From positions 248,001-312,000 of the forward strand of contig NZ_FQWM01000001.1 in the NCBI RefSeq assembly GCF_900129685.1: a stretch of DNA of 64,000 nucleotides. The letters run 5' to 3'. Both the position numbers and the translations under genes were made by a program. Under the pieces are notes generated by a model. It saw only the letters and a list, made by a program, of their open reading frames with translations, did no database searches and was not told where the DNA came from. The DNA is from Cognatishimia maritima (GTDB taxonomy: Bacteria > Pseudomonadota > Alphaproteobacteria > Rhodobacterales > Rhodobacteraceae). Shown here piece by piece: positions 1-64,000 of this stretch. Each line of letters begins with the position of its first letter. Positions within the stretch are counted from its first letter, which is position 1.

Positions 1-1113
1 ATGCATCACCTGTTCCTTGGCATTGACCCTTATGAGTTGGGGCAAGCTCCTTTTGCCTTGGCGCTGAACACCTCTTTATCGTTGAAAGCCAGTGACTTGG
101 ACCTTGGTCTTCACCAAGGCGCGCGGGTTTATGTGCTGCCCTGTATCGCTGGGCATGTCGGTGCCGATGCGGCTGCGGTTGCCCTGTCTGAGTCGCCCAA
201 TACGTCTGAAGACCTTGTGCTTTTGGTGGATGTCGGCACCAACGCTGAAATCATTTTGGGCAACAAAGACCGTGTGTTGGCGTGTTCATCGCCCACTGGC
301 CCGGCCTTTGAAGGCGCGCAGATCAGTTCCGGCCAGCGCGCCGCGCCCGGCGCGATCGAACGGGTCGAGATTGATCCGGTGACCAAAGAACCCCGATTCC
401 GCGTGATTGGCTCTGACCTTTGGTCCGATGAGGATGGGTTTGATCGCGCGATAGCCACCACCGGCATCACCGGCATCTGCGGTTCGGGTATTATCGAGGT
501 TTTGGCAGAAATGCGCCTTGCCGGTCTTCTGGACGCTTCTGGGCTGATCGGAAGCGCCGAACAAACCGGCAGCGCGCGGTGCATTCCTGATGGGCGCACG
601 CATTCCTACCTGCTCTGGGACGGCTCCGCGGACGGTGGCCCGGTGATCACGGTCACCAACCCTGACGTGCGCGCGATCCAAATGGCAAAAGCTGCGCTGT
701 ATTCGGGCGCACGGCTACTGATGGACAAGCTTGAGGTTGAGACGGTTGATCGCATTGTACTTGCCGGGGCCTTTGGTGCGCATATTTCGGCCAAACATGC
801 GATGGTTCTCGGCATGATCCCGGATTGCCCTTTGGACAAGGTAACCAGCGCCGGCAACGCCGCAGGCACTGGCGCACGGATTGCTTTGCTGAACATCGAC
901 GCGCGGGCCGATATTGAAAAAACCGTAGGAGAGATCGAAAAGATTGAAACCGCCGTAGAGCCGCGCTTTCAAGAGCATTTCGTGAATGCCTCCGCAATGC
1001 CCAATGCGGTCGAGCCGTTTCCGATCCTAAAAACCGTTGTGGATTTGCCTGAGGTGTCATTCAACACCGGTGGCGAGGGCGGTGGAAACCGTCGCAGACG
1101 CCGCCGGGGATAA
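1..1113 (+). CDS. ASKHA-domain corrinoid-activation protein (RACo/RamA-like), C-terminal part
   Basis: The coding frame is open at base 1 and the visible 370 residues match only the C-terminal ASKHA-ATPase part of the family (DUF4445/RACo C-terminal), so the gene very likely starts upstream with a [2Fe-2S] ferredoxin-like domain. Visible motifs are the phosphate-binding VDVGTNAEI near residue 77, the loop GICGSGIIEV near 160 and the adenosine-site AGAFGAHIS near 256. Relatives use ATP hydrolysis to reduce the inactive Co(II) cofactor of corrinoid methyltransferases. The protein ends in a basic RRRRRRG tail. The partner methyltransferase would lie outside the window, so the substrate is unknown. 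Confidence 0.8.
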   Translation: MHHLFLGIDPYELGQAPFALALNTSLSLKASDLDLGLHQGARVYVLPCIAGHVGADAAAVALSESPNTSEDLVLLVDVGTNAEIILGNKDRVLACSSPTGPAFEGAQISSGQRAAPGAIERVEIDPVTKEPRFRVIGSDLWSDEDGFDRAIATTGITGICGSGIIEVLAEMRLAGLLDASGLIGSAEQTGSARCIPDGRTHSYLLWDGSADGGPVITVTNPDVRAIQMAKAALYSGARLLMDKLEVETVDRIVLAGAFGAHISAKHAMVLGMIPDCPLDKVTSAGNAAGTGARIALLNIDARADIEKTVGEIEKIETAVEPRFQEHFVNASAMPNAVEPFPILKTVVDLPEVSFNTGGEGGGNRRRRRRG

Positions 1114-1114
1114 A

Positions 1115-1783
1115 TCAACTGTTATGCGAGCCCCACTCGCACCGGTCAAAATCAACGTAACGCACCAGCGTTTCGGTTTGCCCCATCGGTGTGAGTCGTG
1201 AACAGCCTTCCAGATGGGATTCATCCTGAAACACCGAAACAACAGCGCGCGCTCCCGCTGCGCCACCTGTCGCGCATAACACATCACCCTGCGCCAATCG
1301 CTGCGTCAGCCTTTCTCCGGCTGCGCTTTCAGCAACAAAGAAGTAGGTGATTTCGGCCTTATTCATGATGCAAACACGGGCATCTTCGTGAGTGGAAAAC
1401 CCAGCAAGATAGGCCACCACATCGCGTCTGTCCTGGCTATCTTTCAGCTTGAACGTCATTTTCGCTTTGGCTTTTGGGTCGTCCAAATAGGCGCGCAGGA
1501 ACGCTCTCGGATCTTCGAGATAAGCCGTCAAATGCGCTTCGTCCCAGATTAGACCATTTGCACCAGCTTGCTGCATCCCGCTTCCGTATTTGTAGCCGTC
1601 GACCGACCCTGCGGCGCGTCCAACGACACCCGTCAGAACTGGGCCGGTCTTGTTTTTTGCCCCATCACCGACTGCGTGACAGGCAGAGCATTTCTTGAAG
1701 ATGACCTCCCCATTCTGCGCGTCCTGCGACGCAAGCGGCGAGGCCAACAGTAGAAATGGCATGCAAACACTGAACCACCGCAT
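1115..1783 (-). CDS. periplasmic c-type cytochrome with extra Cys-rich C-terminal domain
   Basis: A 222-residue protein with an N-terminal signal peptide (about residues 1-19) and a class I cytochrome c domain: haem motif CSACH at 32-36 and probable axial Met109 in KAKMTF. The start is the ATG at 1783, preceded by AGGAGG seven bases away; the frame could be extended 11 residues but without such a site. After the haem domain (about 25-130) a further 90 residues carry four cysteines (138, 170, 194, 215), which is not part of the usual cytochrome c fold. It is divergent from a P460-type cytochrome gene. Electron transfer in the periplasm is inferred; the role of the tail is unknown. Confidence 0.85.
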   Translation of the reverse strand: MRWFSVCMPFLLLASPLASQDAQNGEVIFKKCSACHAVGDGAKNKTGPVLTGVVGRAAGSVDGYKYGSGMQQAGANGLIWDEAHLTAYLEDPRAFLRAYLDDPKAKAKMTFKLKDSQDRRDVVAYLAGFSTHEDARVCIMNKAEITYFFVAESAAGERLTQRLAQGDVLCATGGAAGARAVVSVFQDESHLEGCSRLTPMGQTETLVRYVDFDRCEWGSHNS

Positions 1784-1926
1784 CAAACATCCTCCTGATC
1801 TGAATAAATCCTGCAAGACCGCGACCGCACCGTCTAATCACGTCGCTGCACAGAATGGTGATCAAGCTTGTAGTCTCGGTTTCCGCAAACATGCGTAGGC
1901 TTGGTGCAGCGAAGGAGGAGACCACG

Positions 1927-2463
1927 ATGAAAAAGATGATCGCGACCGCAGCGCTGACCCTGAGCCTGGGGGCCGCTGCATTTGCCATGGATGATGCTCC
2001 CTTTGGCACCGATGCAGACGCCGCCTATGCCGCAGACCTATGGGGAATCATGGAAGACATGAATCTTGTGGGCGCTGATATGGTGCATAGCTTCCCATAT
2101 GAAGGGGTTGAGCCGCACGGAATGATGCTGGAGACGTTTTATACAACAGCGACCGTGAACGGACATACTGGAGATCTGATTGTGAAACGCAACTATGGGC
2201 CGGAAGGTGTTGAAGTTAATCAGGTATTATCCGATCCGGGCACCCATCTTGGGGCGCACACCGTGATGTTCCGTCGAGAGGCCGGATATGATTCCGACAA
2301 CAAAGATTGGTTCTGGGTAAAGTACCTGCCAGATGGATCGCTCGATAAGAACCCCGCTGGCGTTGGGCTTGCCGGACGCGTTGCCAAGGGCGCCGATCAG
2401 GGGTGTATTGCCTGCCATTCTGCCGAAGATGACTATGTTTTCACCTCTGATCACCTGAACTAA
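1927..2463 (+). CDS. cytochrome P460-family protein
   Basis: A 178-residue exported protein: signal peptide at about 1-20, a body of P460/c'-beta type (PF16694-like) and a haem c motif CIACH at 160-164 followed by the typical DDYVF ending. The ATG at 1927 is chosen because GGAGGAG lies just before it. Family members bind a haem c in a beta-sheet pocket and act on hydroxylamine or bind NO; some members have unknown substrates, so I do not assign a reaction. The gene faces away from a second cytochrome gene, and the two may share control or an electron path. It is followed by a tRNA gene. Confidence 0.85.
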   Translation: MKKMIATAALTLSLGAAAFAMDDAPFGTDADAAYAADLWGIMEDMNLVGADMVHSFPYEGVEPHGMMLETFYTTATVNGHTGDLIVKRNYGPEGVEVNQVLSDPGTHLGAHTVMFRREAGYDSDNKDWFWVKYLPDGSLDKNPAGVGLAGRVAKGADQGCIACHSAEDDYVFTSDHLN

Positions 2464-2482
2464 GGTTATATAGAAAACTTAC

Positions 2483-2510
2483 TTGTGTGGGCGCATTTGA
2501 CAGGCTACAT
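2483..2510 (+). promoter_or_regulatory. candidate promoter of tRNA-Gly
   Basis: TTGTGT (2483-2488), a 16-base spacer and CTACAT (2505-2510) form a plausible sigma-70 type promoter about 10 bases before the mature tRNA end. Pattern match only; no experimental support. Confidence 0.35.
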
Positions 2511-2520
2511 CCGGCGTGAG

Positions 2521-2594
2521 GCGGGTGTAGCTCAATGGTAGAGCAGTAGCTTCCCAAGCTAACGACGAGGGTTCGATTCCCTTCACCCGCTCCA
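2521..2594 (+). tRNA. tRNA-Gly (anticodon CCC)
   Basis: Complete cloverleaf: acceptor GCGGGTG/CACCCGC, D arm GCTC/GAGC, anticodon loop TTCCCAA giving anticodon CCC (reads GGG), T arm GAGGG/CCCTT with TTCGATT loop, and an encoded CCA end. The first pair of the anticodon stem is a G-A mismatch (2546 with 2562), leaving four regular pairs. Confidence 0.95.
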
Positions 2595-2600
2595 ATAAAA

Positions 2601-2631
2601 AACGCCGCTCAAAATAGAGCGGCGTTTTTTT
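2601..2631. terminator. bidirectional rho-independent terminator
   Basis: Perfect stem AACGCCGCTC / GAGCGGCGTT with a 6-base loop, flanked by an A tract on the left and a T tract on the right. It can end the tRNA-Gly transcript from the left and the phoB transcript from the right. Confidence 0.9.
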
Positions 2632-2635
2632 GTGG

Positions 2636-3325
2636 CTACCCAAGCGCATACCCTGCGCCACGCACTGTGCGCACGGGGTCTTCTCCGCCGTGGACACAAA
2701 GCGCTTTGCGAAGGCGGCCGACGTGGACGTCCACTGTGCGGCTGTCAACATAGATGTCGCGGCCCCAGACGCGGTCCAGCAGTTGTTCACGGCTCCAGAC
2801 GCGGCCGGGTTTTTCCATGAAGGTGGACAGCAAGCGGAACTCTGTTGGCCCAAGTTTCAAAGGCTGATCAGACCGAGTCACCCGATGGGTTTCGCTGTCC
2901 AGAACGATGTCTTCGTATTCTAGCTGCAGCCCAACTGTTGACGGGCGCACACGGCGCAGCTGCGTGCGCACGCGGGCCATCAGTTCCAGCACAGAATAGG
3001 GTTTCACGACATAGTCGTCAGCGCCGGTTTCAAGCCCGCGGACGCGATCCACTTCTTCGGAACGCGCTGAGAGCATCAGAACCGGGATCGCGCGCGTTTC
3101 GGCGCGGGATTTTAGACGCCGACAAATTTCGATACCTGAAATTCCGGGCAGCATCCAATCCAGCACGATGATATCTGGCATCTCTTCATCAACCAGCATC
3201 ATAGCTTCTTCGCCTTCAGCCGCCGTGACAACGTCAAACCCTTCGGACTGAAGGTTATAAGAAAGCACTTCGCGCTGTGCGGGTTCGTCTTCGACCAGCA
3301 GGACTTTTGGGTGTTCTGTCGCCAT
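2636..3325 (-). CDS. phoB: phosphate regulon response regulator PhoB
   Basis: A 229-residue OmpR/PhoB-type regulator. The receiver domain (1-120) shows the acidic pair E12-D13, phospho-acceptor Asp56 in VLDWMLP and Lys108 in VVKPY; the winged-helix DNA-binding domain spans about 130-229. When phosphorylated by PhoR under phosphate starvation it should bind Pho boxes such as the one before pstS. It is the last gene of the phoR-pst-phoU-phoB run, 16 bases after phoU, and ends at a strong shared terminator. The length and order are normal for the family in this group. Confidence 0.97.
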   Translation of the reverse strand: MATEHPKVLLVEDEPAQREVLSYNLQSEGFDVVTAAEGEEAMMLVDEEMPDIIVLDWMLPGISGIEICRRLKSRAETRAIPVLMLSARSEEVDRVRGLETGADDYVVKPYSVLELMARVRTQLRRVRPSTVGLQLEYEDIVLDSETHRVTRSDQPLKLGPTEFRLLSTFMEKPGRVWSREQLLDRVWGRDIYVDSRTVDVHVGRLRKALCVHGGEDPVRTVRGAGYALG

Positions 3326-3341
3326 CTTGCGTCTCTATGCC

Positions 3342-4061
3342 TTAGATCGGTTCAGAGATTTCTGGATCGCGAGAGGTCATATCCTCCTTCACGCGTCCCT
3401 CGTCTGGCATGCTACCTGTGACAAGATAGATGACCTGCTCTGCGATAGCTGTCACATGGTCGCCCATGCGTTCGGTGTTTTTCGCGATGAAATGCAGGTG
3501 CATACAGGGCGTGATGTAACGCGGGTCTTCCATCATAAAGGTCAGGAACTCACGGAACAGTGCGTTATACATCTGGTCGATCTCGCGGTCGCGATCCAGG
3601 ATTTCCTGTGCCAGTTCAACATCGCGTTGGATATAAGCGTCCAGCGCATCCTTGAGCATCAGCTGCACTTCTCGCGCCATGCGGCCCAAGGCAGCGCGGG
3701 AGCCTTCGACCGGTGTCATATGGACCAGTACGGAATTGCGTTTCGCCATGTTCTTGGCGTAATCCCCGATGCGCTCAAGGTTGCCTGCGATCTTCATCAC
3801 CGAAAGAATGACGCGCAGATCAACCGCAGTAGGCGCTCGCAAAGCGATGGTACGCGAGGCTTCTTCGTTGATCAGTTCCTCAAGCGCGTCGATGGCCTTG
3901 TCAGCTTTACGCACCTTTTCAGACAGCTCTTCATCGCGGTCTTTCAGCGACTTTGCCGCGTCCAGAATGGACTGTTCAACCAGACCGCCCATTTTCATAA
4001 TATGGGCCTGAACGCTTTCCAGGTCGCGATCAAAAGAGGAAACAATATGTGTATCGTTCAT
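3342..4061 (-). CDS. phoU: phosphate signalling protein PhoU
   Basis: A 239-residue all-helical protein with two PhoU repeats (about 15-105 and 120-210). PhoU bridges the Pst transporter and PhoR, keeping the kinase in phosphatase mode when phosphate is plentiful. The repeat motif E-x-I-G-D-Y-A-K-N in the first half and E-R-M-G-D-H-V in the second are the metal-binding acidic signatures. It lies between pstB (11 bases upstream) and phoB, in one leftward transcription unit. Confidence 0.96.
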   Translation of the reverse strand: MNDTHIVSSFDRDLESVQAHIMKMGGLVEQSILDAAKSLKDRDEELSEKVRKADKAIDALEELINEEASRTIALRAPTAVDLRVILSVMKIAGNLERIGDYAKNMAKRNSVLVHMTPVEGSRAALGRMAREVQLMLKDALDAYIQRDVELAQEILDRDREIDQMYNALFREFLTFMMEDPRYITPCMHLHFIAKNTERMGDHVTAIAEQVIYLVTGSMPDEGRVKEDMTSRDPEISEPI

Positions 4062-4072
4062 GGAAATGATCC

Positions 4073-4870
4073 TTAGCCAATCCGTCCGGTGATGTAGCTT
4101 TCAGTGCGCTCATCGCTCGGGTTGGTGAAAATTTTGGAGGTGTCGTCGTACTCGACCAAATTGCCGAGGTGGAAAAACGCGGTTTTCTGAGACACACGCG
4201 CGGCTTGCTGCATAGAGTGGGTGACGATCACAACAGAGTAGTTCTTGCGCAGTTCATCAATCAATTCCTCAACCTGTGCTGTCGCGATTGGGTCAAGTGC
4301 TGAGCAAGGCTCATCCATCAAGAGAACTTCTGGTTCTGTGGCGACGGCACGAGCGATACAAAGACGCTGTTGCTGACCCCCGGAAAGCCCGGTGCCCGGT
4401 GCATGCAGGCGGTCTTTGACCTCATCCCAGATCGCGCCCCGGCGCAGGGATTTCTCGACAATTACGTCGAGGTCGGCTTTGGAATTTGCCAGCCCATGGA
4501 TGCGTGGACCATAAGCGATATTGTCATAGATCGACTTTGGGAATGGGTTCGGCTTCTGGAACACCATGCCCACTTTGGCCCGCAGTTGGACAGGGTCCAC
4601 CTTGGCGTGATAAATATCTTCACCATCCAAGAGGATGTTGCCCTGAACGCGGCAGATGTCGATGGTGTCGTTCATCCGGTTTAGCGTGCGCAGGAAGGTG
4701 GATTTCCCGCAGCCTGATGGGCCGATGAAGGCGGTGACGGTTTTGTCTTCGATTTCGACCGATACGTCTTTGATGGCGTGGGTTTCGCCATAATAGACTT
4801 GGACCTTGTCCGCGGAAATCTTGATGTCTTGCTGGTCCAAGGCGGTCTCCAGTTTTGGTGCGTCGTACAT
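4073..4870 (-). CDS. pstB: phosphate ABC transporter ATP-binding protein PstB
   Basis: A 265-residue ABC ATPase with Walker [10 protein letters not shown] (50-58), the Q-loop region [15 protein letters not shown] typical of PstB, signature LSGGQQQR and Walker B LLMDEP followed by the D-loop SALD. It powers high-affinity phosphate import through PstA and PstC at the inner membrane. The N-terminal 20 residues before the first beta strand are longer than in E. coli PstB (257 residues), as often seen in relatives. Its start is 21 bases after the end of pstA, within one operon. Confidence 0.97.
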
Positions 4871-4891
4871 GTGTTTTAACCTTCTAACAGA

Positions 4892-6226
4892 TTACCAGCG
4901 GCGTTCGAAACGGCGGCGAAGGATGACTGCCAAGATGTTCATCGTCAGCAGGAAAATAAGAAGAATGATGATGCCACCCCATGCCTTTTCGTAGAAACCT
5001 ACGTCGGCACGTGCAGCCCAGGTATAGATCTGAGCAGGCATCGCAGAGTTCGGGTCGGTGAAGCCAGAGATAAAGCCCTCTGGATAACCCCGCGCCACAA
5101 AGCCCACCATGCCGATCAGAAGAAGCGGTGCGGTTTCCCCCAAGGCCTGCGCCAGACCGATGATCGTCCCGGTCAGAATGCCTGGCATCGCCAAAGGCAG
5201 CACATGGTGGAACACGGCCTGCATCCGTGAGGCACCCAAGCCCAGTGCCGCGTCACGAATAGAAGGTGGCACGGCCTTCAAAGAGGCGCGGGTTGAGATG
5301 ATGATCGTTGGAAGCGTCATCAAGGTCAGAACCAAACCACCGACCAATGGGGCCGATTGCGGCAAGTGCATGAATTGGATGAAAACCGCCAGACCCAGAA
5401 TACCGAATACGATGGACGGGACCGCTGCGAGGTTAGAAATGTTCACTTCGATCAAATCGGTAAATTTGTTCTGCGGCGCGAATTCTTCCAAGTAGATGGA
5501 CGCCGCCACACCAATCGGCAGCGACAGGCACAGAACCACCAGCATCATAAAGAAGGAGCCAACAACAGAGGCGCCAATGCCAGCGCCACCGGGGTTGTCC
5601 ACGCCGGAGTCTGCACCGGTGATGAAATTCCAGTTGAAGGTTTCTTTGATGATACCTGCTGTGATCATCGCATCCACAATGTCCAGATCGGCAGCTTCAA
5701 GAAACCGGCTGTCTTCCATGTTGTCGCGGGTCAGGCGGCCATTCATATAGCCATCTACGCGGGAAGAGGCCGAGAGTTCAAAGTCAACTTCTTTGCCCAA
5801 CTCGTCTGGGTTTGCGCGATAGAATTCGCGCAATGTGCCGCCTGTTTTGCCCAAGATACGTTCAAAGGCTTTAGCGTCAGATTCGACCTCCAGACCTTTT
5901 TCTTTCAGCGTTTCGACAAGCGCGTTGTTGAAGAAAGCGGAATAGGCCTTGGTTTTGAATAGCTCCCCTTCGGCGGCGTCAAACTGGTCTTGCGTCATTG
6001 TAAATTCGACGCTGACAACCGTTTGCGTAAAGGCCGGAAGGCCAGAGCGGATAATCGACACCGCGAGAACCACCAAGAAAAAGATGCCCACTGCAATTGC
6101 GCAGATGCCATAGGCTTTAAAGCGTTTCTCTGCGGCGTTGCGCTTGCGGGTGCGCGCATCGGTTTGGTGCAGGGAGGATCTTTTCGGCGCAGGCTGCGTC
6201 ACTGGATCAATCGTTGCGTCAGACAT
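4892..6226 (-). CDS. pstA: phosphate ABC transporter permease PstA (long form with DUF3333 region)
   Basis: A 444-residue inner-membrane permease. A cytoplasmic basic stretch precedes the first membrane helix (about 35-60); a large extracytoplasmic region (about 60-200, DUF3333-like) follows, and the binding-protein-dependent permease core with the EAA loop (GLGASRMQAVFHHVLP, near 330) fills the C-terminal half. E. coli PstA has about 296 residues, so this is the long alphaproteobacterial type. The start ATG overlaps the pstC stop by one base (TAATG), pointing to coupled translation. Confidence 0.95.
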   Translation of the reverse strand: MSDATIDPVTQPAPKRSSLHQTDARTRKRNAAEKRFKAYGICAIAVGIFFLVVLAVSIIRSGLPAFTQTVVSVEFTMTQDQFDAAEGELFKTKAYSAFFNNALVETLKEKGLEVESDAKAFERILGKTGGTLREFYRANPDELGKEVDFELSASSRVDGYMNGRLTRDNMEDSRFLEAADLDIVDAMITAGIIKETFNWNFITGADSGVDNPGGAGIGASVVGSFFMMLVVLCLSLPIGVAASIYLEEFAPQNKFTDLIEVNISNLAAVPSIVFGILGLAVFIQFMHLPQSAPLVGGLVLTLMTLPTIIISTRASLKAVPPSIRDAALGLGASRMQAVFHHVLPLAMPGILTGTIIGLAQALGETAPLLLIGMVGFVARGYPEGFISGFTDPNSAMPAQIYTWAARADVGFYEKAWGGIIILLIFLLTMNILAVILRRRFERRW

Positions 6227-7707
6227 TAGTCATACTGCTCCCGGTATTTGCGCACGATAACAAGCGCGATGACGTTCAAGCAGAGCGTCAGGATAAAGAG
6301 GGTCATGCCAAGGGCGAAAGCGACCAGCGCTTCTGGTGACGCAAAGTCACTGTCCCCGGTCAGCTGAGAGACAATTTTGGCCGTCACCGTGGTCATGGCT
6401 TCAAACGGGTTCAGGCTTAGTCGGGCCGCCGCCCCTGCCCCAAGCACCACAATCATGGTTTCGCCAATTGCGCGGGACGCCGCCAGCAGGATCGCACCAA
6501 CGATGCCGGGCAAGGCTGCCGGGATCACCACCTGACGGATGGTTTCAGACTGCGTTGCGCCAATGCCGTAGGAGCCGTCACGCATGGATTGTGGGACCGC
6601 GTTGATGATGTCATCTGACAGCGACGATACAAATGGGATCAACATGATGCCCATGACGATGCCCGCGGTCATCACCGCGCGGCCGCCGCCTTGCCAGTTC
6701 ACGCCAAGCCAGCCACCTTCGCCAAAGATTTCGACCAGCAATGGACCGACTGTCAGCAGCGCAAACAGACCGTAAACGATGGTCGGGATCCCGGCGAGAA
6801 TTTCAAGCATGGGCTTGGCAAATGCGCGCACTTTGGGCGACGCGTATTCAGACAGGTAGATCGCCGCAAAAAGGCCGACAGGGATGGCAACAGCCAAGGC
6901 AACGATCGAGATATAGAATGTGCCCCACAGCAGCGGGATCACCCCCAGGGAGGACGACCCACCCCGGCCCGAAAAGCTGGGTGCCCATTCGACACCGAAC
7001 AAGAAGTCCCAAGCATTATAGAGACGGAAGAATTCAACGGTGTTGAATGCCAGAGAAAAAACGATCCCGATTGTCGTCAAGATGGCGATGGACGCAGCGC
7101 CAATCAGCAAGGCACGTATCCCTTGTTCCACAACATTGCGCGCGCGGAACAAAGGCTTGGCTTCTTTGACACCCCAACCCAAACCAGCTGCAGCAATCAG
7201 CAGGACAAGCGCTGTCATATACATATTGCCAGCGGCAACCATTTCATTGGTCCGCTGGGCTGCGCGCACAATGGTCGCACTCAGGTTGGATGTCACAATC
7301 TGACCGGCGTCTTTCAGGCGTTGTGTGAAATCCACAAATTCCGCGCGGCCATCTTCGGCCATCTCGCGGGACATTGTGCCCTCGGCGACCGCGTTGCGAA
7401 TACCTTCGGCGGTGCGGTTCACTTCGGCCATCACAAGACCAATGCTTGCGCCCTCATCAATTTCTGATGGCGGGATCATCGAAGCGACAGAGCGGTCAAT
7501 GATCAGAGGTTGGGCCAGCAGCCAGATCACCATAACGCCAAATGCAGGGACGATGATCTTCATCAAGACGTTTGCGCCGTAATATGACGGCAGTGAATGC
7601 AGATCACGAGAGTTCCCGCCAGCAGCGGCAAGCGCTCGGGACCGCCCCAGGTAATAACCGACCGCCGAGACGGCGAGGACGATTATGACGAGCCAAGATA
7701 AAGGCAT
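6226..7707 (-). CDS. pstC: phosphate ABC transporter permease PstC (long form)
   Basis: About 493 residues, with an N-terminal membrane anchor, two further N-terminal helices around an extracytoplasmic insertion, and a C-terminal permease core with the EAA-type loop (GIGATQSETIRQVVIPAAL). It forms the phosphate channel with PstA. I prefer the ATG at 7707, with GGGGT just before it; a GTG two codons upstream (7713) is an alternative. A hairpin lies between pstS and this gene and may lower its expression relative to the binding protein. Confidence 0.94.
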   Translation of the reverse strand: MPLSWLVIIVLAVSAVGYYLGRSRALAAAGGNSRDLHSLPSYYGANVLMKIIVPAFGVMVIWLLAQPLIIDRSVASMIPPSEIDEGASIGLVMAEVNRTAEGIRNAVAEGTMSREMAEDGRAEFVDFTQRLKDAGQIVTSNLSATIVRAAQRTNEMVAAGNMYMTALVLLIAAAGLGWGVKEAKPLFRARNVVEQGIRALLIGAASIAILTTIGIVFSLAFNTVEFFRLYNAWDFLFGVEWAPSFSGRGGSSSLGVIPLLWGTFYISIVALAVAIPVGLFAAIYLSEYASPKVRAFAKPMLEILAGIPTIVYGLFALLTVGPLLVEIFGEGGWLGVNWQGGGRAVMTAGIVMGIMLIPFVSSLSDDIINAVPQSMRDGSYGIGATQSETIRQVVIPAALPGIVGAILLAASRAIGETMIVVLGAGAAARLSLNPFEAMTTVTAKIVSQLTGDSDFASPEALVAFALGMTLFILTLCLNVIALVIVRKYREQYD

Positions 7708-7746
7708 GCGCACCCCAAAAAATTTTCGTTTAGTCCAAAAATGGAA

Positions 7747-7773
7747 AAGGGGCGGCGTTGATCACCGCCCCTT
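7747..7773 (-). terminator. intercistronic hairpin between pstS and pstC
   Basis: Perfect 9-bp stem AAGGGGCGG / CCGCCCCTT with a 9-base loop lies between the pstS stop and the pstC start. Read leftward it is followed by a weak T-rich stretch (TTCCATTTTT). It probably acts as a partial terminator or 3'-end stabiliser, giving more PstS than PstCAB; this is the usual arrangement for periplasmic-binding-protein operons. Confidence 0.6.
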
Positions 7774-7793
7774 CTATGAACCCAAGGGGGTTC

Positions 7794-8825
7794 TTAGTTC
7801 ATCATTGCGCCTTCGGCTTCAACGTTTACTTGGGTCTCTGCCAGAGCTGGGTCAGATACCAGACCGTATTGTGCCAGAGGGCCGTCTGGGCCTGCCAGTT
7901 CGTCAGAGATGAAGAACTGAGCGTATTCTTTCAGGCCAGGGATCACGCCGATGTGTGCTTTCTTCACGTAGAAGAACAATGGGCGAGACACTGGGTATTC
8001 GCCGGTTGCGATGCTCTCGGTGGAAGGTGCAACACCCGCCATTGTCGCAACTTTCAGCTTGTCTGTGTTGTTCTCATAGAACGCCAAGCCAAATACGCCG
8101 ATGCCGTTTGCATTCGCATCGATGGAGGCCAGCGTTTCAGTGTAGTCGCCGTCGATGTCGACCGCGCGGCCATCAGCCATCACTTCCAGACATGCATCTT
8201 CTGCGTCGTCTTCGGACATGCCGCCAGCAATCATCGCTGCCATTGCGCCGGTGGCTTCACAGCCTGCTGCAACAACTTTTTCTTCGAACACTTCACGGGT
8301 ACCGTGCTTGGTGCCTGGGATGAAGGCCAGGATGTCTTCTGCTGGCAGATCAGCGTTGAAGTCAGACCATTTGGTGTGTGGGTTGTCGACCAGCTCGCCG
8401 TCTACCATGACTTTTGGTGCCAGCGCGTTGAAGATGTCAGACTGAGTGAAAGCAGTGTACGCAGGGCCGTCTTTTTGAGACGCGAATACGATGCCGTCAT
8501 AACCGATGCGCACTTCGATGATCTCGGTCACACCGTTTTCAGCACATGCTTTGATTTCTTTTTCACGGATTTTGCGGGACGCGTTTGCAACGTCTGTGTG
8601 CTCTGTGCCAACTCCTTGGCAGAAGCGCTTCAGACCAGCAGAAGAACCGCCGGACTCAACAACTGGTGTTGGGAAGTCGGTGTTTTCGCCGAATGCTTCA
8701 GCTACGATGGAAGCGTATGGAAGAACGGTGGAAGAACCGGCAACTTGCACTTGGTCGCGTGCAGCAGCAGAGGTGGCAGCAACGGCAGCGATCGCCAGTG
8801 CGGAAGCAGTCAGTTTGACAGACAT
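7794..8825 (-). CDS. pstS: periplasmic phosphate-binding protein PstS
   Basis: A 343-residue exported protein with a signal peptide (about 1-21, AAA cleavage region) and the phosphate-loop signature VAGSSTVLPY near 28 with SGGSSAGLKRF near 59, which supply backbone and Ser ligands for phosphate. It delivers phosphate to PstCA. The start has GGAG eleven bases upstream. A three-unit Pho box sits about 75-105 bases upstream, so it should be the most strongly induced gene of the locus under phosphate starvation. Confidence 0.97.
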   Translation of the reverse strand: MSVKLTASALAIAAVAATSAAARDQVQVAGSSTVLPYASIVAEAFGENTDFPTPVVESGGSSAGLKRFCQGVGTEHTDVANASRKIREKEIKACAENGVTEIIEVRIGYDGIVFASQKDGPAYTAFTQSDIFNALAPKVMVDGELVDNPHTKWSDFNADLPAEDILAFIPGTKHGTREVFEEKVVAAGCEATGAMAAMIAGGMSEDDAEDACLEVMADGRAVDIDGDYTETLASIDANANGIGVFGLAFYENNTDKLKVATMAGVAPSTESIATGEYPVSRPLFFYVKKAHIGVIPGLKEYAQFFISDELAGPDGPLAQYGLVSDPALAETQVNVEAEGAMMN

Positions 8826-8898
8826 TAATATAACTCCTGAGTGTTCGAACCGCTTTCTTTGCGGCCTCGGCGCTGGAAGTAGTCATTTCGCACAACGC

Positions 8899-8931
8899 TT
8901 TTGTGACAGGTATGTAACGCTTTTATGACAG
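8899..8931 (-). promoter_or_regulatory. Pho box: three tandem 11-bp PhoB-binding units
   Basis: Read on the minus strand, three consecutive 11-mers are CTGTCATAAAA, GCGTTACATAC and CTGTCACAAAA. The outer two match the PhoB half-site consensus CTGTCAT plus A/T tract almost exactly; the middle is degenerate but in phase. The block lies between phoR and pstS, upstream of pstS. Confidence 0.85.
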
Positions 8932-8953
8932 TGCAGACGTTCAGAGAGTTTTA

Positions 8954-9982
8954 TTAATTCTTAGGCAAAATCACTGTAAATGTGCTGCCTTGTCCCAAGC
9001 TACTTTCGATTTTCATCCGGCCTCGGTGGCGTGCCACGATGTGTTTTACAATCGCAAGGCCCAATCCCGTGCCTCCCATCTCGCGAGAGCGGTGTGAGTC
9101 GATGCGGTAGAACCTTTCAGTCAGTCGTGGGATATGCACCGCGTCAATGCCGGGGCCGGTGTCTGCGATAGAGATTCGCACCGCAGGTTTGCGCAGGGTC
9201 TGATCCCGCTCGACCGGTTCAACCGAAATTGTGACCTGCCCGTCCCTGCCCCCGTATTTAACGGCGTTCTCAATCAAATTGATAAAGACCTGCATCAACT
9301 GATCGCGGTCCGCTGGCAGAGTCACGGGGGAATCGGGCTGATGAAGGACGATTTCGTGACCCCGCGATTTGGCGACCTCATCAAGATTACGCACCACGGT
9401 CGAGAGGATCTCGCAGATATCCAAACTCTCACTCGGGCGCATGCGTGCATCTTCTTCCACCCGGCTAAGGGATAAAAGGTCGCCAACCAATCGGTTCATA
9501 CGGTTGGCTTCGGCGTCCATGATCCCCAAGAACCGCTCACGCGCTTGCGCATCGTTTTTGGCGGGACCTTGCAGGGTTTCAATAAAACCCAACAATGCTG
9601 TCAGAGGTGTTTTTAGTTCGTGGCTCACGTTGGCCACAAACTCCCTACGGATTTCCCCGGCTTGTTCGACTTCGGTGATGTCTTTGAAGCAAGCCAGAAC
9701 GCCTGCTGTGCCGCCGATCTCGACAAAGGAACACGACACATCATAGCGGGTCTCTTGCCCGTCTTCGCTATGCAGATAGATCGCCCTTTGCGGTGTTCTA
9801 CGGTGGAGGCAGCTTTCGATGGCGGCGTTCAGACCGGGTTGCCTGAAGATCAGGACCAGCGTGCGCCCTTCTTGGGCATTTGGCTGCAGGGCCTTTGCTT
9901 GGGCATTGGCCCCCATTAAGCGCGCATCGGTTCCAACAAAAATCGCGGGCAATGGGATCGCGTCTAGCAGGCTATTGATCAT
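8954..9982 (-). CDS. phoR: phosphate regulon sensor histidine kinase PhoR (soluble form)
   Basis: A 342-residue kinase with a PAS domain (about 5-105), the dimerisation helix with phospho-acceptor His121 in NVSHELKTPLTALLGF, an N box (LIENAVKYGG) and glycine-rich ATP lid (DTGPGID, GTGLGLAIVKH). No hydrophobic membrane helix precedes the PAS domain, and an in-frame stop lies four codons upstream of the ATG, so no N-terminal extension is possible. Classical PhoR is membrane-anchored. It heads the phosphate locus and should phosphorylate PhoB. Confidence 0.93.
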   Translation of the reverse strand: MINSLLDAIPLPAIFVGTDARLMGANAQAKALQPNAQEGRTLVLIFRQPGLNAAIESCLHRRTPQRAIYLHSEDGQETRYDVSCSFVEIGGTAGVLACFKDITEVEQAGEIRREFVANVSHELKTPLTALLGFIETLQGPAKNDAQARERFLGIMDAEANRMNRLVGDLLSLSRVEEDARMRPSESLDICEILSTVVRNLDEVAKSRGHEIVLHQPDSPVTLPADRDQLMQVFINLIENAVKYGGRDGQVTISVEPVERDQTLRKPAVRISIADTGPGIDAVHIPRLTERFYRIDSHRSREMGGTGLGLAIVKHIVARHRGRMKIESSLGQGSTFTVILPKN

Positions 9983-10034
9983 GGAATGCTTTCAATCGAT
10001 GTGCTGAGGTCTCTGCGCGGCGAAACTAGAAGTG

Positions 10035-10565
10035 TCAGGATGCAGACAGGGTCACCAGACCTGATTTGAAACGTCTCATGTTGTTCTGATACCCTTCGGC
10101 GCTTTTGCGCAGGCCTTCGATGGCGGCATCATCCAATTGGCGTACCACCTTGCCCGGCGCGCCCATCACCAACGATCCATCAGGGATTTCTTTGCCTTCG
10201 GTAATCAGCGCATTGGCCCCGATCAAGCAGTTCTTTCCGATCTTGGCGCCATTCAAAACAGTCGCCCCCATACCGATCAGGCTGTTTTCTCCGATGGTGC
10301 AGCCGTGTAGCATCGCTTTGTGGCCGATTGTGCACCCCGCGCCGATGGTGAGCGGATAGCCCATATCAGTGTGCAGAACAGAGTTTTCCTGAATATTGCT
10401 GCCCGCGCCCACGTGAATGACTTCGTTGTCCCCCCGCAGCGTTGCGCCAAACCAGACGGACGCGCCCGCTTCCAAAACAACATCGCCAATCAGATTGGCA
10501 TCAGGTGCCACCCAGCTGTCTTCAGAGATTTGCGGCGTTACACCGTCCAATGCATACAAGGTCAT
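10035..10565 (-). CDS. gamma-carbonic anhydrase family protein (YrdA/PaaY type)
   Basis: A 176-residue left-handed beta-helix protein built from hexapeptide repeats. His65, His82 and His87 are placed like the three zinc ligands of gamma-carbonic anhydrases (the last two five residues apart). Whether it hydrates CO2 is not clear, because many family members of this length are inactive or act as thioesterases. Its ATG overlaps the gmk stop by 4 nt (ATGA), so it is translated with the gmk-yicC unit. Confidence 0.88.
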
Positions 10566-11203
10566 TGTCCGTCCTCGAACTCGCTTTGCAGGCTGCGCAC
10601 ATGTTCCACCAAATGCGGTTGCTGAATGCGTTTCAGCCGTGTCGCAGTGACGATCTGTTTCAATTCTGATTCCGTCCGATCGAGATCATCATTGATCAGT
10701 ACGTGGTCGTAACTGCCCCAATGGCTGATTTCGTCCCAGCTTTTCTGCATCCGCTTGGAAATGGTGTCTGCGCTGTCCTGGTTACGGGTCTCTAGGCGTC
10801 GACGCAGTTCTTTGATCGAGGGCGGCAGGATGAAGATCGAAAGCGTGTGTTGACCAAGGGCCGAGTTGCGGATCTGCTGTGCACCCTGCCAATCAATGTC
10901 AAACAGCACATCTTTGCCCGCATTGATGGCGGTCTGCACCGGTGCGCGTGGCGAGCCATAGAAGTTCCCGAAGACGTGCGCATGTTCCAGCATGCCCTCT
11001 TCGGCGACGGAGCGCTTAAAAGCCTCTTCCGTCATAAAGTGATAGTCCTCGCCATCAACCTCACCCGGACGTGGCGCACGGGTGGTGGCTGACACGGAAA
11101 ACTCAATCGACGGGTCCCAAAGACGTAGTCGTTTGGAAAGCGTCGATTTACCAGCGCCCGAAGGCGAGGACAGGATGATCAAAAGGCCGCGTCGGTTGGT
11201 CAT
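10562..11203 (-). CDS. gmk: guanylate kinase
   Basis: A 213-residue nucleotide kinase phosphorylating GMP or dGMP with ATP. The P-loop [10 protein letters not shown] occupies 12-21; the GMP-binding region with [17 protein letters not shown] and the [11 protein letters not shown] segment are clear. It follows yicC by 2 bases and overlaps the carbonic anhydrase gene downstream. The yicC-gmk pairing is widespread in bacteria. Confidence 0.97.
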
Positions 11204-11205
11204 AT

Positions 11206-12096
11206 CTATTCCACGTTTTGAACTTGCTCACGCATCTGATCAATGACCGCTTTCAGGTCAAGGCCGACACGCGTCAGGTCTACATTCTGAGCTTTGGAGC
11301 ACAAAGTATTGGCTTCTCTGTTAAATTCCTGCATCAGGAAATCAAGCTTGCGCCCGATAGGGCTGCCTTGGCTGACCAATGAGCGCGCTGCGTCGACATG
11401 GGCCCGCAAACGGTCGATCTCTTCTGTGACATCGGATTTCACTGCCAAAAGCGCGAGTTCCTGCGCGATCCGGCCCTCTTCAACGCCATCGGTGTTTTCA
11501 AGCACCTTGCGCAGATTTGCGCGCAGGGTTTCTGCTACCTCTGCGCGGCGCTTTTCTGCGATTTCGCCTGCTGACTCGGTCAGCTTTGCGATCTCATCGA
11601 TCTGAGTCTTCAACAACGCCTCAAGCGCTGCGCCTTCGCCTTGCCGCATTGCCACGAAATCTTTCAAAAGCTCAGGAAAGGCCGCAACAAGGGCGGTGGC
11701 CAGCGCCTCTGTGTCGCCTTCGCTGTTGGAGGCCTCAAGAACACCCCGAACGGCAAGCACATCGGTTGCATTGCTTGGTGACAGCGTATGCCCCTGATCA
11801 AGCGCTTTCTGTTCCACCTCGGCAAGGGCGGTCAGCACCAGGTCCAGCGTCGTATGGTTTAACGAAAGGCTTGTACCCTCCTCTATCCGCTGCACGCGTA
11901 AGCTCAGCGTGACGGACCCACGTGCCAGGGATTTCACGATCATTGGGCGCAGCTTTTGGTCCAGCCCTTCAATCCAATCTGGGACACGAAAGCGCAGATC
12001 TAGCCCTTTGGAATTGACGCTCCGCAATTCCCAAGCCCAATTATAGCCTGCGGCCTCTCCCTTGCCCCCGGCAAAGCCGGTCATGGATTGTAACAT
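11206..12096 (-). CDS. yicC: YicC/YloC family endoribonuclease
   Basis: A 296-residue protein opening with the family hallmark LQSMTGFA and closing with a DUF1732 C-terminal helix region ([11 protein letters not shown]). E. coli YicC is an endoribonuclease that helps degrade the small RNA RyhB. The start at 12096 is preceded by GAGGAG. It is the first gene of the yicC-gmk-carbonic anhydrase unit and is divergent from the PAS gene on its right. Confidence 0.94.
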
Positions 12097-12175
12097 GCAC
12101 GTGCTCCTCGTTTTGACCGTCTTACCACCGAGGTCCGCCCGTTGACCACGTCAAAACTGGGCTTGCGATAAACGC

Positions 12176-12192
12176 GGTTAACCAACTCATAA
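12176..12192. promoter_or_regulatory. candidate CtrA-type site before the PAS gene
   Basis: The palindrome GGTTAACC (12176-12183) starts a TTAA-N7-ATAA pattern, one base off the CtrA consensus TTAA-N7-TTAA. It lies between the divergent yicC and PAS_5 genes, about 120 bases before the latter. Pattern match only. Confidence 0.3.
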
Positions 12193-12310
12193 GAAATTTC
12201 GCAAATTTTCATTAAAATATGAGACTCTTGAGAGAGACGGCTGCATTCGCTTTGTCCGCCTGCGTTTGCCGTCGCCGTTTATCAGTGCTTGGACTTTAAA
12301 GGAGACGCGC

Positions 12311-12961
12311 GTGTCAGAAATGGAAAGCAGACCCTTTTCAATGCAGACAGAAAACACGCCTGTGGCTCATGCAATAGAGGCGCATTGGACGGCCCTTTTG
12401 CGGGATCAAGATGTGCCGCGTCGCGCCGACATTGATCCCAGAGTTCTGCGTCATGTCCTGACCGATTGCTTTATTCTCGACAATTCCATCCGGCACGCGC
12501 CGGTGTTTCGCATTGCCGGATCAAATATTGCGACTCTTCGGCCCAATGGCATGCGGGGTGCAGATTTTTGCCAACTCTTTGCTGCGCAGGACCAGCGACG
12601 TGTCCGGCAGATTTTGGCGCTGGTTGCCCGGTGTCCGGCCAAAGCGACGCTGCGAGTCAAGCGCTTTGACGCCAATGCGCCTGCGCAAAATGCGAAGATG
12701 CTCTTGCTGCCGCTACGTGGTGAAGACGGTAAGGTCAGCCGGGTTTTGGGATGTCTTGATGTTGATAAGCCAATGCGGACAACCCGAGATCATACAGCAG
12801 AATTGCAGCTGATTGGGTTTTCGCTGAAGCCCGTGATCGCACTGGCGCGTGGCACCGGATTGCGGCTTGTTGTCAACAATGCCAACCCCGTTTCAAAGGT
12901 GCATCACAGTGCAAAGCCACCAGTCCTGCGCGTCGTCGAGCGCGCGATTGCAAGCGGCTGA
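12311..12961 (+). CDS. MopJ-like single-domain PAS_5 protein (DUF1457)
   Basis: 216 residues if started at the GTG at 12311, which has AGGAG six bases before it; the longer frame lacks a ribosome site. The sequence R-x-D-I-D-P-R-V-L-R-H-V-L followed by I-A-G-S-N-I and G-x-D-F-C-x-L-F is typical of PAS_5 (PF07310). Caulobacter MopJ, of this family, promotes CtrA accumulation and motility in stationary phase. No catalytic domain is attached, so it should work by protein contact or ligand sensing. It is convergent with the DAHP synthase gene. Confidence 0.8.
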   Translation: MSEMESRPFSMQTENTPVAHAIEAHWTALLRDQDVPRRADIDPRVLRHVLTDCFILDNSIRHAPVFRIAGSNIATLRPNGMRGADFCQLFAAQDQRRVRQILALVARCPAKATLRVKRFDANAPAQNAKMLLLPLRGEDGKVSRVLGCLDVDKPMRTTRDHTAELQLIGFSLKPVIALARGTGLRLVVNNANPVSKVHHSAKPPVLRVVERAIASG

Positions 12962-12970
12962 AATGCAAAA

Positions 12971-12991
12971 CGGCGCGCAAATTGCACGCCG
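12971..12991. terminator. hairpin between convergent PAS and DAHP synthase genes
   Basis: CGGCG/CGCCG outer stem plus GCA/TGC inner pairs with one C-A mismatch, followed rightward by CCTTTAG. It has only a weak T tract, so termination strength is uncertain. Confidence 0.4.
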
Positions 12992-13014
12992 CCTTTAGAG
13001 TTTTGTAAAGAAGC

Positions 13015-14385
13015 TTAGCTTGCCTTGGCGTTCAGGGCCTCGGCGCGCAGGCTTGACAGCTCTTCGGCCACCAAGAACGCAAGTTCCAAAGATTGGCTCG
13101 CGTTCAAGCGAGGGTCGCAGGCTGTGTGATACCGATCTGACAGGTCTTCCTCGGTAACGTCACGGACACCGCCGGTGCATTCTGTGACGTCTTGCCCGGT
13201 CATCTCGAAATGCACGCCACCTGGGATCGTACCTTCAGCTTTGTGAACCCCAAAGAATTCCTGAACTTCACGCAGCACGCTGTCAAACGGACGGGTCTTG
13301 TACCCGGTCGCCGACTTGATGGTGTTGCCGTGCATTGGGTCACAGGACCAAACAACGTTTGCGCCTTCTTCCTGCACGGCTTTGATCAATCGCGGCAGGT
13401 GGTCGCCCACGGTGCCCGCACCGAAGCGCGCGATCAGCGTCAGACGGCCCGCTTCGTTTTTCGGGTTCAGCTTTTGCATCAGAACCTTCAGGTCTTCGGC
13501 TGTAGTGGTTGGACCACATTTCAGACCGATCGGGTTCAAAACGCCCTGCAGGAACTCAACATGCGCGCCGTCTGGTTGACGTGTGCGATCGCCGATCCAC
13601 AGCATGTGGCCTGAGCCAGCCAGCCATTTGCCGGAAGTGGAATCCAGACGTGTCAGCGCCTCTTCATATTCCAGCAACAGCCCTTCGTGGCTGGTGTAGA
13701 AATCAACCGTGTGCAGGCTGTGTTCATGTTCGCTGTCGATCCCGGCCGCTTCCATGAAGTCCAAAGCATCTGAGATGCGGTTTGCCATTTCGCGGAACTG
13801 AGCTGCTTTTTCACTTTCGGTGAAGCCAAGAGTCCAGCCATGGATCTGACGCATGTCCGCATAACCACCGGTGCTGAACGCACGCAGCAGGTTTAGCGTC
13901 GCCGCTGCCTGCGTGTAGGCCTGCAGCATTTTTTCAGGATTCGGGATGCGGCTTTCAGGGGTGAAATCCAGATCGTTGATGATATCGCCGCGGTAGCTTG
14001 GCAGCTCTACGCCATTTACAGTCTCGGTTGGGGCCGAGCGTGGTTTTGCGAACTGGCCTGCCATGCGACCAACCTTGATCACAGGCACCCTGGCACCAAA
14101 TGTCAGCACCATCGCCATCTGCAGCATCACTTTGAACGTGTCACGGATGTGATCCGCGCTGAACTGATTGAACGCTTCGGCGCAATCCCCACCCTGCAGC
14201 AAAAAGGCCTCGCCGCGAGACGCGGCTGCGAGTTTGGCCTTCAGGCTCCGCGCTTCGCCAGCAAAGACCAAGGGCGGATAGCTTGCGAGCTTCGCTTCGG
14301 TAGCGGTGAGCGCGTCCTGATCCGTATAGTCCGGCATCTGAACCCGGGGCTTCGCGCGCCAGTCAGATTTTTGCCATTCTGCCAT
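13015..14385 (-). CDS. class II 3-deoxy-7-phosphoheptulonate synthase (DAHP synthase)
   Basis: 456 residues from the ATG at 14385, which has GGAG nine bases upstream; the frame runs 52 residues further without support. Class II marks are QGGDCAEAF (metal-binding Cys), [12 protein letters not shown] and the C-terminal [15 protein letters not shown] and [14 protein letters not shown]. It condenses phosphoenolpyruvate with erythrose 4-phosphate, the first step of the shikimate pathway. Plant-type class II enzymes are usual in this bacterial group. It stands alone and is divergent from a GlxA-type regulator gene. Confidence 0.96.
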
Positions 14386-14523
14386 TGTCTTTACTCCGAT
14401 TGTCAAATCATTGTGTCCGCTAACATTTGCGGACTGGCCGCTTATGCCAAATATCGAACTTGACGAAAACCCCGCAAATGCATCAACTGACGCACCTTTG
14501 AACTTCTGGCAAGAGACACGATT

Positions 14524-15531
14524 TTGGCGACACAACCCCACGCAACGCCGGTTCCGGTAAACTCAACACAGACTTCACCACGCCGTTTTGTGTTTGTTTT
14601 ATTGAACGAATTTACAATGTTCGCAGTTGCGTCCGCCACGGAATGCTTGCGTGTCGCAAACCGGATGTCCGGCAAAGATTTATATCGCTGGGCGGCGACA
14701 AGTGAGACGGGGGAGTCGGTTTACAGTTCCTCTGGGATAAAATTCCCCGTCGATATCAGTTTTGACGAGGTGACTCGCAACGATACTTTGGTTGTTTGCG
14801 GCGGGATCAACATCCAGGAAAACTCGACACCCAAAACCATGAGTTGGCTGCGGCGTGAGTCACGCAAGGGCGTGAAAATCGGGTCGTTGTGCGCTGGGGC
14901 GCATGCGCTCGCGAAGGCTGGCCTTTTGGATGGGTATCGCGCGACGATCCATTGGGAGAACCAAGATGGGTTTGTCGAAAACTTCCCTGAAATTCAGCTG
15001 ACGCGCTCTGTCTTTGTGATCGATCGCAACCGATTCACGGCGGCCGGCGGCGCGGCGTCAATTGATTTGATGCTGCGCATGATTGCAGATGACCACGGTA
15101 CCGAACTGTCAAATGCTGTCGCAGATCAGTTTATCTATTCATCGATCCGCACGGATCAGGATTTCCAGCGCCTGTCGACACCGACCCGTATGGGCGTCAG
15201 ACATCCGCGCCTTGGCATGGTGATCGACATGATGGATCAAAACATCGAAGAACCGATCAGCCCCGGAGAACTGGCCGAAAAGGTCAATATGTCGACCCGT
15301 CAGATGGAACGGCTGTTCCGCCGCTATCTGGATCGCTCTCCGAAACGCTACTACATGGAACTACGTTTGGGGCGTGCGCGCAATCTGTTGATGCAAACGG
15401 ATATGAGCATTATCGACGTGGCAATCGCTTGCGGCTTTTCCTCGCCCAGCCATTTTTCAAAATGCTACCGCGCGCATTATGGGATCACCCCCTATCGGGA
15501 ACGCGGTAGTCACAGCAAAGCTGAAGTATAG
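14524..15531 (+). CDS. GlxA/GbdR-type AraC family regulator
   Basis: A 335-residue protein with an N-terminal DJ-1/PfpI-like amidotransferase fold (about 20-190; the nucleophile-elbow region reads [16 protein letters not shown]) and a C-terminal AraC-type double helix-turn-helix (about 220-325, ending [24 protein letters not shown]). Such regulators often sense quaternary amines (GbdR, CdhR) or amino-acid derivatives; the effector is not deducible here. The only in-frame start that keeps the first beta strand whole is a TTG at 14524, with AAGAGA as a weak ribosome site. Confidence 0.88.
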
Positions 15532-15543
15532 CGGCCTGATCTT

Positions 15544-16638
15544 TTAGCGGGACAAGCGATAGATCGCGCCACGGTCTTCGGAAATAAACCAAATACTGCC
15601 GTCTGGGGCCTGCCGGACATCGCGCACACGTTTGGTTTCAGGGGACTTTAAGGTCGTGATTTCCTTTAAGGGTGTGCCATTAAGCACTGAAATATAGTCA
15701 AATTTCAGGCTTCCGACCAAAAGAGCACCGCGCCATTCAGGAAACATGTCTCCGCTATAGACCATCAGGCCTGAGGGTGCGATGGATGGGTCCCAATAGA
15801 ACGCCGGCTGCGCCAGTCCGGGTTTGGTGGTGCCTTCACCAATTTTTCCGCCAGAGTAGTGGCGGCCATAGGCGATCACCGGCCAGCCGTAGTTCGCGCC
15901 TTTGCGGATTAGGTTGATCTCATCCCCGCCGCGCGCGCCGTGTTCTACGGCCCACAGCTGCCCATCTGGGCCAAATGCCAATCCTTGTGGGTTGCGATGA
16001 CCAGAACTCCAGATTTCCGGTTGCGCCGTTGTTTGGTTTGCAAAAGGATTGTCTGATAAAAGCGACCCATCTTTGGCTATCCGCAGAACGCTGCCATTGT
16101 GTCGCTTTAGGTCCTGCGCGCTTGGGCGATCTCCGCGATCCCCAACTGTGACAAACAGGGTCCCATCGGGGGCCTCTGCAAGGCGGCTCCCGTAATGACG
16201 CCCACCAGAAGACCCTTCAGAGATTTCAAATATCGTCTCCACATCACTCAGTTGATTTGATGAGAGGTCAAGCACCGCACGCGCGACAGCTGTCCCGCTC
16301 CCACTTGCCTGCGCCTTTGCAAAGGTCATAAAGATTTCACCGCTCTCAGAAAAATCACGCGGCACAAAAACGTCAAGCAAGCCGCCCTGTCCTTGGTCCA
16401 CCACATCTGGCACCCCGGTGATACGTTTCTTTGCACCCTCTGGCGTCACCACGTACAATCGGCCTCGGCGTTCCGTTACCAAGAAACGCCCATCAGGGAG
16501 AAATGCCAACGCCCAGGGCGTTTTGAACCCTGAGGCGATGCGGTCCACGTTCACCGAACCGCCCGGTGCATCAAGCGACTGTGCTACGGCCACGACCGGC
16601 ATCCAGAGCAATAAGATAAGAGCAAGATAGCGACGCAT
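15544..16638 (-). CDS. PQQ-dependent aldose sugar dehydrogenase (YliI-like)
   Basis: 364 residues from the ATG at 16638, which follows GGAGG at seven bases; a signal peptide covers about 1-20. The six-bladed propeller of soluble glucose dehydrogenases is indicated by GFKTPWALAFLPDGR, GQGGLLDV, SSGHRNPQGLAFGPDG and EHGARGGDEINL, which hold PQQ and calcium-site residues. It should oxidise aldoses in the periplasm when PQQ is available. It is convergent with the GlxA-type regulator gene. Confidence 0.92.
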   Translation of the reverse strand: MRRYLALILLLWMPVVAVAQSLDAPGGSVNVDRIASGFKTPWALAFLPDGRFLVTERRGRLYVVTPEGAKKRITGVPDVVDQGQGGLLDVFVPRDFSESGEIFMTFAKAQASGSGTAVARAVLDLSSNQLSDVETIFEISEGSSGGRHYGSRLAEAPDGTLFVTVGDRGDRPSAQDLKRHNGSVLRIAKDGSLLSDNPFANQTTAQPEIWSSGHRNPQGLAFGPDGQLWAVEHGARGGDEINLIRKGANYGWPVIAYGRHYSGGKIGEGTTKPGLAQPAFYWDPSIAPSGLMVYSGDMFPEWRGALLVGSLKFDYISVLNGTPLKEITTLKSPETKRVRDVRQAPDGSIWFISEDRGAIYRLSR

Positions 16639-16861
16639 GTGGTGTCCTCCCTGCCCTTGATATTGGAGCGATTGCACCAGACCTCAAGCATCGGCGTGGA
16701 TCAGAAAGCTTTGATTGGCTGTGTTTCGGCAACAGTTTTCCTGCTCACCGGCATATTGTTGCCCTATTCGCGCAGAATGCTGGTCCTTGGGGCAATGGCG
16801 GTTTCGCCGCCAATAACAACCGGTCCTAGAACAAGAACCGGCAGACCATGAGGACAAGAAG
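16639..16861. other. intergenic stretch with one hairpin, no convincing gene
   Basis: The region between the sugar dehydrogenase start and the small frame at 16862 holds a perfect hairpin TGGCGG-TTTCG-CCGCCA (16796-16812) without a T tract. A 70-codon open frame here overlaps the dehydrogenase ribosome site and has no start signal of its own. I see no other feature. Confidence 0.5.
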
Positions 16862-16990
16862 ATGCCAACAACGATGCAGCAGGATTCAAAACAATCCCCA
16901 GGCTCAACACGGCCGAAACCACCTGTGAAACAGGTGCCGGATCGCCCGGAATCAAAGAAGCCGATTTTCTCGGATTGGGCCTCGATCTAA
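16862..16990 (+). CDS. possible small basic Pro/Lys-rich protein, 42 residues
   Basis: An ATG at 16862 preceded by AGGACAAGA opens a 42-codon frame ending at TAA 16990. The product is rich in Pro, Lys and Gln and ends in KKPIFSDWASI, more like a real tail than a chance translation. It has no signal peptide or membrane helix. It lies 45 bases before the TfoX-like gene on the same strand. I do not recognise a family. Confidence 0.4.
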   Translation: MPTTMQQDSKQSPGSTRPKPPVKQVPDRPESKKPIFSDWASI

Positions 16991-17035
16991 CACCATTCCG
17001 CGTGACACCGTTGCGACAGATGATAGCATGGCGTC

Positions 17036-17371
17036 ATGCCTACGCCCGTGTCCTCTATTCGCAATCTCGGTCCCGCATATGAAGAGGCCTGTACGCGGGC
17101 GGGTATTCACTCAGCAGAAGATTTGCGTACCCTCGGCGCCGACGCCGCCTATGCGCGCCTGCTGCAAACCGGCAGCAAACCCCATTTCATTGGATACTAT
17201 GTGCTTGTTATGGCACTGCAAGGCCGCCCCTGGAATGACTGCAAGGGCAAAGAAAAAGCGGCTCTGCGCAAACGGTTTGACGCGATCAAGGCGGCATCGT
17301 TTGACAAGGGACGCTCTGAGCTGGAGCAGGTTTTAAACCAGATCGGCGTGATTGAGCGCCCCGTGTCCTGA
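17036..17371 (+). CDS. TfoX/Sxy C-terminal domain protein
   Basis: A 111-residue protein matching only the TfoX C-terminal domain (PF04994), which has two helix-hairpin-helix-like units: IRNLGPAYEEACTRAGI near the start and the A-L-Q-G-R-P-W region after the middle. Full Sxy/TfoX competence regulators also carry an N-terminal domain, absent here. Function unknown; DNA or protein binding is likely from the fold. It converges with rpiB, three bases away. Confidence 0.85.
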   Translation: MPTPVSSIRNLGPAYEEACTRAGIHSAEDLRTLGADAAYARLLQTGSKPHFIGYYVLVMALQGRPWNDCKGKEKAALRKRFDAIKAASFDKGRSELEQVLNQIGVIERPVS

Positions 17372-17374
17372 AAA

Positions 17375-17815
17375 TTAGCCTTCGATCATATCCACACGTG
17401 TTGCATGACGTCCGCCTTCGAACTCTGTACCCAAAAAGGCATCGACGATCTCAAGTGCAAGCCCCTCGCCGATCACGCGCGCGCCTAGTGACAGAATCTG
17501 CGCATTGTTGTGCGCGCGGATCATTTTGGCGGAAAACGTATCACAACAAACGCCACAGCGGATGCCGGGCACTTTGTTTGCCGACATCATGATGCCCTGC
17601 CCAGTGCCACAAATCAGGATGCCGAGATCAGCCTCACCATCTGCGATCTTTTGCGCAGCGGCTTGGCCGTGAAGTGGATAATGAGTGCTTTCCGAAGTCA
17701 TCGGGCCAATGTCGATAGCTTCATACCCAAGCTTCGCAACATGCGCGGCAATGGTTTTGCGCAGTTCGATATCTGCATGGTCGCTGGACAGAACGATGCG
17801 TTTTGGTGCGGTCAT
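17375..17815 (-). CDS. rpiB: ribose 5-phosphate isomerase B
   Basis: 146 residues from the ATG at 17815 with GGAA upstream; a TTG four codons earlier is less likely. The RpiB marks SSDHADIELR (Asp-His at the substrate site), ICGTGQG with the catalytic Cys, and NVLSLG-like NAQILSLGARV are visible. It interconverts ribose 5-phosphate and ribulose 5-phosphate. It lies downstream of ndk, separated from it by a terminator hairpin, so probably has its own promoter or relies on read-through. Confidence 0.95.
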   Translation of the reverse strand: MTAPKRIVLSSDHADIELRKTIAAHVAKLGYEAIDIGPMTSESTHYPLHGQAAAQKIADGEADLGILICGTGQGIMMSANKVPGIRCGVCCDTFSAKMIRAHNNAQILSLGARVIGEGLALEIVDAFLGTEFEGGRHATRVDMIEG

Positions 17816-17843
17816 GGTCTTTTCCAATCAGGTCAAAAGAAAA

Positions 17844-17868
17844 GCCGCCTCGTGGGTTACGAGACGGC
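17844..17868 (-). terminator. terminator of ndk
   Basis: Read on the minus strand: a 10-bp stem (GCCGTCTCGT / ACGAGGCGGC, one mismatch) with a 5-base loop, followed by TTTTCTTTTGA. Position is 30 bases after the ndk stop. Confidence 0.8.
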
Positions 17869-17897
17869 CTATCTGATTACTCAGGTCACAGCGTGGC

Positions 17898-18320
17898 TTA
17901 GCCCACCAGCTCCAGACCAGAGAAGAAGTACGCGATTTCTACCGCTGCAGTTTCTGGCGCGTCAGAACCGTGAACGGAGTTTTCACCAACGGATTCTGCG
18001 AATTCTGCACGGATGGTGCCAGGTGCCGCGTCTGCTGGGTTGGTTGCGCCCATGACTTCGCGGTTTTTCGCGATGGCGCCTTCACCTTCCAGAACCTGTG
18101 CAACGATTGGCGCAGATGCCATGAATTCGCACAGTTCGTCGTAGAAAGGACGCTCTGCATGTACTGCATAGAACTCACCCGCTTGCGCTTTGGTCAGGTG
18201 AATGCGCTTTTGAGCGACGATGCGCAGGCCTGCTTCTTCGAATTTTGCGTTGATCGCGCCGGTCAGGTTGCGGCGGGTTGCGTCTGGTTTGATGATAGAG
18301 AACGTGCGTTCCAGAGCCAT
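17898..18320 (-). CDS. ndk: nucleoside diphosphate kinase
   Basis: A 140-residue enzyme with the start [14 protein letters not shown], the ATP/base-binding [13 protein letters not shown] and the active-site His in [12 protein letters not shown]. It transfers the terminal phosphate between nucleoside triphosphates and diphosphates through phospho-His. The start has GAGG eight bases upstream. Length is standard. Confidence 0.98.
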
Positions 18321-18457
18321 GGGACTAACCTCGGATAAAGTTGAATTTGGCCGCGCAGTAACATGCTGGCTGGGCTTTGCAAAGGGTTTTCAGCGTCAAT
18401 TTTCGCATGTGCATTCTCCTGCTGGACCAGTGCGCCGCGCCCTGTTAGAGGCGGGAT

Positions 18458-20305
18458 ATGTTACGCATTCAGGATATCTCTTACAAAGTCGAAGGGCGCG
18501 CCTTGTTTGAAGGCGCCTCGGCGACGATTCCGACCGGGCACAAAGTTGGCCTGATCGGCCGAAATGGCGCGGGCAAAACGACGCTTTTTCGTCTGATCCG
18601 AGGTGAACTCACGCTTGAAGGTGGGACAATCACCCTGCCCGAGCGCGCTCGGATAGGTGGTGTATCCCAAGAAGTCCCCAGCAATGAGGTGTCGCTGATC
18701 GATACTGTGTTGGCCGCAGATACCGAACGCGCAGGTTTGATGGCAGAGGCAGACACCGCAAGCGACCCAGAACGGATTGCCGAAATCCAGACGCGGCTGG
18801 CGGACATCGATGCCTGGAGTGCCGAAGCTCGTGCAAGTTCGATCCTAAAGGGGCTGGGCTTTGACGACGCGGACCAGCTAAAACCCTGTTCGGCCTATTC
18901 TGGTGGTTGGCGCATGCGTGTCGCTTTGGCGGCTGTGCTGTTTTCGCAGCCCGATTATCTGCTGCTTGACGAACCGACCAACTATCTGGACCTCGAAGGC
19001 GCTCTTTGGCTTGAGAACTATCTTGTCAAATATCCGCACACCGTCCTGATCATCTCGCACGATCGGGCGCTTTTGAACCGGTCGGTGACTTCGATCCTGC
19101 ACCTCGATGAAAAGCGGCTGGCCTATTACACCGGCGTCTATGATCAGTTTGTCGAACAGCGCAATGCGCAGCGGGCGGTTCAGGCAGCGGCGGCCAAAAA
19201 GCAAGACGCGCAGCGGGCGCATTTGCAGGCCTTTGTAGACCGTTTCAAAGCCAAGGCCAGCAAAGCCAAACAGGCGCAAAGCCGGGTCAAGATGCTGGAG
19301 CGGATGAAACCCATCACTGCACCCGAAGAAGCCGCACGAGTGGTGTTTACGTTTCCCGAACCGGATGAACTTTCGCCGCCGATTATCGCCACCGAAGGCG
19401 CTGCCGTCGGCTATGGCGAAACGACGATCCTTAAGGGCTTGAACCTGCGGATTGATCAGGATGACCGGATCGCGCTGCTTGGAAAAAACGGGCAAGGCAA
19501 GTCAACCCTGGCCAAGTTGCTGTCGGATCGTCTTGAAAAGCAGTCGGGCAAGATCACACGGTCTAATAAGTTAAAAATCGGTTTTTTCGCGCAGCATCAG
19601 GTCGACGAACTGCATGTCGACGAAACACCCATTCAGCACCTGACACGGCTGCGCCCAAACGAAGGCCAAGCCAGAATACGGGCCCGGCTGGCGGGGTTTG
19701 GCCTCGGCGCGGATCAGGCCGACACTGTTGTCAGGAAATTGTCCGGGGGGCAGAAAGCGCGGCTATCATTGCTTTTGGCCACAATCGACGCACCGCAGCT
19801 TTTGATCCTCGATGAACCGACCAACCACCTTGACATCGAAAGTCGCGAAGCACTGGTAGAGGCGCTGACTGCCTACAAAGGGGCTGTGATCCTTGTCAGC
19901 CACGATATGCACCTGCTTTCGCTGGTCGCTGACCGCTTGTGGCTGGTCAAAGACGGCACGGTGACGCCTTACGAAGACGATCTGGAAGCTTATCGAAAAC
20001 TGCTGCTGACAGCCGATAAGCCGGTCACCCAAAAGGTCGAAAAACCAGTTGCGAAAAAGCCGTCTCGTGATGCAATCATTGCTCTGCGCTCCGAAGTGCG
20101 CAAATGCGAGGCGCGGATCGAAAAACTGAATGAGATGGCCGACAGGCTGTCTGTGAAACTCGCCGACCAATCGCTTTATGAAAACGAGCGGCTGGGTGAG
20201 ATGGAAGTCTGGCAAAAGAAATACGCCGAGGTGATGGAGGCACAGGACCGCGCCGAAACGCTTTGGATGGCTGCGCTGGAAAAACTTGAAACCGCTGAAA
20301 GCTAA
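18458..20305 (+). CDS. ABC-F family ATPase (YheS-like)
   Basis: A 615-residue soluble protein with two ABC cassettes and no membrane segment. Walker A motifs are GRNGAGKTT (about 33) and GKNGQGKST (about 340); signatures are YSGGWRMRVAL and LSGGQKARLSL; both Walker B regions read LLLDEPTNYLD and LILDEPTNHLD. A basic linker (about 230-280) joins them, and a coiled-coil tail (about 535-612) follows. ABC-F proteins act on the ribosome, relieving stalls or regulating translation. A second, Uup-type paralogue is at 48530. MarC follows 15 bases downstream. Confidence 0.93.
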   Translation: MLRIQDISYKVEGRALFEGASATIPTGHKVGLIGRNGAGKTTLFRLIRGELTLEGGTITLPERARIGGVSQEVPSNEVSLIDTVLAADTERAGLMAEADTASDPERIAEIQTRLADIDAWSAEARASSILKGLGFDDADQLKPCSAYSGGWRMRVALAAVLFSQPDYLLLDEPTNYLDLEGALWLENYLVKYPHTVLIISHDRALLNRSVTSILHLDEKRLAYYTGVYDQFVEQRNAQRAVQAAAAKKQDAQRAHLQAFVDRFKAKASKAKQAQSRVKMLERMKPITAPEEAARVVFTFPEPDELSPPIIATEGAAVGYGETTILKGLNLRIDQDDRIALLGKNGQGKSTLAKLLSDRLEKQSGKITRSNKLKIGFFAQHQVDELHVDETPIQHLTRLRPNEGQARIRARLAGFGLGADQADTVVRKLSGGQKARLSLLLATIDAPQLLILDEPTNHLDIESREALVEALTAYKGAVILVSHDMHLLSLVADRLWLVKDGTVTPYEDDLEAYRKLLLTADKPVTQKVEKPVAKKPSRDAIIALRSEVRKCEARIEKLNEMADRLSVKLADQSLYENERLGEMEVWQKKYAEVMEAQDRAETLWMAALEKLETAES

Positions 20306-20320
20306 GAGCATTCTGACGTT

Positions 20321-20950
20321 ATGGATACCGCATTTCTGATCACTTCCTTCGCGACACTTTTTGTGATTATTGACCCGATTGGCCTGCTGCCGATCTTTAT
20401 TGCCCTGACGCCGGGCATGACTGCGGGCCAGCGGCGCGCCATTGCTATACGGGCGTGTTTTATCGCTTTTGGCATTCTCTCTCTATTTGCGTTCTTCGGC
20501 GAAGCTGTCTTGGGGTTCATCGGCATTTCGATGCCCGCCTTCCGCATCGCGGGCGGCGCGCTTTTGTTCCTGACCGCGCTCGACATGCTGTTTGAGCGGC
20601 GCTCAAAACGGCGTGAAGATCAGGCGCATGAAGGCGAAGACTACGACAGTTCCAGCGATCCTTCGGTTTTTCCGATCGCCATTCCGCTGATTGCTGGCCC
20701 TGGATCAATTGCAACCGTGATCCTGCTCAGTGGCCAGGCAGATGGGTTGCAAGGCACCTTCCTTGTGCTCGGCGTGGCACTTGCCGTGATTATCTCTGCC
20801 GTTTTGCTGTTTATGGCAGGAAGTTTGCTAGAACGTGCATTGGGAAAAGTTGGAATTACGGTTGTGACGCGGCTTCTGGGCATGCTTCTCGCGGCTTTGT
20901 CGATCCAGTTTATTCTGGATGGGTTGAAAGCATTTGGGTTCGCCTCGTAA
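20321..20950 (+). CDS. MarC family inner-membrane protein
   Basis: A 209-residue protein with about six membrane helices and the UPF0056/MarC pattern FVIIDPIGLLPIF near the N terminus and PLIAGPGSIATVILLS in the middle. A charged cytoplasmic loop (about 88-110) divides two three-helix halves. The role of the family is unsettled; a link to multiple antibiotic resistance has been withdrawn for E. coli MarC. It follows the ABC-F gene closely and may share its transcript. Confidence 0.93.
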   Translation: MDTAFLITSFATLFVIIDPIGLLPIFIALTPGMTAGQRRAIAIRACFIAFGILSLFAFFGEAVLGFIGISMPAFRIAGGALLFLTALDMLFERRSKRREDQAHEGEDYDSSSDPSVFPIAIPLIAGPGSIATVILLSGQADGLQGTFLVLGVALAVIISAVLLFMAGSLLERALGKVGITVVTRLLGMLLAALSIQFILDGLKAFGFAS

Positions 20951-20989
20951 CTCCAACTGACCGACCCTATATGGAAGGCAGGAGGCTTA

Positions 20990-21571
20990 ATGGACGATAT
21001 CTCGCTTGGCAACCTAACCTATCTGGTCCTTCTTACGGCGATGCTGTTGTTTTTCTTCCTTTCGGACTTTCGCCGAAATTTAGGAAAGACGCTGCAATAT
21101 ATGTTGGCTTGGGGTTTGATCATTCTTGGCATGGTCGCGGCGATTGGCATGTGGGAGGATATCAAACGCGCCGCGCTGCCGTCGCAGGCCGTTCTAGCAG
21201 ACAGTGGTCGCATCGAGATACCGGTTTCCATGGATGGACACTATTACCTAGAGGCCGAACTGAACGGCCACCCTGTGCGCTTTGTGATCGACACCGGCGC
21301 GACGGATATCTTGCTATCAAACACAGATGCCGCCGCGATTGGCATTGATCCGGCAGCCCTGCGCTTTAATGGTCGCGCGATCACAGCCAATGGCGAAATC
21401 CGTACTGCCGTTGTTTTGGTCGAAGACTTTGCCGTCGGGTCTTATGTAGATCGCAACGTCCCGGCGCGTGTCACGCAGGGTGACTTGGATATTTCTTTGC
21501 TCGGGATGTCTTATCTGTCGCGCTATGATCAGATCACGATCACCCAAGGGCGACTTGTTCTCACAAGGTAA
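20990..21571 (+). CDS. membrane-anchored retropepsin-like aspartic protease (TIGR02281)
   Basis: 193 residues: two membrane helices (about 5-25 and 35-55) and a C-terminal single-lobe aspartic protease domain with active-site VIDTGATDILLS (catalytic Asp near 103) and the second-half LLGMSYLSRY. Such clan AA proteases must dimerise to form the two-Asp active site. AGGAGG precedes the ATG. The natural substrate of these bacterial proteins is mostly unknown. It converges with holC. Confidence 0.92.
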   Translation: MDDISLGNLTYLVLLTAMLLFFFLSDFRRNLGKTLQYMLAWGLIILGMVAAIGMWEDIKRAALPSQAVLADSGRIEIPVSMDGHYYLEAELNGHPVRFVIDTGATDILLSNTDAAAIGIDPAALRFNGRAITANGEIRTAVVLVEDFAVGSYVDRNVPARVTQGDLDISLLGMSYLSRYDQITITQGRLVLTR

Positions 21572-21581
21572 AGTTTGGGCT

Positions 21582-22049
21582 TTAGGCCACTGATTTCTCA
21601 GCTTTCTTTTCCCATTGACCCGATTCTTCCGACCAATACTGCGCGGCACATCCGGCGTCTGTGAGGGCTTTCCATTGACGCCGGGCATGTGAGACTGCCT
21701 CGTCATCCAACCCGTCAAACAGAATGCAAACCCGATCCATCGCCTGAATTTCTTCGGCGCTGATTTCGGCTCCATCAACAGACATCAGGCAGCTTGCATC
21801 ATTGGGCGCGCTACTCTCTGTGGTCAAAAGAATGGGCTGCATCGCATCATGCGGCCCGCCCGCAATGGCATGGGGCAAAAAGCTTTCTTCCCGCCCCAAC
21901 CAAAGTTTCTGATCAAGCATATCTAAACGCGCCGCATCCGTTCCCCTGACCGCAACACGCCAGCCCGCCCCAATTGCTTTTTCGAGCAGCATGGGTAAAG
22001 CGACGTCCAGCGGACTGTGCGTCAGGTGATAAAAATACGCGGCGCCCAT
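21582..22049 (-). CDS. holC: DNA polymerase III subunit chi
   Basis: A 155-residue protein with the chi pattern YFYHLTHSPLDVALPMLLEKA at the start split by normal family variation and the W-L-G-x-x-x-S-F-L-P-H box (about 50-60). Chi links the clamp loader to single-stranded DNA binding protein. It sits 3 bases after pepA; the pepA-holC pair is conserved widely in proteobacteria. Confidence 0.95.
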   Translation of the reverse strand: MGAAYFYHLTHSPLDVALPMLLEKAIGAGWRVAVRGTDAARLDMLDQKLWLGREESFLPHAIAGGPHDAMQPILLTTESSAPNDASCLMSVDGAEISAEEIQAMDRVCILFDGLDDEAVSHARRQWKALTDAGCAAQYWSEESGQWEKKAEKSVA

Positions 22050-22052
22050 GGG

Positions 22053-23519
22053 TTAGCCGGCAGTTTCGAATTTGTCGGCGACCAACCGGTTTAAGGCAAG
22101 AACACCCCAACCAGAGGCCCCCTTGGGCGCATAGGTCGTATCGGTCTTGGTGCTGGCAACACCAGCGATATCAAGGTGAATCCACGGTGTGCCATCTTTG
22201 ACAAAGCGATGCAGGAACTCTGCCGCTGTGATTGATCCGGCTGGGCGCCCACCGACGTTTTTCACGTCTGCAATCCGGGACTTCAGCTGCTCTGCATAGG
22301 CTTTGCCCAAAGGCATCTGCCACGCCCCTTCGCCTTCAGCCCCGGCGGCCTTCAAGAAGTCCTTCGCGAATGCATCATCGTTCGAGAAAACGCCCGCATT
22401 TTCATGGCCAAGACCAATGATGATCGCACCGGTCAGCGTTGCAAGGTCGATCATAGCTGCTGGTTCGAAGGTCTCTTGCGCATAGTGCATCACGTCACAC
22501 AGCACCAAACGACCCTCGGCATCAGTATTGATGACCTCAATCGTGTCGCCTTTCATCGAGGTGACAACATCTCCCGGACGTGTGGCATTGCCAGAGGGCA
22601 TGTTTTCAACCAGCCCAACCAGCCCCACGACGTTGGCCTTGGCCTTGCGCAGGGCAAGCGCGCGCATTGTACCTGCCACGACCCCAGCACCGCCCATGTC
22701 CATCGTCATGTCTTCCATACCGCCAGCAGGCTTAAGGGAAATGCCGCCGGTGTCAAAGACCACACCTTTGCCAATCAGGGCCAGCGGAGCACTGTCTTTC
22801 GCGCCACCCATCCATTTCATTACCACCACTTTCGAGGGGCTAACGCTGCCCTGCCCGACGGACAGCAACGCGCCCATGCCAAGCTCGGCCAGTTTGTCTT
22901 CTTCCAAAACCTCGACCTCAAGGCCTAGGTCGGTCATCGCTGTCAAACGGTCGGCGAAGCTTTGCGTCGTCAAGACGTTGGCGGGTTCATTGACCAGATC
23001 GCGCGTGAAAAACGCGCCTTCAGCGACCGCGCGCAATGGGGTAGATTTTTCTTCGACCACATCGGGCTTTGTGACCATGACCGTCACTTTGCGGTCGTCC
23101 GACTTGGCCTCTGCTGTTTTGTGGGCGTCAAAGGCATAATCCCGCAGCGCCAGACCCAGCATGATTTGATCGGCTTTTGAGTGATTGCCTAGGCAAAGCA
23201 GCAGATTTGCAGTCCCACGTGTCTTTGCCAGTGCTACGCCCGCCGCCCGCGCCTCTTCTTGCGACGCACGTTTATCAAGGCAGATCACATCTACTGCTTT
23301 TGCTGCCATGCTACCTGGATAGGCAAGAACGCGCGCATCCCCGGCCTTCAGATCGTCTTCGATCAACCGGGCAACCGCCCCCTTCGTCAACCGGTTCACG
23401 CGGCGCGCGGTGCTGTCCATACCGCCTTCTGGCGTCACCAGAATTGCTACACGCCCTTCAAATGCGGCGATTTCATCAAGATTGATATCTGTGACGGTGA
23501 AAGTAACGGGTTTAACCAA
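22053..23519 (-). CDS. pepA: leucyl aminopeptidase (M17)
   Basis: A 488-residue cytosolic two-metal aminopeptidase. The C-terminal catalytic half shows GKGVVFDTGGISLKP (Lys and Asp ligands near 250-265) and the signature NTDAEGRLVL (near 333-342). The N-terminal domain is the usual regulatory or DNA-binding type. The start is a TTG at 23519 with AAGGAG eight bases upstream; no ATG near it keeps the conserved N terminus. It is divergent from lptF and followed by holC. Confidence 0.96.
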   Translation of the reverse strand: MVKPVTFTVTDINLDEIAAFEGRVAILVTPEGGMDSTARRVNRLTKGAVARLIEDDLKAGDARVLAYPGSMAAKAVDVICLDKRASQEEARAAGVALAKTRGTANLLLCLGNHSKADQIMLGLALRDYAFDAHKTAEAKSDDRKVTVMVTKPDVVEEKSTPLRAVAEGAFFTRDLVNEPANVLTTQSFADRLTAMTDLGLEVEVLEEDKLAELGMGALLSVGQGSVSPSKVVVMKWMGGAKDSAPLALIGKGVVFDTGGISLKPAGGMEDMTMDMGGAGVVAGTMRALALRKAKANVVGLVGLVENMPSGNATRPGDVVTSMKGDTIEVINTDAEGRLVLCDVMHYAQETFEPAAMIDLATLTGAIIIGLGHENAGVFSNDDAFAKDFLKAAGAEGEGAWQMPLGKAYAEQLKSRIADVKNVGGRPAGSITAAEFLHRFVKDGTPWIHLDIAGVASTKTDTTYAPKGASGWGVLALNRLVADKFETAG

Positions 23520-23646
23520 GACGCTGCTCCTTGTCTGTTAGGTAAGTCCTACCCAATCCCCGAATTGATGACCAGATAGCAGTTTTCCCCATTTGTCATT
23601 TGCTCTAATGTCGGGCGGAACGATCCATTTGCCTGGGGGGCAAGAA

Positions 23647-24765
23647 GTGAGCAGATTCGACCGCTATATGCTGTCGCAACTTATGATGCTGTTTGGCTTC
23701 TTTGCGCTGGTGCTGGTGTCGGTCTACTGGGTCAACCGGGCCGTCATCCTATTTGACCGGTTAATTGCCGACGGCCAGCCGATTTCCACTTTTGTCGAAT
23801 TTACCATTCTCAGCCTGCCTGCTGTGATCAAGTTGATCCTGCCCATCGCAAGCTTTGCTGCCGCGACATATGTCACCAATCGGCTGAGTAGCGAAAGCGA
23901 ATTGGTAGTGATGCAGTCGACCGGGTTCAGCCCTTGGCGGCTGGCGCGGCCAGTGGCGATCTTTGGGCTTGTGGTGGGGGCCATGATGGCAGCTTTGTCT
24001 TTGCTTCTTGTGCCGCTCAGCCAAACAGAGCTGAACCAACGCGAACGTCAAATCGCAGAAACTGCCACTGCGCGGCTTTTGACAGAAGGTACGTTTATGC
24101 AGCCGGCCAAAGGCGTTGTTTTTTATATTCGAGAGATCGATGGTAAGGGCATCCTGAAAGATGTCTTTCTTTCAGATCAATCTAAGCCCGACACAACCGT
24201 TACCTATACCGCAGACGAAGCTTTTCTGATCAAGGATGAAGCAGGTCCCAAGTTGATCATGATTGATGGTCTCGCGCAGGTTGTGACGCGCAACGACAAC
24301 AGGCTTTTCACCACCAATTTTGCCGATTTCACATATGACATCAGTTCGCTTTTGGCGGCGACGAGCAGCACAAAGAAATCACTTGAACGAACGCCGACGT
24401 TAGAACTCTTACGCGCGCCCAAAGAAATCGCGGCGACGCTTGGCCTTCCAGATGGCTGGGTCGCTGCCGAATTGCATGGGCGTATCGTCCAAATCTTCAT
24501 GTGCGGCATCGCGGCGCTTGTTGGGTTTGCAACGCTGTTGATGGGCGGATTTAGTCGCTTTGGCGTTTGGCAGAACATTGTCTACGCCTTCGCTTTGCTG
24601 ATTGTCCTTGAAGGCGTGCGCAGCGCATTGGTTGATCCAGTGCGCAAAGATGCAGAGCTTTGGCCCGCGATGTATTTGGCCCCGGCGCTTGGCGGGCTTT
24701 TGGTCATTCTGATACTGTTCAGTAAGACACGCTCCTTCTCTCGTCGAAGGGTCAGCACGCCATGA
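23647..24765 (+). CDS. lptF: LPS export ABC transporter permease LptF
   Basis: 372 residues from a GTG at 23647 behind a G-rich ribosome site; an 18-residue upstream extension is open but unsupported. The YjgP/YjgQ layout is clear: helices at about 10-35, 50-75 and 90-115, a periplasmic beta-jellyroll (about 125-260), and three C-terminal helices. With LptG and LptB it extracts lipopolysaccharide from the inner membrane. It overlaps lptG by 4 nt. Confidence 0.95.
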   Translation: MSRFDRYMLSQLMMLFGFFALVLVSVYWVNRAVILFDRLIADGQPISTFVEFTILSLPAVIKLILPIASFAAATYVTNRLSSESELVVMQSTGFSPWRLARPVAIFGLVVGAMMAALSLLLVPLSQTELNQRERQIAETATARLLTEGTFMQPAKGVVFYIREIDGKGILKDVFLSDQSKPDTTVTYTADEAFLIKDEAGPKLIMIDGLAQVVTRNDNRLFTTNFADFTYDISSLLAATSSTKKSLERTPTLELLRAPKEIAATLGLPDGWVAAELHGRIVQIFMCGIAALVGFATLLMGGFSRFGVWQNIVYAFALLIVLEGVRSALVDPVRKDAELWPAMYLAPALGGLLVILILFSKTRSFSRRRVSTP

Positions 24766-25859
24766 CGCTTTACCTCTATTTCGCGCGTAAGTTTCTTTGG
24801 TTGTTCCTGGCGCTGACCGGTGTATTCATCGCGCTTCTATTGTTGTTTGATCTGGTTGAGCATCTGCGCAAGTTTGATGTCGCTAAGGTGGGCTATGTGA
24901 ATATTTTCCAGCTGATGCTGCTGAATGTTCCCAAAGAAATCTATCAGATCCTGCCCCTGGTGATGATCCTTAGCGCATTGGCATTGTTCCTAAGCCTCGC
25001 GCGCAGCAGCGAGTTGGTGGTGACACGGGCCAGCGGGCGGTCCGCATTGGTGTCCTTATTGTCCCCTGTGACCGTGGCACTATTAATCGGCGTTATCGGT
25101 GTTTCGACGTTCAATCCCATCGTTGCAGCCACGACCAAACGCTACGAAGACATGTCCGCAACGATCAAGCAAGGTGGCAGCAATACGCTGACCTTTTCGC
25201 GGGATGGGATCTGGCTGCGCCAAGGCGGAGAGACGGGTCAAACCGTGATCTATGCCCAAGGCGCGAACCATGATGCAACGGCCCTGCGCGAGGCGACTTT
25301 TGTGACGTATGAGACCGACCTTGGTCCGGTCCGGCGTATTCAAGCGGTTTCAGCGACACTGGATCAAGGCGTATGGCGTTTGACGAACGCCAAGATATGG
25401 CCGCTGGAGCAAGGCACGAACTCAGAAGCAAACGCCGTCACGCGAGCCTTCTTTGATTTGCCAACGACACTCACAGCCGAACAAATTCGAGATGGGTTCG
25501 GGAAACCTCGGACAGTCAGCGTCTGGGAATTGCCGCGCTTGATCCGTCAGTTGGAAGAGGCCGGGTTTTCAGCGCGGCGACATACGATGTGGCTGCATAT
25601 GGAACTTGCCCAGCCTTTGTTCCTGATTGCGATGGTCTTGGTGAGCGCGGCCTTTACAATGCGCCATACTCGGATGGGGCGTACCGGAACGGCAGCCCTA
25701 TTGGCGATCATGTCCGGCTTTGGGCTATATTACATTAGAAACTTCGCCCAAATTCTTGGCGAAAATGGGCAAATTCCAATCGAACTTGCCGCTTGGGCGC
25801 CCCCGGTGGCCAGTGTGTTCCTTGCGCTCGGGTTATTATTGCATATGGAAGACGGATGA
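24762..25859 (+). CDS. lptG: LPS export ABC transporter permease LptG
   Basis: A 365-residue YjgP/YjgQ-family permease with three N-terminal and three C-terminal helices around a periplasmic jellyroll domain. It pairs with LptF. The ATG overlaps the lptF stop (ATGA) and its own stop overlaps the lptD ATG in the same way, so lptF, lptG and lptD are translationally coupled. The ATPase LptB is not in the window. Confidence 0.95.
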   Translation: MTLYLYFARKFLWLFLALTGVFIALLLLFDLVEHLRKFDVAKVGYVNIFQLMLLNVPKEIYQILPLVMILSALALFLSLARSSELVVTRASGRSALVSLLSPVTVALLIGVIGVSTFNPIVAATTKRYEDMSATIKQGGSNTLTFSRDGIWLRQGGETGQTVIYAQGANHDATALREATFVTYETDLGPVRRIQAVSATLDQGVWRLTNAKIWPLEQGTNSEANAVTRAFFDLPTTLTAEQIRDGFGKPRTVSVWELPRLIRQLEEAGFSARRHTMWLHMELAQPLFLIAMVLVSAAFTMRHTRMGRTGTAALLAIMSGFGLYYIRNFAQILGENGQIPIELAAWAPPVASVFLALGLLLHMEDG

Positions 25860-28048
25860 CGCGGCGCTTGTTCAATCCAATTATTGCGGCCGTGCTTTTA
25901 TGTGCGGGATTGCTGACAGCGCTGCCCACTCATGCGCAGAGCACGCAAGGCAACAAGGTTATCTTGATTGCGGACTCTGTGTTTTTGCGAGGCAGTGAAA
26001 CATTGATCGCACGTGGCAATGTCGAAGCCTCTTATGGCGAGACGATGCTGACCGCGACGAGCATCACGTATCAAAGCGGGCCCGACCAGATCACAATTGA
26101 AGGCCCCATTAAGATCACCGCGCCAGATGGGGTCCAAATCTTTGCAAGTTTCGCCGAACTTGACGCCGACCTTCAAACTGGGTTGATCGAAAGCGCTAGG
26201 CTCGTTTTGAAGGAACAGGTCAATTTCACCGCGGACCGCCTGCGCCGGTTGGAGGGTCGCAGATCCATCCTAACGAATGCCGCTGCAACCTCTTGCAAAA
26301 CATGCGACGATGGGCGCCCACCGCTTTGGCAAATTCGTGCGCGTCAGGTGATCCATGATCAGGACACCAAACAACTTTACTTCGAAGGCGCGCAATTTCG
26401 GTTAATGGATGTGCCAATTTTTTATGTGCCGCGTCTGCGCTTGCCCGACCCAACCTTGAATCGCGCGACCGGCTTTTTGATTCCAAACATCCGCGCCCGG
26501 TCACGCTTGGGAACAGGTGTAAAGGTCCCCTATTTCATCGCGTTTGGCGATCACCGCGACCTGACGTTGACGCCTTATATAGCAGCAAATACCCGCACGT
26601 TGGAATTCCGCTATCGTCAAGCTTTTGCCCGTGGCCGGTTGAGTTTCCGTGGTGCGATCTCTGATGATGATATCAGCAGCCAATCCACGCGCGCCTATGT
26701 GTTTGGCGAAGGGGCATTTGACCTGCGTAATGACTACAAACTCCGGTTCCGCATTCAGCAGGTATCGGACGATGCTTATCTCGCGGACTACGGTTATTCT
26801 TCGGCGGATCGGCTAAACAGCAATATCACGGTGTCGCGCGTCAATCGTGCTGAGAACACTCAGTTGATGATTTCCAATTTTGAATCAATCCGCACCGGCG
26901 AAGACAATCAAACAATTCCGTCTTTCATTACCTCTGCGCGCAAGCAGAAACGGTTTGTGCCTGCGGCCCTTGGCGGAGAAGCGCTTTGGGAACTTGAGGC
27001 CCACAGCCACTATCGCCTCTCTGATCTGTCCACAGATGTGAACGGCGATGGCGTCGTCGATGGGCGCGACGTGAGCCGTGTAAATGCAGACCTCAGTTGG
27101 CGGCGCAATTGGCTGCTGACCTCTGGTATTGAACTTGGCACGCAGGCCTCTATCGCGCTTGATGCGGTTGAGACGCGTCAGGACAGTACGATCACCGACA
27201 CAAGCTATGCCGAAATTACACCAGCCGCCGCCGTTTCGCTGCGCTATCCGTGGATCAAGCGCGCGGAAAATGGCGTGACGCATATGATCGAACCTGTCGT
27301 GCAACTTGGCTGGAGCGGCGGCACCTTGCGCGGCGGCACGGTGCCTAAGATTGCAAATGACGAAAGCACACGCAGCGAGTTTGACGAAGGCAATCTGTTG
27401 TCCTTGTCGCGCTTTGCCTCTGACGACCGGCGGGAACGTGGGATGGCGCTGGCTTGGGGCGTGAATTGGTCAAGGCTGGGGCCAGATTGGACCACCTTCC
27501 TGACACTTGGGCAAGTTGTGCGTGACACTGTACAGCCTGATTTCTCTGCCAGTTCCGGGCTGGCGGCCAAATCGTCAGACATCCTGGTGGCCGCCAAGTT
27601 CAAGAACCAAGCCGGGCTGGCGTTTTCCGCACGCACCTTGATTGATGGTGTCGATGGATCAAACAAAGCAGAAGCGCGCGGTGGATGGAACAATGACCGC
27701 TTGGGACTTGAGGCGTCGTATATCTGGCTCGACGCCGATCCGGACGAGGAGCGCGTGGCTGACCTCTCGGAATGGAATTTAGATGGGTCGTATCGTATGA
27801 CCCGCCATTGGACGGGGCTTGCAAACTGGCGCTATGACGTGGCCAGCGACGCAACTGCAGAGGCCGGCTTTGGGGTAGAGTATCGAAACGAATGCGTGAA
27901 AGCGAAATTTGAAGTTTCACGTCGATTTACCTCATCGACTACGGTACAACCGGCCACGGATTATAGCTTTACGGTGGAAATCCTTGGCTTCTCGACCAAG
28001 ACAATTGATAAGAGTTACACAAGAGAATGCGGCCAATCGGCAGGGTGA
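25856..28048 (+). CDS. lptD: LPS assembly protein LptD
   Basis: 730 residues from the ATG at 25856, with a signal peptide (about 1-28), an N-terminal LptA-like jellyroll (about 35-135) and a C-terminal outer-membrane beta-barrel (OstA_C, about 200-715). A CxxC-type pair CKTC lies just after the jellyroll and two cysteines sit near the C terminus (NECVKA, RECGQ), consistent with the non-consecutive disulfides needed for LptD maturation in E. coli. It inserts LPS into the outer leaflet with LptE. It overlaps lptG by 4 nt. Confidence 0.95.
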   Translation: MTRRLFNPIIAAVLLCAGLLTALPTHAQSTQGNKVILIADSVFLRGSETLIARGNVEASYGETMLTATSITYQSGPDQITIEGPIKITAPDGVQIFASFAELDADLQTGLIESARLVLKEQVNFTADRLRRLEGRRSILTNAAATSCKTCDDGRPPLWQIRARQVIHDQDTKQLYFEGAQFRLMDVPIFYVPRLRLPDPTLNRATGFLIPNIRARSRLGTGVKVPYFIAFGDHRDLTLTPYIAANTRTLEFRYRQAFARGRLSFRGAISDDDISSQSTRAYVFGEGAFDLRNDYKLRFRIQQVSDDAYLADYGYSSADRLNSNITVSRVNRAENTQLMISNFESIRTGEDNQTIPSFITSARKQKRFVPAALGGEALWELEAHSHYRLSDLSTDVNGDGVVDGRDVSRVNADLSWRRNWLLTSGIELGTQASIALDAVETRQDSTITDTSYAEITPAAAVSLRYPWIKRAENGVTHMIEPVVQLGWSGGTLRGGTVPKIANDESTRSEFDEGNLLSLSRFASDDRRERGMALAWGVNWSRLGPDWTTFLTLGQVVRDTVQPDFSASSGLAAKSSDILVAAKFKNQAGLAFSARTLIDGVDGSNKAEARGGWNNDRLGLEASYIWLDADPDEERVADLSEWNLDGSYRMTRHWTGLANWRYDVASDATAEAGFGVEYRNECVKAKFEVSRRFTSSTTVQPATDYSFTVEILGFSTKTIDKSYTRECGQSAG

Positions 28049-28052
28049 GGCA

Positions 28053-29273
28053 ATGAAGAAACTAAAAGCATTTCTGATCGCAGCGGTCGCAGTGGGCACA
28101 ATTGCCTTTACGCCTGAGAACCTGAGCGCACAAAGCCAGTTCAGTCCGGTGGCCACGGTCAATGAAATGGTTGTGACGCGATACGAATTGGAACAGCGCG
28201 CGCAGTTTTACAAGGTAATCCGCCGCCTTGGAAATCTTGAGAAAATCGCGCTGGATGACCTGATCGAAGACCGTTTGAAGATGTTGGCCGCAAGGGAGCT
28301 TGGGATCGAGATCAACGATGAACAGCTTAAGGCGGGCATGGACGAATTTGCGGGTCGGGCCAACCTGAGCAGCGAAGATTTTATCGCCGCCATTACGCGT
28401 GAAGGCATTGAAGTTCAGACATTCCGCGATTTTGTCCGTGTCGGCCTGATGTGGCGCGGTGTGGTGCAGGCGCGGTTCCGGGGCCGTGTGCAAATTTCTG
28501 ACGCAGAAATCGACGCTGCACTTGGCAGTTCCGGGCAGGCAGGTCTGCGGGTGTTACTGTCCGAGATCATCCTACCACTGACCCCAGAAAACGAAGCGCA
28601 GGCGCGCGACTTGGCGGCTCAGATCAGCAGCCTTACATCCTCGCGCGAATTTGCAGATGCGGCGCGCCGTTTTTCTGCGGCGGGGTCTCGGAACAACGAC
28701 GGACGTTTGGATTGGTTGCCGTTGACTCGCCTTCCGGCTCCGCTGCAGCCTGTTATTTTGGAACTGAAACCCGGAGAGGTTTCCGCGCCCATCGAGTTAG
28801 AAGGCGCGATTGCGATTTTCCAAATGCGCGGCGTCGAAGAAATGCCCGTGCAAAAATCTGCCGTGGCCGCAATTGAATACGGTGTTTTGCGCCTGCCCGG
28901 CGGGCGTAGTGCCGAAACATTGGCGCGGGCCGAAGACATTCGTGGTTCGATCGACACGTGCGATGACCTTTATGGAGTGAACTTTGGTGGGCCTGATGAG
29001 GCGCTGACCATTCAATCACAGCAACCGGCAGAGATACCGCGTGACATCGCGCTGGAACTCGCCAAGCTGGATCGGCACGAAGTGTCCACTGCCCTCACCT
29101 CTCAGGATGGTAGCCAGTTGCTGTTTGTCATGCTGTGTGGCCGCACCGCCAGCGTGAACGAAGAAGCCAGCCGCGAAGACGTGTTAAGCGCTCTGCGCAA
29201 TCGTCGCCTGAGTTCCTATGCCGATGGCTATCTGGAACAGCTGCGCGCGGATGCAAAGATAGAGATCAAATGA
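28053..29273 (+). CDS. surA: periplasmic peptidyl-prolyl isomerase/chaperone SurA-like
   Basis: 406 residues with a signal peptide (about 1-28), an N-terminal SurA_N helical domain (about 32-150) and one parvulin-type rotamase domain (about 165-270). SurA escorts outer-membrane proteins, including LptD, to the Bam complex. It begins four bases after lptD with GAGG before the ATG; a 48-residue extension into lptD is not used. E. coli SurA has two parvulin domains; one is usual in this group. Confidence 0.9.
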   Translation: MKKLKAFLIAAVAVGTIAFTPENLSAQSQFSPVATVNEMVVTRYELEQRAQFYKVIRRLGNLEKIALDDLIEDRLKMLAARELGIEINDEQLKAGMDEFAGRANLSSEDFIAAITREGIEVQTFRDFVRVGLMWRGVVQARFRGRVQISDAEIDAALGSSGQAGLRVLLSEIILPLTPENEAQARDLAAQISSLTSSREFADAARRFSAAGSRNNDGRLDWLPLTRLPAPLQPVILELKPGEVSAPIELEGAIAIFQMRGVEEMPVQKSAVAAIEYGVLRLPGGRSAETLARAEDIRGSIDTCDDLYGVNFGGPDEALTIQSQQPAEIPRDIALELAKLDRHEVSTALTSQDGSQLLFVMLCGRTASVNEEASREDVLSALRNRRLSSYADGYLEQLRADAKIEIK

Positions 29274-30250
29274 CACTTGCCCCTATCGCGCTGACCTCCG
29301 GTGAACCTGCGGGTGTCGGGTTGGAGCTTGCTGAGAAAGCGTGGGAGGCCCTGCGTAAAGAATTGGTGTTCTTTCTGATAGCCGATCCTGCGCATTTGCC
29401 GGGCCATGTGCCGCATGAAGTGATCCAAGGCCCGTCCGAAGCCGCTGACGTGATGCCGCGCGCCCTGCCCATTTTGGCGCATCCATTTTTTGGGGAAGCC
29501 ACAGCCGGCCAGCCTGATCCGAACAATGCGGAATCTGTGGTAGATGTGATCTCGCGCGCGGTTGATCTTGCCATGACTGGCGCGGCTTCGGCTGTCTGCA
29601 CGGCTCCGATCAACAAGAAAGCCTTGAAAGACGGCACGGATTTCCCTTGGCCCGGCCATACGGAATTTCTGGCCTATCTGGCGGGTGTTGACCGCGTCGT
29701 TATGATGCTTGCCTGCGATCAGCTGCGGGTGGTGCCAACCACCATCCACATCGCGCTGAAGGATGTGCCGAGCACGCTGACGGCTGCTTTATTGCGCGAA
29801 ACGATTGAAATCACACGAAACGGCCTGCAAGACTACTTTGGCCTGCAAGAACCACGTCTTGCCGTAGCGGGGCTGAACCCGCATGCGGGTGAAGGCGGGG
29901 CGATGGGACTGGAAGATGCCGACCTGATCGTGCCGGTATTGAACGATCTGGTGGCGCAGGGCTACGACTTGTCAGGCCCCCTGCCCGCTGACACCATGTT
30001 TCACGCAGCCGCCCGCGCGCGATATGATGCGGCGATCTGCATGTATCACGATCAGGCGCTGATCCCGATCAAAACCCTGGATTTCGACAAGGGCGTCAAT
30101 GTCACGCTTGGCCTGCCCTTTGTGCGCACATCGCCCGATCATGGCACGGCTTTTGACATAGCCGGTAAAGGCATCGCCAATCCAAGCAGCACTATCGAAG
30201 CGCTGCGGCTTGCGGCAAAAATGGCATCTGCGCACCAAACCACGACCTAA
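29270..30250 (+). CDS. pdxA: 4-hydroxythreonine-4-phosphate dehydrogenase
   Basis: 326 residues from the ATG at 29270 (ATGA overlap with surA). PdxA features include ALTSGEPAGVG, APINKKAL with the substrate Lys, WPGHTEFLAYL with a metal-binding His, YHDQALIPIK and RTSPDHGTAFDIAG. It oxidises 4-phosphohydroxy-L-threonine in pyridoxal phosphate synthesis. The surA-pdxA-rsmA order is a conserved proteobacterial arrangement. Confidence 0.97.
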   Translation: MTLAPIALTSGEPAGVGLELAEKAWEALRKELVFFLIADPAHLPGHVPHEVIQGPSEAADVMPRALPILAHPFFGEATAGQPDPNNAESVVDVISRAVDLAMTGAASAVCTAPINKKALKDGTDFPWPGHTEFLAYLAGVDRVVMMLACDQLRVVPTTIHIALKDVPSTLTAALLRETIEITRNGLQDYFGLQEPRLAVAGLNPHAGEGGAMGLEDADLIVPVLNDLVAQGYDLSGPLPADTMFHAAARARYDAAICMYHDQALIPIKTLDFDKGVNVTLGLPFVRTSPDHGTAFDIAGKGIANPSSTIEALRLAAKMASAHQTTT

Positions 30251-30297
30251 CGGACCGGTCGCATCCCCGCTGATCCGACCAGAGAGATACAGACATA

Positions 30298-31140
30298 ATG
30301 GCAAGCATAGATACACTCCCTCCTTTGCGAGATGTCATCACAACCCATGGGCTGTCTGCCCGGAAATCTCTTGGGCAGAACTTTCTGCTTGATCTGAACC
30401 TCACGGCGAAAATCGCACGGCAAGCGGGCGATCTGACCGAATGTGACGTGCTTGAAATTGGCCCCGGACCGGGCGGGCTAACGCGGGGTCTGCTGGCGGA
30501 AGGCGCACGTCGCGTTTTGGCGATTGAGAAAGATCAGCGCTGCATGCCCGCGCTGGCAGAAATCTCTGAGGCCTATCCGGGGCGGCTTGAGGTCATCAAC
30601 GGCGACGCGCTTGAAGTTGACGCGCTGAGCCATCTGACACCGCCGATCCGAATTGCGGCCAACTTACCCTACAATGTGGGTACAGAACTTTTGGTGCGTT
30701 GGCTAACGCCGAAGGAATGGCCGCCCTTCTGGCAAAGCCTGACCTTAATGTTTCAGAAAGAAGTCGCAGAGCGGATCGTCGCGGAACCAGGCAGTAAAGC
30801 CTATGGGCGTCTTGCGATCCTGTCTCAATGGCGTGCGGACGCAAAGATTGTGCTGCACCTACCGCCAGAAGCCTTTTCGCCGCCACCAAAGGTCCACAGC
30901 GCCGTCGTGCATCTTAGTGCTTTGGAAACCCCGCGTTTTGAAGCCGATGCCGCGGTTTTGTCGCGTGTGGTTGCAGCGGCCTTCAACCAACGCCGAAAGA
31001 TGCTGCGCGCATCTTTGAAATCGGTTGCCCCCAATATCGAGGATCGCCTTATTGCGGCGGGGATCAAACCCACGGATCGTGCCGAAGTCGTTCCGCTTGA
31101 GGCCTTCTGTGCCTTAGCCCGCGAAGTTGTGAAACCTTAG
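30298..31140 (+). CDS. rsmA: 16S rRNA dimethyladenosine transferase RsmA (KsgA)
   Basis: A 280-residue SAM-dependent methyltransferase that dimethylates A1518 and A1519 of 16S rRNA. Motifs: [15 protein letters not shown] loop [13 protein letters not shown] (about 55-67), acidic E-K-D after the second strand and catalytic NLPYNVG (about 122). It follows pdxA by 47 bases and is closed by a strong terminator. Confidence 0.97.
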
Positions 31141-31148
31141 AAATAAAT

Positions 31149-31177
31149 AACCCGGGCTTGGCCCGGGTTTGTTTTTT
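31149..31177 (+). terminator. terminator after rsmA
   Basis: Perfect 9-bp stem AACCCGGGC / GCCCGGGTT with a 3-base loop, followed by TGTTTTTT. It closes the lptF-rsmA block and may also serve the DUF4167 gene from the other side. Confidence 0.9.
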
Positions 31178-31187
31178 CTCGCGAAAC

Positions 31188-31811
31188 TTATTCAGCTGCC
31201 TTTGGCTCTTCTACCGGCGCTGCCTCGGCTTTGGGTTTGCGCGGGCGGCGTGGTTTTGGCGCAGGCTTTTCCGCTACGGCTTCATCCGAGACCTCAGCAG
31301 CGTCATCCTGCTTCTTTGGGCGTCGGCCGCGCTTGGGCTTTTCAGCTGCTTCCGGCGTTTCCACCAGGCCGCTGTCGTTCTCGCCGTCGATCACATCCAG
31401 AGAGTCATCTGTCGATTGCATCTGATCAGAGCCGTCCGCATTGCCAGTAGGCGCGTTGCTTTCGCGTTCCTGACGTTCGGCACGCGCGGCGCGTTCACGG
31501 TCGCGTTCGGCTTGACGTTCACGGTTCTGGCGTTCCTGTTCTTCGCGACGCGCTTCCATTTCACGCTGCGCTTCGCTTAGCATGCGCAGGTAATGTTCTG
31601 CGTGTTGTTGGAAGTTTTCCGTCGCGACACGGTCATTGCCAAGCTGCGCGTCACGGGCAAGCTGGTTGTATTTGTCGATAATCTGTTGCGGCGTACCGCG
31701 CACCTTCCCCTCGGGTCCATTGCTGTCAAAAACGCGATTGACGATGTTCCCGGAAGGACGGTTGTTGTTGCGGTTATTTTTGTTCCGCGAACGGGATTTC
31801 TGAGATCTCAT
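31188..31811 (-). CDS. DUF4167 domain protein
   Basis: 207 residues from the ATG at 31811. The N terminus is Arg/Asn-rich and leads into the DUF4167 core (GKVRGTPQQIIDKYNQLARDAQLGNDR split at residues about 33-60). A charged Glu/Arg coiled coil (about 75-110) follows, then a Lys/Pro/Ala-rich low-complexity tail with basic RGRRPKK and PRRPRK patches. A nucleic-acid or ribosome role is likely from composition but unproven. It follows prfA-prmC, as in most alphaproteobacteria. Confidence 0.9.
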   Translation of the reverse strand: MRSQKSRSRNKNNRNNNRPSGNIVNRVFDSNGPEGKVRGTPQQIIDKYNQLARDAQLGNDRVATENFQQHAEHYLRMLSEAQREMEARREEQERQNRERQAERDRERAARAERQERESNAPTGNADGSDQMQSTDDSLDVIDGENDSGLVETPEAAEKPKRGRRPKKQDDAAEVSDEAVAEKPAPKPRRPRKPKAEAAPVEEPKAAE

Positions 31812-31997
31812 GGTATAGAAGTCCAGCCCTGAATTCACTGCTTGCGATGACCCTACATGTGCACTGTGCACCACAGCTTTGGTCACCAAATTTTTGGCTT
31901 GGCGTTCAGCGGGACCGCAAAAGCATCCACCGCATGAACATTTCCTGAGTACCCTCCCCCGTGTGGGCTTACAAGAGCTTTCGTCGATTTTTGTGAA

Positions 31998-32022
31998 AAT
32001 ATTGCAAACTGGGTGCAATATT
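31998..32022. repeat. inverted repeat between DUF4167 gene and prmC
   Basis: A perfect AATATTGCA / TGCAATATT inverted repeat with a 7-base spacer, ending eight bases from the prmC stop. Leftward it is followed by TTTTCAC, so it may terminate prmC, or it could be an operator for the DUF4167 gene. Confidence 0.55.
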
Positions 32023-32029
32023 CCGCGCC

Positions 32030-32866
32030 TTAAGCAGGTTTTCGCCCCAAAACCACACGATCCCGACCATCCAAATCTGGTAAAATAACCACATCGGTCA
32101 GTCCATGAGCTTTGAAAATCGCAGCAACGTCTGGCCCCTGTTTCCAACCAATTTCAACCAACAAGCGCCCATCGGGGCGCAGGTGCTTTGCGGTGCCTGC
32201 TGCAAGTACACGATACGGCGAAAGTCCATCTCCACCGGGTGTCAAAGCCAGGTGTGGATCATGCAGCGCAACATCAGGGTCCAAATGGGCCATTTCAGCT
32301 TCGGTAATATAGGGGGGATTGGAGACGATCAGATCAAAGGTGTCTTCAACACGATCAAACCAGTCCGATACCATCGTGGTCAAACGATCCGCGACGCCGA
32401 TATGGTGCGCATTGCGTCGCGTGACCTCCAAACAGGGCCGGCTGACATCTGTGCTGACTGCGCGTGAATCGGGCCACTCCGCCAAAAGCGTGACACCAAT
32501 GATGCCGCTGCCACAGCCAAGATCGATCAGACGCTCTGGAACGGGGCCCTTCAATGCTTCGGCAATCAATGTCTCTGTCTCAGGACGCGGGTCCAAAACG
32601 TCTGGGGTAACTTCGAACTGCCGCCCCCAAAAACTGCGCCGTCCAAGAATGCGAGAGACAGGTTCACGCGCCGACCGTCTGGCCAGATAGCCATGAAACA
32701 CCTTCACTTGATCCTCACTGACAACCCATTCCGGCTCTAACGTGAGGCGCGCGACCGGCATACCAATCGCCTCTGCCAGCAACACCCGCGCATCGCGCTC
32801 TGGCCCGGGAACACCTGCATCCCGAAGAACGCGCGTGCCCTCCATCAGAACGCTGCGCAGTTGCAT
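32030..32866 (-). CDS. prmC: peptide chain release factor N5-glutamine methyltransferase
   Basis: 278 residues from ATG 32866 (or 279 from the GTG one codon earlier). The SAM fold shows LIDLGCGSGIIGV and the catalytic VSNPPYIT, which hold the glutamine of the GGQ loop. It methylates PrfA and PrfB. Its start overlaps the prfA stop (GTGATG), so enzyme and substrate are translationally coupled. Confidence 0.96.
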   Translation of the reverse strand: MQLRSVLMEGTRVLRDAGVPGPERDARVLLAEAIGMPVARLTLEPEWVVSEDQVKVFHGYLARRSAREPVSRILGRRSFWGRQFEVTPDVLDPRPETETLIAEALKGPVPERLIDLGCGSGIIGVTLLAEWPDSRAVSTDVSRPCLEVTRRNAHHIGVADRLTTMVSDWFDRVEDTFDLIVSNPPYITEAEMAHLDPDVALHDPHLALTPGGDGLSPYRVLAAGTAKHLRPDGRLLVEIGWKQGPDVAAIFKAHGLTDVVILPDLDGRDRVVLGRKPA

Positions 32867-33918
32867 CACTGCATCTCGGCCAGTTGTGCTGCCTGATCAT
32901 CTGCGGTCAGTGCGTCGATGATCTCATCGAGATCGCCCTGCATCACCTGATCCAACTTATAAAGCGTCAGGTTGATACGGTGATCTGTCATGCGGCCTTG
33001 GGGGAAGTTGTATGTGCGGATACGTTCCGATCGATCGCCGGAGCCGACCTGCGATTTCCGATCTGCCGACCGTTCGCTGTCGATCCGCTGCCGCTCCATA
33101 CCGTAAAGCCGGGCCTTGAGAACCTGCATCGCGATTTCGCGGTTGCGGTGCTGAGATTTCTCAGAGGAGGTCACAACGATGCCACTTGGGATGTGGGTGA
33201 TACGTACCGCAGAATCCGTGGTGTTCACGTGCTGCCCGCCTGCCCCGGAACTGCGCATTGTGTCGATACGAATGTCACCTGCGTCAATATGAATGTCGAC
33301 GTCATCGGCTTCAGGCAGGACCGCCACAGTTGCCGCCGACGTATGAATACGCCCACCGCTTTCCGTTGTCGGTACGCGCTGAACGCGATGCACACCGCTT
33401 TCGTATTTCAGCCGCGCAAAGACGTTTTCGCCTTTGATATGACCAACCACTTCTTTGATCCCGCCCAATTCTGTGGCGCTTTCTTCGATGATCTCAAAGG
33501 TCCAGCCCCGCGCCTCGGAATAGCGCTGATACATGCGCAATAGGTCGCCTGCGAACAACGCTGCCTCATCGCCGCCAGTGCCCGGTCGGATTTCGATCAT
33601 GGCTGGGCGTGCATCGGCTTCGTCCTTGGGCAACAAAGCGATTTGCAATGCCTTTTCCGCCTCGGGCAGTTGCGCCCTCAGGCCGGGCAGTTCCTCTTCG
33701 GCCAATTCGCGCATGTCGGGATCATCCAACATCGATTCGGCCTCTTCCAGATCGGCCAACAACTGTTTGTAGGCCGCGATCTGCTCAACCAACGGGCGCA
33801 GCTCAGAATATTCTTTGGCCAGCGCCGCGATATCCGCACCCGCTGCACCATCTGCCATCTGCGCTTCGAGGTACTCAAAACGCTGGGCGATTTGTTCAAG
33901 ACGATCAAATGGAACCAT
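32866..33918 (-). CDS. prfA: peptide chain release factor 1
   Basis: A 350-residue class I release factor for UAA and UAG. The GGQ peptidyl-hydrolysis loop reads [14 protein letters not shown] (near residue 227); the codon-recognition region with the PxT-type motif lies around 185 (RVPTTES). A long helical N terminus is present. AGGAAGG precedes the ATG. It is followed by prmC and is divergent from a small secreted protein gene. Confidence 0.97.
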
Positions 33919-33979
33919 GGCGCTACCTTCCTGATCAGGCGGGTTTGGTCAAGAGGTGATCCTGTGATAGAATTGACCT

Positions 33980-34279
33980 ATGCGCATATTGTCGTCCCTG
34001 ATCCTGATTTGCCTCTCGGTGCCCGGATGGGCCGATGTCATTTCTCCGAAAGGAAAAGTGATCGACTGCTATTGCACAGACAAAGCTGGCAGTCGCGTTG
34101 AACTTGGCGAAATGATCTGCCTGCAGGTCGACGGGCGCATGTTTATGGCGCAATGTCAGATGTCTCAGAATGTGCCCATGTGGCGGGAAATTTCACCAGG
34201 GTGCCTTAGTTCGGACGCCGGTGCGGTAGGTGGACAAAGCGTCAACCCTGCGATTCACGCAGGCCAGTCAGCGTCCTAA
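33980..34279 (+). CDS. small secreted Cys-rich protein of unknown function
   Basis: 99 residues: signal peptide (about 1-18, ending WAD) and a mature part with five cysteines, the first two as CYC. No haem CxxCH or zinc pattern is complete, so disulfide bonding in the periplasm is the simplest reading. I do not recognise a Pfam family. It lies divergently beside prfA, 61 bases from its start, and upstream of mazG. Confidence 0.7.
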   Translation: MRILSSLILICLSVPGWADVISPKGKVIDCYCTDKAGSRVELGEMICLQVDGRMFMAQCQMSQNVPMWREISPGCLSSDAGAVGGQSVNPAIHAGQSAS

Positions 34280-34397
34280 CATCTTCTCTTTCACCGTCTT
34301 TCCTTGCTTGCGCTGAAACTGCGCTCTCTTTACTCGCGTCCGGCCTTCCAGTTTGATACGACACAAACATTACTGGCAGAGAAATCCGGAGCAGCGC

Positions 34398-35234
34398 ATG
34401 ACCGACCTCATTCACGACCCCAAAGGCGGCATGCCACGTTTGCTTGAGATCATGCGCCGCCTGCGGGACCCAGAAACCGGTTGCCCATGGGACATCGAGC
34501 AAGATTTCAGCACCATCGCGCCCTACACCATCGAGGAAGCCTATGAAGTGGCAGACGCGATTGAGCGGCAAGAATGGGATGAACTAAAGGGCGAATTGGG
34601 CGATTTGCTGTTTCAATCTGTGTTCCACGCGCAGATGGCATCAGAGAAAGGCTTGTTTGATTTCAACGATGTGGCGGACACGATGTCGGACAAAATGGTT
34701 GCCCGGCATCCGCATGTTTTTGGCGACGAAAACCGCGAAAAGTCCGCCGAACAACAGACCAAAGATTGGGAAACCATCAAGGCGGCAGAACGCGCGGATA
34801 AGGCGCAATCTGGCACTTTGGACGGCGTTGCGGTTGGCCTACCTGCATTGTTGCGCGCCGTCAAACTTCAAAAACGCGCGGCACGTGTCGGATTTGATTG
34901 GCCTGACGCCTCGCATGTTCTTGCGAAGATCGTTGAGGAAAGCCACGAGCTGGCCGAGGCACGCGACAGTCTGACCCAATCTGAAATCGAGGAAGAATTT
35001 GGCGATTTGCTGTTTGTTATGGCCAACCTCGCGCGGCACATGAACGTCGAGCCAGAAGCCGCGCTGCGCGCCACAAACGCCAAGTTTACGCGCCGCTTTC
35101 AAGGTGTTGAGGCCAAGCTTGCCCAAAGAGGCAAAAAACCAGAGCAATCAGACCTCGCCGAAATGGACGCGCTTTGGGATGAGGTGAAAGCCGAGGAAAA
35201 AGCGGCAAAAAACCGCGACAAAATACCCGACTAA
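34398..35234 (+). CDS. mazG: nucleoside triphosphate pyrophosphohydrolase MazG
   Basis: 278 residues from the ATG at 34398. Two MazG domains are present: the first with EEAYEVADAIE and ELGDLLFQSVFHA (about 38-70), the second with EESHELAEARD and EFGDLLFVMANLARH (about 180-220), each with the ExxE/ExxD magnesium-binding set. It hydrolyses non-canonical or excess NTPs to NMP and pyrophosphate and lowers ppGpp in E. coli. Length is normal for the full two-domain form. Confidence 0.95.
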   Translation: MTDLIHDPKGGMPRLLEIMRRLRDPETGCPWDIEQDFSTIAPYTIEEAYEVADAIERQEWDELKGELGDLLFQSVFHAQMASEKGLFDFNDVADTMSDKMVARHPHVFGDENREKSAEQQTKDWETIKAAERADKAQSGTLDGVAVGLPALLRAVKLQKRAARVGFDWPDASHVLAKIVEESHELAEARDSLTQSEIEEEFGDLLFVMANLARHMNVEPEAALRATNAKFTRRFQGVEAKLAQRGKKPEQSDLAEMDALWDEVKAEEKAAKNRDKIPD

Positions 35235-35321
35235 ACTTTTCAGGTATTGACCCGACCAAAAAACTCGGATTAAAGCTGCGCCATCGAAATTTACACCGAA
35301 ACCATAACGAATGGCTCTGAA

Positions 35322-36335
35322 ATGTCCGTGAATATCAAATCAACCATCTTCGCAGCCGCCGCCACGATGATCGCCTTGCCTGCAGTCGCAGAAGAGGTGA
35401 ATGTTTATTCCTATCGTCAACCAGACCTCATCAAACCGTTAACCGATGCCTTCACCGAAGAAACCGGTATCAAAGTTAACGTTGCCTACCTTGAAAAAGG
35501 TATGATCGAACGTCTGCAGGCCGAAGGCAGCCGCTCCCCGGCGGATGTGATCCTAACCGTGGATATTTCGCGCCTCGCTGCTGTCGTGAATGCGGGTTTG
35601 ACTCAGCCTGTGGAAAGCGACGCCCTCAATACAAACGTACCAGCCGACTTCCGGGATCCCGAAGGTCACTGGTTCGGTCTAACCACTCGCGCGCGCATTA
35701 TCTATGCCTCCAAAGACCGTGTGGCCGAGGGTGAAGTCACCACCTACGAAGACCTCGCCGACCCCAAATGGGAAGGCCGCATCTGCACCCGCTCCGGCAC
35801 GCACGCCTATAACGTGGCGTTGACCTCCGCGATGTTGCACCACCATGGTGAGGCGGAGACACAAGCCTGGCTCGAAGGCGTGAAATCCAATCTCGCGCGC
35901 AAGCCACAGGGCAATGACCGCGCGCAGGTCAAGGCGATCTGGGCAGGCGAATGTGATATCTCTGTTGGCAACACCTACTACATGGGCAAAATGCTGGAAG
36001 ACGACGAGCAAAAGGCCTGGGCAGACAGCGTCAATGTGATCTTCCCAACCTTTGAGAACGGCGGCACCCATGTGAACGTCTCTGGCGTCGCTATGACCAA
36101 AGCCGCTCCTAACAAAGAAGCGGCGCTGAAAATGATGGAATTTCTGACCTCACCAAAGGCGCAGGAAATCTATGCAGCAGCAAACTACGAATACCCAATT
36201 GCCGCAGGCACCGAAGCCATTGAACTCGTGCAGGGCTGGGGCACCTTTGAAGCGGACGGTGTCAACCTGATGACATTGGCAGGGAACCGCGATGCGGCCC
36301 TGAAGCTGATCGAAACCGTGGATTTTGACGGCTAA
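35322..36335 (+). CDS. Fe(3+) ABC transporter periplasmic-binding protein (FbpA/FutA type)
   Basis: A 337-residue exported binding protein: signal peptide about 1-23, then EEVNVYSYRQPDLIKP typical of the ferric-iron family, and the tyrosine-containing hinge SVGNTYYMGKML that supplies two neighbouring Tyr ligands for iron. No permease or ATPase gene is adjacent; a strong terminator follows at once, so its transporter partners must be encoded elsewhere. I see no clear iron-responsive operator in the 87 bases before it. Confidence 0.92.
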   Translation: MSVNIKSTIFAAAATMIALPAVAEEVNVYSYRQPDLIKPLTDAFTEETGIKVNVAYLEKGMIERLQAEGSRSPADVILTVDISRLAAVVNAGLTQPVESDALNTNVPADFRDPEGHWFGLTTRARIIYASKDRVAEGEVTTYEDLADPKWEGRICTRSGTHAYNVALTSAMLHHHGEAETQAWLEGVKSNLARKPQGNDRAQVKAIWAGECDISVGNTYYMGKMLEDDEQKAWADSVNVIFPTFENGGTHVNVSGVAMTKAAPNKEAALKMMEFLTSPKAQEIYAAANYEYPIAAGTEAIELVQGWGTFEADGVNLMTLAGNRDAALKLIETVDFDG

Positions 36336-36360
36336 GTCATTTCAAAAACGAACAAGTCTT

Positions 36361-36385
36361 GGGGCGCCACGTGCGCCCCTTTTTC
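36361..36385 (+). terminator. terminator after the iron-binding-protein gene
   Basis: 7-bp stem GGGGCGC / GCGCCCC with a CACGT loop followed by TTTTTCTTTT. Confidence 0.85.
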
Positions 36386-36389
36386 TTTT

Positions 36390-36449
36390 CACCTTTGCAT
36401 AAACACTTCGGGGTGAGGCCACAGGCCGAGGGGCAGCGCCCCTCCGCTT
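36390..36449 (+). repeat. tandem-hairpin intergenic repeat, copy 1
   Basis: Begins CACCTTTGCA, then GGCC-ACA-GGCC and a perfect 7-bp hairpin GAGGGGC-AGC-GCCCCTC (36428-36444). A related element with the same lead and two hairpins is at 45138. Similar elements follow genes in many Rhodobacteraceae, by my recollection; function unknown. Confidence 0.7.
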
Positions 36450-36517
36450 AGTGCACAGCCATGACTGGACATCGCTTCATAGAACCCGCAGTCTGAGCCA
36501 AATGACAGGCGAGACGC

Positions 36518-37462
36518 ATGAGCCCCCGACGCAAAATCATCATTGATACAGACCCCGGCCAAGACGATGCCGCCGCCATCATGCTGGCGCTCGGCAGCCC
36601 GGAACTGGAGGTTCTTGGCATCACCTGCGTGGCGGGCAATGTCCCGCTTACCAGAACGCAGGAAAACGCGCGCATCGTCTGTGAATGGGCAGGGCGCCCC
36701 GATATGGCGGTCTATGCCGGGTGCGATCGGCCCCTGTCCCGTGAACTGGTCACGGCAGAACATGTACATGGGCGCACCGGCCTTAATGGACCTAATCCGC
36801 TGCCGGTACCGACGATGCCCCTCCAAGAGCAACACGCGGTTGATTTCATCATCGACACACTGCGCACAGAGCCGTCCAAAAGCGTGACACTCTGCACGTT
36901 GGGGCCGCTCACAAATGTTGCAACCGCCCTGACCAAAGCGCCGGAAATTGTGCCACGCATCAAAGAAATCGTGATGATGGGCGGGGCGTATTTCGAGGTA
37001 GGCAACATCACGCCAGCGGCCGAATTCAACATTTATGTCGACCCGGAATCCGCTGATATTGTGTTCAAATCTGGAGTTTCGCTTGTCGTCATGCCGCTAG
37101 ATGTGACGCATAGGGCGCTGACGACACCTGCGCGCGTTCAAGCTTTCAGAGACATTGGGACCGTCGCTGGTATCGCAATGGCAGATATGCTTGCGTTCTT
37201 TGAACGATTTGACGTGGAAAAATATGGCTCCGAAGGAGGCCCGCTGCATGATCCCTGCGTCATTGCCTATCTGCTACGGCCTGACTTGTTTAAGGGCCGT
37301 CACATCAACGTGCAGATTGAAACCCAGTCCCAATTGACGCTCGGCATGACCGTGGCGGACTATTGGCGCGTCACAGACCATGCTCCCAACGCGATGTTCA
37401 TGCAGGACATCGATGCTGACGGATACTTTGCCCTTTTGACCGAACGGATCGCAACCCTATGA
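36518..37462 (+). CDS. nucleoside hydrolase (IU-NH family)
   Basis: A 314-residue enzyme opening with KIIIDTDPGQDDAAAI, the calcium-binding Asp cluster that defines the family, and containing MGGAYFEVGNITPAAEFN and DVTH near 197 for the active site. It splits the N-glycosidic bond of ribonucleosides. Substrate (purine, pyrimidine or mixed) cannot be fixed from these motifs. Its stop overlaps the next gene by 4 nt. Confidence 0.95.
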   Translation: MSPRRKIIIDTDPGQDDAAAIMLALGSPELEVLGITCVAGNVPLTRTQENARIVCEWAGRPDMAVYAGCDRPLSRELVTAEHVHGRTGLNGPNPLPVPTMPLQEQHAVDFIIDTLRTEPSKSVTLCTLGPLTNVATALTKAPEIVPRIKEIVMMGGAYFEVGNITPAAEFNIYVDPESADIVFKSGVSLVVMPLDVTHRALTTPARVQAFRDIGTVAGIAMADMLAFFERFDVEKYGSEGGPLHDPCVIAYLLRPDLFKGRHINVQIETQSQLTLGMTVADYWRVTDHAPNAMFMQDIDADGYFALLTERIATL

Positions 37463-37908
37463 GCGCCGCCCTTCATCTTGCCAAACCGGAAGACCTTAAA
37501 AAGCTAATGCCGCTTGTCAGCGCTTTTCATCGGGAACTACAGCTTGGATCAGAGGAAACCGCCCTGGAACGTGCGCTGATCCCGCTGCTTGAAGGCTCGC
37601 CCTATGGTGCGGTCTATCTACTTGGTCCTGCCCGTGCGCCGATGGGGTATGTCACCCTTACGTTCAGCTGGTCCATTGAATTGGGCGGCATGGACGGGTT
37701 TGTTGATGAGATTTACCTGCGCCCCGCTGTGCGCGGTCGGGGCATCGCGCTTGAAACACTGCAAAGCCTGCGCAAAGTGCTGCAATCGGCGGGCGTAATG
37801 GCCTTGCACCTTGAAGTTGACCGAGAAAACGAAGCCGCACAAAAGCTTTACAAACGCGCGCGTTTCGAATTGCGAGATCGCTATTCGCTCATGACTTTGC
37901 GCCTGTGA
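37459..37908 (+). CDS. GNAT family N-acetyltransferase
   Basis: 149 residues with the GNAT fold: Y-L-R-P-A-V-R-G-R-G-I-A (acetyl-CoA loop, about 91-102) and the C-terminal L-E-V-D-R-E-N-E-A-A-Q-K-L-Y-K-R strand-helix. The substrate is not predictable. It overlaps the nucleoside hydrolase gene by 4 nt and lies 16 bases before selO, suggesting one transcript. Confidence 0.9.
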   Translation: MSAALHLAKPEDLKKLMPLVSAFHRELQLGSEETALERALIPLLEGSPYGAVYLLGPARAPMGYVTLTFSWSIELGGMDGFVDEIYLRPAVRGRGIALETLQSLRKVLQSAGVMALHLEVDRENEAAQKLYKRARFELRDRYSLMTLRL

Positions 37909-37924
37909 CCTCTATATAGGGGGC

Positions 37925-39343
37925 ATGACCCTATCGATCCCCTTTGCCAATAGCTATGGCAGCCTGCCCTCGCAGCTTTTCTCGCGCCTCAACCCAACGT
38001 CGGTCAGCGCGCCAAAGTTGATTGTTTTTAACGATAGTTTGGCTGAATCGCTTGGCATAAGTGGTTTTGATGACACCGCCGCTTTGGCGCAGGTTTTTGC
38101 TGGCAATGAGGTGCCCAAGGGGGCCGACCCGCTGGCGCAGCTTTACGCGGGCCATCAGTTTGGCCAATGGAACCCACAACTTGGTGACGGTCGCGCGCTG
38201 TTGTTGGGAGAGGTCCAGACAGGCCATCAGCGCTTTGATATCCAACTCAAAGGCTCCGGCCCAACGCCCTATTCCCGCAATGGCGACGGGCGCGCGTGGC
38301 TTGGACCGGTCTTGCGCGAATATCTTGTGTCAGAGGCCATGCATGCGCTTGGTATCCCCACCACGCGCGCCTTGGCGGCTGTGACAACGGGCGATCCTGT
38401 CTACCGCGAAGGCGCCCTTCCCGGCGCTGTTATCACCCGTGTCGCGTCCAGCCATATACGAGTTGGTACATTTCAGGTGCTTGCCGCACGGCAGGATCAT
38501 GACGGCTTGCAGGCCCTTTTTGAATACGCAGTCGATCGGCACTACCCAACGGCGCAAACGCCATTGGACTTTCTGAATGCCGTGATTGATGCGCAGGCGC
38601 GACTGGTCGCCAAATGGATGTCGGTTGGGTTTATTCATGGCGTGATGAACACCGACAACTGCGCAATTTCTGGTGAAACCATCGACTATGGGCCCTGTGC
38701 ATTTATGGATGCCTTTCACCCAATGCAGGTCTTTTCCTCGATAGATCGGCGTGGCCGATACGCCTATGGCAATCAGCCCGATATCATCGTTTGGAACATG
38801 GCGCAGCTAGCGACCGCATTGGTGCCTTTGATGCCAGACGTCGATGCGGCGGTCGCCTCCTTCACAGAGGCCGTACACGCGATGCCAAAGCTTGTGCATG
38901 GGTACTGGCGCGATGCTTTTGCGGCGAAACTGGGCATTGGAACGCCGCGGGAGGACGACGTTGTCTTGATCCAAGACTTGCTATCTTTGATGGCCAGAGA
39001 GAATGCTGATTTCACCAATACATTCAGCAATCTACCCGCGGGAATTGATCCAGAAAATCTCTCTCAATCAGAAGACTTCGCGACATGGAAAACCGCTTGG
39101 AAAGCACGCATCGCTGATGAAGATTCACCAGAACAGCGCATGCAGTCGGTGAATCCGATGATCATCCCGCGAAATCACCAGATTGAAGCGTTGGTCCAAA
39201 GCGCAGTGGCTGGTGAATTTGCGCCCTTCCACCAGATGCACCAAGCGCTGGCGACGCCATTCAGTGTATCTGATCAGCACCATTACTTGACCAAACCACC
39301 GCTTGAAGAAGAACGAGTCAAAGCGACTTTCTGCGGGACATAA
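37925..39343 (+). CDS. selO: protein adenylyltransferase SelO (YdiU)
   Basis: A 472-residue pseudokinase-fold enzyme that AMPylates Ser, Thr or Tyr residues using ATP bound in flipped orientation. Marks include GHQFGQWNPQLGDGRA, LKGSGPTPYSRNGDGRA and the metal-binding HGVMNTDN with DYGPCAFMD. The C terminus is FCGT, placing a Cys three residues from the end, where eukaryotic SelO carries selenocysteine. Redox stress targets are known in other organisms. Third gene of the cluster. Confidence 0.95.
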   Translation: MTLSIPFANSYGSLPSQLFSRLNPTSVSAPKLIVFNDSLAESLGISGFDDTAALAQVFAGNEVPKGADPLAQLYAGHQFGQWNPQLGDGRALLLGEVQTGHQRFDIQLKGSGPTPYSRNGDGRAWLGPVLREYLVSEAMHALGIPTTRALAAVTTGDPVYREGALPGAVITRVASSHIRVGTFQVLAARQDHDGLQALFEYAVDRHYPTAQTPLDFLNAVIDAQARLVAKWMSVGFIHGVMNTDNCAISGETIDYGPCAFMDAFHPMQVFSSIDRRGRYAYGNQPDIIVWNMAQLATALVPLMPDVDAAVASFTEAVHAMPKLVHGYWRDAFAAKLGIGTPREDDVVLIQDLLSLMARENADFTNTFSNLPAGIDPENLSQSEDFATWKTAWKARIADEDSPEQRMQSVNPMIIPRNHQIEALVQSAVAGEFAPFHQMHQALATPFSVSDQHHYLTKPPLEEERVKATFCGT

Positions 39344-39439
39344 TGCGCTTGGACTGAGGGTTCATTTTTATGAACCGGTATTCGTCTAACCGCCAGGCAC
39401 CCCACACATGCTGCGGGGTGAACTGGTTTATTCAGCGTC

Positions 39440-40843
39440 CTAGCCGCGACCGGCAGGCTTGCCACCCGGTTTCCCACCTGGTTTGCCACCACGGCGTCCG
39501 CCACCGCCTGGCTTACGACGACCTCCGCCACCGCCCGGTTTGCCACCCGAAGGTTTGCCGCCGCCAAAGCTGCGTGGTGCCCCGTCGCCTTGCGCAGCAG
39601 CACCATCACGCGAAGGACGGCCACCTGAGCCCCCACCGCCGGGCCGACCACCGCGCCGACGTCCGCCGCCGCCGCGTTTTGGACCCTTTGCCGCACTGCC
39701 CTCTTCCAACCCCATCCACGGCGTGCCAGAGGCAACCGGAATGGTGAATTTCATTGTCTTTTGAATGGCTTTTAGTTCGTCGATCTCATCGGGCGCGCAG
39801 AATGCAATGGCCGCGCCATCCATGCCGGCGCGTGCGGTACGACCGATCCGGTGCACGTAATTCTCTGGCACATTCGGCAGATCAAAATTGTAGACGTGGC
39901 GCACAATCGGAATATCCAATCCCCGCGCCGCGACATCCGTTGCCACCAGAACACGGGTTTCATTCGCTCGGAAAGCCGCGATGGCGCGTTCGCGTTGGCC
40001 TTGGCTTTTGTTGCCATGCACCGCGTCGGCGGCATACCCAGCTTTTTGCAACGCTTTCATCAAGCGATCAGCGCCGTGTTTGGTGCGCACAAAGACAATC
40101 GCCGCTTCGTCCCGGTGCGCGTCCAGCAGTTCGATCAGTAAGCTGTTCTTCTCCGCTTTGGCAATAAAGTGGATCGACTGATCAATCTTATCCGCCGCCT
40201 TGCCCGGAGGGTTCACTTGGATGCGGATGGGGTTTGTCAGGTATGTCTGCGCGATTTCAGCCATCTGTTTCGGCATCGTGGCTGAGAAAAGCATGGTCTG
40301 GCGTTCCGTCGGCAATGCCGATGAAATCTGACGCAGCGCGTGGATAAAGCCCAGATCCAGCATTTGGTCGGCTTCGTCCAGCACAAGGAAATCAGTATCC
40401 TGAAAATCGAGCGCACGGCGCTCCATGAGGTCAATCAACCGACCCGGGGTCGCGACGATCACGTCGGTACCGCGTTCTACGCGTTTGATCTGTGGGTTGA
40501 TGGCGACGCCACCCACAACAAGACCAACCTTGAAATGGGTCCCTTCAACCAGTTCTTTCAATGTGGCCGCGATCTGATTGGCCAATTCGCGCGTTGGCGC
40601 AAGGATCAACGCACGGACAGTTTTTGGCGCAGGCTTTGTACCATAGCTTTGCAAACGTGCAATCAACGGTAAGCCAAAGGCCAAGGTCTTGCCGGTGCCG
40701 GTTTGCGCCAGCCCCATCACGTCTTGTCCGTTCAAAGCATGCGGTATGGCACGGTTCTGAATCGGGGTCGCTTCCTTCAAACCCATTTCTGTCAGTTTGC
40801 TGACAAGGGTCTTAGGTAATCCCAATTCGCTAAATTCTGCCAT
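39440..40843 (-). CDS. DEAD-box ATP-dependent RNA helicase (RhlE-like)
   Basis: A 467-residue helicase. Q motif GLKEATPIQ, motif I AQTGTGKT (about 45), DEAD box VLDEADQMLD (about 150), SAT (about 185) and the C-terminal HRIGRTARAG are all present. After about residue 385 comes a basic Gly/Arg-rich tail, rich in GGGG and RRGG runs, which normally gives loose RNA binding. AAGGA precedes the ATG. Likely roles are ribosome assembly or mRNA turnover at low temperature. Confidence 0.94.
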   Translation of the reverse strand: MAEFSELGLPKTLVSKLTEMGLKEATPIQNRAIPHALNGQDVMGLAQTGTGKTLAFGLPLIARLQSYGTKPAPKTVRALILAPTRELANQIAATLKELVEGTHFKVGLVVGGVAINPQIKRVERGTDVIVATPGRLIDLMERRALDFQDTDFLVLDEADQMLDLGFIHALRQISSALPTERQTMLFSATMPKQMAEIAQTYLTNPIRIQVNPPGKAADKIDQSIHFIAKAEKNSLLIELLDAHRDEAAIVFVRTKHGADRLMKALQKAGYAADAVHGNKSQGQRERAIAAFRANETRVLVATDVAARGLDIPIVRHVYNFDLPNVPENYVHRIGRTARAGMDGAAIAFCAPDEIDELKAIQKTMKFTIPVASGTPWMGLEEGSAAKGPKRGGGGRRRGGRPGGGGSGGRPSRDGAAAQGDGAPRSFGGGKPSGGKPGGGGGRRKPGGGGRRGGKPGGKPGGKPAGRG

Positions 40844-41018
40844 TGCCTGTCCTTCCGGGCCACGTGGCCTCTGCTCTGGCCAATCTACATAATCGGTCGC
40901 ATGTGCGCGCTTTTGCTCTTGTGGTCAAGCTGCAATTGCGGTGGATAAGTTGATGTCTGCTGTAGAAATTCCGCACGGTCCGCTTTACTAAAGGCACCCA
41001 AAGACAATTGAGGCCCGC

Positions 41019-41438
41019 ATGTCCGATACCATTATCTCTCGTTGTGAAGCCAAGGGTTTGCGCATGACCGAGCAACGCCGGACGATTGCGGCCGTTCTGG
41101 AAGAAAGCACCGATCACCCGGATGTCGAAGAGCTTTATGCCCGCGCCAGCGCACGCGATTCAGCGATTTCATTGGCGACGGTCTATCGAACCGTGAAACT
41201 GTTTGAGGAAGCAGGCATTCTGGACAAATTGGAATTCGGCGACGGGCGCGCGCGCTACGAGGACGCCGAGCGTGATCACCATGATCACCTGATTGATATC
41301 AATTCCGGTGAGGTGATTGAGTTCATGGACCCGGAAATTGAAAAGCTACAGGAAAAGATCGCCGAAAAGCTTGGCTTCCGCTTGATGGGGCATAAGCTGG
41401 AACTTTATGGTGTGCCACTGAAACGTGATGCAAAATAA
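41019..41438 (+). CDS. fur: Fur family metalloregulator (Fur/Mur type)
   Basis: A 139-residue Fur-fold repressor: winged helix with SLATVYRTVKLFEEAG (about 52-66) and a metal-site segment ERDHHDHLIDINSGEVIEF (about 85-103). The C-terminal CxxC pairs that hold structural zinc in E. coli Fur are missing; only Cys9 remains. In this bacterial group such proteins are usually manganese-responsive Mur or Fur. Irr is a less likely alternative since HHDHLI is the Fur-type site. Confidence 0.85.
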   Translation: MSDTIISRCEAKGLRMTEQRRTIAAVLEESTDHPDVEELYARASARDSAISLATVYRTVKLFEEAGILDKLEFGDGRARYEDAERDHHDHLIDINSGEVIEFMDPEIEKLQEKIAEKLGFRLMGHKLELYGVPLKRDAK

Positions 41439-41496
41439 CGTCAGCCATCGCTGGCCAGGACAGCGACAGGGAATACACTTTCAAAATTGATTTCGG

Positions 41497-42600
41497 TTAA
41501 GATTGTTGCTTAGGGAAGCGGACCCAGAAGGTGGCACCGCCATCTTCATTGTTGAAGTAGCCAATCTTGCCGTTCATGTCCTCGGTCATGCGTTTACAGA
41601 TCGAGAGACCAAGTCCTGTGGACTTGAACTTGCGTTTCTCGCCCGAATTGGTCTGGGTGAACCGTTGGAACATCCGCCCTTCGAGTTCGTCGGGCACGCC
41701 GGCACCTTGATCCCTAACGGCAAACTGCAGCATGTCATCAACGTTGCTGAGTTCCAGCGTGATCTCTGATTGCGTTGGCGAGAATTTCGCCGCGTTTGAC
41801 AGCAGGTTGGCGAGGATCTGTTGCAGACGGTTTACATCTGCACAAATCTTGAGGTTCTCGTCACCCTCGGGTGCAATCAGAGCAATGGATTGCGCATCTT
41901 GCAAATAGCCTTCCATAGAATGCGTCGCATCAGAGGCAACTTCGCGCGCATCCAATGCTTTCATTTCATAAGACAGGTTGCCGTTTTCCAGCGATTTGAA
42001 ATCCAGAAGCTCATTCACCAGATGCAGCAAACGGTTCGAATTCCGCTGCGCCAGTTGCAAGAGGTTGCCAATCGGTCCGCTGAGTTCACCCAATGACCCG
42101 CTGTTGGCCATCTTCAGCGCACCCAACACAGATGTCAGGGGCGTACGCAATTCATGGCTGATCATGGCCACGAATTCATCATTGGCCAGTTCGCGTTCCA
42201 TTTCCTCGGTGACATTCGTATGCACGCCGGTGATGCGCGTCGCCATGCCAGAAGCATCGCGCGCAGAAATACCCGCGTTAGATTGCAGCCAGATGTAGTG
42301 GCCATCCTTGTGGCGAATACGGAAGGTCGATTTGCTGCGCTCTGCTTCACCCGAAAACATCGCCTCGTCTGCGGCGACAACTTTGGGAAGGTCATCAGGA
42401 TGAATACGTTCGAGCCATTCCTGCTGTGGCAGGATTTCAGCGTCCGGGTCCAGACCGATCATCGTTTTCCATGCCGGAGATACTGTTGATCGCCCCGTGA
42501 CCAAATCCACATCAAACACGCCTACATCGGCGTCAATTAGAATTGATGGTATATCCATTGTCACTTGCATGGGTTGGGCCAGCTTATTTACCTGCGTCAA
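41497..42600 (-). CDS. orphan PAS-domain sensor histidine kinase
   Basis: A cytoplasmic kinase of about 367 residues: a PAS/PAC unit (GVFDVDLVTGR to ITGVHTNVTEE), phospho-acceptor His in AMISHELRTPLTSVLGAL, N box ILANLLSNAAKFS, and ATP lid DQGAGVP, TGLGLSICKRM. No membrane helix and no adjacent response regulator. Start choice is uncertain: the TTG at 42600 has GGAGG five bases upstream, whereas ATGs at 42627, 42630, 42690 and 42732 lack good ribosome sites. Confidence 0.85.
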   Translation of the reverse strand: MTQVNKLAQPMQVTMDIPSILIDADVGVFDVDLVTGRSTVSPAWKTMIGLDPDAEILPQQEWLERIHPDDLPKVVAADEAMFSGEAERSKSTFRIRHKDGHYIWLQSNAGISARDASGMATRITGVHTNVTEEMERELANDEFVAMISHELRTPLTSVLGALKMANSGSLGELSGPIGNLLQLAQRNSNRLLHLVNELLDFKSLENGNLSYEMKALDAREVASDATHSMEGYLQDAQSIALIAPEGDENLKICADVNRLQQILANLLSNAAKFSPTQSEITLELSNVDDMLQFAVRDQGAGVPDELEGRMFQRFTQTNSGEKRKFKSTGLGLSICKRMTEDMNGKIGYFNNEDGGATFWVRFPKQQS

Positions 42601-42835
42601 GCCGTCCTCCGTTACTACTCTTAACATCATTACTCTGCTACCGTTGTTACTAATACAGAACTCCGAAACAACGCCAGAAAAAGACGTCATGTTAGAGCCA
42701 TAGGTGGCAAATTGGGCGAAATTCGGTATCAATTGAGGTCATTTCGCAACCCTTTGATAACCTAAGGTTGATCCCAGTCTCAGATTGAGTTTTCAACATT
42801 TTCAAATGTTTGCCCTAACTGTGACGAATTACTCC

Positions 42836-42849
42836 TGTTAGCGCTAGCA
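42836..42849. promoter_or_regulatory. candidate LacI-family operator upstream of eno
   Basis: TGTTAGCGCTAGCA is a 14-bp palindrome with one mismatched pair and a central CG, the usual form of LacI/GalR operators. It lies just before the candidate eno promoter, 70 bases from the start codon. Alphaproteobacterial LacI-type regulators of central carbon genes (CceR/PckR) are plausible binders; the exact consensus could not be checked here. Confidence 0.45.
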
Positions 42850-42855
42850 ACAGTA

Positions 42856-44197
<1,342 letters not shown>

Positions 44198-44216
44198 GGT
44201 CAGGTATTAGAACTGC

Positions 44217-44246
44217 AAAAGCCTCGCTTTCCGCGGGGCTTTTTTC
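44217..44246 (+). terminator. terminator after eno
   Basis: AAAAGCCTCGC / GCGGGGCTTTT stem (one G-T pair) with a TTTCC loop and a T tract. It ends less than 20 bases before the next gene. Confidence 0.85.
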
Positions 44247-44262
44247 GTTTTATGCAACGGCC

Positions 44263-44715
44263 ATGGAAAGACCTTCAGACAAAAACGCCTATCAGGCCAA
44301 ACACGCGTTGCTGTTGCTGCGTAGTTACGTAGCCTTGATCGGGGAGCCGCTGTTGCCGACCTTGGATGCTAAGCCGCTTTATGAAGCGCCTTTCCCTGTG
44401 CTGTCCCATAACACCGCTGCTGACCCCATCCTGACCTATGGCAATCTGGCTGCTCAGCAGCTGTGGGAGATGTCTTGGGAAGACCTTACCATCCTCCCCT
44501 CGCGCCTGACGGCAGAGCCAAACCACCGCGACCAGCGCGCCCATATGTTTGAGGTCATGCGCGAAACTGGGTTTTATCGGAACTACGAGGGCATCCGGGT
44601 CAGTGCCACCGGGCGGCGGTTTCAGATTCGCAATGCAACGATCTGGACCCTCTTTGACGACATGGGCCAAAAATGTGGGGAAGCCGCCACTTTCACGGAG
44701 TTTGAATACCTATGA
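44263..44715 (+). CDS. MEKHLA domain protein (PAS-like)
   Basis: A 150-residue single-domain protein of the MEKHLA family (PF08670), a PAS-like fold first seen at the end of plant HD-ZIP III factors. Typical features are FPVLSHNTAADPILTYGN, the W-E-M-S-W-E-D-L segment and RFQIRNATIW. No output domain is attached. It starts right after the eno terminator, and its stop overlaps the cupin start (ATGA), so the two proteins are made together. Confidence 0.9.
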   Translation: MERPSDKNAYQAKHALLLLRSYVALIGEPLLPTLDAKPLYEAPFPVLSHNTAADPILTYGNLAAQQLWEMSWEDLTILPSRLTAEPNHRDQRAHMFEVMRETGFYRNYEGIRVSATGRRFQIRNATIWTLFDDMGQKCGEAATFTEFEYL

Positions 44716-45134
44716 CTGCAGATGACATTATAGTGCACTACGGCCTAGAGCCCCATCCAGAAGGCGGCCATTACCGTGAAACCTGGGTGGCTGATAATGA
44801 CGGGCGCCCAGTCGGCACCGCGATCTATTTTCTGCTGAAAACCGGGGAACGCAGCCATTGGCACAAGGTCGATGCGGTGGAGATCTGGCACTTTTACGCG
44901 GGCGCGCCGCTTGTGCTGTCGATCGCCGAAGGCGAAAACGGCCCCGCGAAAGACGTTGTTCTTGGCAACGACATCCTTGCCGGCCAAAACCCGCAAGTGA
45001 TCGTGCCAAAGCACCATTGGCAGGCCGCGCGCTCGACCGGTGACTTCACGCTGGTTGGCTGCACGGTTTCACCGGGTTTCCAATTTCAGGGCTTCACACT
45101 TGCGCCCAAAGGTTTTGATATCCCCTACGCCTAA
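44712..45134 (+). CDS. cupin domain protein (DUF985)
   Basis: A 140-residue double-stranded beta-helix protein of the DUF985 cupin family: LEPHPEGGHYRETW at the start, a metal-site-like HWHKVDAVEIWHFYAG (about 50-65) and VPKHHWQAAR further on. Some relatives are reported sugar or lipid-binding proteins, but no activity can be named. Overlaps the MEKHLA gene by 4 nt and is followed by a hairpin repeat. Confidence 0.9.
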   Translation: MTADDIIVHYGLEPHPEGGHYRETWVADNDGRPVGTAIYFLLKTGERSHWHKVDAVEIWHFYAGAPLVLSIAEGENGPAKDVVLGNDILAGQNPQVIVPKHHWQAARSTGDFTLVGCTVSPGFQFQGFTLAPKGFDIPYA

Positions 45135-45137
45135 CCT

Positions 45138-45195
45138 TCACCTTTGCAAAAATACTCTGGGGGAATTTGCTGCAAGCAAAGGGGGCAAAGCCCCA
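45138..45195 (+). repeat. tandem-hairpin intergenic repeat, copy 2
   Basis: Lead TCACCTTTGCAAAAATACTC, then TTTGC-TGCAA-GCAAA and GGGGC-AAA-GCCCC. It shares lead and architecture with the copy at 36390 but the first stem has different bases. It fills the gap between the convergent cupin and anmK genes. Confidence 0.7.
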
Positions 45196-45197
45196 AA

Positions 45198-46304
45198 TCA
45201 GGTCGGACAACTTAAAACCCCGCCACCAACCAAAGCTTTCACCCCAGTTGTGCTTGGCCCAGATGTCGGCAACCCACGCGCAACTCGCGCAGCGAGATAA
45301 GCAAAGGCCTGTGCCTCCAGCATGTCTCCGTCCAGACCAACCTCCTCAACCGGTTTCACCACGCAGTCCAGCGACACGCGCAGCATCTCCATCATCACCG
45401 GGTTCTTGCGGCCACCGCCTGTAACCAACAAGACCTCTGGCTGTGTCGGGCAATGTTCGATCCCCTGCGCCACACCAGCCGCCGCCATTCCTGTCAGGGT
45501 GGCCGCTGCATCGACATCTGATAGCTCTTTGACCAGCTTGATCATCTCAGCAAAGTCATTCCTATCAAGCGATTTCGGCGGCATGCGCGTGAAATAGCTT
45601 TCCGCTAGGAAGAGTTCCAAAGCCCCCGTTTCGACCTCACCACGCCGCGCGAGGGCGCCGTCTTGGTCATAGGGTTTGCCAAGACGTTCCTTCATCAGAT
45701 CGTCAATCGGCGCATTCGCCGGACCCGTGTCAAAGGCAAGCAACGCGCCTTCGTCTTCGGGGCGCGTTTTGCGTGGATCAACCCAAGTCAGGTTCCCCAC
45801 GCCGCCGAGGTTCAGAAATGCAAGCGGCGCATCGGCTTTGATCCACTTGGCGCAGGCAAAATGGAAAAACGGCGCAAGCGGCGCGCCCTCCCCGCCCATG
45901 CGCACGTCAGCGTTGCGAAAGTCCCACACGACAGGTGTGCCAATGTCCTGCGCCAATTGATCGCCATCGCCAACTTGCAACGTGCGCCCACCGCGCGGAT
46001 CATGCGACAGCGTTTGACCGTGAAAGCCAATCAGGTCGACATCGTCAAAACCCCTGAGAACCTGCGTATGGGCCGCCTGCACCGTGACCACCGCCCGATC
46101 AACATCCGGCCCCGTCCATTGCCCCATCGCAGTCGCTATCACGCGCCGCTCAGCGTCTGAAAAAGCACGATAGGCGGTCTCTCCGAACCCGAGTATTCGC
46201 TCTCCATCGGTCTCCAAAACCGCGACATCCACGCCGTCCATCGATGTGCCTGACATGGTTCCCGCGATGCGGATCGGGCCCTTGCTCAATTTGGCCTTCA
46301 ACAT
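45198..46304 (-). CDS. anmK: anhydro-N-acetylmuramic acid kinase
   Basis: 368 residues from the ATG at 46304. The ASKHA-type N terminus [18 protein letters not shown] is diagnostic; [11 protein letters not shown] and [11 protein letters not shown] follow, and [10 protein letters not shown] ends the sugar-kinase core. It opens and phosphorylates 1,6-anhydro-MurNAc to MurNAc-6-phosphate in cell-wall recycling, acting downstream of NagZ (gene at 60426). It is divergent from tyrS with 61 bases between starts. Confidence 0.96.
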
Positions 46305-46365
46305 GGCCTTTTCCTTTACCTCAAGCCTGCTTATACAGCTTTCAACATCATATGAGACGGATACC

Positions 46366-47616
46366 ATGACCTACCACCCCAAATCTGAGTTTATGCAGGT
46401 GATGATCGAACGCGGCTTCCTGGCGGACTGCACCGATTATCAAGGCCTTGATGACGCTTTGATCGCAGGCGTGGTGCCGGGCTATATCGGTTTTGACGCA
46501 ACGGCAAAATCGCTGCACGTCGGGTCTCTTATTCAAATCATGATGCTGCGTTGGCTGCAAAAGACCGGCCACAAACCGATCACCCTGATGGGCGGCGGAA
46601 CTACAAAGGTCGGCGATCCGTCCTTCCGTGCTGACGAACGCCCCCTGCTGACCGAAGATCAAATCAACGATAATATCAGCGGCATTAAGCAGGTCTTTGC
46701 AAAGTACATTCAGTACGGCGACGGCGAAACCGACGCCTTGATGCTGAATAACGCCGAATGGCTGGATGGTCTGAACTACCTTGAGTTTTTGCGCGATATT
46801 GGTCGTCATTTCTCGGTCAACCGGATGCTTTCCTTTGAAAGCGTGAAATCTCGACTGGATCGGGAACAATCGTTGAGCTTTCTTGAGTTCAACTACATGA
46901 TCCTGCAGGCCTATGATTTCCTTGAACTCAACCGCCGCTACGGCTGCTTGGTGCAGTTCGGTGGCTCTGACCAATGGGGCAATATCGTCAACGGGATCGA
47001 TCTGACCCGCCGCGTGATTGATCATCAGATTTTTGGCCTGACCTCTCCTCTGCTGACCACATCGGATGGCAAAAAGATGGGCAAATCAGCGGACGGTGCT
47101 GTGTGGCTGAACGCGGATATGCGCAGCCCCTATGAATTTTGGCAGTTCTGGCGCAACACAACGGATGCGGACGTTGGCCGCTTTCTGAAGCTTTACACCG
47201 AACTTCCGGTTGAGGAATGCGAGCGTTTGGGAGCGCTTGAAGGCCAAGAGATCAACGACGCGAAGATTATTCTGGCCAACGAAGTCACAACGCTCTGCCA
47301 TGGTGCAGAGGCCGCAGCCGCAGCCGAAGCCACCGCACGGGAAGTCTTTGAAAAAGGTGGCGTTGGGGCAGACTTGCCAACACTTTCTTTGACCAAAGAA
47401 GACATCGGCGACGGGATTTCTGTGGTACAGTTGATTGTTAAGTCTGGGCTTGCCAAGACTGGCAAAGAGGCCAAACGCCTGATTGCCGAAAACGGCGCAA
47501 AGCTCGATGATGAGCCGCTCACCGAGGTGAAAATCTTTGATGCTGCGGCTTTGGCCTCGCCGATCAAACTGAGCGCTGGCAAAAAACGCCATGCGCTTGT
47601 GCAATTGGCTGACTAA
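46366..47616 (+). CDS. tyrS: tyrosyl-tRNA synthetase
   Basis: 416 residues from the ATG at 46366; a 40-residue upstream extension would run into anmK. Class I motifs: HIGH equivalent HVGS (about 46) and KMSKS equivalent KKMGKS (about 231), with [11 protein letters not shown] between them. A C-terminal S4 RNA-binding domain (about 350-410) is present. Confidence 0.97.
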
Positions 47617-47639
47617 GCTGTCTGAAATACCTGTGAAAG

Positions 47640-47662
47640 AGCGTCCGGTTGGGCGCTTTTTC
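47640..47662 (+). terminator. terminator after tyrS
   Basis: Stem AGCGTCC / GGGCGCT with a GGTT loop and TTTTTC tail, 24 bases after the tyrS stop. Confidence 0.75.
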
Positions 47663-47758
47663 AGTTTTGAGACGCGCCGTCATTCTGGACAGGCCGCCCT
47701 TGTATTCTCTATCTGAACACATGTTCATTAACCTCCGTTCCAGATAGGAGAGCCGCCT

Positions 47759-48514
47759 ATGAAAATCTCTGATACCGCAGCTGTGATCACCGGCGCTGCC
47801 TCAGGTCTGGGAGAGGCCACAGCACGCCATTTCGCCAGCCAAGGGGCAAAAGTGACGATCCTGGATCGCGACGTTGAAAAGGGTCAGGCCATTGCTGCAG
47901 AGATCGGCGGGACTTTTGTAGAGACCGATGTCACCAGCGAAGACTCGGTCAAAGCCGCGATTGAGACCGCCACATCAGCCATGGGCAAAATCACCACCGC
48001 TGTGAATTGCGCTGGCATCGCGCCTGCCGCAAAAACCGTGGGACGTGACGGTGCGCATCCATTGGGGCTGTTTCAGAAGACTATCGACATCAACCTTGTC
48101 GGCACCTTCAACGTGGCGCGACTGGCCGCCGAAGCTATGTCAGGCAACGACCCTGATGCAGATGGCGCGCGCGGTGTGATCATCAACACCGCCTCGATTG
48201 CGGCCATGGATGGGCAAAAAGGTCAGGCGGCCTATGCAGCTTCCAAAGGTGGCATTGTCGGCCTGTCGTTGCCCATGGCGCGCGATCTTGGCCGGACTGG
48301 TATTCGCGTCATGGCCATTGCGCCGGGCATTTTCAAAACCCCAATGCTGATTGCCATGGGCGATGACATCATGGATGCGCTTGCCAAAGACGTCACCTGC
48401 CCGCCCCGCTTGGGCAACCCAAATGAATATGCGCGTCTTGCGCAATTCATTGTCGAATGCGGTTATCTGAACGGCGAAACCATCCGCTTGGATGGCGCGT
48501 TGCGGATGCAATAA
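47759..48514 (+). CDS. SDR family oxidoreductase (3-hydroxyacyl-CoA dehydrogenase type II-like)
   Basis: A 251-residue Rossmann-fold enzyme: [15 protein letters not shown] cofactor loop with the acidic Asp (LDRD) favouring NAD(H), [13 protein letters not shown], and the catalytic YAASKGG with upstream Ser (NTASIAA). Overall it resembles HSD17B10-type 3-hydroxyacyl-CoA dehydrogenases, so fatty or branched acyl-CoA oxidation is probable but not certain. GGAG precedes the ATG. The gene is monocistronic. Confidence 0.9.
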
Positions 48515-48529
48515 AACAGAGTGTGAGGA

Positions 48530-50341
48530 TTAGGCGGTTTCCGCCTTCTCCTCAAGCATCAGCCATTCCTCTTCAGCCTCGGCGAGCGCGTTATGACGCT
48601 CTACCAAAGCCTCAGTCGCTTTCTGGAATTTCACCGGTTCTTTGGTGAAAAGTTCCGGGTCAGACATAAAGTCTTCAAGTTTCGCGATTTCGGCCTGCAG
48701 GCGGTCCATGACCGCAGGCAGAGCCTCTAGCCGTTTTTGTTCAGCGAACGTCAGACCTATCTGTTCCGATTTCTCAGCTTTGGGTTTATCTTTTTTCGCC
48801 TTTGGCTTCTCTGCAGCCTCTGCCGTCTCCTCCGGCTGTCGTTGCGCGCGGTAATCGCTCCAGCCGCCTGCATAGACCACCGCCTCACCATTGCCTTCCA
48901 TGGCGACGGTTGTCGTGGCCACGCGATCCAAGAAGTCGCGGTCGTGGGACACGAGCAGCACGGTGCCGTCGTAGTCATCCAGCAGCTCTTGCAGCAGATC
49001 AAGCGTTTCGACGTCCAGATCATTGGTCGGTTCGTCAAGCACCAGAAGATTGCTTTCCTTGGCCATCAATTTGGCCAGCAACAAACGCGCCTTTTCGCCG
49101 CCTGACAAAGATCGCACCGGCGCGCGGGCTTGGCGTTCATCGAACAGGAATTCCTTGAGATAGCCGACAACATGTTTCGGATTGCCCCGCACCATCACCT
49201 GATCGGCCTTGCCCGAAACCCGCATCTCAGGATCGCCGGTCAGGCTGTCCCAAAGTGTCATGTCTGGATCAAGTTGCGCGCGCGTCTGGTCGAAGATCGC
49301 TGGAACCAGATTGGTGCCGAGTGCGACAGAACCTGAATCGGGCGCTTCTTGCCCCATCAGCATTTTGATCAGAGTGGTCTTCCCGACCCCATTCGGGCCA
49401 ACAAAGGCAATGCGGTCACCGCGTTGGATCAGAATATCCAGCTTGCGCACGATGGTTTTGTCGCCAAAGGCTTTGGAGAGATCTTTCGCCTCGATCACCT
49501 TCTTGCCAGACTTCGGTCCGGCTTGGAAATCCATTGCTGCAGCGCCCTGGCGTTTGATCTGGCTTGCACGTTCCTTGCGCAATTCTCCCAAAGCGCGCAC
49601 GCGGCCTTGGTTGCGTTTGCGGCGCGCAGAGATGCCTTCGACCGCCCAGCGCGCTTCGGCTTTGATTTTGCGATCTAATTTGTGGCGAGCGGTGTCTTCT
49701 TCGTCCCAGATCTTGTCGCGCCAGGCCTCAAAGGCATCAAAGCCTTTTTCCTGACGCCTCACCATTCCCCTGTCAATCCAGAGGGTTGCACGTGTGAGTT
49801 CACGTAAAAAGGCGCGGTCGTGACTGATCAACACGAAACCCGCGCGGGTCTGTTTCAACTCGCTTTCCAACCAGCCAATCGCCTCGATATCAAGGTGGTT
49901 TGTCGGCTCATCCAGCAGCATCAATTCGGGCGCTTCAGCCATCAGTTTTGCCAAGGCTGCACGACGTCGTTCCCCGCCCGATGCGGTTTCCACCGTGCGC
50001 GCCGGATCAAATTTCAAGCCCTCACCTGCGCGTTCGACTTTGTAAAGTTCGCCCGCATCAAGACCTGAGGACGCAAAATCGCCAAGTGTCGCGTAGCCAG
50101 CCATATCCGGCTCTTGTTCCATATAGCCTACAGAAATGCCGGGAGGCACCACGATGTCACCTCGATCGGGTTCGACCAATCCCGCCATGACCTTCATCAG
50201 CGTGGATTTGCCAGAGCCATTGCGGCCGACCAGCGCCACCCGGTCGCCGGGTTGCACAACAAGATCGAGGTTATCAAAGACCGGATCGCCGCCGAAAGTC
50301 AGCGAAATGCCGCTCATCTGTAGTAAAGGAATACGTGCCAT
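48530..50341 (-). CDS. uup: ABC-F family ATPase Uup
   Basis: A 603-residue twin-cassette ATPase: Walker A GRNGSGKST (about 38) and GPNGVGKTT (about 320), signatures SGGERRRAAL and SGGEKARLLL, Walker B LLDEPTNHLD and VLDEPTNDLD. The tail (about 500-600) is charged and coiled coil with a Lys/Glu-rich linker, the Uup-type DNA/ribosome-binding end. Uup limits transposon excision and aids ribosome function in E. coli. It is distinct from the YheS-like protein at 18458. Confidence 0.94.
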   Translation of the reverse strand: MARIPLLQMSGISLTFGGDPVFDNLDLVVQPGDRVALVGRNGSGKSTLMKVMAGLVEPDRGDIVVPPGISVGYMEQEPDMAGYATLGDFASSGLDAGELYKVERAGEGLKFDPARTVETASGGERRRAALAKLMAEAPELMLLDEPTNHLDIEAIGWLESELKQTRAGFVLISHDRAFLRELTRATLWIDRGMVRRQEKGFDAFEAWRDKIWDEEDTARHKLDRKIKAEARWAVEGISARRKRNQGRVRALGELRKERASQIKRQGAAAMDFQAGPKSGKKVIEAKDLSKAFGDKTIVRKLDILIQRGDRIAFVGPNGVGKTTLIKMLMGQEAPDSGSVALGTNLVPAIFDQTRAQLDPDMTLWDSLTGDPEMRVSGKADQVMVRGNPKHVVGYLKEFLFDERQARAPVRSLSGGEKARLLLAKLMAKESNLLVLDEPTNDLDVETLDLLQELLDDYDGTVLLVSHDRDFLDRVATTTVAMEGNGEAVVYAGGWSDYRAQRQPEETAEAAEKPKAKKDKPKAEKSEQIGLTFAEQKRLEALPAVMDRLQAEIAKLEDFMSDPELFTKEPVKFQKATEALVERHNALAEAEEEWLMLEEKAETA

Positions 50342-50389
50342 GCGGATGGGCTACTGCGCCCGCGTCACACCGTCAAGCGGCGAAATTTG

Positions 50390-51121
50390 TTAAGATGACA
50401 TCGCCCGCAAGAGCCGTTTTCGCGCTGGCGGGATCGCCTTGATTTCAAGCCCGGTAAACACATGCAACGTGTTCATTTCGTGATCCACAACGGCATGGTC
50501 GCTGACCCAGCCCCCCATCATCAGATAGGTGCGCAGCAAAGGCGGCATTTTCATCTGCGCCCGCTTCAAATCGGGCTTGCGACGTCGGCCTTTCGCATAT
50601 TGGAAAACCTTCGGCGCCTTGATCCGCGGCAGCCAGCGCTTCGGCGCTTGGTGTCGGTCGCGCAGGAAGGCAAAGGAATCTAGGTATGGGTCAGTGTCCG
50701 TGCCTTTGAAGGACGAACAGCCAAACAGCATTTCCACATTGTTTTCATCGACATAGCCGGTCATTGCTGCCCATGCGACGCGCAGGATGTCCGGATCGTG
50801 CCATTCCGGGTGAATGCAGAAGCGGCCCATTTCCACCATCGAGCCTTCGAAGGCTTCCAGCGCGCTCAATTCATAGAACTGCGAGGAATAGCTTTGCGAG
50901 ATGTCATTGCCGGTCGCCAAGGGCAACATGCGGAAGCAGCAAACAAGTTGGCCTGACTTGCGATCTTCAACCAAGATGTGGGTACAGATCACATCATGGT
51001 CGTCCGCATCAAGTCCTTCGGTTCCGTGGAACGCCAGATGCCGCAGCTTCTGCGCCGCTCTTATATCGCTTTCGGTTTCCGCCAACCGGGCGACATAGCG
51101 CCCCTTCTTCAAGCCGACCAT
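50390..51121 (-). CDS. olsB: L-ornithine N-alpha-acyltransferase OlsB
   Basis: A 243-residue GNAT-related acyltransferase (Acetyltransf_5). Visible family features: ARLAETESDIRAAQKLRHLAFH, the conserved D-x-D-D-x-D with C-D-H-like pattern (LDADDHDVICTHILV), VEMGRFCIHPEW and LFGCSSFKGTD. It makes lyso-ornithine lipid from ornithine and 3-hydroxyacyl-ACP; the partner OlsA is not adjacent. Ornithine lipids often replace phospholipids when phosphate is low, which fits the phosphate locus in this genome but no Pho box is seen here. Confidence 0.9.
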   Translation of the reverse strand: MVGLKKGRYVARLAETESDIRAAQKLRHLAFHGTEGLDADDHDVICTHILVEDRKSGQLVCCFRMLPLATGNDISQSYSSQFYELSALEAFEGSMVEMGRFCIHPEWHDPDILRVAWAAMTGYVDENNVEMLFGCSSFKGTDTDPYLDSFAFLRDRHQAPKRWLPRIKAPKVFQYAKGRRRKPDLKRAQMKMPPLLRTYLMMGGWVSDHAVVDHEMNTLHVFTGLEIKAIPPARKRLLRAMSS

Positions 51122-51188
51122 GGGTCACCTCGTCTTGCCTATGCTGACAACGATATAGTGTCGCAAGCATGACATCTGAATGACAAGG

Positions 51189-51641
51189 CTATTGGAAGAA
51201 CCCACCGGGATCAAAATTACCAAGGTTCCCGAGCAATTGCCGGATGAAGGAAATGTCGCTCAGGCCATTATCAGTGACACGACGCGACAGGCGCACAACC
51301 TGCCCGTCTTCAAGCCCGAACCGTTCAATGTTTGCGACAGTTCCGCTTGGCGTGAATGTCACAGCAAGCAATTCGCGAGAGACTTCTTCGGGGCGGAATG
51401 GCCCCACAGTTTTGAACTGACTGCGTACATAGTAAAAGCCGCCATCGTCCAAAACACCCCCAGCTGTTGGCGCGCCAAGTGTTTCGGCCACGCTTTCGCG
51501 TGAATCAACGCCGACGATGACATTTGCCACATCTTCCTCGGGCGGCATGTAACCGTGATTGCGGTATTGGGCCGAACACGCCGCTGCAAAAAGACACAGG
51601 GCGAAAACGCCTGCCCTGAATGGTTTCCGTCTCAGATCCAT
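51189..51641 (-). CDS. bamE: outer-membrane assembly lipoprotein BamE
   Basis: 150 residues from the ATG at 51641 with AGGGCAGG upstream. A signal peptide ends at a lipobox AAAC near residue 22; the SmpA/OmlA fold follows with VIVGVDSRESVAETLGAP, FYYVRSQF and later strands. It supports the BAM complex that folds beta-barrels such as LptD. The gene is divergent from the DUF177 gene; the frame upstream of 51641 overlaps nothing useful. Confidence 0.93.
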   Translation of the reverse strand: MDLRRKPFRAGVFALCLFAAACSAQYRNHGYMPPEEDVANVIVGVDSRESVAETLGAPTAGGVLDDGGFYYVRSQFKTVGPFRPEEVSRELLAVTFTPSGTVANIERFGLEDGQVVRLSRRVTDNGLSDISFIRQLLGNLGNFDPGGFFQ

Positions 51642-51751
51642 ACCTGCCCTCTTGCCTTCGTCTGCTTTGGCTTTTAACGGCTTACAGAAGGAATGGCCCA
51701 TATTCAAGAATGGGTTGTCGCAAGGTGCCGTGATCAGGGGATTATCCGACC

Positions 51752-52306
51752 ATGTCAGAGATGAGCAATTCAAAGCATGTGTACCGCGTTGCGGACCTGC
51801 CACAGAATCAAAAGACGTCTTTTCTGATCACAGCAGATGACGAAGACCTACGTTTATTGGCAGAGGACGTTGCCGTCACCGCATTCAAGAAACTGCGGTT
51901 TGAAGGCACAATTGCAGCGCTTGGCAAACGTGACTGGCAACTGAATGCTGATCTTGGTTTTACCGTGGTGCAGCCCTGCATCGTGTCCCTTGACCCAGTA
52001 ACAACTCGGGTAGATGTGCCTGTCTATCGGCAGTTTCTTGCGAATTACGAAGCGCCGCAGGACGAAGAATACGAGCTGACGGAAGAAGAAAACACCGAAG
52101 CTTTGAGCGCAGAAATCAATGTTCTGGACGTGTTGCGAGAGGCGCTGGCCCTCGCCTTGCCACTTTATCCGCGCAAAGAGGGCGTTTCGCTGGCGCAAAC
52201 CAACTTTACCGAGCCGGGTAAGAAAGCGATGACAGATGAAGATGCCCGTCCCTTTGCGGGCCTTGAAAGCCTGCGTGACAAACTGGCGGGAAAAGACGAA
52301 AAATAG
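51752..52306 (+). CDS. DUF177 (YceD) protein
   Basis: A 184-residue protein of the YceD family, recognised by the conserved C-V-V/I-S-L-D-P-V-like strand (PCIVSLDPVTTRVD, about 72-85) and the E-E-x-x-L-D-V-L-x-E-A-L-x-L-A-L-P helix (about 122-146). YceD genes nearly always precede rpmF; the protein is linked to 23S rRNA maturation in E. coli and chloroplasts. First gene of the block leading to fabH. Confidence 0.93.
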   Translation: MSEMSNSKHVYRVADLPQNQKTSFLITADDEDLRLLAEDVAVTAFKKLRFEGTIAALGKRDWQLNADLGFTVVQPCIVSLDPVTTRVDVPVYRQFLANYEAPQDEEYELTEEENTEALSAEINVLDVLREALALALPLYPRKEGVSLAQTNFTEPGKKAMTDEDARPFAGLESLRDKLAGKDEK

Positions 52307-52444
52307 GGCTTGCGGAATAGAAATTTCTGTCTATTTTCGCGCGCTCATCGGAATTTTGCGTTGGACTTGGTATCGCGGAACGCGTAAAGCCTCGGAACGC
52401 TCTGTAAACGGGCATATGGCCCCATAAATATTGAAGGTTGCGAC

Positions 52445-52651
52445 ATGGCTGTCCAGCAGAACAAAGTATCCAAATCGCGCCGCAACAACCGTCGTGCGCA
52501 CGACGCACTGGTTGCGGGCAACCCAAATGAGTGCCCAAACTGCGGCGAACTGAAACGTCCACACCACGTGTGTGCGTCTTGCGGCCACTACGATGACCGC
52601 GAAGTCATCGCGATGGCTGACGAGATCGACCTGGACGAAGACGCAGCATAA
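52445..52651 (+). CDS. rpmF: 50S ribosomal protein L32
   Basis: 68 residues with a basic N terminus ([12 protein letters not shown]) and two CxxC pairs, CPNC and CASC, forming the zinc site; this is the zinc-binding (C+) L32 type. It is 138 bases after the DUF177 gene and 21 bases before plsX. The rpmF-plsX-fabH order is widespread. Confidence 0.97.
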
Positions 52652-52672
52652 GACGGTTCGGATTGCGCCCGA

Positions 52673-53779
52673 ATGTCCGTTGTAAGCGATAACGCCAAAG
52701 CGGGTGCCGGGCGCACCATCATTTCCGTTGACGCCATGGGCGGCGATCGAGGGCCGGCAACCGTTGTTGCCGGCATTGCTCGTTCTGCGAAGAAGAACCC
52801 GGACATCGGGTTTATCTTGCATGGCCCCATCGATGAATTAGAGCGCTTGGTCGCCCGCAAGAAAGTTCTCGCGGGCCGTGTAGAGATTCGCAACGCCGAG
52901 GGCGTTGTCTCGATGGATGATAAACCCAGTCAGGTGATGCGGACCGGCAAGTCGACGTCGATGTGGTCGGCGATTGAATCAGTTCGCAATAAGGAAGCCG
53001 ACGTTTGCGTCTCTTGTGGCAACACCGGCGCGTTGATGATGCTGTCTGTTGTGCGCCTGCGCAAACTGCCCGGCGTTAACCGTCCTGCCATCGCAATCCT
53101 ATGGCCAAGCCGCAATCCGCAGGGTTTCAACATCATGCTGGACGTCGGGGCCGATATCCGCGCAGACGAGCATGATCTGCTGCAATATGCGCTGATGGGG
53201 GCCTCTTACGCCCGCAACGGCATGAACATCCAACGTCCACGCATTGGCCTACTGAACGTTGGCACCGAAGAACACAAAGGTCGCGCGGAACTCAAATCCG
53301 CGCATGACCTGATGGCCGAAAACGCCGCGACATCGAATTTTGAATTTGTGGGTTTCGTCGAAGGTGGCGATATCCCAGGCGATCGCGCTGATGTCATCGT
53401 GACCGATGGCTTTACCGGCAACGTCGCGTTGAAAACAGGCGAAGGGACTGCGAACCTGATCGGCAGCCTGCTGCGAGAAGCTTTCAAGTTTTCACCTCTG
53501 TCTCGTTTGGCCTCTGTTCTGGCCTTTACATCCATGCAGCGCCTGAAGAAGCGCATTGACCCGCGTCGCGTCAATGGCGGTGTTTTCCTTGGATTGAATG
53601 GGACAGTTGTGAAGTCCCACGGCAGTTCTGACGCAACCGGCGTCTCCGCCGCGGTGAAACTGGCCTTTACCTTGTCCCAATCTGGCTTCTCAGAAAAACT
53701 GGCAGCGCGGGTTGCATCCGCCGTCCAGCTACAGCAGGATGCCGAGACTTCTGGGGACAAGAACGGACCAAACACATGA
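52673..53779 (+). CDS. plsX: phosphate acyltransferase PlsX
   Basis: A 368-residue enzyme that makes acyl-phosphate from acyl-ACP for the PlsX/PlsY route to lysophosphatidic acid. Conserved regions: ISVDAMGGDRGPA at the start, SCGNTGALMMLS, RPAIAILWPS and GFTGNVALKTGEG. It follows rpmF by 21 bases and overlaps fabH by 4 nt. Confidence 0.97.
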   Translation: MSVVSDNAKAGAGRTIISVDAMGGDRGPATVVAGIARSAKKNPDIGFILHGPIDELERLVARKKVLAGRVEIRNAEGVVSMDDKPSQVMRTGKSTSMWSAIESVRNKEADVCVSCGNTGALMMLSVVRLRKLPGVNRPAIAILWPSRNPQGFNIMLDVGADIRADEHDLLQYALMGASYARNGMNIQRPRIGLLNVGTEEHKGRAELKSAHDLMAENAATSNFEFVGFVEGGDIPGDRADVIVTDGFTGNVALKTGEGTANLIGSLLREAFKFSPLSRLASVLAFTSMQRLKKRIDPRRVNGGVFLGLNGTVVKSHGSSDATGVSAAVKLAFTLSQSGFSEKLAARVASAVQLQQDAETSGDKNGPNT

Positions 53780-54750
53780 CACTACGCGCGGTCGTCCGAG
53801 GCGTCGGGCACTACCTGCCAGAACGCATTGTTCCCAATGCAGAATTTGAAAAATCGCTCGACACCACCGACGAATGGATTCGCACGCGTTCCGGCATTGA
53901 ACGCCGTCACTTTGCCGCCGAAGGTCAGACAACGTCTGATATGGCGGTCATCGCGGCGCAAAAAGCCCTGGCAGCTGCTGGGTTTGAACCAAACGATATC
54001 GACGCGGTTATTGTCGCCACTTCAACGCCTGATCTGACCTTTCCATCAGTCGCGACCATGGTGCAAGCCAAGCTGGGCATGACGCGCGGCTATGGCTTTG
54101 ATGTGCAAGCGGTCTGCGCGGGGTTTGTCTTTGCGCTGGCGAATGCCAATGGGCAGATCCTAAGCGGTATGGCGAAACGTGTGCTGGTCATCGGCGCGGA
54201 AACCTTTAGCCGGATCATGGACTGGGAAGATCGTGCGACCTGCGTCCTTTTTGGTGACGGCGCAGGCGCTTTGGTGCTTGAAGCTGAGGAATCCACAGGC
54301 ACCACTTCGGATCGCGGCATTTTGTCTTCCGATCTAAACAGCGACGGCAGCTATCGCGAGATGCTTTATGTCGACGGCGGTGTTTCGACCACCGGCACCA
54401 GCGGCAAGCTGCGGATGCAGGGCAATGCACTGTTCCGGCAGGCGGTTGAGAAACTGACATCCACTGCATCAGCGGCTTTGGATAAGGCAGGACTAACTGA
54501 CGACGACGTCGATTGGATTGTGCCCCACCAAGCCAACATTCGCATTATCCAAGGCACCGTGAAAAAGCTGCGAATCCCGATGGAGCGTGTTGTGGTGACG
54601 CTGCAAGATCACGGCAATACCTCTGCTGCATCGATCCCGCTGGCGCTTTCTGTTGGCGTCGAACGCGGCCAGATCAAACAGGGCGATCTCTTGGTCACCG
54701 AAGCCATCGGTGGCGGTTTGGCGTGGGGTTCCGTGGTCCTGCGCTGGTAA
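53776..54750 (+). CDS. fabH: beta-ketoacyl-ACP synthase III
   Basis: A 324-residue thiolase-fold enzyme starting fatty acid synthesis by condensing acetyl-CoA with malonyl-ACP. The triad is visible: Cys in DVQAVCAGF (about 115), His in IVPHQANIR (about 250) and Asn in HGNTSAAS (about 280). The ATGA overlap with plsX couples phospholipid and fatty-acid genes. Confidence 0.97.
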   Translation: MTLRAVVRGVGHYLPERIVPNAEFEKSLDTTDEWIRTRSGIERRHFAAEGQTTSDMAVIAAQKALAAAGFEPNDIDAVIVATSTPDLTFPSVATMVQAKLGMTRGYGFDVQAVCAGFVFALANANGQILSGMAKRVLVIGAETFSRIMDWEDRATCVLFGDGAGALVLEAEESTGTTSDRGILSSDLNSDGSYREMLYVDGGVSTTGTSGKLRMQGNALFRQAVEKLTSTASAALDKAGLTDDDVDWIVPHQANIRIIQGTVKKLRIPMERVVVTLQDHGNTSAASIPLALSVGVERGQIKQGDLLVTEAIGGGLAWGSVVLRW

Positions 54751-54806
54751 ACAGAGTGTTTTCGCCTCGGAATGCGGCTTAAACCCTTGATTTCACGTCA
54801 TTGATA

Positions 54807-54836
54807 TTGACAGCTAATTTTCCTTCCCCCTATGTT
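54807..54836 (+). promoter_or_regulatory. candidate ihfA promoter
   Basis: Perfect TTGACA, an 18-base spacer and TATGTT in the 113-base gap after fabH, with GGGGGA placed as ribosome site before the ihfA ATG. It suggests ihfA and the MerR gene have their own promoter. Confidence 0.5.
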
Positions 54837-54863
54837 TGTTGAAACATTCAACTGGGGGACGAT

Positions 54864-55166
54864 ATGGCTGGAAAGACACTGACACGTATGGATCTAAGCG
54901 AAGCGGTTTTTCGTGAGGTGGGACTGTCTCGAAATGACTCCGCCCAGTTGGTGGAAAGCGTGCTAGAGCATATGTCGGACTCTCTGGTCAACGGTGAGCA
55001 GGTCAAGATTTCCTCCTTCGGCACATTCAGCGTGCGCGACAAGGCCGCGCGTGTCGGTCGCAACCCCAAGACGGGTCAAGAAGTCCCGATCAATCCGCGT
55101 CGGGTCCTGACGTTCCGCCCGTCGCACCTGATGAAAGACCGTGTTGCTGTCGGCAACAAAAAGTAA
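54864..55166 (+). CDS. ihfA: integration host factor subunit alpha
   Basis: A 100-residue HU/IHF-family DNA-bending protein. The DNA-inserting arm reads [15 protein letters not shown] with the intercalating Pro, and N-terminal [15 protein letters not shown] is typical of the alpha chain. It dimerises with IhfB to bend DNA sharply. It follows fabH and precedes a MerR gene, as usual in this group. Confidence 0.96.
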
Positions 55167-55175
55167 GGCGGCCCC

Positions 55176-55856
55176 ATGCCCAAATCCAAAGACGCATTTC
55201 GCACGATCAGCGAAGTGGCCGAGTGGCTGGATGTCCAGCCGCATGTGTTGCGGTTTTGGGAAAGCAAATTCTCGCAAGTTCGTCCGGTAAAACGCGCTGG
55301 CGGCCGACGCTATTATCGCCCCAACGACATGCTGCTGATTGGCGGCATCAAGCAACTTCTGCACGATGATGGCATGACCATCAAAGGCGTGCAAAAGCTC
55401 TTGCGCGAAAAAGGCATCAAGGAAATCAGCGCGCTCTCTCGACCGATTGACGACGGCACCGATGACAGTATCGAGCATCTTCAAGATCCAGCACCCGTGA
55501 CCGAAGCTGATCTGATCGGAGATATCGCGCCGGTCACAGCGGTCAGACCCAAGGTTCCCTCGAAGGCAGAGCCAGCACCGGAACCGCTCGCGGCCAAGGA
55601 TGTACCGAGCGAAACCGAAACTACAATCAGCGCGCCGCCACCAGAAGCCCCCGAGGCCGAAAGCGTTGAGCCACCTGCCCTGCGCCCTGAAAAACCCGTC
55701 GTCGATGACGCCGAAGGTTGGGAAGTGCGCCGCAAAATCTTGGCCCGGTTGACCGAATTGCGCGACATTCCAGAGGCCGACAAAGCCGTGATCGGCGCGG
55801 CTGTTCACGCACTCGCGGCTGTGCAAGCCAAACACCGAGGCGATGCAAATCCTTGA
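55176..55856 (+). CDS. MerR family transcriptional regulator
   Basis: 226 residues: an N-terminal MerR winged helix (about 8-80) with [19 protein letters not shown] and RRYYRPND, then a Pro/Glu/Ala-rich linker and a short C-terminal helix. There is no metal-binding Cys pattern, so it is not a mercury-type sensor. Its constant place after ihfA in Rhodobacteraceae is known, the regulon is not. Nine bases after ihfA. Confidence 0.9.
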
Positions 55857-55878
55857 CCGATTTATTGGAATTTGGGTC

Positions 55879-55906
55879 TTGCCCCTGCGCCTCAATCCGT
55901 TATGAA
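55879..55906 (+). promoter_or_regulatory. candidate promoter of tRNA-Pro
   Basis: TTGCCC, 16 bases, TATGAA, ending 12 bases before the tRNA. Pattern match only. Confidence 0.35.
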
Positions 55907-55918
55907 GATTTTCACCGT

Positions 55919-55995
55919 CGGGCTATAGCGCAGCCTGGTAGCGCGTCCGTCTGGGGGACGGAAGGTCGCAGGTTCAAGTCCTGCTAGCCCGACCA
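55919..55995 (+). tRNA. tRNA-Pro (anticodon GGG)
   Basis: Cloverleaf with acceptor CGGGCTA/TAGCCCG, D arm GCGC/GCGC, anticodon arm TCCGT-CTGGGGG-ACGGA giving GGG, T arm GCAGG/CCTGC and encoded CCA. The C at position 1 is typical of bacterial tRNA-Pro. Confidence 0.96.
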
Positions 55996-55998
55996 ACA

Positions 55999-56033
55999 AA
56001 AACGCCTGGGCCGAGTTTCAGCCCGGGCGTTTT
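55999..56033 (+). terminator. terminator after tRNA-Pro
   Basis: 13-bp stem AAAACGCCTGGGC / GCCCGGGCGTTTT (one T-G pair) with a 9-base loop, followed by TG rather than a long T tract. Confidence 0.7.
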
Positions 56034-56051
56034 GTGCATCTGGGGGATGTT

Positions 56052-57131
56052 ATGACAGGCGTATTGCCAAGCCAAACCATTGAAACCATGTTGAAAAATG
56101 GTGAAATCCGCTTGGATCAGCCTTTGGTCGAAGGTCAGGTGCAACCCGCAAGCCTTGACCTGCGCCTTGGCAAAACCGCTTACCGTGTGCGCGCGTCTTT
56201 TCTTGCGGGAGAAGACAAGACCGTGGCCGATCGGCTGACTGAATTTGAAATGCATCAGGTCGATCTCAGCCATGGCGCTGTCCTTGAAAAGGGCTGTGTC
56301 TACGTTGTTCCGCTGATGGAAAGCCTAAACCTGCCAGCCGCGGTCAATGCCGTCGCCAATGCCAAAAGCTCTACCGGTCGGCTTGATTTGTTGACCCGCA
56401 CAATCACTGATGGCGGCACAGAGTTTGACCGCATCCCGGCAGGTTATGCTGGCCCGCTTTATGCCGAAATCTGCCCCCGCTCCTTCTCTGTTCTGGTGCG
56501 CCCGGGCATGCGGCTGAACCAGATTCGATTCCGTGACGGTCAAAGCATTTTGTCAGATGAAGCGCTGCAAGACCTGCACGCCGACACCCCGCTTGTGAAT
56601 GGCACACCAGTGATCGATGACGGCTTGGGGTTTTCTGTCGATCTGGAGCCTGAAAAAGGCACGCTCGTTGGCTACCGCGCCAAACCTCATACCGGTGTGA
56701 TCGATCTTGACCGGATCGGAGAATACGACCCAGCTGAATATTGGGAAGAAGTGCGCAGCGACAATGGTCAGATCATCCTTGATCCCGGCGCGTTCTATAT
56801 CCTTGTCAGCCGCGAAGCGGTGACGATCCCGCCGCAATATGCAGCCGAAATGGCGCCCTATCTGGCCATGGTGGGCGAATTCCGCGTGCACTATGCAGGC
56901 TTCTTTGACCCGGGCTTTGGGTTTGCGGATGCAGGCGGCGCAGGCTCTCGTGGCGTGCTGGAAGTACGCTGCCACGAAGCACCCTTTGTTCTGGAACATG
57001 GGCAGGTTGTCGGTCGGCTGGTCTATGAAAAGATGGCGGAACTGCCCGAGCAGCTTTACGGCGCGGGCATTGCGTCAAATTATCAGGGTCAGGGCTTGAA
57101 GCTGTCCAAACATTTCAAAATGCCCAGCTAG
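56052..57131 (+). CDS. dcd: dCTP deaminase, double-length form
   Basis: 359 residues from the ATG at 56052, which has GGGGG six bases upstream. The N-terminal half matches DCD_N-type deaminase (LVEGQVQPASLDLRLG and AKSSTGRLD), and the second half repeats the trimeric dUTPase/Dcd fold (GFFDPGFGF). E. coli Dcd has only 193 residues. It converts dCTP to dUTP. Its stop shares CTAG with the convergent Lrp gene stop. Confidence 0.9.
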   Translation: MTGVLPSQTIETMLKNGEIRLDQPLVEGQVQPASLDLRLGKTAYRVRASFLAGEDKTVADRLTEFEMHQVDLSHGAVLEKGCVYVVPLMESLNLPAAVNAVANAKSSTGRLDLLTRTITDGGTEFDRIPAGYAGPLYAEICPRSFSVLVRPGMRLNQIRFRDGQSILSDEALQDLHADTPLVNGTPVIDDGLGFSVDLEPEKGTLVGYRAKPHTGVIDLDRIGEYDPAEYWEEVRSDNGQIILDPGAFYILVSREAVTIPPQYAAEMAPYLAMVGEFRVHYAGFFDPGFGFADAGGAGSRGVLEVRCHEAPFVLEHGQVVGRLVYEKMAELPEQLYGAGIASNYQGQGLKLSKHFKMPS

Positions 57132-57670
57132 GTCAGGTGATCGCCCACCGACAGGTCTTTGGTGATCTCTGCCTGCACGCCCCGTTCAACGTGGGTTGAT
57201 AGCACGACATAGGTGTGCGTACTTCGCACGCCTGTTTTGTGATATAGCCGCCAGAGGAAACCTTCCATCGCTTGGGCGTTTTCAACACGAACCTTCAGGA
57301 TCAGTGCGCTATCCCCCGTGATGGTATGGATTTCCTCGACTTCGGGGAGTTCACCCAGATCAATGACCTCTTTGGTCTTGCCCCAACCTGCGGATTCGAC
57401 ATGGATAAAGGCAAGGAAGTTTTTCCCAATTGCGGCGCCGTTCAGTTGCGCCATGGTGCGCTGAATCGCGCCTGTTTGGCGCAACCGTTTGACTCGTTCG
57501 TGCACCGCAGGCGCCGAAAGCCCAACCTCTTTGCCCAAATCGGCATAACTGCGCGTGGCATCCTGCGCCATCGCGCCTAATATTTTTCGATCCATCACGT
57601 CCAACGGACGGTGTTTGGACGTGTTTTGCTGAATGCCATCTGTTTCTTGCTGGGACATTTGCTTTCTCAT
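57128..57670 (-). CDS. Lrp/AsnC family transcriptional regulator
   Basis: 180 residues (176 if the ATG at 57658 is used): an extended N terminus, a DNA-binding helix-turn-helix (about 25-75, DRKILGAMAQDATRSYADLGKEVGLS broken by family variation) and a RAM ligand-binding domain (about 90-165, with ITGDSALILKVRVE). It is divergent from an MFS transporter gene 55 bases away, so control of that transporter by an amino acid or related ligand is a fair guess. Confidence 0.9.
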   Translation of the reverse strand: MRKQMSQQETDGIQQNTSKHRPLDVMDRKILGAMAQDATRSYADLGKEVGLSAPAVHERVKRLRQTGAIQRTMAQLNGAAIGKNFLAFIHVESAGWGKTKEVIDLGELPEVEEIHTITGDSALILKVRVENAQAMEGFLWRLYHKTGVRSTHTYVVLSTHVERGVQAEITKDLSVGDHLT

Positions 57671-57725
57671 TGCCGAATATTCTGCTGCATAACTATATAC
57701 ACGCTAAACATTCTTCTGAAAATGC

Positions 57726-58889
57726 GTGAAACTCATGATCCTCCTTCTGATGGTCGCGGTCGGTCTGATCGGCGCGAACTCTTTGATCCTATCCCCTATC
57801 GCCAGCGAAGTGGCCGCTGGACTTGGCTTGGAAAATGCAGCTGACGTTATGACCGCGGCCGCAGCCTATGGCGCAGGCGTTTCGATCTCTGCTTTGCTGC
57901 TGGCCCCATTGGCAGATCGGATTGGCGCAGATATCGCGCTGAAGCATTCCCTGATCCTCATCGCTGCGGCTTTGGGCATTTCTGCAGCTGCGCCGAACAT
58001 GGACTTTTTGATCGCCTCGCAGGCGCTTGCGGGCGTCGGCGTTGGCCTCGCCTTGCCGTCAATCTACACGATGGCCGCTGTGATCTCCGTCCCAGGTCAA
58101 GAGGCGCGCACGATTGGGAAGGTATTGACGGGCTGGACGCTCGCCATGGTGGGCGGCGTGACCTTCAGTGCCTATATCGCTGAATTTTTTGGCTGGCGCA
58201 TGGTGTTTTCGATCCTCGCAATCGCGGTTTTCGCGGTCCTGACCTTTATGTACGCGGTGCAGATCCCTGCTGCGCCACGGTCGGAAAAAATCACCTCTCC
58301 AATCAGCGCAATGAAAGTGGCGGGACTTGGCGGCGCGCTGTTCTGCGTGGCGATGTTCGGGGCCGGTTTTTATGGCGTCTACAACTACCTTGGTGCCCAT
58401 ATCACCGACACCTTGGGTCGCAGTGTCTCTGACAGTGGGCAGTTCACGCTGCTCTATGGGTTGGGGTTTGGCTTGGCGATGTTCTTTGATCGCTATCTCG
58501 ACCGCGTTGGCCCGAAACGTGCCATGGCTGTCATCTTTGCCGCGCTCATCGTGCTCTTCGCGGTCGCCTATCAGATCGTACACTCCTACACACTTTTCGC
58601 GGCGCTGATGTTTATCTGGGGGATCATCAACCACTTTGGCTTGAACATGACGGTCAACCGTTTGAACCAATTGGACCCAAGCCAACGCGGTGCGATCATG
58701 GGGCTGAATTCTGCGGTGATGTACCTCTGCATCTTTGTAGCCACCATTGGATTCCGTCCACTGTTTGACACTTGGGGGCTGGGTGCCTGCATCATGGTAT
58801 CTGGAATTATGGCGATCTTGGGCTTGGGCGAAGCGCTTTATGCGCGCCGTATCGTAAAACGTACGTTTTTGACCAAAGAGTTGATTTAA
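57726..58889 (+). CDS. MFS transporter
   Basis: 387 residues with about 12 membrane helices; the MFS loop 2-3 motif appears as LADRIGADIALKHS (about 64-77). The substrate is not predictable; the family includes many small-molecule exporters. The start is a GTG at 57726, with an ATG three codons later possible. No good ribosome site is seen for either. Divergent from the Lrp regulator and convergent with scpB. Confidence 0.88.
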   Translation: MKLMILLLMVAVGLIGANSLILSPIASEVAAGLGLENAADVMTAAAAYGAGVSISALLLAPLADRIGADIALKHSLILIAAALGISAAAPNMDFLIASQALAGVGVGLALPSIYTMAAVISVPGQEARTIGKVLTGWTLAMVGGVTFSAYIAEFFGWRMVFSILAIAVFAVLTFMYAVQIPAAPRSEKITSPISAMKVAGLGGALFCVAMFGAGFYGVYNYLGAHITDTLGRSVSDSGQFTLLYGLGFGLAMFFDRYLDRVGPKRAMAVIFAALIVLFAVAYQIVHSYTLFAALMFIWGIINHFGLNMTVNRLNQLDPSQRGAIMGLNSAVMYLCIFVATIGFRPLFDTWGLGACIMVSGIMAILGLGEALYARRIVKRTFLTKELI

Positions 58890-58913
58890 CCGCATTTTAG
58901 CCGAGTTTCCTCG

Positions 58914-58933
58914 CCGATTTTTTGCAAAATCGG
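58914..58933. terminator. hairpin between MFS gene and scpB
   Basis: Perfect CCGATTTT-TTGC-AAAATCGG in the convergent gap; no T tract on either side, so any terminator role would be weak. Confidence 0.45.
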
Positions 58934-58960
58934 TGAAATTAGCGAAAGGTTAAAGCACGG

Positions 58961-59632
58961 TTAATCTTCGAATAACTCGCTTTGACCTTCGTTTGTCTCC
59001 TCTACCAGATCCTCGTCTTCTGGTGTTGTCGGCAAGGCTCCGGGTGGCAAGCGGTTGTCGAGCAATCCAGCCGCCCGCAGCTCTTTCAGCCCCGGCAGAT
59101 CGCGCGCACTTTCGAGGCCAAAGTGATCGAGGAAGTGTTGCGTCACCACAAACGTCACAGGCCGGCCTGGCGTCATTTTGCGGCGACCGAACCTGATCCA
59201 CTCCATATCAAGCAGTTGATCCACCGTACCGCGACTGACAGAGACGCCACGGATTTCTTCGATCTCTGCCCGCGTCACAGGTTGGTGGTAAGCAATGATC
59301 GCCAGCGTTTCGATTGCAGCCCGCGACAGCTTGCGCGTCTCAACCTGTTCTTTTTGCATCAAAAACCCAAGGTCAGGCGCGGTTCGGATGGCATAGGCAT
59401 CGCCGACTTTCACCACGCGCACGCCGCGACCTTCGTAGCGTTTGCGCAGGTGCACCAATGCTTCTGCTGCATCGGCCCCATGCGGCATCCTGTCATTTAA
59501 TTCGCGCACGGTCACCGGCTCTGCACTGGCAAATAAGATCGCTTCGACCATGCGTTCCTGCTCCCCCATCGGGGGCGCCTCGAACAGGCTTTTCTCCTCT
59601 GGCGCAGCGGTCTGCTCCGTCTCGTCAGTCAT
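58961..59632 (-). CDS. scpB: segregation and condensation protein B
   Basis: 223 residues from the ATG at 59632 (overlap of 8 nt with scpA). Tandem winged helices: EAILFASAEPVTV (about 30), then RKLSRAAIETLAIIAYHQPVTRAEIEEIRGVSV split by normal variation (about 103-130). An acidic tail follows. With ScpA and SMC it forms the condensin that segregates replicated chromosomes. Confidence 0.95.
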   Translation of the reverse strand: MTDETEQTAAPEEKSLFEAPPMGEQERMVEAILFASAEPVTVRELNDRMPHGADAAEALVHLRKRYEGRGVRVVKVGDAYAIRTAPDLGFLMQKEQVETRKLSRAAIETLAIIAYHQPVTRAEIEEIRGVSVSRGTVDQLLDMEWIRFGRRKMTPGRPVTFVVTQHFLDHFGLESARDLPGLKELRAAGLLDNRLPPGALPTTPEDEDLVEETNEGQSELFED

Positions 59633-60422
59633 GGTCTGCCTCTTTCTGGCGGAGTTCGATGCGGCCAAAGGTGCCATCTTGGCGCAAGTTCACCTTGCCT
59701 TCTTTGGCGAGTTGAAGGGCCGCTGCAAAGGTCGACGCTGTCGCCGAACGGCGTTTTTTGGGGTCACTTTCCCACCCTTCCGGCAAGTAGCTGGTCAAAT
59801 CGGTCCACTGCCCCGCAAAACCTATCAGCCCGCGCATACGATCCAGCGCTTCTTCCATCGTAAAGACGGAATCCCGATCCATCACAAAGGGGCGGAATTC
59901 ATCCTTGGTGCGCAGCCGCGCGTAGCCCTGCATCAGATCGAGCAAAGTTGCTGAATAGGTTACAATCCGTGTCTTGGTGACATCTTCGGGAATACCACGC
60001 GCAAAGAAATCACGCCCCATTCGGTCGCGGGCCATCAGCCGCGCCGCTGCCGTGCGCATGGCTTGCAGCCGCTCCAATTGAAACGCCAGATGCGCGGCCA
60101 GTTCTTCGCCGCTTGGCCCTTCTTCTTCGGGGTCAGGTGGCAGCAATAGCCGGGATTTCAGGAAGGCGAGCCAGGCCGCCATCACCAGATAATCGGCAGC
60201 CAGTTCGATGCGCAACTGTTTGGCTTTTTCAACAAAGGCCAGATACTGCCGCGCCAATTGCAGGATCGAAATCTTGCGCAGATCGACTTTTTGCGTGCGC
60301 GACAGCGTCAGAAGCAAATCCAACGGGCCTTCAAAACCATCGACATCAACGATCAGCGCCTCAGCGGCCAGCCGGTCCTGAACCGCCTCTCGCTTTGCCT
60401 TTTCGATGAAGTCGTCGGTCAT
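59625..60422 (-). CDS. scpA: segregation and condensation protein A
   Basis: A 265-residue kleisin: N-terminal DGFEGPLDLLLTLSRTQKVDL (SMC-binding, starts near 28) and a C-terminal winged helix. It bridges SMC heads and recruits ScpB. Three bases after nagZ and overlapping scpB; the two are always paired. Confidence 0.95.
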   Translation of the reverse strand: MTDDFIEKAKREAVQDRLAAEALIVDVDGFEGPLDLLLTLSRTQKVDLRKISILQLARQYLAFVEKAKQLRIELAADYLVMAAWLAFLKSRLLLPPDPEEEGPSGEELAAHLAFQLERLQAMRTAAARLMARDRMGRDFFARGIPEDVTKTRIVTYSATLLDLMQGYARLRTKDEFRPFVMDRDSVFTMEEALDRMRGLIGFAGQWTDLTSYLPEGWESDPKKRRSATASTFAAALQLAKEGKVNLRQDGTFGRIELRQKEADHD

Positions 60423-60425
60423 ACG

Positions 60426-61430
60426 TTACCCGTTTAGTTGGCTTTCAAGCTCTGCCCTGAGGGCGTCAATGTCAACCGGCTGCGGGGTCTGTCGCGCTGC
60501 CAATGCACGCTCTGCCCGGTTCTGCGCGGCCTCGGTCATTATGCCACTTGCCGCCACCACATCCTGCATCTCAGCAAAGTCACCATTGCAATGCAAGACC
60601 ACGTCACAACCTGCGGCAATGGAGGCCGCGCTGCGGTCTGCGACAGCCCCGCTTAGGGCTTCCATCGAGATATCGTCGGTCATAATAAGCCCATCGAATC
60701 CAATGTCGTCGCGGATCAAAGTCATCATGGTTTCGGAAATGGTCGCAGGCAACGGGTCCAGTGCTTCATACACAAGATGCGCAGTCATGCCCAAGGTCAG
60801 GTCATTTAATGCTTTGAAGGGCGCAAAATCGGTTTCAAGGTCTTCTCGCGACGCAGAAACCGTCGGCAAATCAAGATGGCTGTCGACCTGCGCCCGCCCA
60901 TGGCCCGGAATGTGTTTGAGGACGGGCAGCACGCCACCATCAAGCAACCCGTCTGCAACAGCACGGCCAAAGGCGGCAACGCTCTGCGCATCAAACCCGT
61001 AGCAACGGTTCTTTAAAAACGGGTGCGTGCTATCAGTCGCGACATCAACAAGCGGCGCGCAGTTGCTGTCGATGCCAAGGCCGCGCAACTCATGGGCCTG
61101 TATGCGCGACCGCAGATACATGGACCGCGCTGCGCTTGCGCCAGCCTTCGTAATTTGATCAAGCGGCGGCACCCAGTCTTGCGCCAAAGGCGGGCGTAAC
61201 CGCTGAACACGGCCCCCCTCCTGATCAATCAGGATCGGCGCGTCATGACCGACGGCCGTCCGCAATTCAACGCAAAGCGCCCGGATTTGATCGGCGGTGT
61301 CAATATTGCGGCTAAACAGGATAAAGCCAAACGGACGCGCCTCTGCGAAAAACTGCACTTCGTCCGGTGTCAAAGACAGCCCTGCGCACCCAAGGATCGT
61401 CGCGCCAAAGCGCCCTGCAGGATTGCTCAA
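60426..61430 (-). CDS. nagZ: beta-N-acetylhexosaminidase NagZ
   Basis: 334 residues from a TTG at 61430 that overlaps the SPOR gene stop (TTGA); the longer frame would run into the SPOR gene. A family 3 glycosidase: LIDQEGGRVQRLRP substrate loop, KHIPGHGRAQVDSH catalytic acid/base loop and the nucleophile Asp in GLIMTDDISMEAL. It removes GlcNAc from muropeptides in cell-wall recycling, upstream of AnmK. Confidence 0.93.
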   Translation of the reverse strand: MSNPAGRFGATILGCAGLSLTPDEVQFFAEARPFGFILFSRNIDTADQIRALCVELRTAVGHDAPILIDQEGGRVQRLRPPLAQDWVPPLDQITKAGASAARSMYLRSRIQAHELRGLGIDSNCAPLVDVATDSTHPFLKNRCYGFDAQSVAAFGRAVADGLLDGGVLPVLKHIPGHGRAQVDSHLDLPTVSASREDLETDFAPFKALNDLTLGMTAHLVYEALDPLPATISETMMTLIRDDIGFDGLIMTDDISMEALSGAVADRSAASIAAGCDVVLHCNGDFAEMQDVVAASGIMTEAAQNRAERALAARQTPQPVDIDALRAELESQLNG

Positions 61431-62326
61431 CGGGTCACCACGGGAATGCAATCGGCGTTTTCGGCTTTCAATGCAGAACACAAACGCCGCGCGTCATTCA
61501 GATCGCTAAAGCCCATGGCGCGCAGACGGTAGAAGGTCCGCCCGCCACTTTCGGCCTTTTGGACAACGCGTTGTTTGTCGCCCAGATAGTCCCCAAATTT
61601 GACCTGCAGCTTGTCCCATTCAGACCGTGCGATATCTTCGCTTGCAAAAGCGCCAAGCTGCACCAAACGTGTACCGGTCGCGAGGCTTTCCGCCGCGACT
61701 TCAACGCTGGCAGGTTCGCTGGCATCTGCTGGTGTGGCCGTCGCTGCGCTGAGGGCCGCCGGGCGCAGTTTCGGACGAAGGGATGTCGACAATCCGCCAA
61801 GGTTTTTCTTGGGTTCTGGATGCACATCTGGGGCCGTTGCAGGCTCTGAATTCGGGGCGCTGGCGACGATCTGTTCAATCAACCCCGCCACATCGCCCGG
61901 CTCTATCGGCGCGGGTGCGGCAATGGTTTGGGCAGTCTCTTGTGGGCGCACCGCATTAGGGGCCGAGGCCGCGATGGCAGTCGCGGCTGGCGCGTCATTG
62001 TCTGTCAAACGTATGGGCGGCGGCGCAAGCACCAGGCGATCTGCCGGTGCAGCCGCTGTGCCTTTCGCGGCGACGCTGTTCACGGAAAGCCCCTGATGGG
62101 CCGCCCGCAATCCGCCGGGGTCCGCCGGTTGCTCCCGCATCGGGCCTTCGATGGCGCGCACTACGGGAATGCCGCTGACATCACGCACCAACAATTTGTA
62201 GCCCCAAACACCGGCCCCAACGACAAGTCCAAGCGAGACAATCGCCCCTGCCCAATTGGCCAAACTGCTGGTGATTTGCCGGGAATCTGTCTGCGGCGCA
62301 GACTCATTCATGGAAATTTGTGCCAT
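61427..62326 (-). CDS. SPOR domain protein
   Basis: 299 residues: a short cytoplasmic N terminus, one membrane helix (about 25-48), a long Pro/Ala-rich periplasmic linker and a C-terminal SPOR domain (about 225-297, LVQLGAFASEDIARSEWDKL and YRLRAMGFSD). SPOR domains bind denuded glycan strands at the division site. It precedes nagZ with a 4-nt overlap, and follows argS. Confidence 0.9.
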   Translation of the reverse strand: MAQISMNESAPQTDSRQITSSLANWAGAIVSLGLVVGAGVWGYKLLVRDVSGIPVVRAIEGPMREQPADPGGLRAAHQGLSVNSVAAKGTAAAPADRLVLAPPPIRLTDNDAPAATAIAASAPNAVRPQETAQTIAAPAPIEPGDVAGLIEQIVASAPNSEPATAPDVHPEPKKNLGGLSTSLRPKLRPAALSAATATPADASEPASVEVAAESLATGTRLVQLGAFASEDIARSEWDKLQVKFGDYLGDKQRVVQKAESGGRTFYRLRAMGFSDLNDARRLCSALKAENADCIPVVTR

Positions 62327-62433
62327 GCTCGCCTCTTGGGGATCGTCAGCGGCCTCGGGCCGAGTTGATCCAACTGTCCAGCGAGATTATCGCCGGGGTT
62401 TTTGCCATTGCCTCACCCCGGCGATCTATGTGC

Positions 62434-64000
62434 TTATCGCATCTCTTGTGCCGGAGTTACCCCCAAGATACCAAGTCCTGCGGAAATAACAATGGCGACG
62501 GCGCGCGCTAGGGCGATTTTCGCCTGTGTTGTTTGGGCGTTGTCTTCTTGTACGAACCGCAGTTCCGGCTTGTCTTTGCCGGTGTGGTAGAGGCTGTGCA
62601 ATTCGCTAGCGAGTTCATAGAGGTAGAAGGCCACCCGGTGCGGTTCGTTTGTGCGGCCCGCGATTTCAACCAGACGCGGCCATTCGGCCACCTTCTTGGC
62701 CACCGCGATCTCTGCGGCGTCAGACAAGAGCGTCAGGTCAGCACCTGCAATCGTCGCGTCGGACACGTCGATCCCAGCTTCACCCGCCTTCTTCACCGCA
62801 GAACACACCCGCGCATGGGCGTATTGCACGTAAAAGACTGGGTTGTCTTTGGATTGCTCTAGGACTTTGTCAAAGTCAAAATCCAGTGGCGCGTCGTTTT
62901 TGCGGGTCAGCATCACAAAGCGGGTCACATCAGAACCAACCTGATCCACCACATCGCGCAGGGTGACAAAGGTCCCTGCCCGCTTGGACATCTTGAATGG
63001 CTCTCCATTTTTGAAAAGCTTCACAAGCTGCGTCAGCTTGATGTCGATCGCTGTCTGGCCGTCGGACAGCGCTGAAACCGCCGCCTTCATCCGTTTTACA
63101 TAGCCGCCATGATCTGCCCCGAAGATGTCGATCAACAGGTCAAAACCACGTTGCACTTTGTCGTAGTGGTAAGCGATGTCCGGCGCGAAATAGGTCCAAG
63201 ACCCATCCGATTTCTTCACCGGGCGGTCGACATCATCGCCATGATCGGTCGAACGGAATAGGGTCTGCTCACGCGGCTCCCAATCTTCGGGCTTTTTGCC
63301 TTTTGGTGGCTCCAGCACGCCTTCATAGATCAGGCCCTTACTTTCCAAGGACTCCAAGGCGGCCTCGATCCGGCCCGTGCCGTAAAGTGACTTTTCGGAA
63401 TAGAACACATCCATTTCGATGTTCAGCTGTTTCAGGTCCGCACGAATAAGGTCCATCATCTTTTCGGTGGCATATTCGCGCACCTCTGCCAGCCAAACGC
63501 TTTCGTCTTGGCCAACATAGGCGTCACCGACTTTCTCTTTCAGCGCTTCCCCGACAGGGATCAGGTAGTCGCCCGGATAGGTGCCGTCTTCAAACGCGAC
63601 CTCTTGGCCGTGCGCTTCGAGGTAGCGCAGGTAGACAGACCGCGCGAGCACATCGACCTGCGCGCCGCCATCGTTGATGTAATACTCGCGTGTCACATCG
63701 TAGCCCGCAAAATCCAGCAGCGACGCCAGCGCATCGCCAAAGACCGCGCCACGTGTGTGGCCCACATGCAAAGGACCCGTCGGGTTGGCAGAGACATATT
63801 CAACGTTGACCCGCTTGCCTTCACCCATGTCAGAGCGGCCAAAATCCATCCCCTCGGTCAAAACCGCCTGAACCAGACCCTGCCACAGGTTTGCCGCCAG
63901 CCGAAGGTTCAAGAACCCAGGCCCGGCCACCTCGGCGGTGTCAATACGCGTGTCGTTCGCAAGCTTGCCTGCCAGCGCAACAGCAATATCGCGCGGCTTC
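62434..64000 (-). CDS. argS: arginyl-tRNA synthetase, 5' end outside the window
   Basis: The frame stays open to the right edge, so only the C-terminal 520 or so residues are visible. Class I marks: HVGHTRGAVFGDAL (HIGH motif), and the KMSKS-like KMSKRAG. The anticodon-binding DALR domain ends the protein. It charges tRNA-Arg. It is followed 107 bases downstream by the SPOR gene; the gap holds no feature. Confidence 0.97.
   Translation of the reverse strand, partial: KPRDIAVALAGKLANDTRIDTAEVAGPGFLNLRLAANLWQGLVQAVLTEGMDFGRSDMGEGKRVNVEYVSANPTGPLHVGHTRGAVFGDALASLLDFAGYDVTREYYINDGGAQVDVLARSVYLRYLEAHGQEVAFEDGTYPGDYLIPVGEALKEKVGDAYVGQDESVWLAEVREYATEKMMDLIRADLKQLNIEMDVFYSEKSLYGTGRIEAALESLESKGLIYEGVLEPPKGKKPEDWEPREQTLFRSTDHGDDVDRPVKKSDGSWTYFAPDIAYHYDKVQRGFDLLIDIFGADHGGYVKRMKAAVSALSDGQTAIDIKLTQLVKLFKNGEPFKMSKRAGTFVTLRDVVDQVGSDVTRFVMLTRKNDAPLDFDFDKVLEQSKDNPVFYVQYAHARVCSAVKKAGEAGIDVSDATIAGADLTLLSDAAEIAVAKKVAEWPRLVEIAGRTNEPHRVAFYLYELASELHSLYHTGKDKPELRFVQEDNAQTTQAKIALARAVAIVISAGLGILGVTPAQEMR

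Follow-up and report, generated by a model that had tools for sequence, protein, structure and literature searches.

A predicted CceR (GapR) operator before the enolase gene of Cognatishimia maritima and its layout across Rhodobacteraceae

Is the palindromic 14-mer in front of eno, the gene for enolase, an operator of a global carbon regulator, and if so, in which direction would this regulator act on lower glycolysis? The locus lies in a window of 64,000 nucleotides (C3:248001-312000), taken from a genome of 3.28 Mb in 14 contigs. Judged by its sequence, the palindrome very probably serves to bind CceR (GapR), the switch between sugar breakdown and synthesis; RSP_1663, or GapR, is presumably the protein later named CceR, and Imam et al. 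(2015, mBio 6:e02461-14) reportedly also treated the CceR regulon. Our best explanation as a whole, to which we assign a probability of about 0.87, is that the eno 14-mer is a CceR operator, bound by one or both of two paralogous regulators (encoded on contigs C9 and C6) and acting in an activator-like manner until released by 6-phosphogluconate. The features of the locus are compiled in Table 1.

Table 1. Features at the eno locus, with positions counted within the window
Feature	Position	Strand	Basis or remark
Proximal CceR/GapR-type operator, predicted, TGTTAGCGCTAGCA	42836..42849	.	Read directly; its symmetric form recurs elsewhere
Companion box TGTTTGCCCTAACT, CC centre	42807..42820	.	Weaker second operator or eno-private element
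Probable -35, TTTACT	42857..42862	+	21 bp past operator start, the commonest offset in relatives
Probable -10, TATTAA	42879..42884	+	43 bp past operator start, the commonest offset in relatives
eno, enolase, 425 aa	42920..44197	+	TIGR01060, E 5.8e-207; Enolase_N and Enolase_C
Probable intrinsic terminator after eno	44217..44243	+	11-pair stem, then T run

The site occupies a gap of 187 bp with eno on one side and a divergent PAS/histidine-kinase gene on the other, and the eno start codon (ATG at 42920) follows 84 bp downstream. From the end of TGTTAGCGCTAGCA it is 7 bp to TTTACT, which is separated by 16 bp from TATTAA. A sigma-70 consensus scan called no promoter before eno, where the match to the consensus is poor; we assigned the promoter because similar blocks stand at the same offsets in relatives. 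Among 69 registered loci, counted from the operator start, 36 have a -35-like block between +17 and +28 and 47 a -10-like block between +38 and +49; only 35 have both at the expected offsets. The preliminary description, made from this DNA alone, had placed the palindrome directly upstream of a plausible eno promoter and had called it symmetric apart from one pair, with a central CG, and both statements are borne out: six of the seven pairs are symmetric, the CG is in place, and a single mismatch separates TGTTAGCGCTAGCA from its fully symmetric form. At the other end of eno, the probable terminator comes from a scan that found 3 such sites against 2.0 expected.

Symmetry by itself is not beyond chance. 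In the window, 37 14-mers combine a central CG with symmetry in six or more of the seven pairs, and 4 copies of the site occur there at up to 3 mismatches, compared with 4.07 expected. The significance of the site was therefore judged from genome-wide and cross-species tests, in which the symmetric form recurs before carbon-metabolism genes of the same genome and before eno in relatives.

Within the genome, 18 sites lie within 2 mismatches of the symmetric form TGTTAGCGCTAACA. This raw count is no evidence, since a reversed-pattern control also gives 18; none of the control sites, however, has fewer than 2 mismatches, and the ten that were inspected all fall inside ORFs. Ten of the 18 sites precede eno, zwf (two genes), gapA, gapB, tpiA, pyk, glk, gntK and a fructokinase-like gene, and the three sites with a single mismatch stand before eno, a zwf and the fructokinase-like gene. 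Two more precede prpE, encoding propionate-CoA ligase (2 mismatches, 107 bp upstream; L028, G000:C11:170113), and a gene for a Gfo/Idh-type oxidoreductase. For the remaining six no such gene link was seen; one of them is flanked by another LacI gene and a hisD-like gene. Gene names follow NCBIfam; the glk, fructokinase-like, Gfo/Idh and cut-off prpE proteins fall short of its curated cut-offs, and gapA and gapB are labels of our own. Copies before edd, zwf, gap, pyk or pck genes had been named in advance as the telling ones. At up to 2 mismatches they do precede zwf, gap and pyk genes; pckA has two boxes with 3 mismatches each, spaced by 20 bp, and edd, by its coordinates, closely follows the zwf of contig C8 on its 3′ side, so placed that the site of this zwf may serve edd too.

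Conservation before eno was assessed in upstream regions of 300 bp each. A first sample of 81 regions combined the window with 80 named enolase loci, by record title nearly all from Rhodobacteraceae/Rhodobacterales and one titled as an actinobacterium; 32 of the regions carry the site at up to 2 mismatches, and in 299 random draws of permuted palindromes the mean was 0.07 and the maximum 2. After addition of 89 genomes of different genera and removal of 7 duplicates, 163 distinct regions were available. The site occurs in 64 of them at up to 2 mismatches (mean 0.25, maximum 6 for all 59 permuted palindromes) and in 95 at up to 3, and the motif, whose fate upstream of eno in relatives the preliminary description had singled out, is thus kept in a part of the family. 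Some of the 3-mismatch matches, of the CGTGAGCGCAAACA type, seem by eye to fall where the upstream gene ends, and its coding sequence may have produced them by coincidence. At up to 3 mismatches, 68 of the 163 regions, including one of a Cereibacter, contain no site. It is missing in the two rows that are sister to the window's enolase on the eno tree (L130, L143), and the row nearest to the window by path length (L042) carries it. Among the sampled loci, that of L091 (record titled Enemella evansiae, Actinomycetota) is 84% identical to the enolase locus of the window and groups among Rhodobacteraceae on the eno tree; this assembly is probably mislabelled or contaminated.

A second element, not contained in the preliminary description, accompanies the proximal box: TGTTTGCCCTAACT starts exactly 29 bp upstream of the start of TGTTAGCGCTAGCA, and on the plus strand of the gap before eno only these two lie within 5 mismatches of TGTTAGCGCTAACA. 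The 29-bp spacing recurs in 18 site pairs among the 163 eno upstream regions, next to spacings of 20 and 49 bp (14 and 12 pairs); at least two boxes are present in 30 regions and at least three in 15. In Ruegeria/Leisingera loci the array has three boxes in the order TGTTGGCGCAAACA, TGTTAGCCCTAA and proximal box. The 12-mer TGTTAGCCCTAA was found in one copy per genome, before eno, in all nine genomes picked for carrying it there, and the genome of the window has 0 exact copies. We rejected the idea that the CC-centred box is a regulon motif of its own: in the genome of the window it gave 8 matches at up to 2 mismatches on both strands compared with 34 for the reversed pattern, and the exact 12-mer stands solely before eno in the nine carrier relatives. 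The PAS/histidine-kinase gene (41500-42732, minus strand) is divergent from eno, and both boxes could act on it as well.

The genome has 12 LacI-HTH matches, 11 of them over the cut-off, and none falls inside the window, just as had been stated beforehand. Two of the corresponding proteins, encoded on contigs C9 and C6, are GntR-like paralogues, 54% identical to each other, with GntR and IdnR models as their best NCBIfam matches (below cut-off). The C6 gene is divergent from gapB, with a shared site between the two. Relatives of the C9 protein (CceR1) with 73-100% identity were found in all 30 genomes searched, the present one included, and a second, weaker match in 10 of them; the LacI-family structure 3kjx matches this protein with an E value of 1.3e-181. 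Gene context and regulon content make the C9 protein a candidate counterpart of RSP_1663. An operator-like site (up to 3 mismatches) precedes the C9-type gene in 20 of the 30 genomes, compared with a mean of 0.44 and a maximum of 3 for permuted controls. Our genome is among the other ten, the C9 gene having there a 4-mismatch, CC-centred box at -30, ACATAGCCCTAACA, which is a possible autoregulatory box. This box (L017, 30 bp before a GTG start) shares its CC centre with the eno companion, the boxes of the 20 genomes being CG-centred at this place. A further weak LacI-type HTH match, below the cut-off and in a 182-aa frame (L027, G000:C10:105145-105273), lies shortly downstream of pckA, whose own match spans C10:103419-104807.

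That eno belongs to the CceR regulon is already published. According to Ravcheev et al. (2014, PMC4052901), GapR (RSP_1663) is present in all 13 Rhodobacteraceae studied, its targets include eno, gapA, gapB, zwf, edd, pykA, pckA and scrK, a similar motif lies upstream of gapR in five genomes, and Roseobacter has a second gapR copy divergent from gapB. The system described here is the same in its LacI-family regulator, palindromic operator, target set and gapB-divergent paralogue, and possibly in the autoregulation in some of the genomes. The published consensus comprises 20 bp (PMC4052901), and our 14-mer was compared with it by description. The additional candidates tpiA, glk, gntK and prpE are outside the target list in section 11 of that paper, and the same section makes no mention of arrays or of a CC-centred eno box; the arrays at eno, gapA, gapB and pckA and the far or close position of the eno box by genus are possibly new. 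For Rhodobacteraceae, CceR is described as sensing gluconate-6P, with a motif taken from RegPrecise (PMC5507952), and 6-phosphogluconate as the effector is taken from PMC4419725 and PMC5507952. In a cceR mutant of P. denitrificans, PckA goes down, whereas Pyk, Glk, gluconate kinase and Zwf go up (PMC11323563). Repression of glycolytic and activation of gluconeogenic enzymes there concerns largely the same gene set that bears sites here; the main text of that study names neither eno nor enolase, and its section 8 gives no CceR binding sites. By description, Cra/FruR of enterobacteria and PckR of Rhizobiales are also LacI-family switches between glycolysis and gluconeogenesis, and for PckR the sign of control was predicted from site position, although PckR is no orthologue of GapR and has a different recognition motif (PMC4052901).

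Sequence analysis shows the site itself, its repeated occurrence upstream of glycolytic and Entner-Doudoroff genes and its retention at eno in some members of the family, and also that the genome encodes the candidate regulators. The regulon copies, the eno conservation, the two candidate CceR proteins and the published listing of eno support the earlier suggestion that lower glycolysis would stand under a LacI-type carbon regulator such as CceR, and in this they lend support, from a further genome, to a tie between lower glycolysis and the CceR carbon switch.

How would the regulator act on eno? In the mechanism that we propose, one or both GntR-like LacI paralogues would bind the eno 14-mer about 48 bp before the predicted transcription start, with the second box 29 bp upstream joining in; from this place upstream of the -35 the action would be activator-like, as at pckA, rather than repressor-like, as at pyk, and 6-phosphogluconate from sugar catabolism would release the regulator from the site.

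The positions of the boxes at other genes give a standard of comparison. In our genome, arrays precede eno (2 boxes), gapA (3), gapB (2) and pckA (2), one gapA and one gapB box having 4 mismatches, and single boxes precede the two zwf genes, pyk, glk, gntK, tpiA, prpE and the fructokinase-like gene; the chance expectation for 300 bp is about 0.013 boxes at 3 mismatches and 0.058 at 4. The pckA boxes are located at -176 and -156, and those of pyk, glk, gntK and one zwf at -39, -35, -45 and -53. Among the 30 genomes, pyk has a single box in 24 and never two, and in 21 of these 24 the box starts at -28 to -67; permuted controls had a mean of 0.75 and a maximum of 10 of 30. At least one pckA box is present in 29 of 30 genomes and a pair in 11, ten of these pairs being 20 bp apart, and the pairs lie upstream of a promoter that looks conserved by eye. 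Since one of the permuted controls for pckA reached 22 of 30 (mean 1.10), the recurrence of the 20-bp spacing carries more weight than the count by itself. The layout rule that emerges sets arrays upstream of the -35 (pckA, gapA, eno) against single boxes near the start (pyk, glk, gntK). We favour activation at eno because its box, upstream of the -35 and with a companion, resembles the pckA layout; we infer this from position alone, and the rule is not clean, as the other zwf (-126) and tpiA (-80) have single, distant boxes and the gapB pair (-77/-53) is near the start codon.

Alternatively, CceR might be an ordinary repressor of eno, hindering RNA polymerase from upstream of the -35 or by joint binding to the two boxes. 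We regard this as possible but somewhat doubtful. Two boxes at a distance of 29 bp could lend themselves to joint binding, eno is grouped with glycolytic targets in PMC4052901, and the -126 site of zwf is likewise far from its start codon; yet both eno boxes are wholly upstream of the probable -35, as at pckA, the product of which falls in the cceR mutant, and single sites near the start are the mark of genes, pyk among them, with products that increase in the mutant.

The eno layout varies across the family. In the 163 regions, the nearest box is at least 70 bp from the start codon in 77, closer in 18 and absent in 68. Within the distant class, TAT[AG] occurs at +36 to +47 in 36 regions and immediately ahead of the box (-12 to -1) in 11; within the close class, found in Yoonia/Loktanella types, TATA[GA] stands within 12 bases before the box in 10 regions and 17-28 bases before it in 4. 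By eye, the upstream gene of several close loci has its stop codon in this TATAG, so that the role of TATAG as a -10 is not certain. When the two layouts are placed on an eno tree of 108 rows (FastTree), they require no fewer than 6 changes, and the close layout requires 8 gains or losses compared with 14.3 for shuffled labels. The far and close positions suggest activation versus repression. It is conceivable, and we put it forward tentatively, that the sign of CceR control at eno changed during Rhodobacteraceae evolution: arrays upstream of the -35 (two boxes here, three in Ruegeria/Leisingera, one of them the eno-private, CC-centred TGTTAGCCCTAA, at fixed spacing) would mark activation, and a single box after a -10-like TATAG near the start codon (Yoonia, Loktanella, Octadecabacter) repression. 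Should the layout rule prove right, one could tell from sequence whether CceR activates or represses a gene, and eno would offer a natural example in which a single regulator has opposite effects on a reversible enzyme in related genera.

It is very unlikely that the eno site belongs to another LacI-type protein, for instance a local sugar repressor, its CceR likeness being only a general likeness within the LacI family. The genome does have 12 LacI-HTH matches, and a separate divergent LacI/hisD-like pair has a related palindrome, TGTAAGCGCTTACA; this differs, however, at one symmetric pair and adjoins a different LacI gene, whereas the zwf, gap, pyk, glk and gapB sites share the TGTTAGCG form, and one of them is placed between gapB and the LacI gene divergent from it. 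Least probable of all, and hardly credible, is a functionless chance palindrome: near-symmetric 14-mers are frequent in the window and 68 relatives lack the site, but its offset to promoter-like blocks is recurrent and its conservation far above that of the permuted controls.

TGTAAGCGCTTACA itself is a perfect palindrome (L008, G000:C3:628439), situated between its LacI gene and the hisD-like gene, and together with this neighbouring LacI gene possibly constitutes a separate local regulator and operator.
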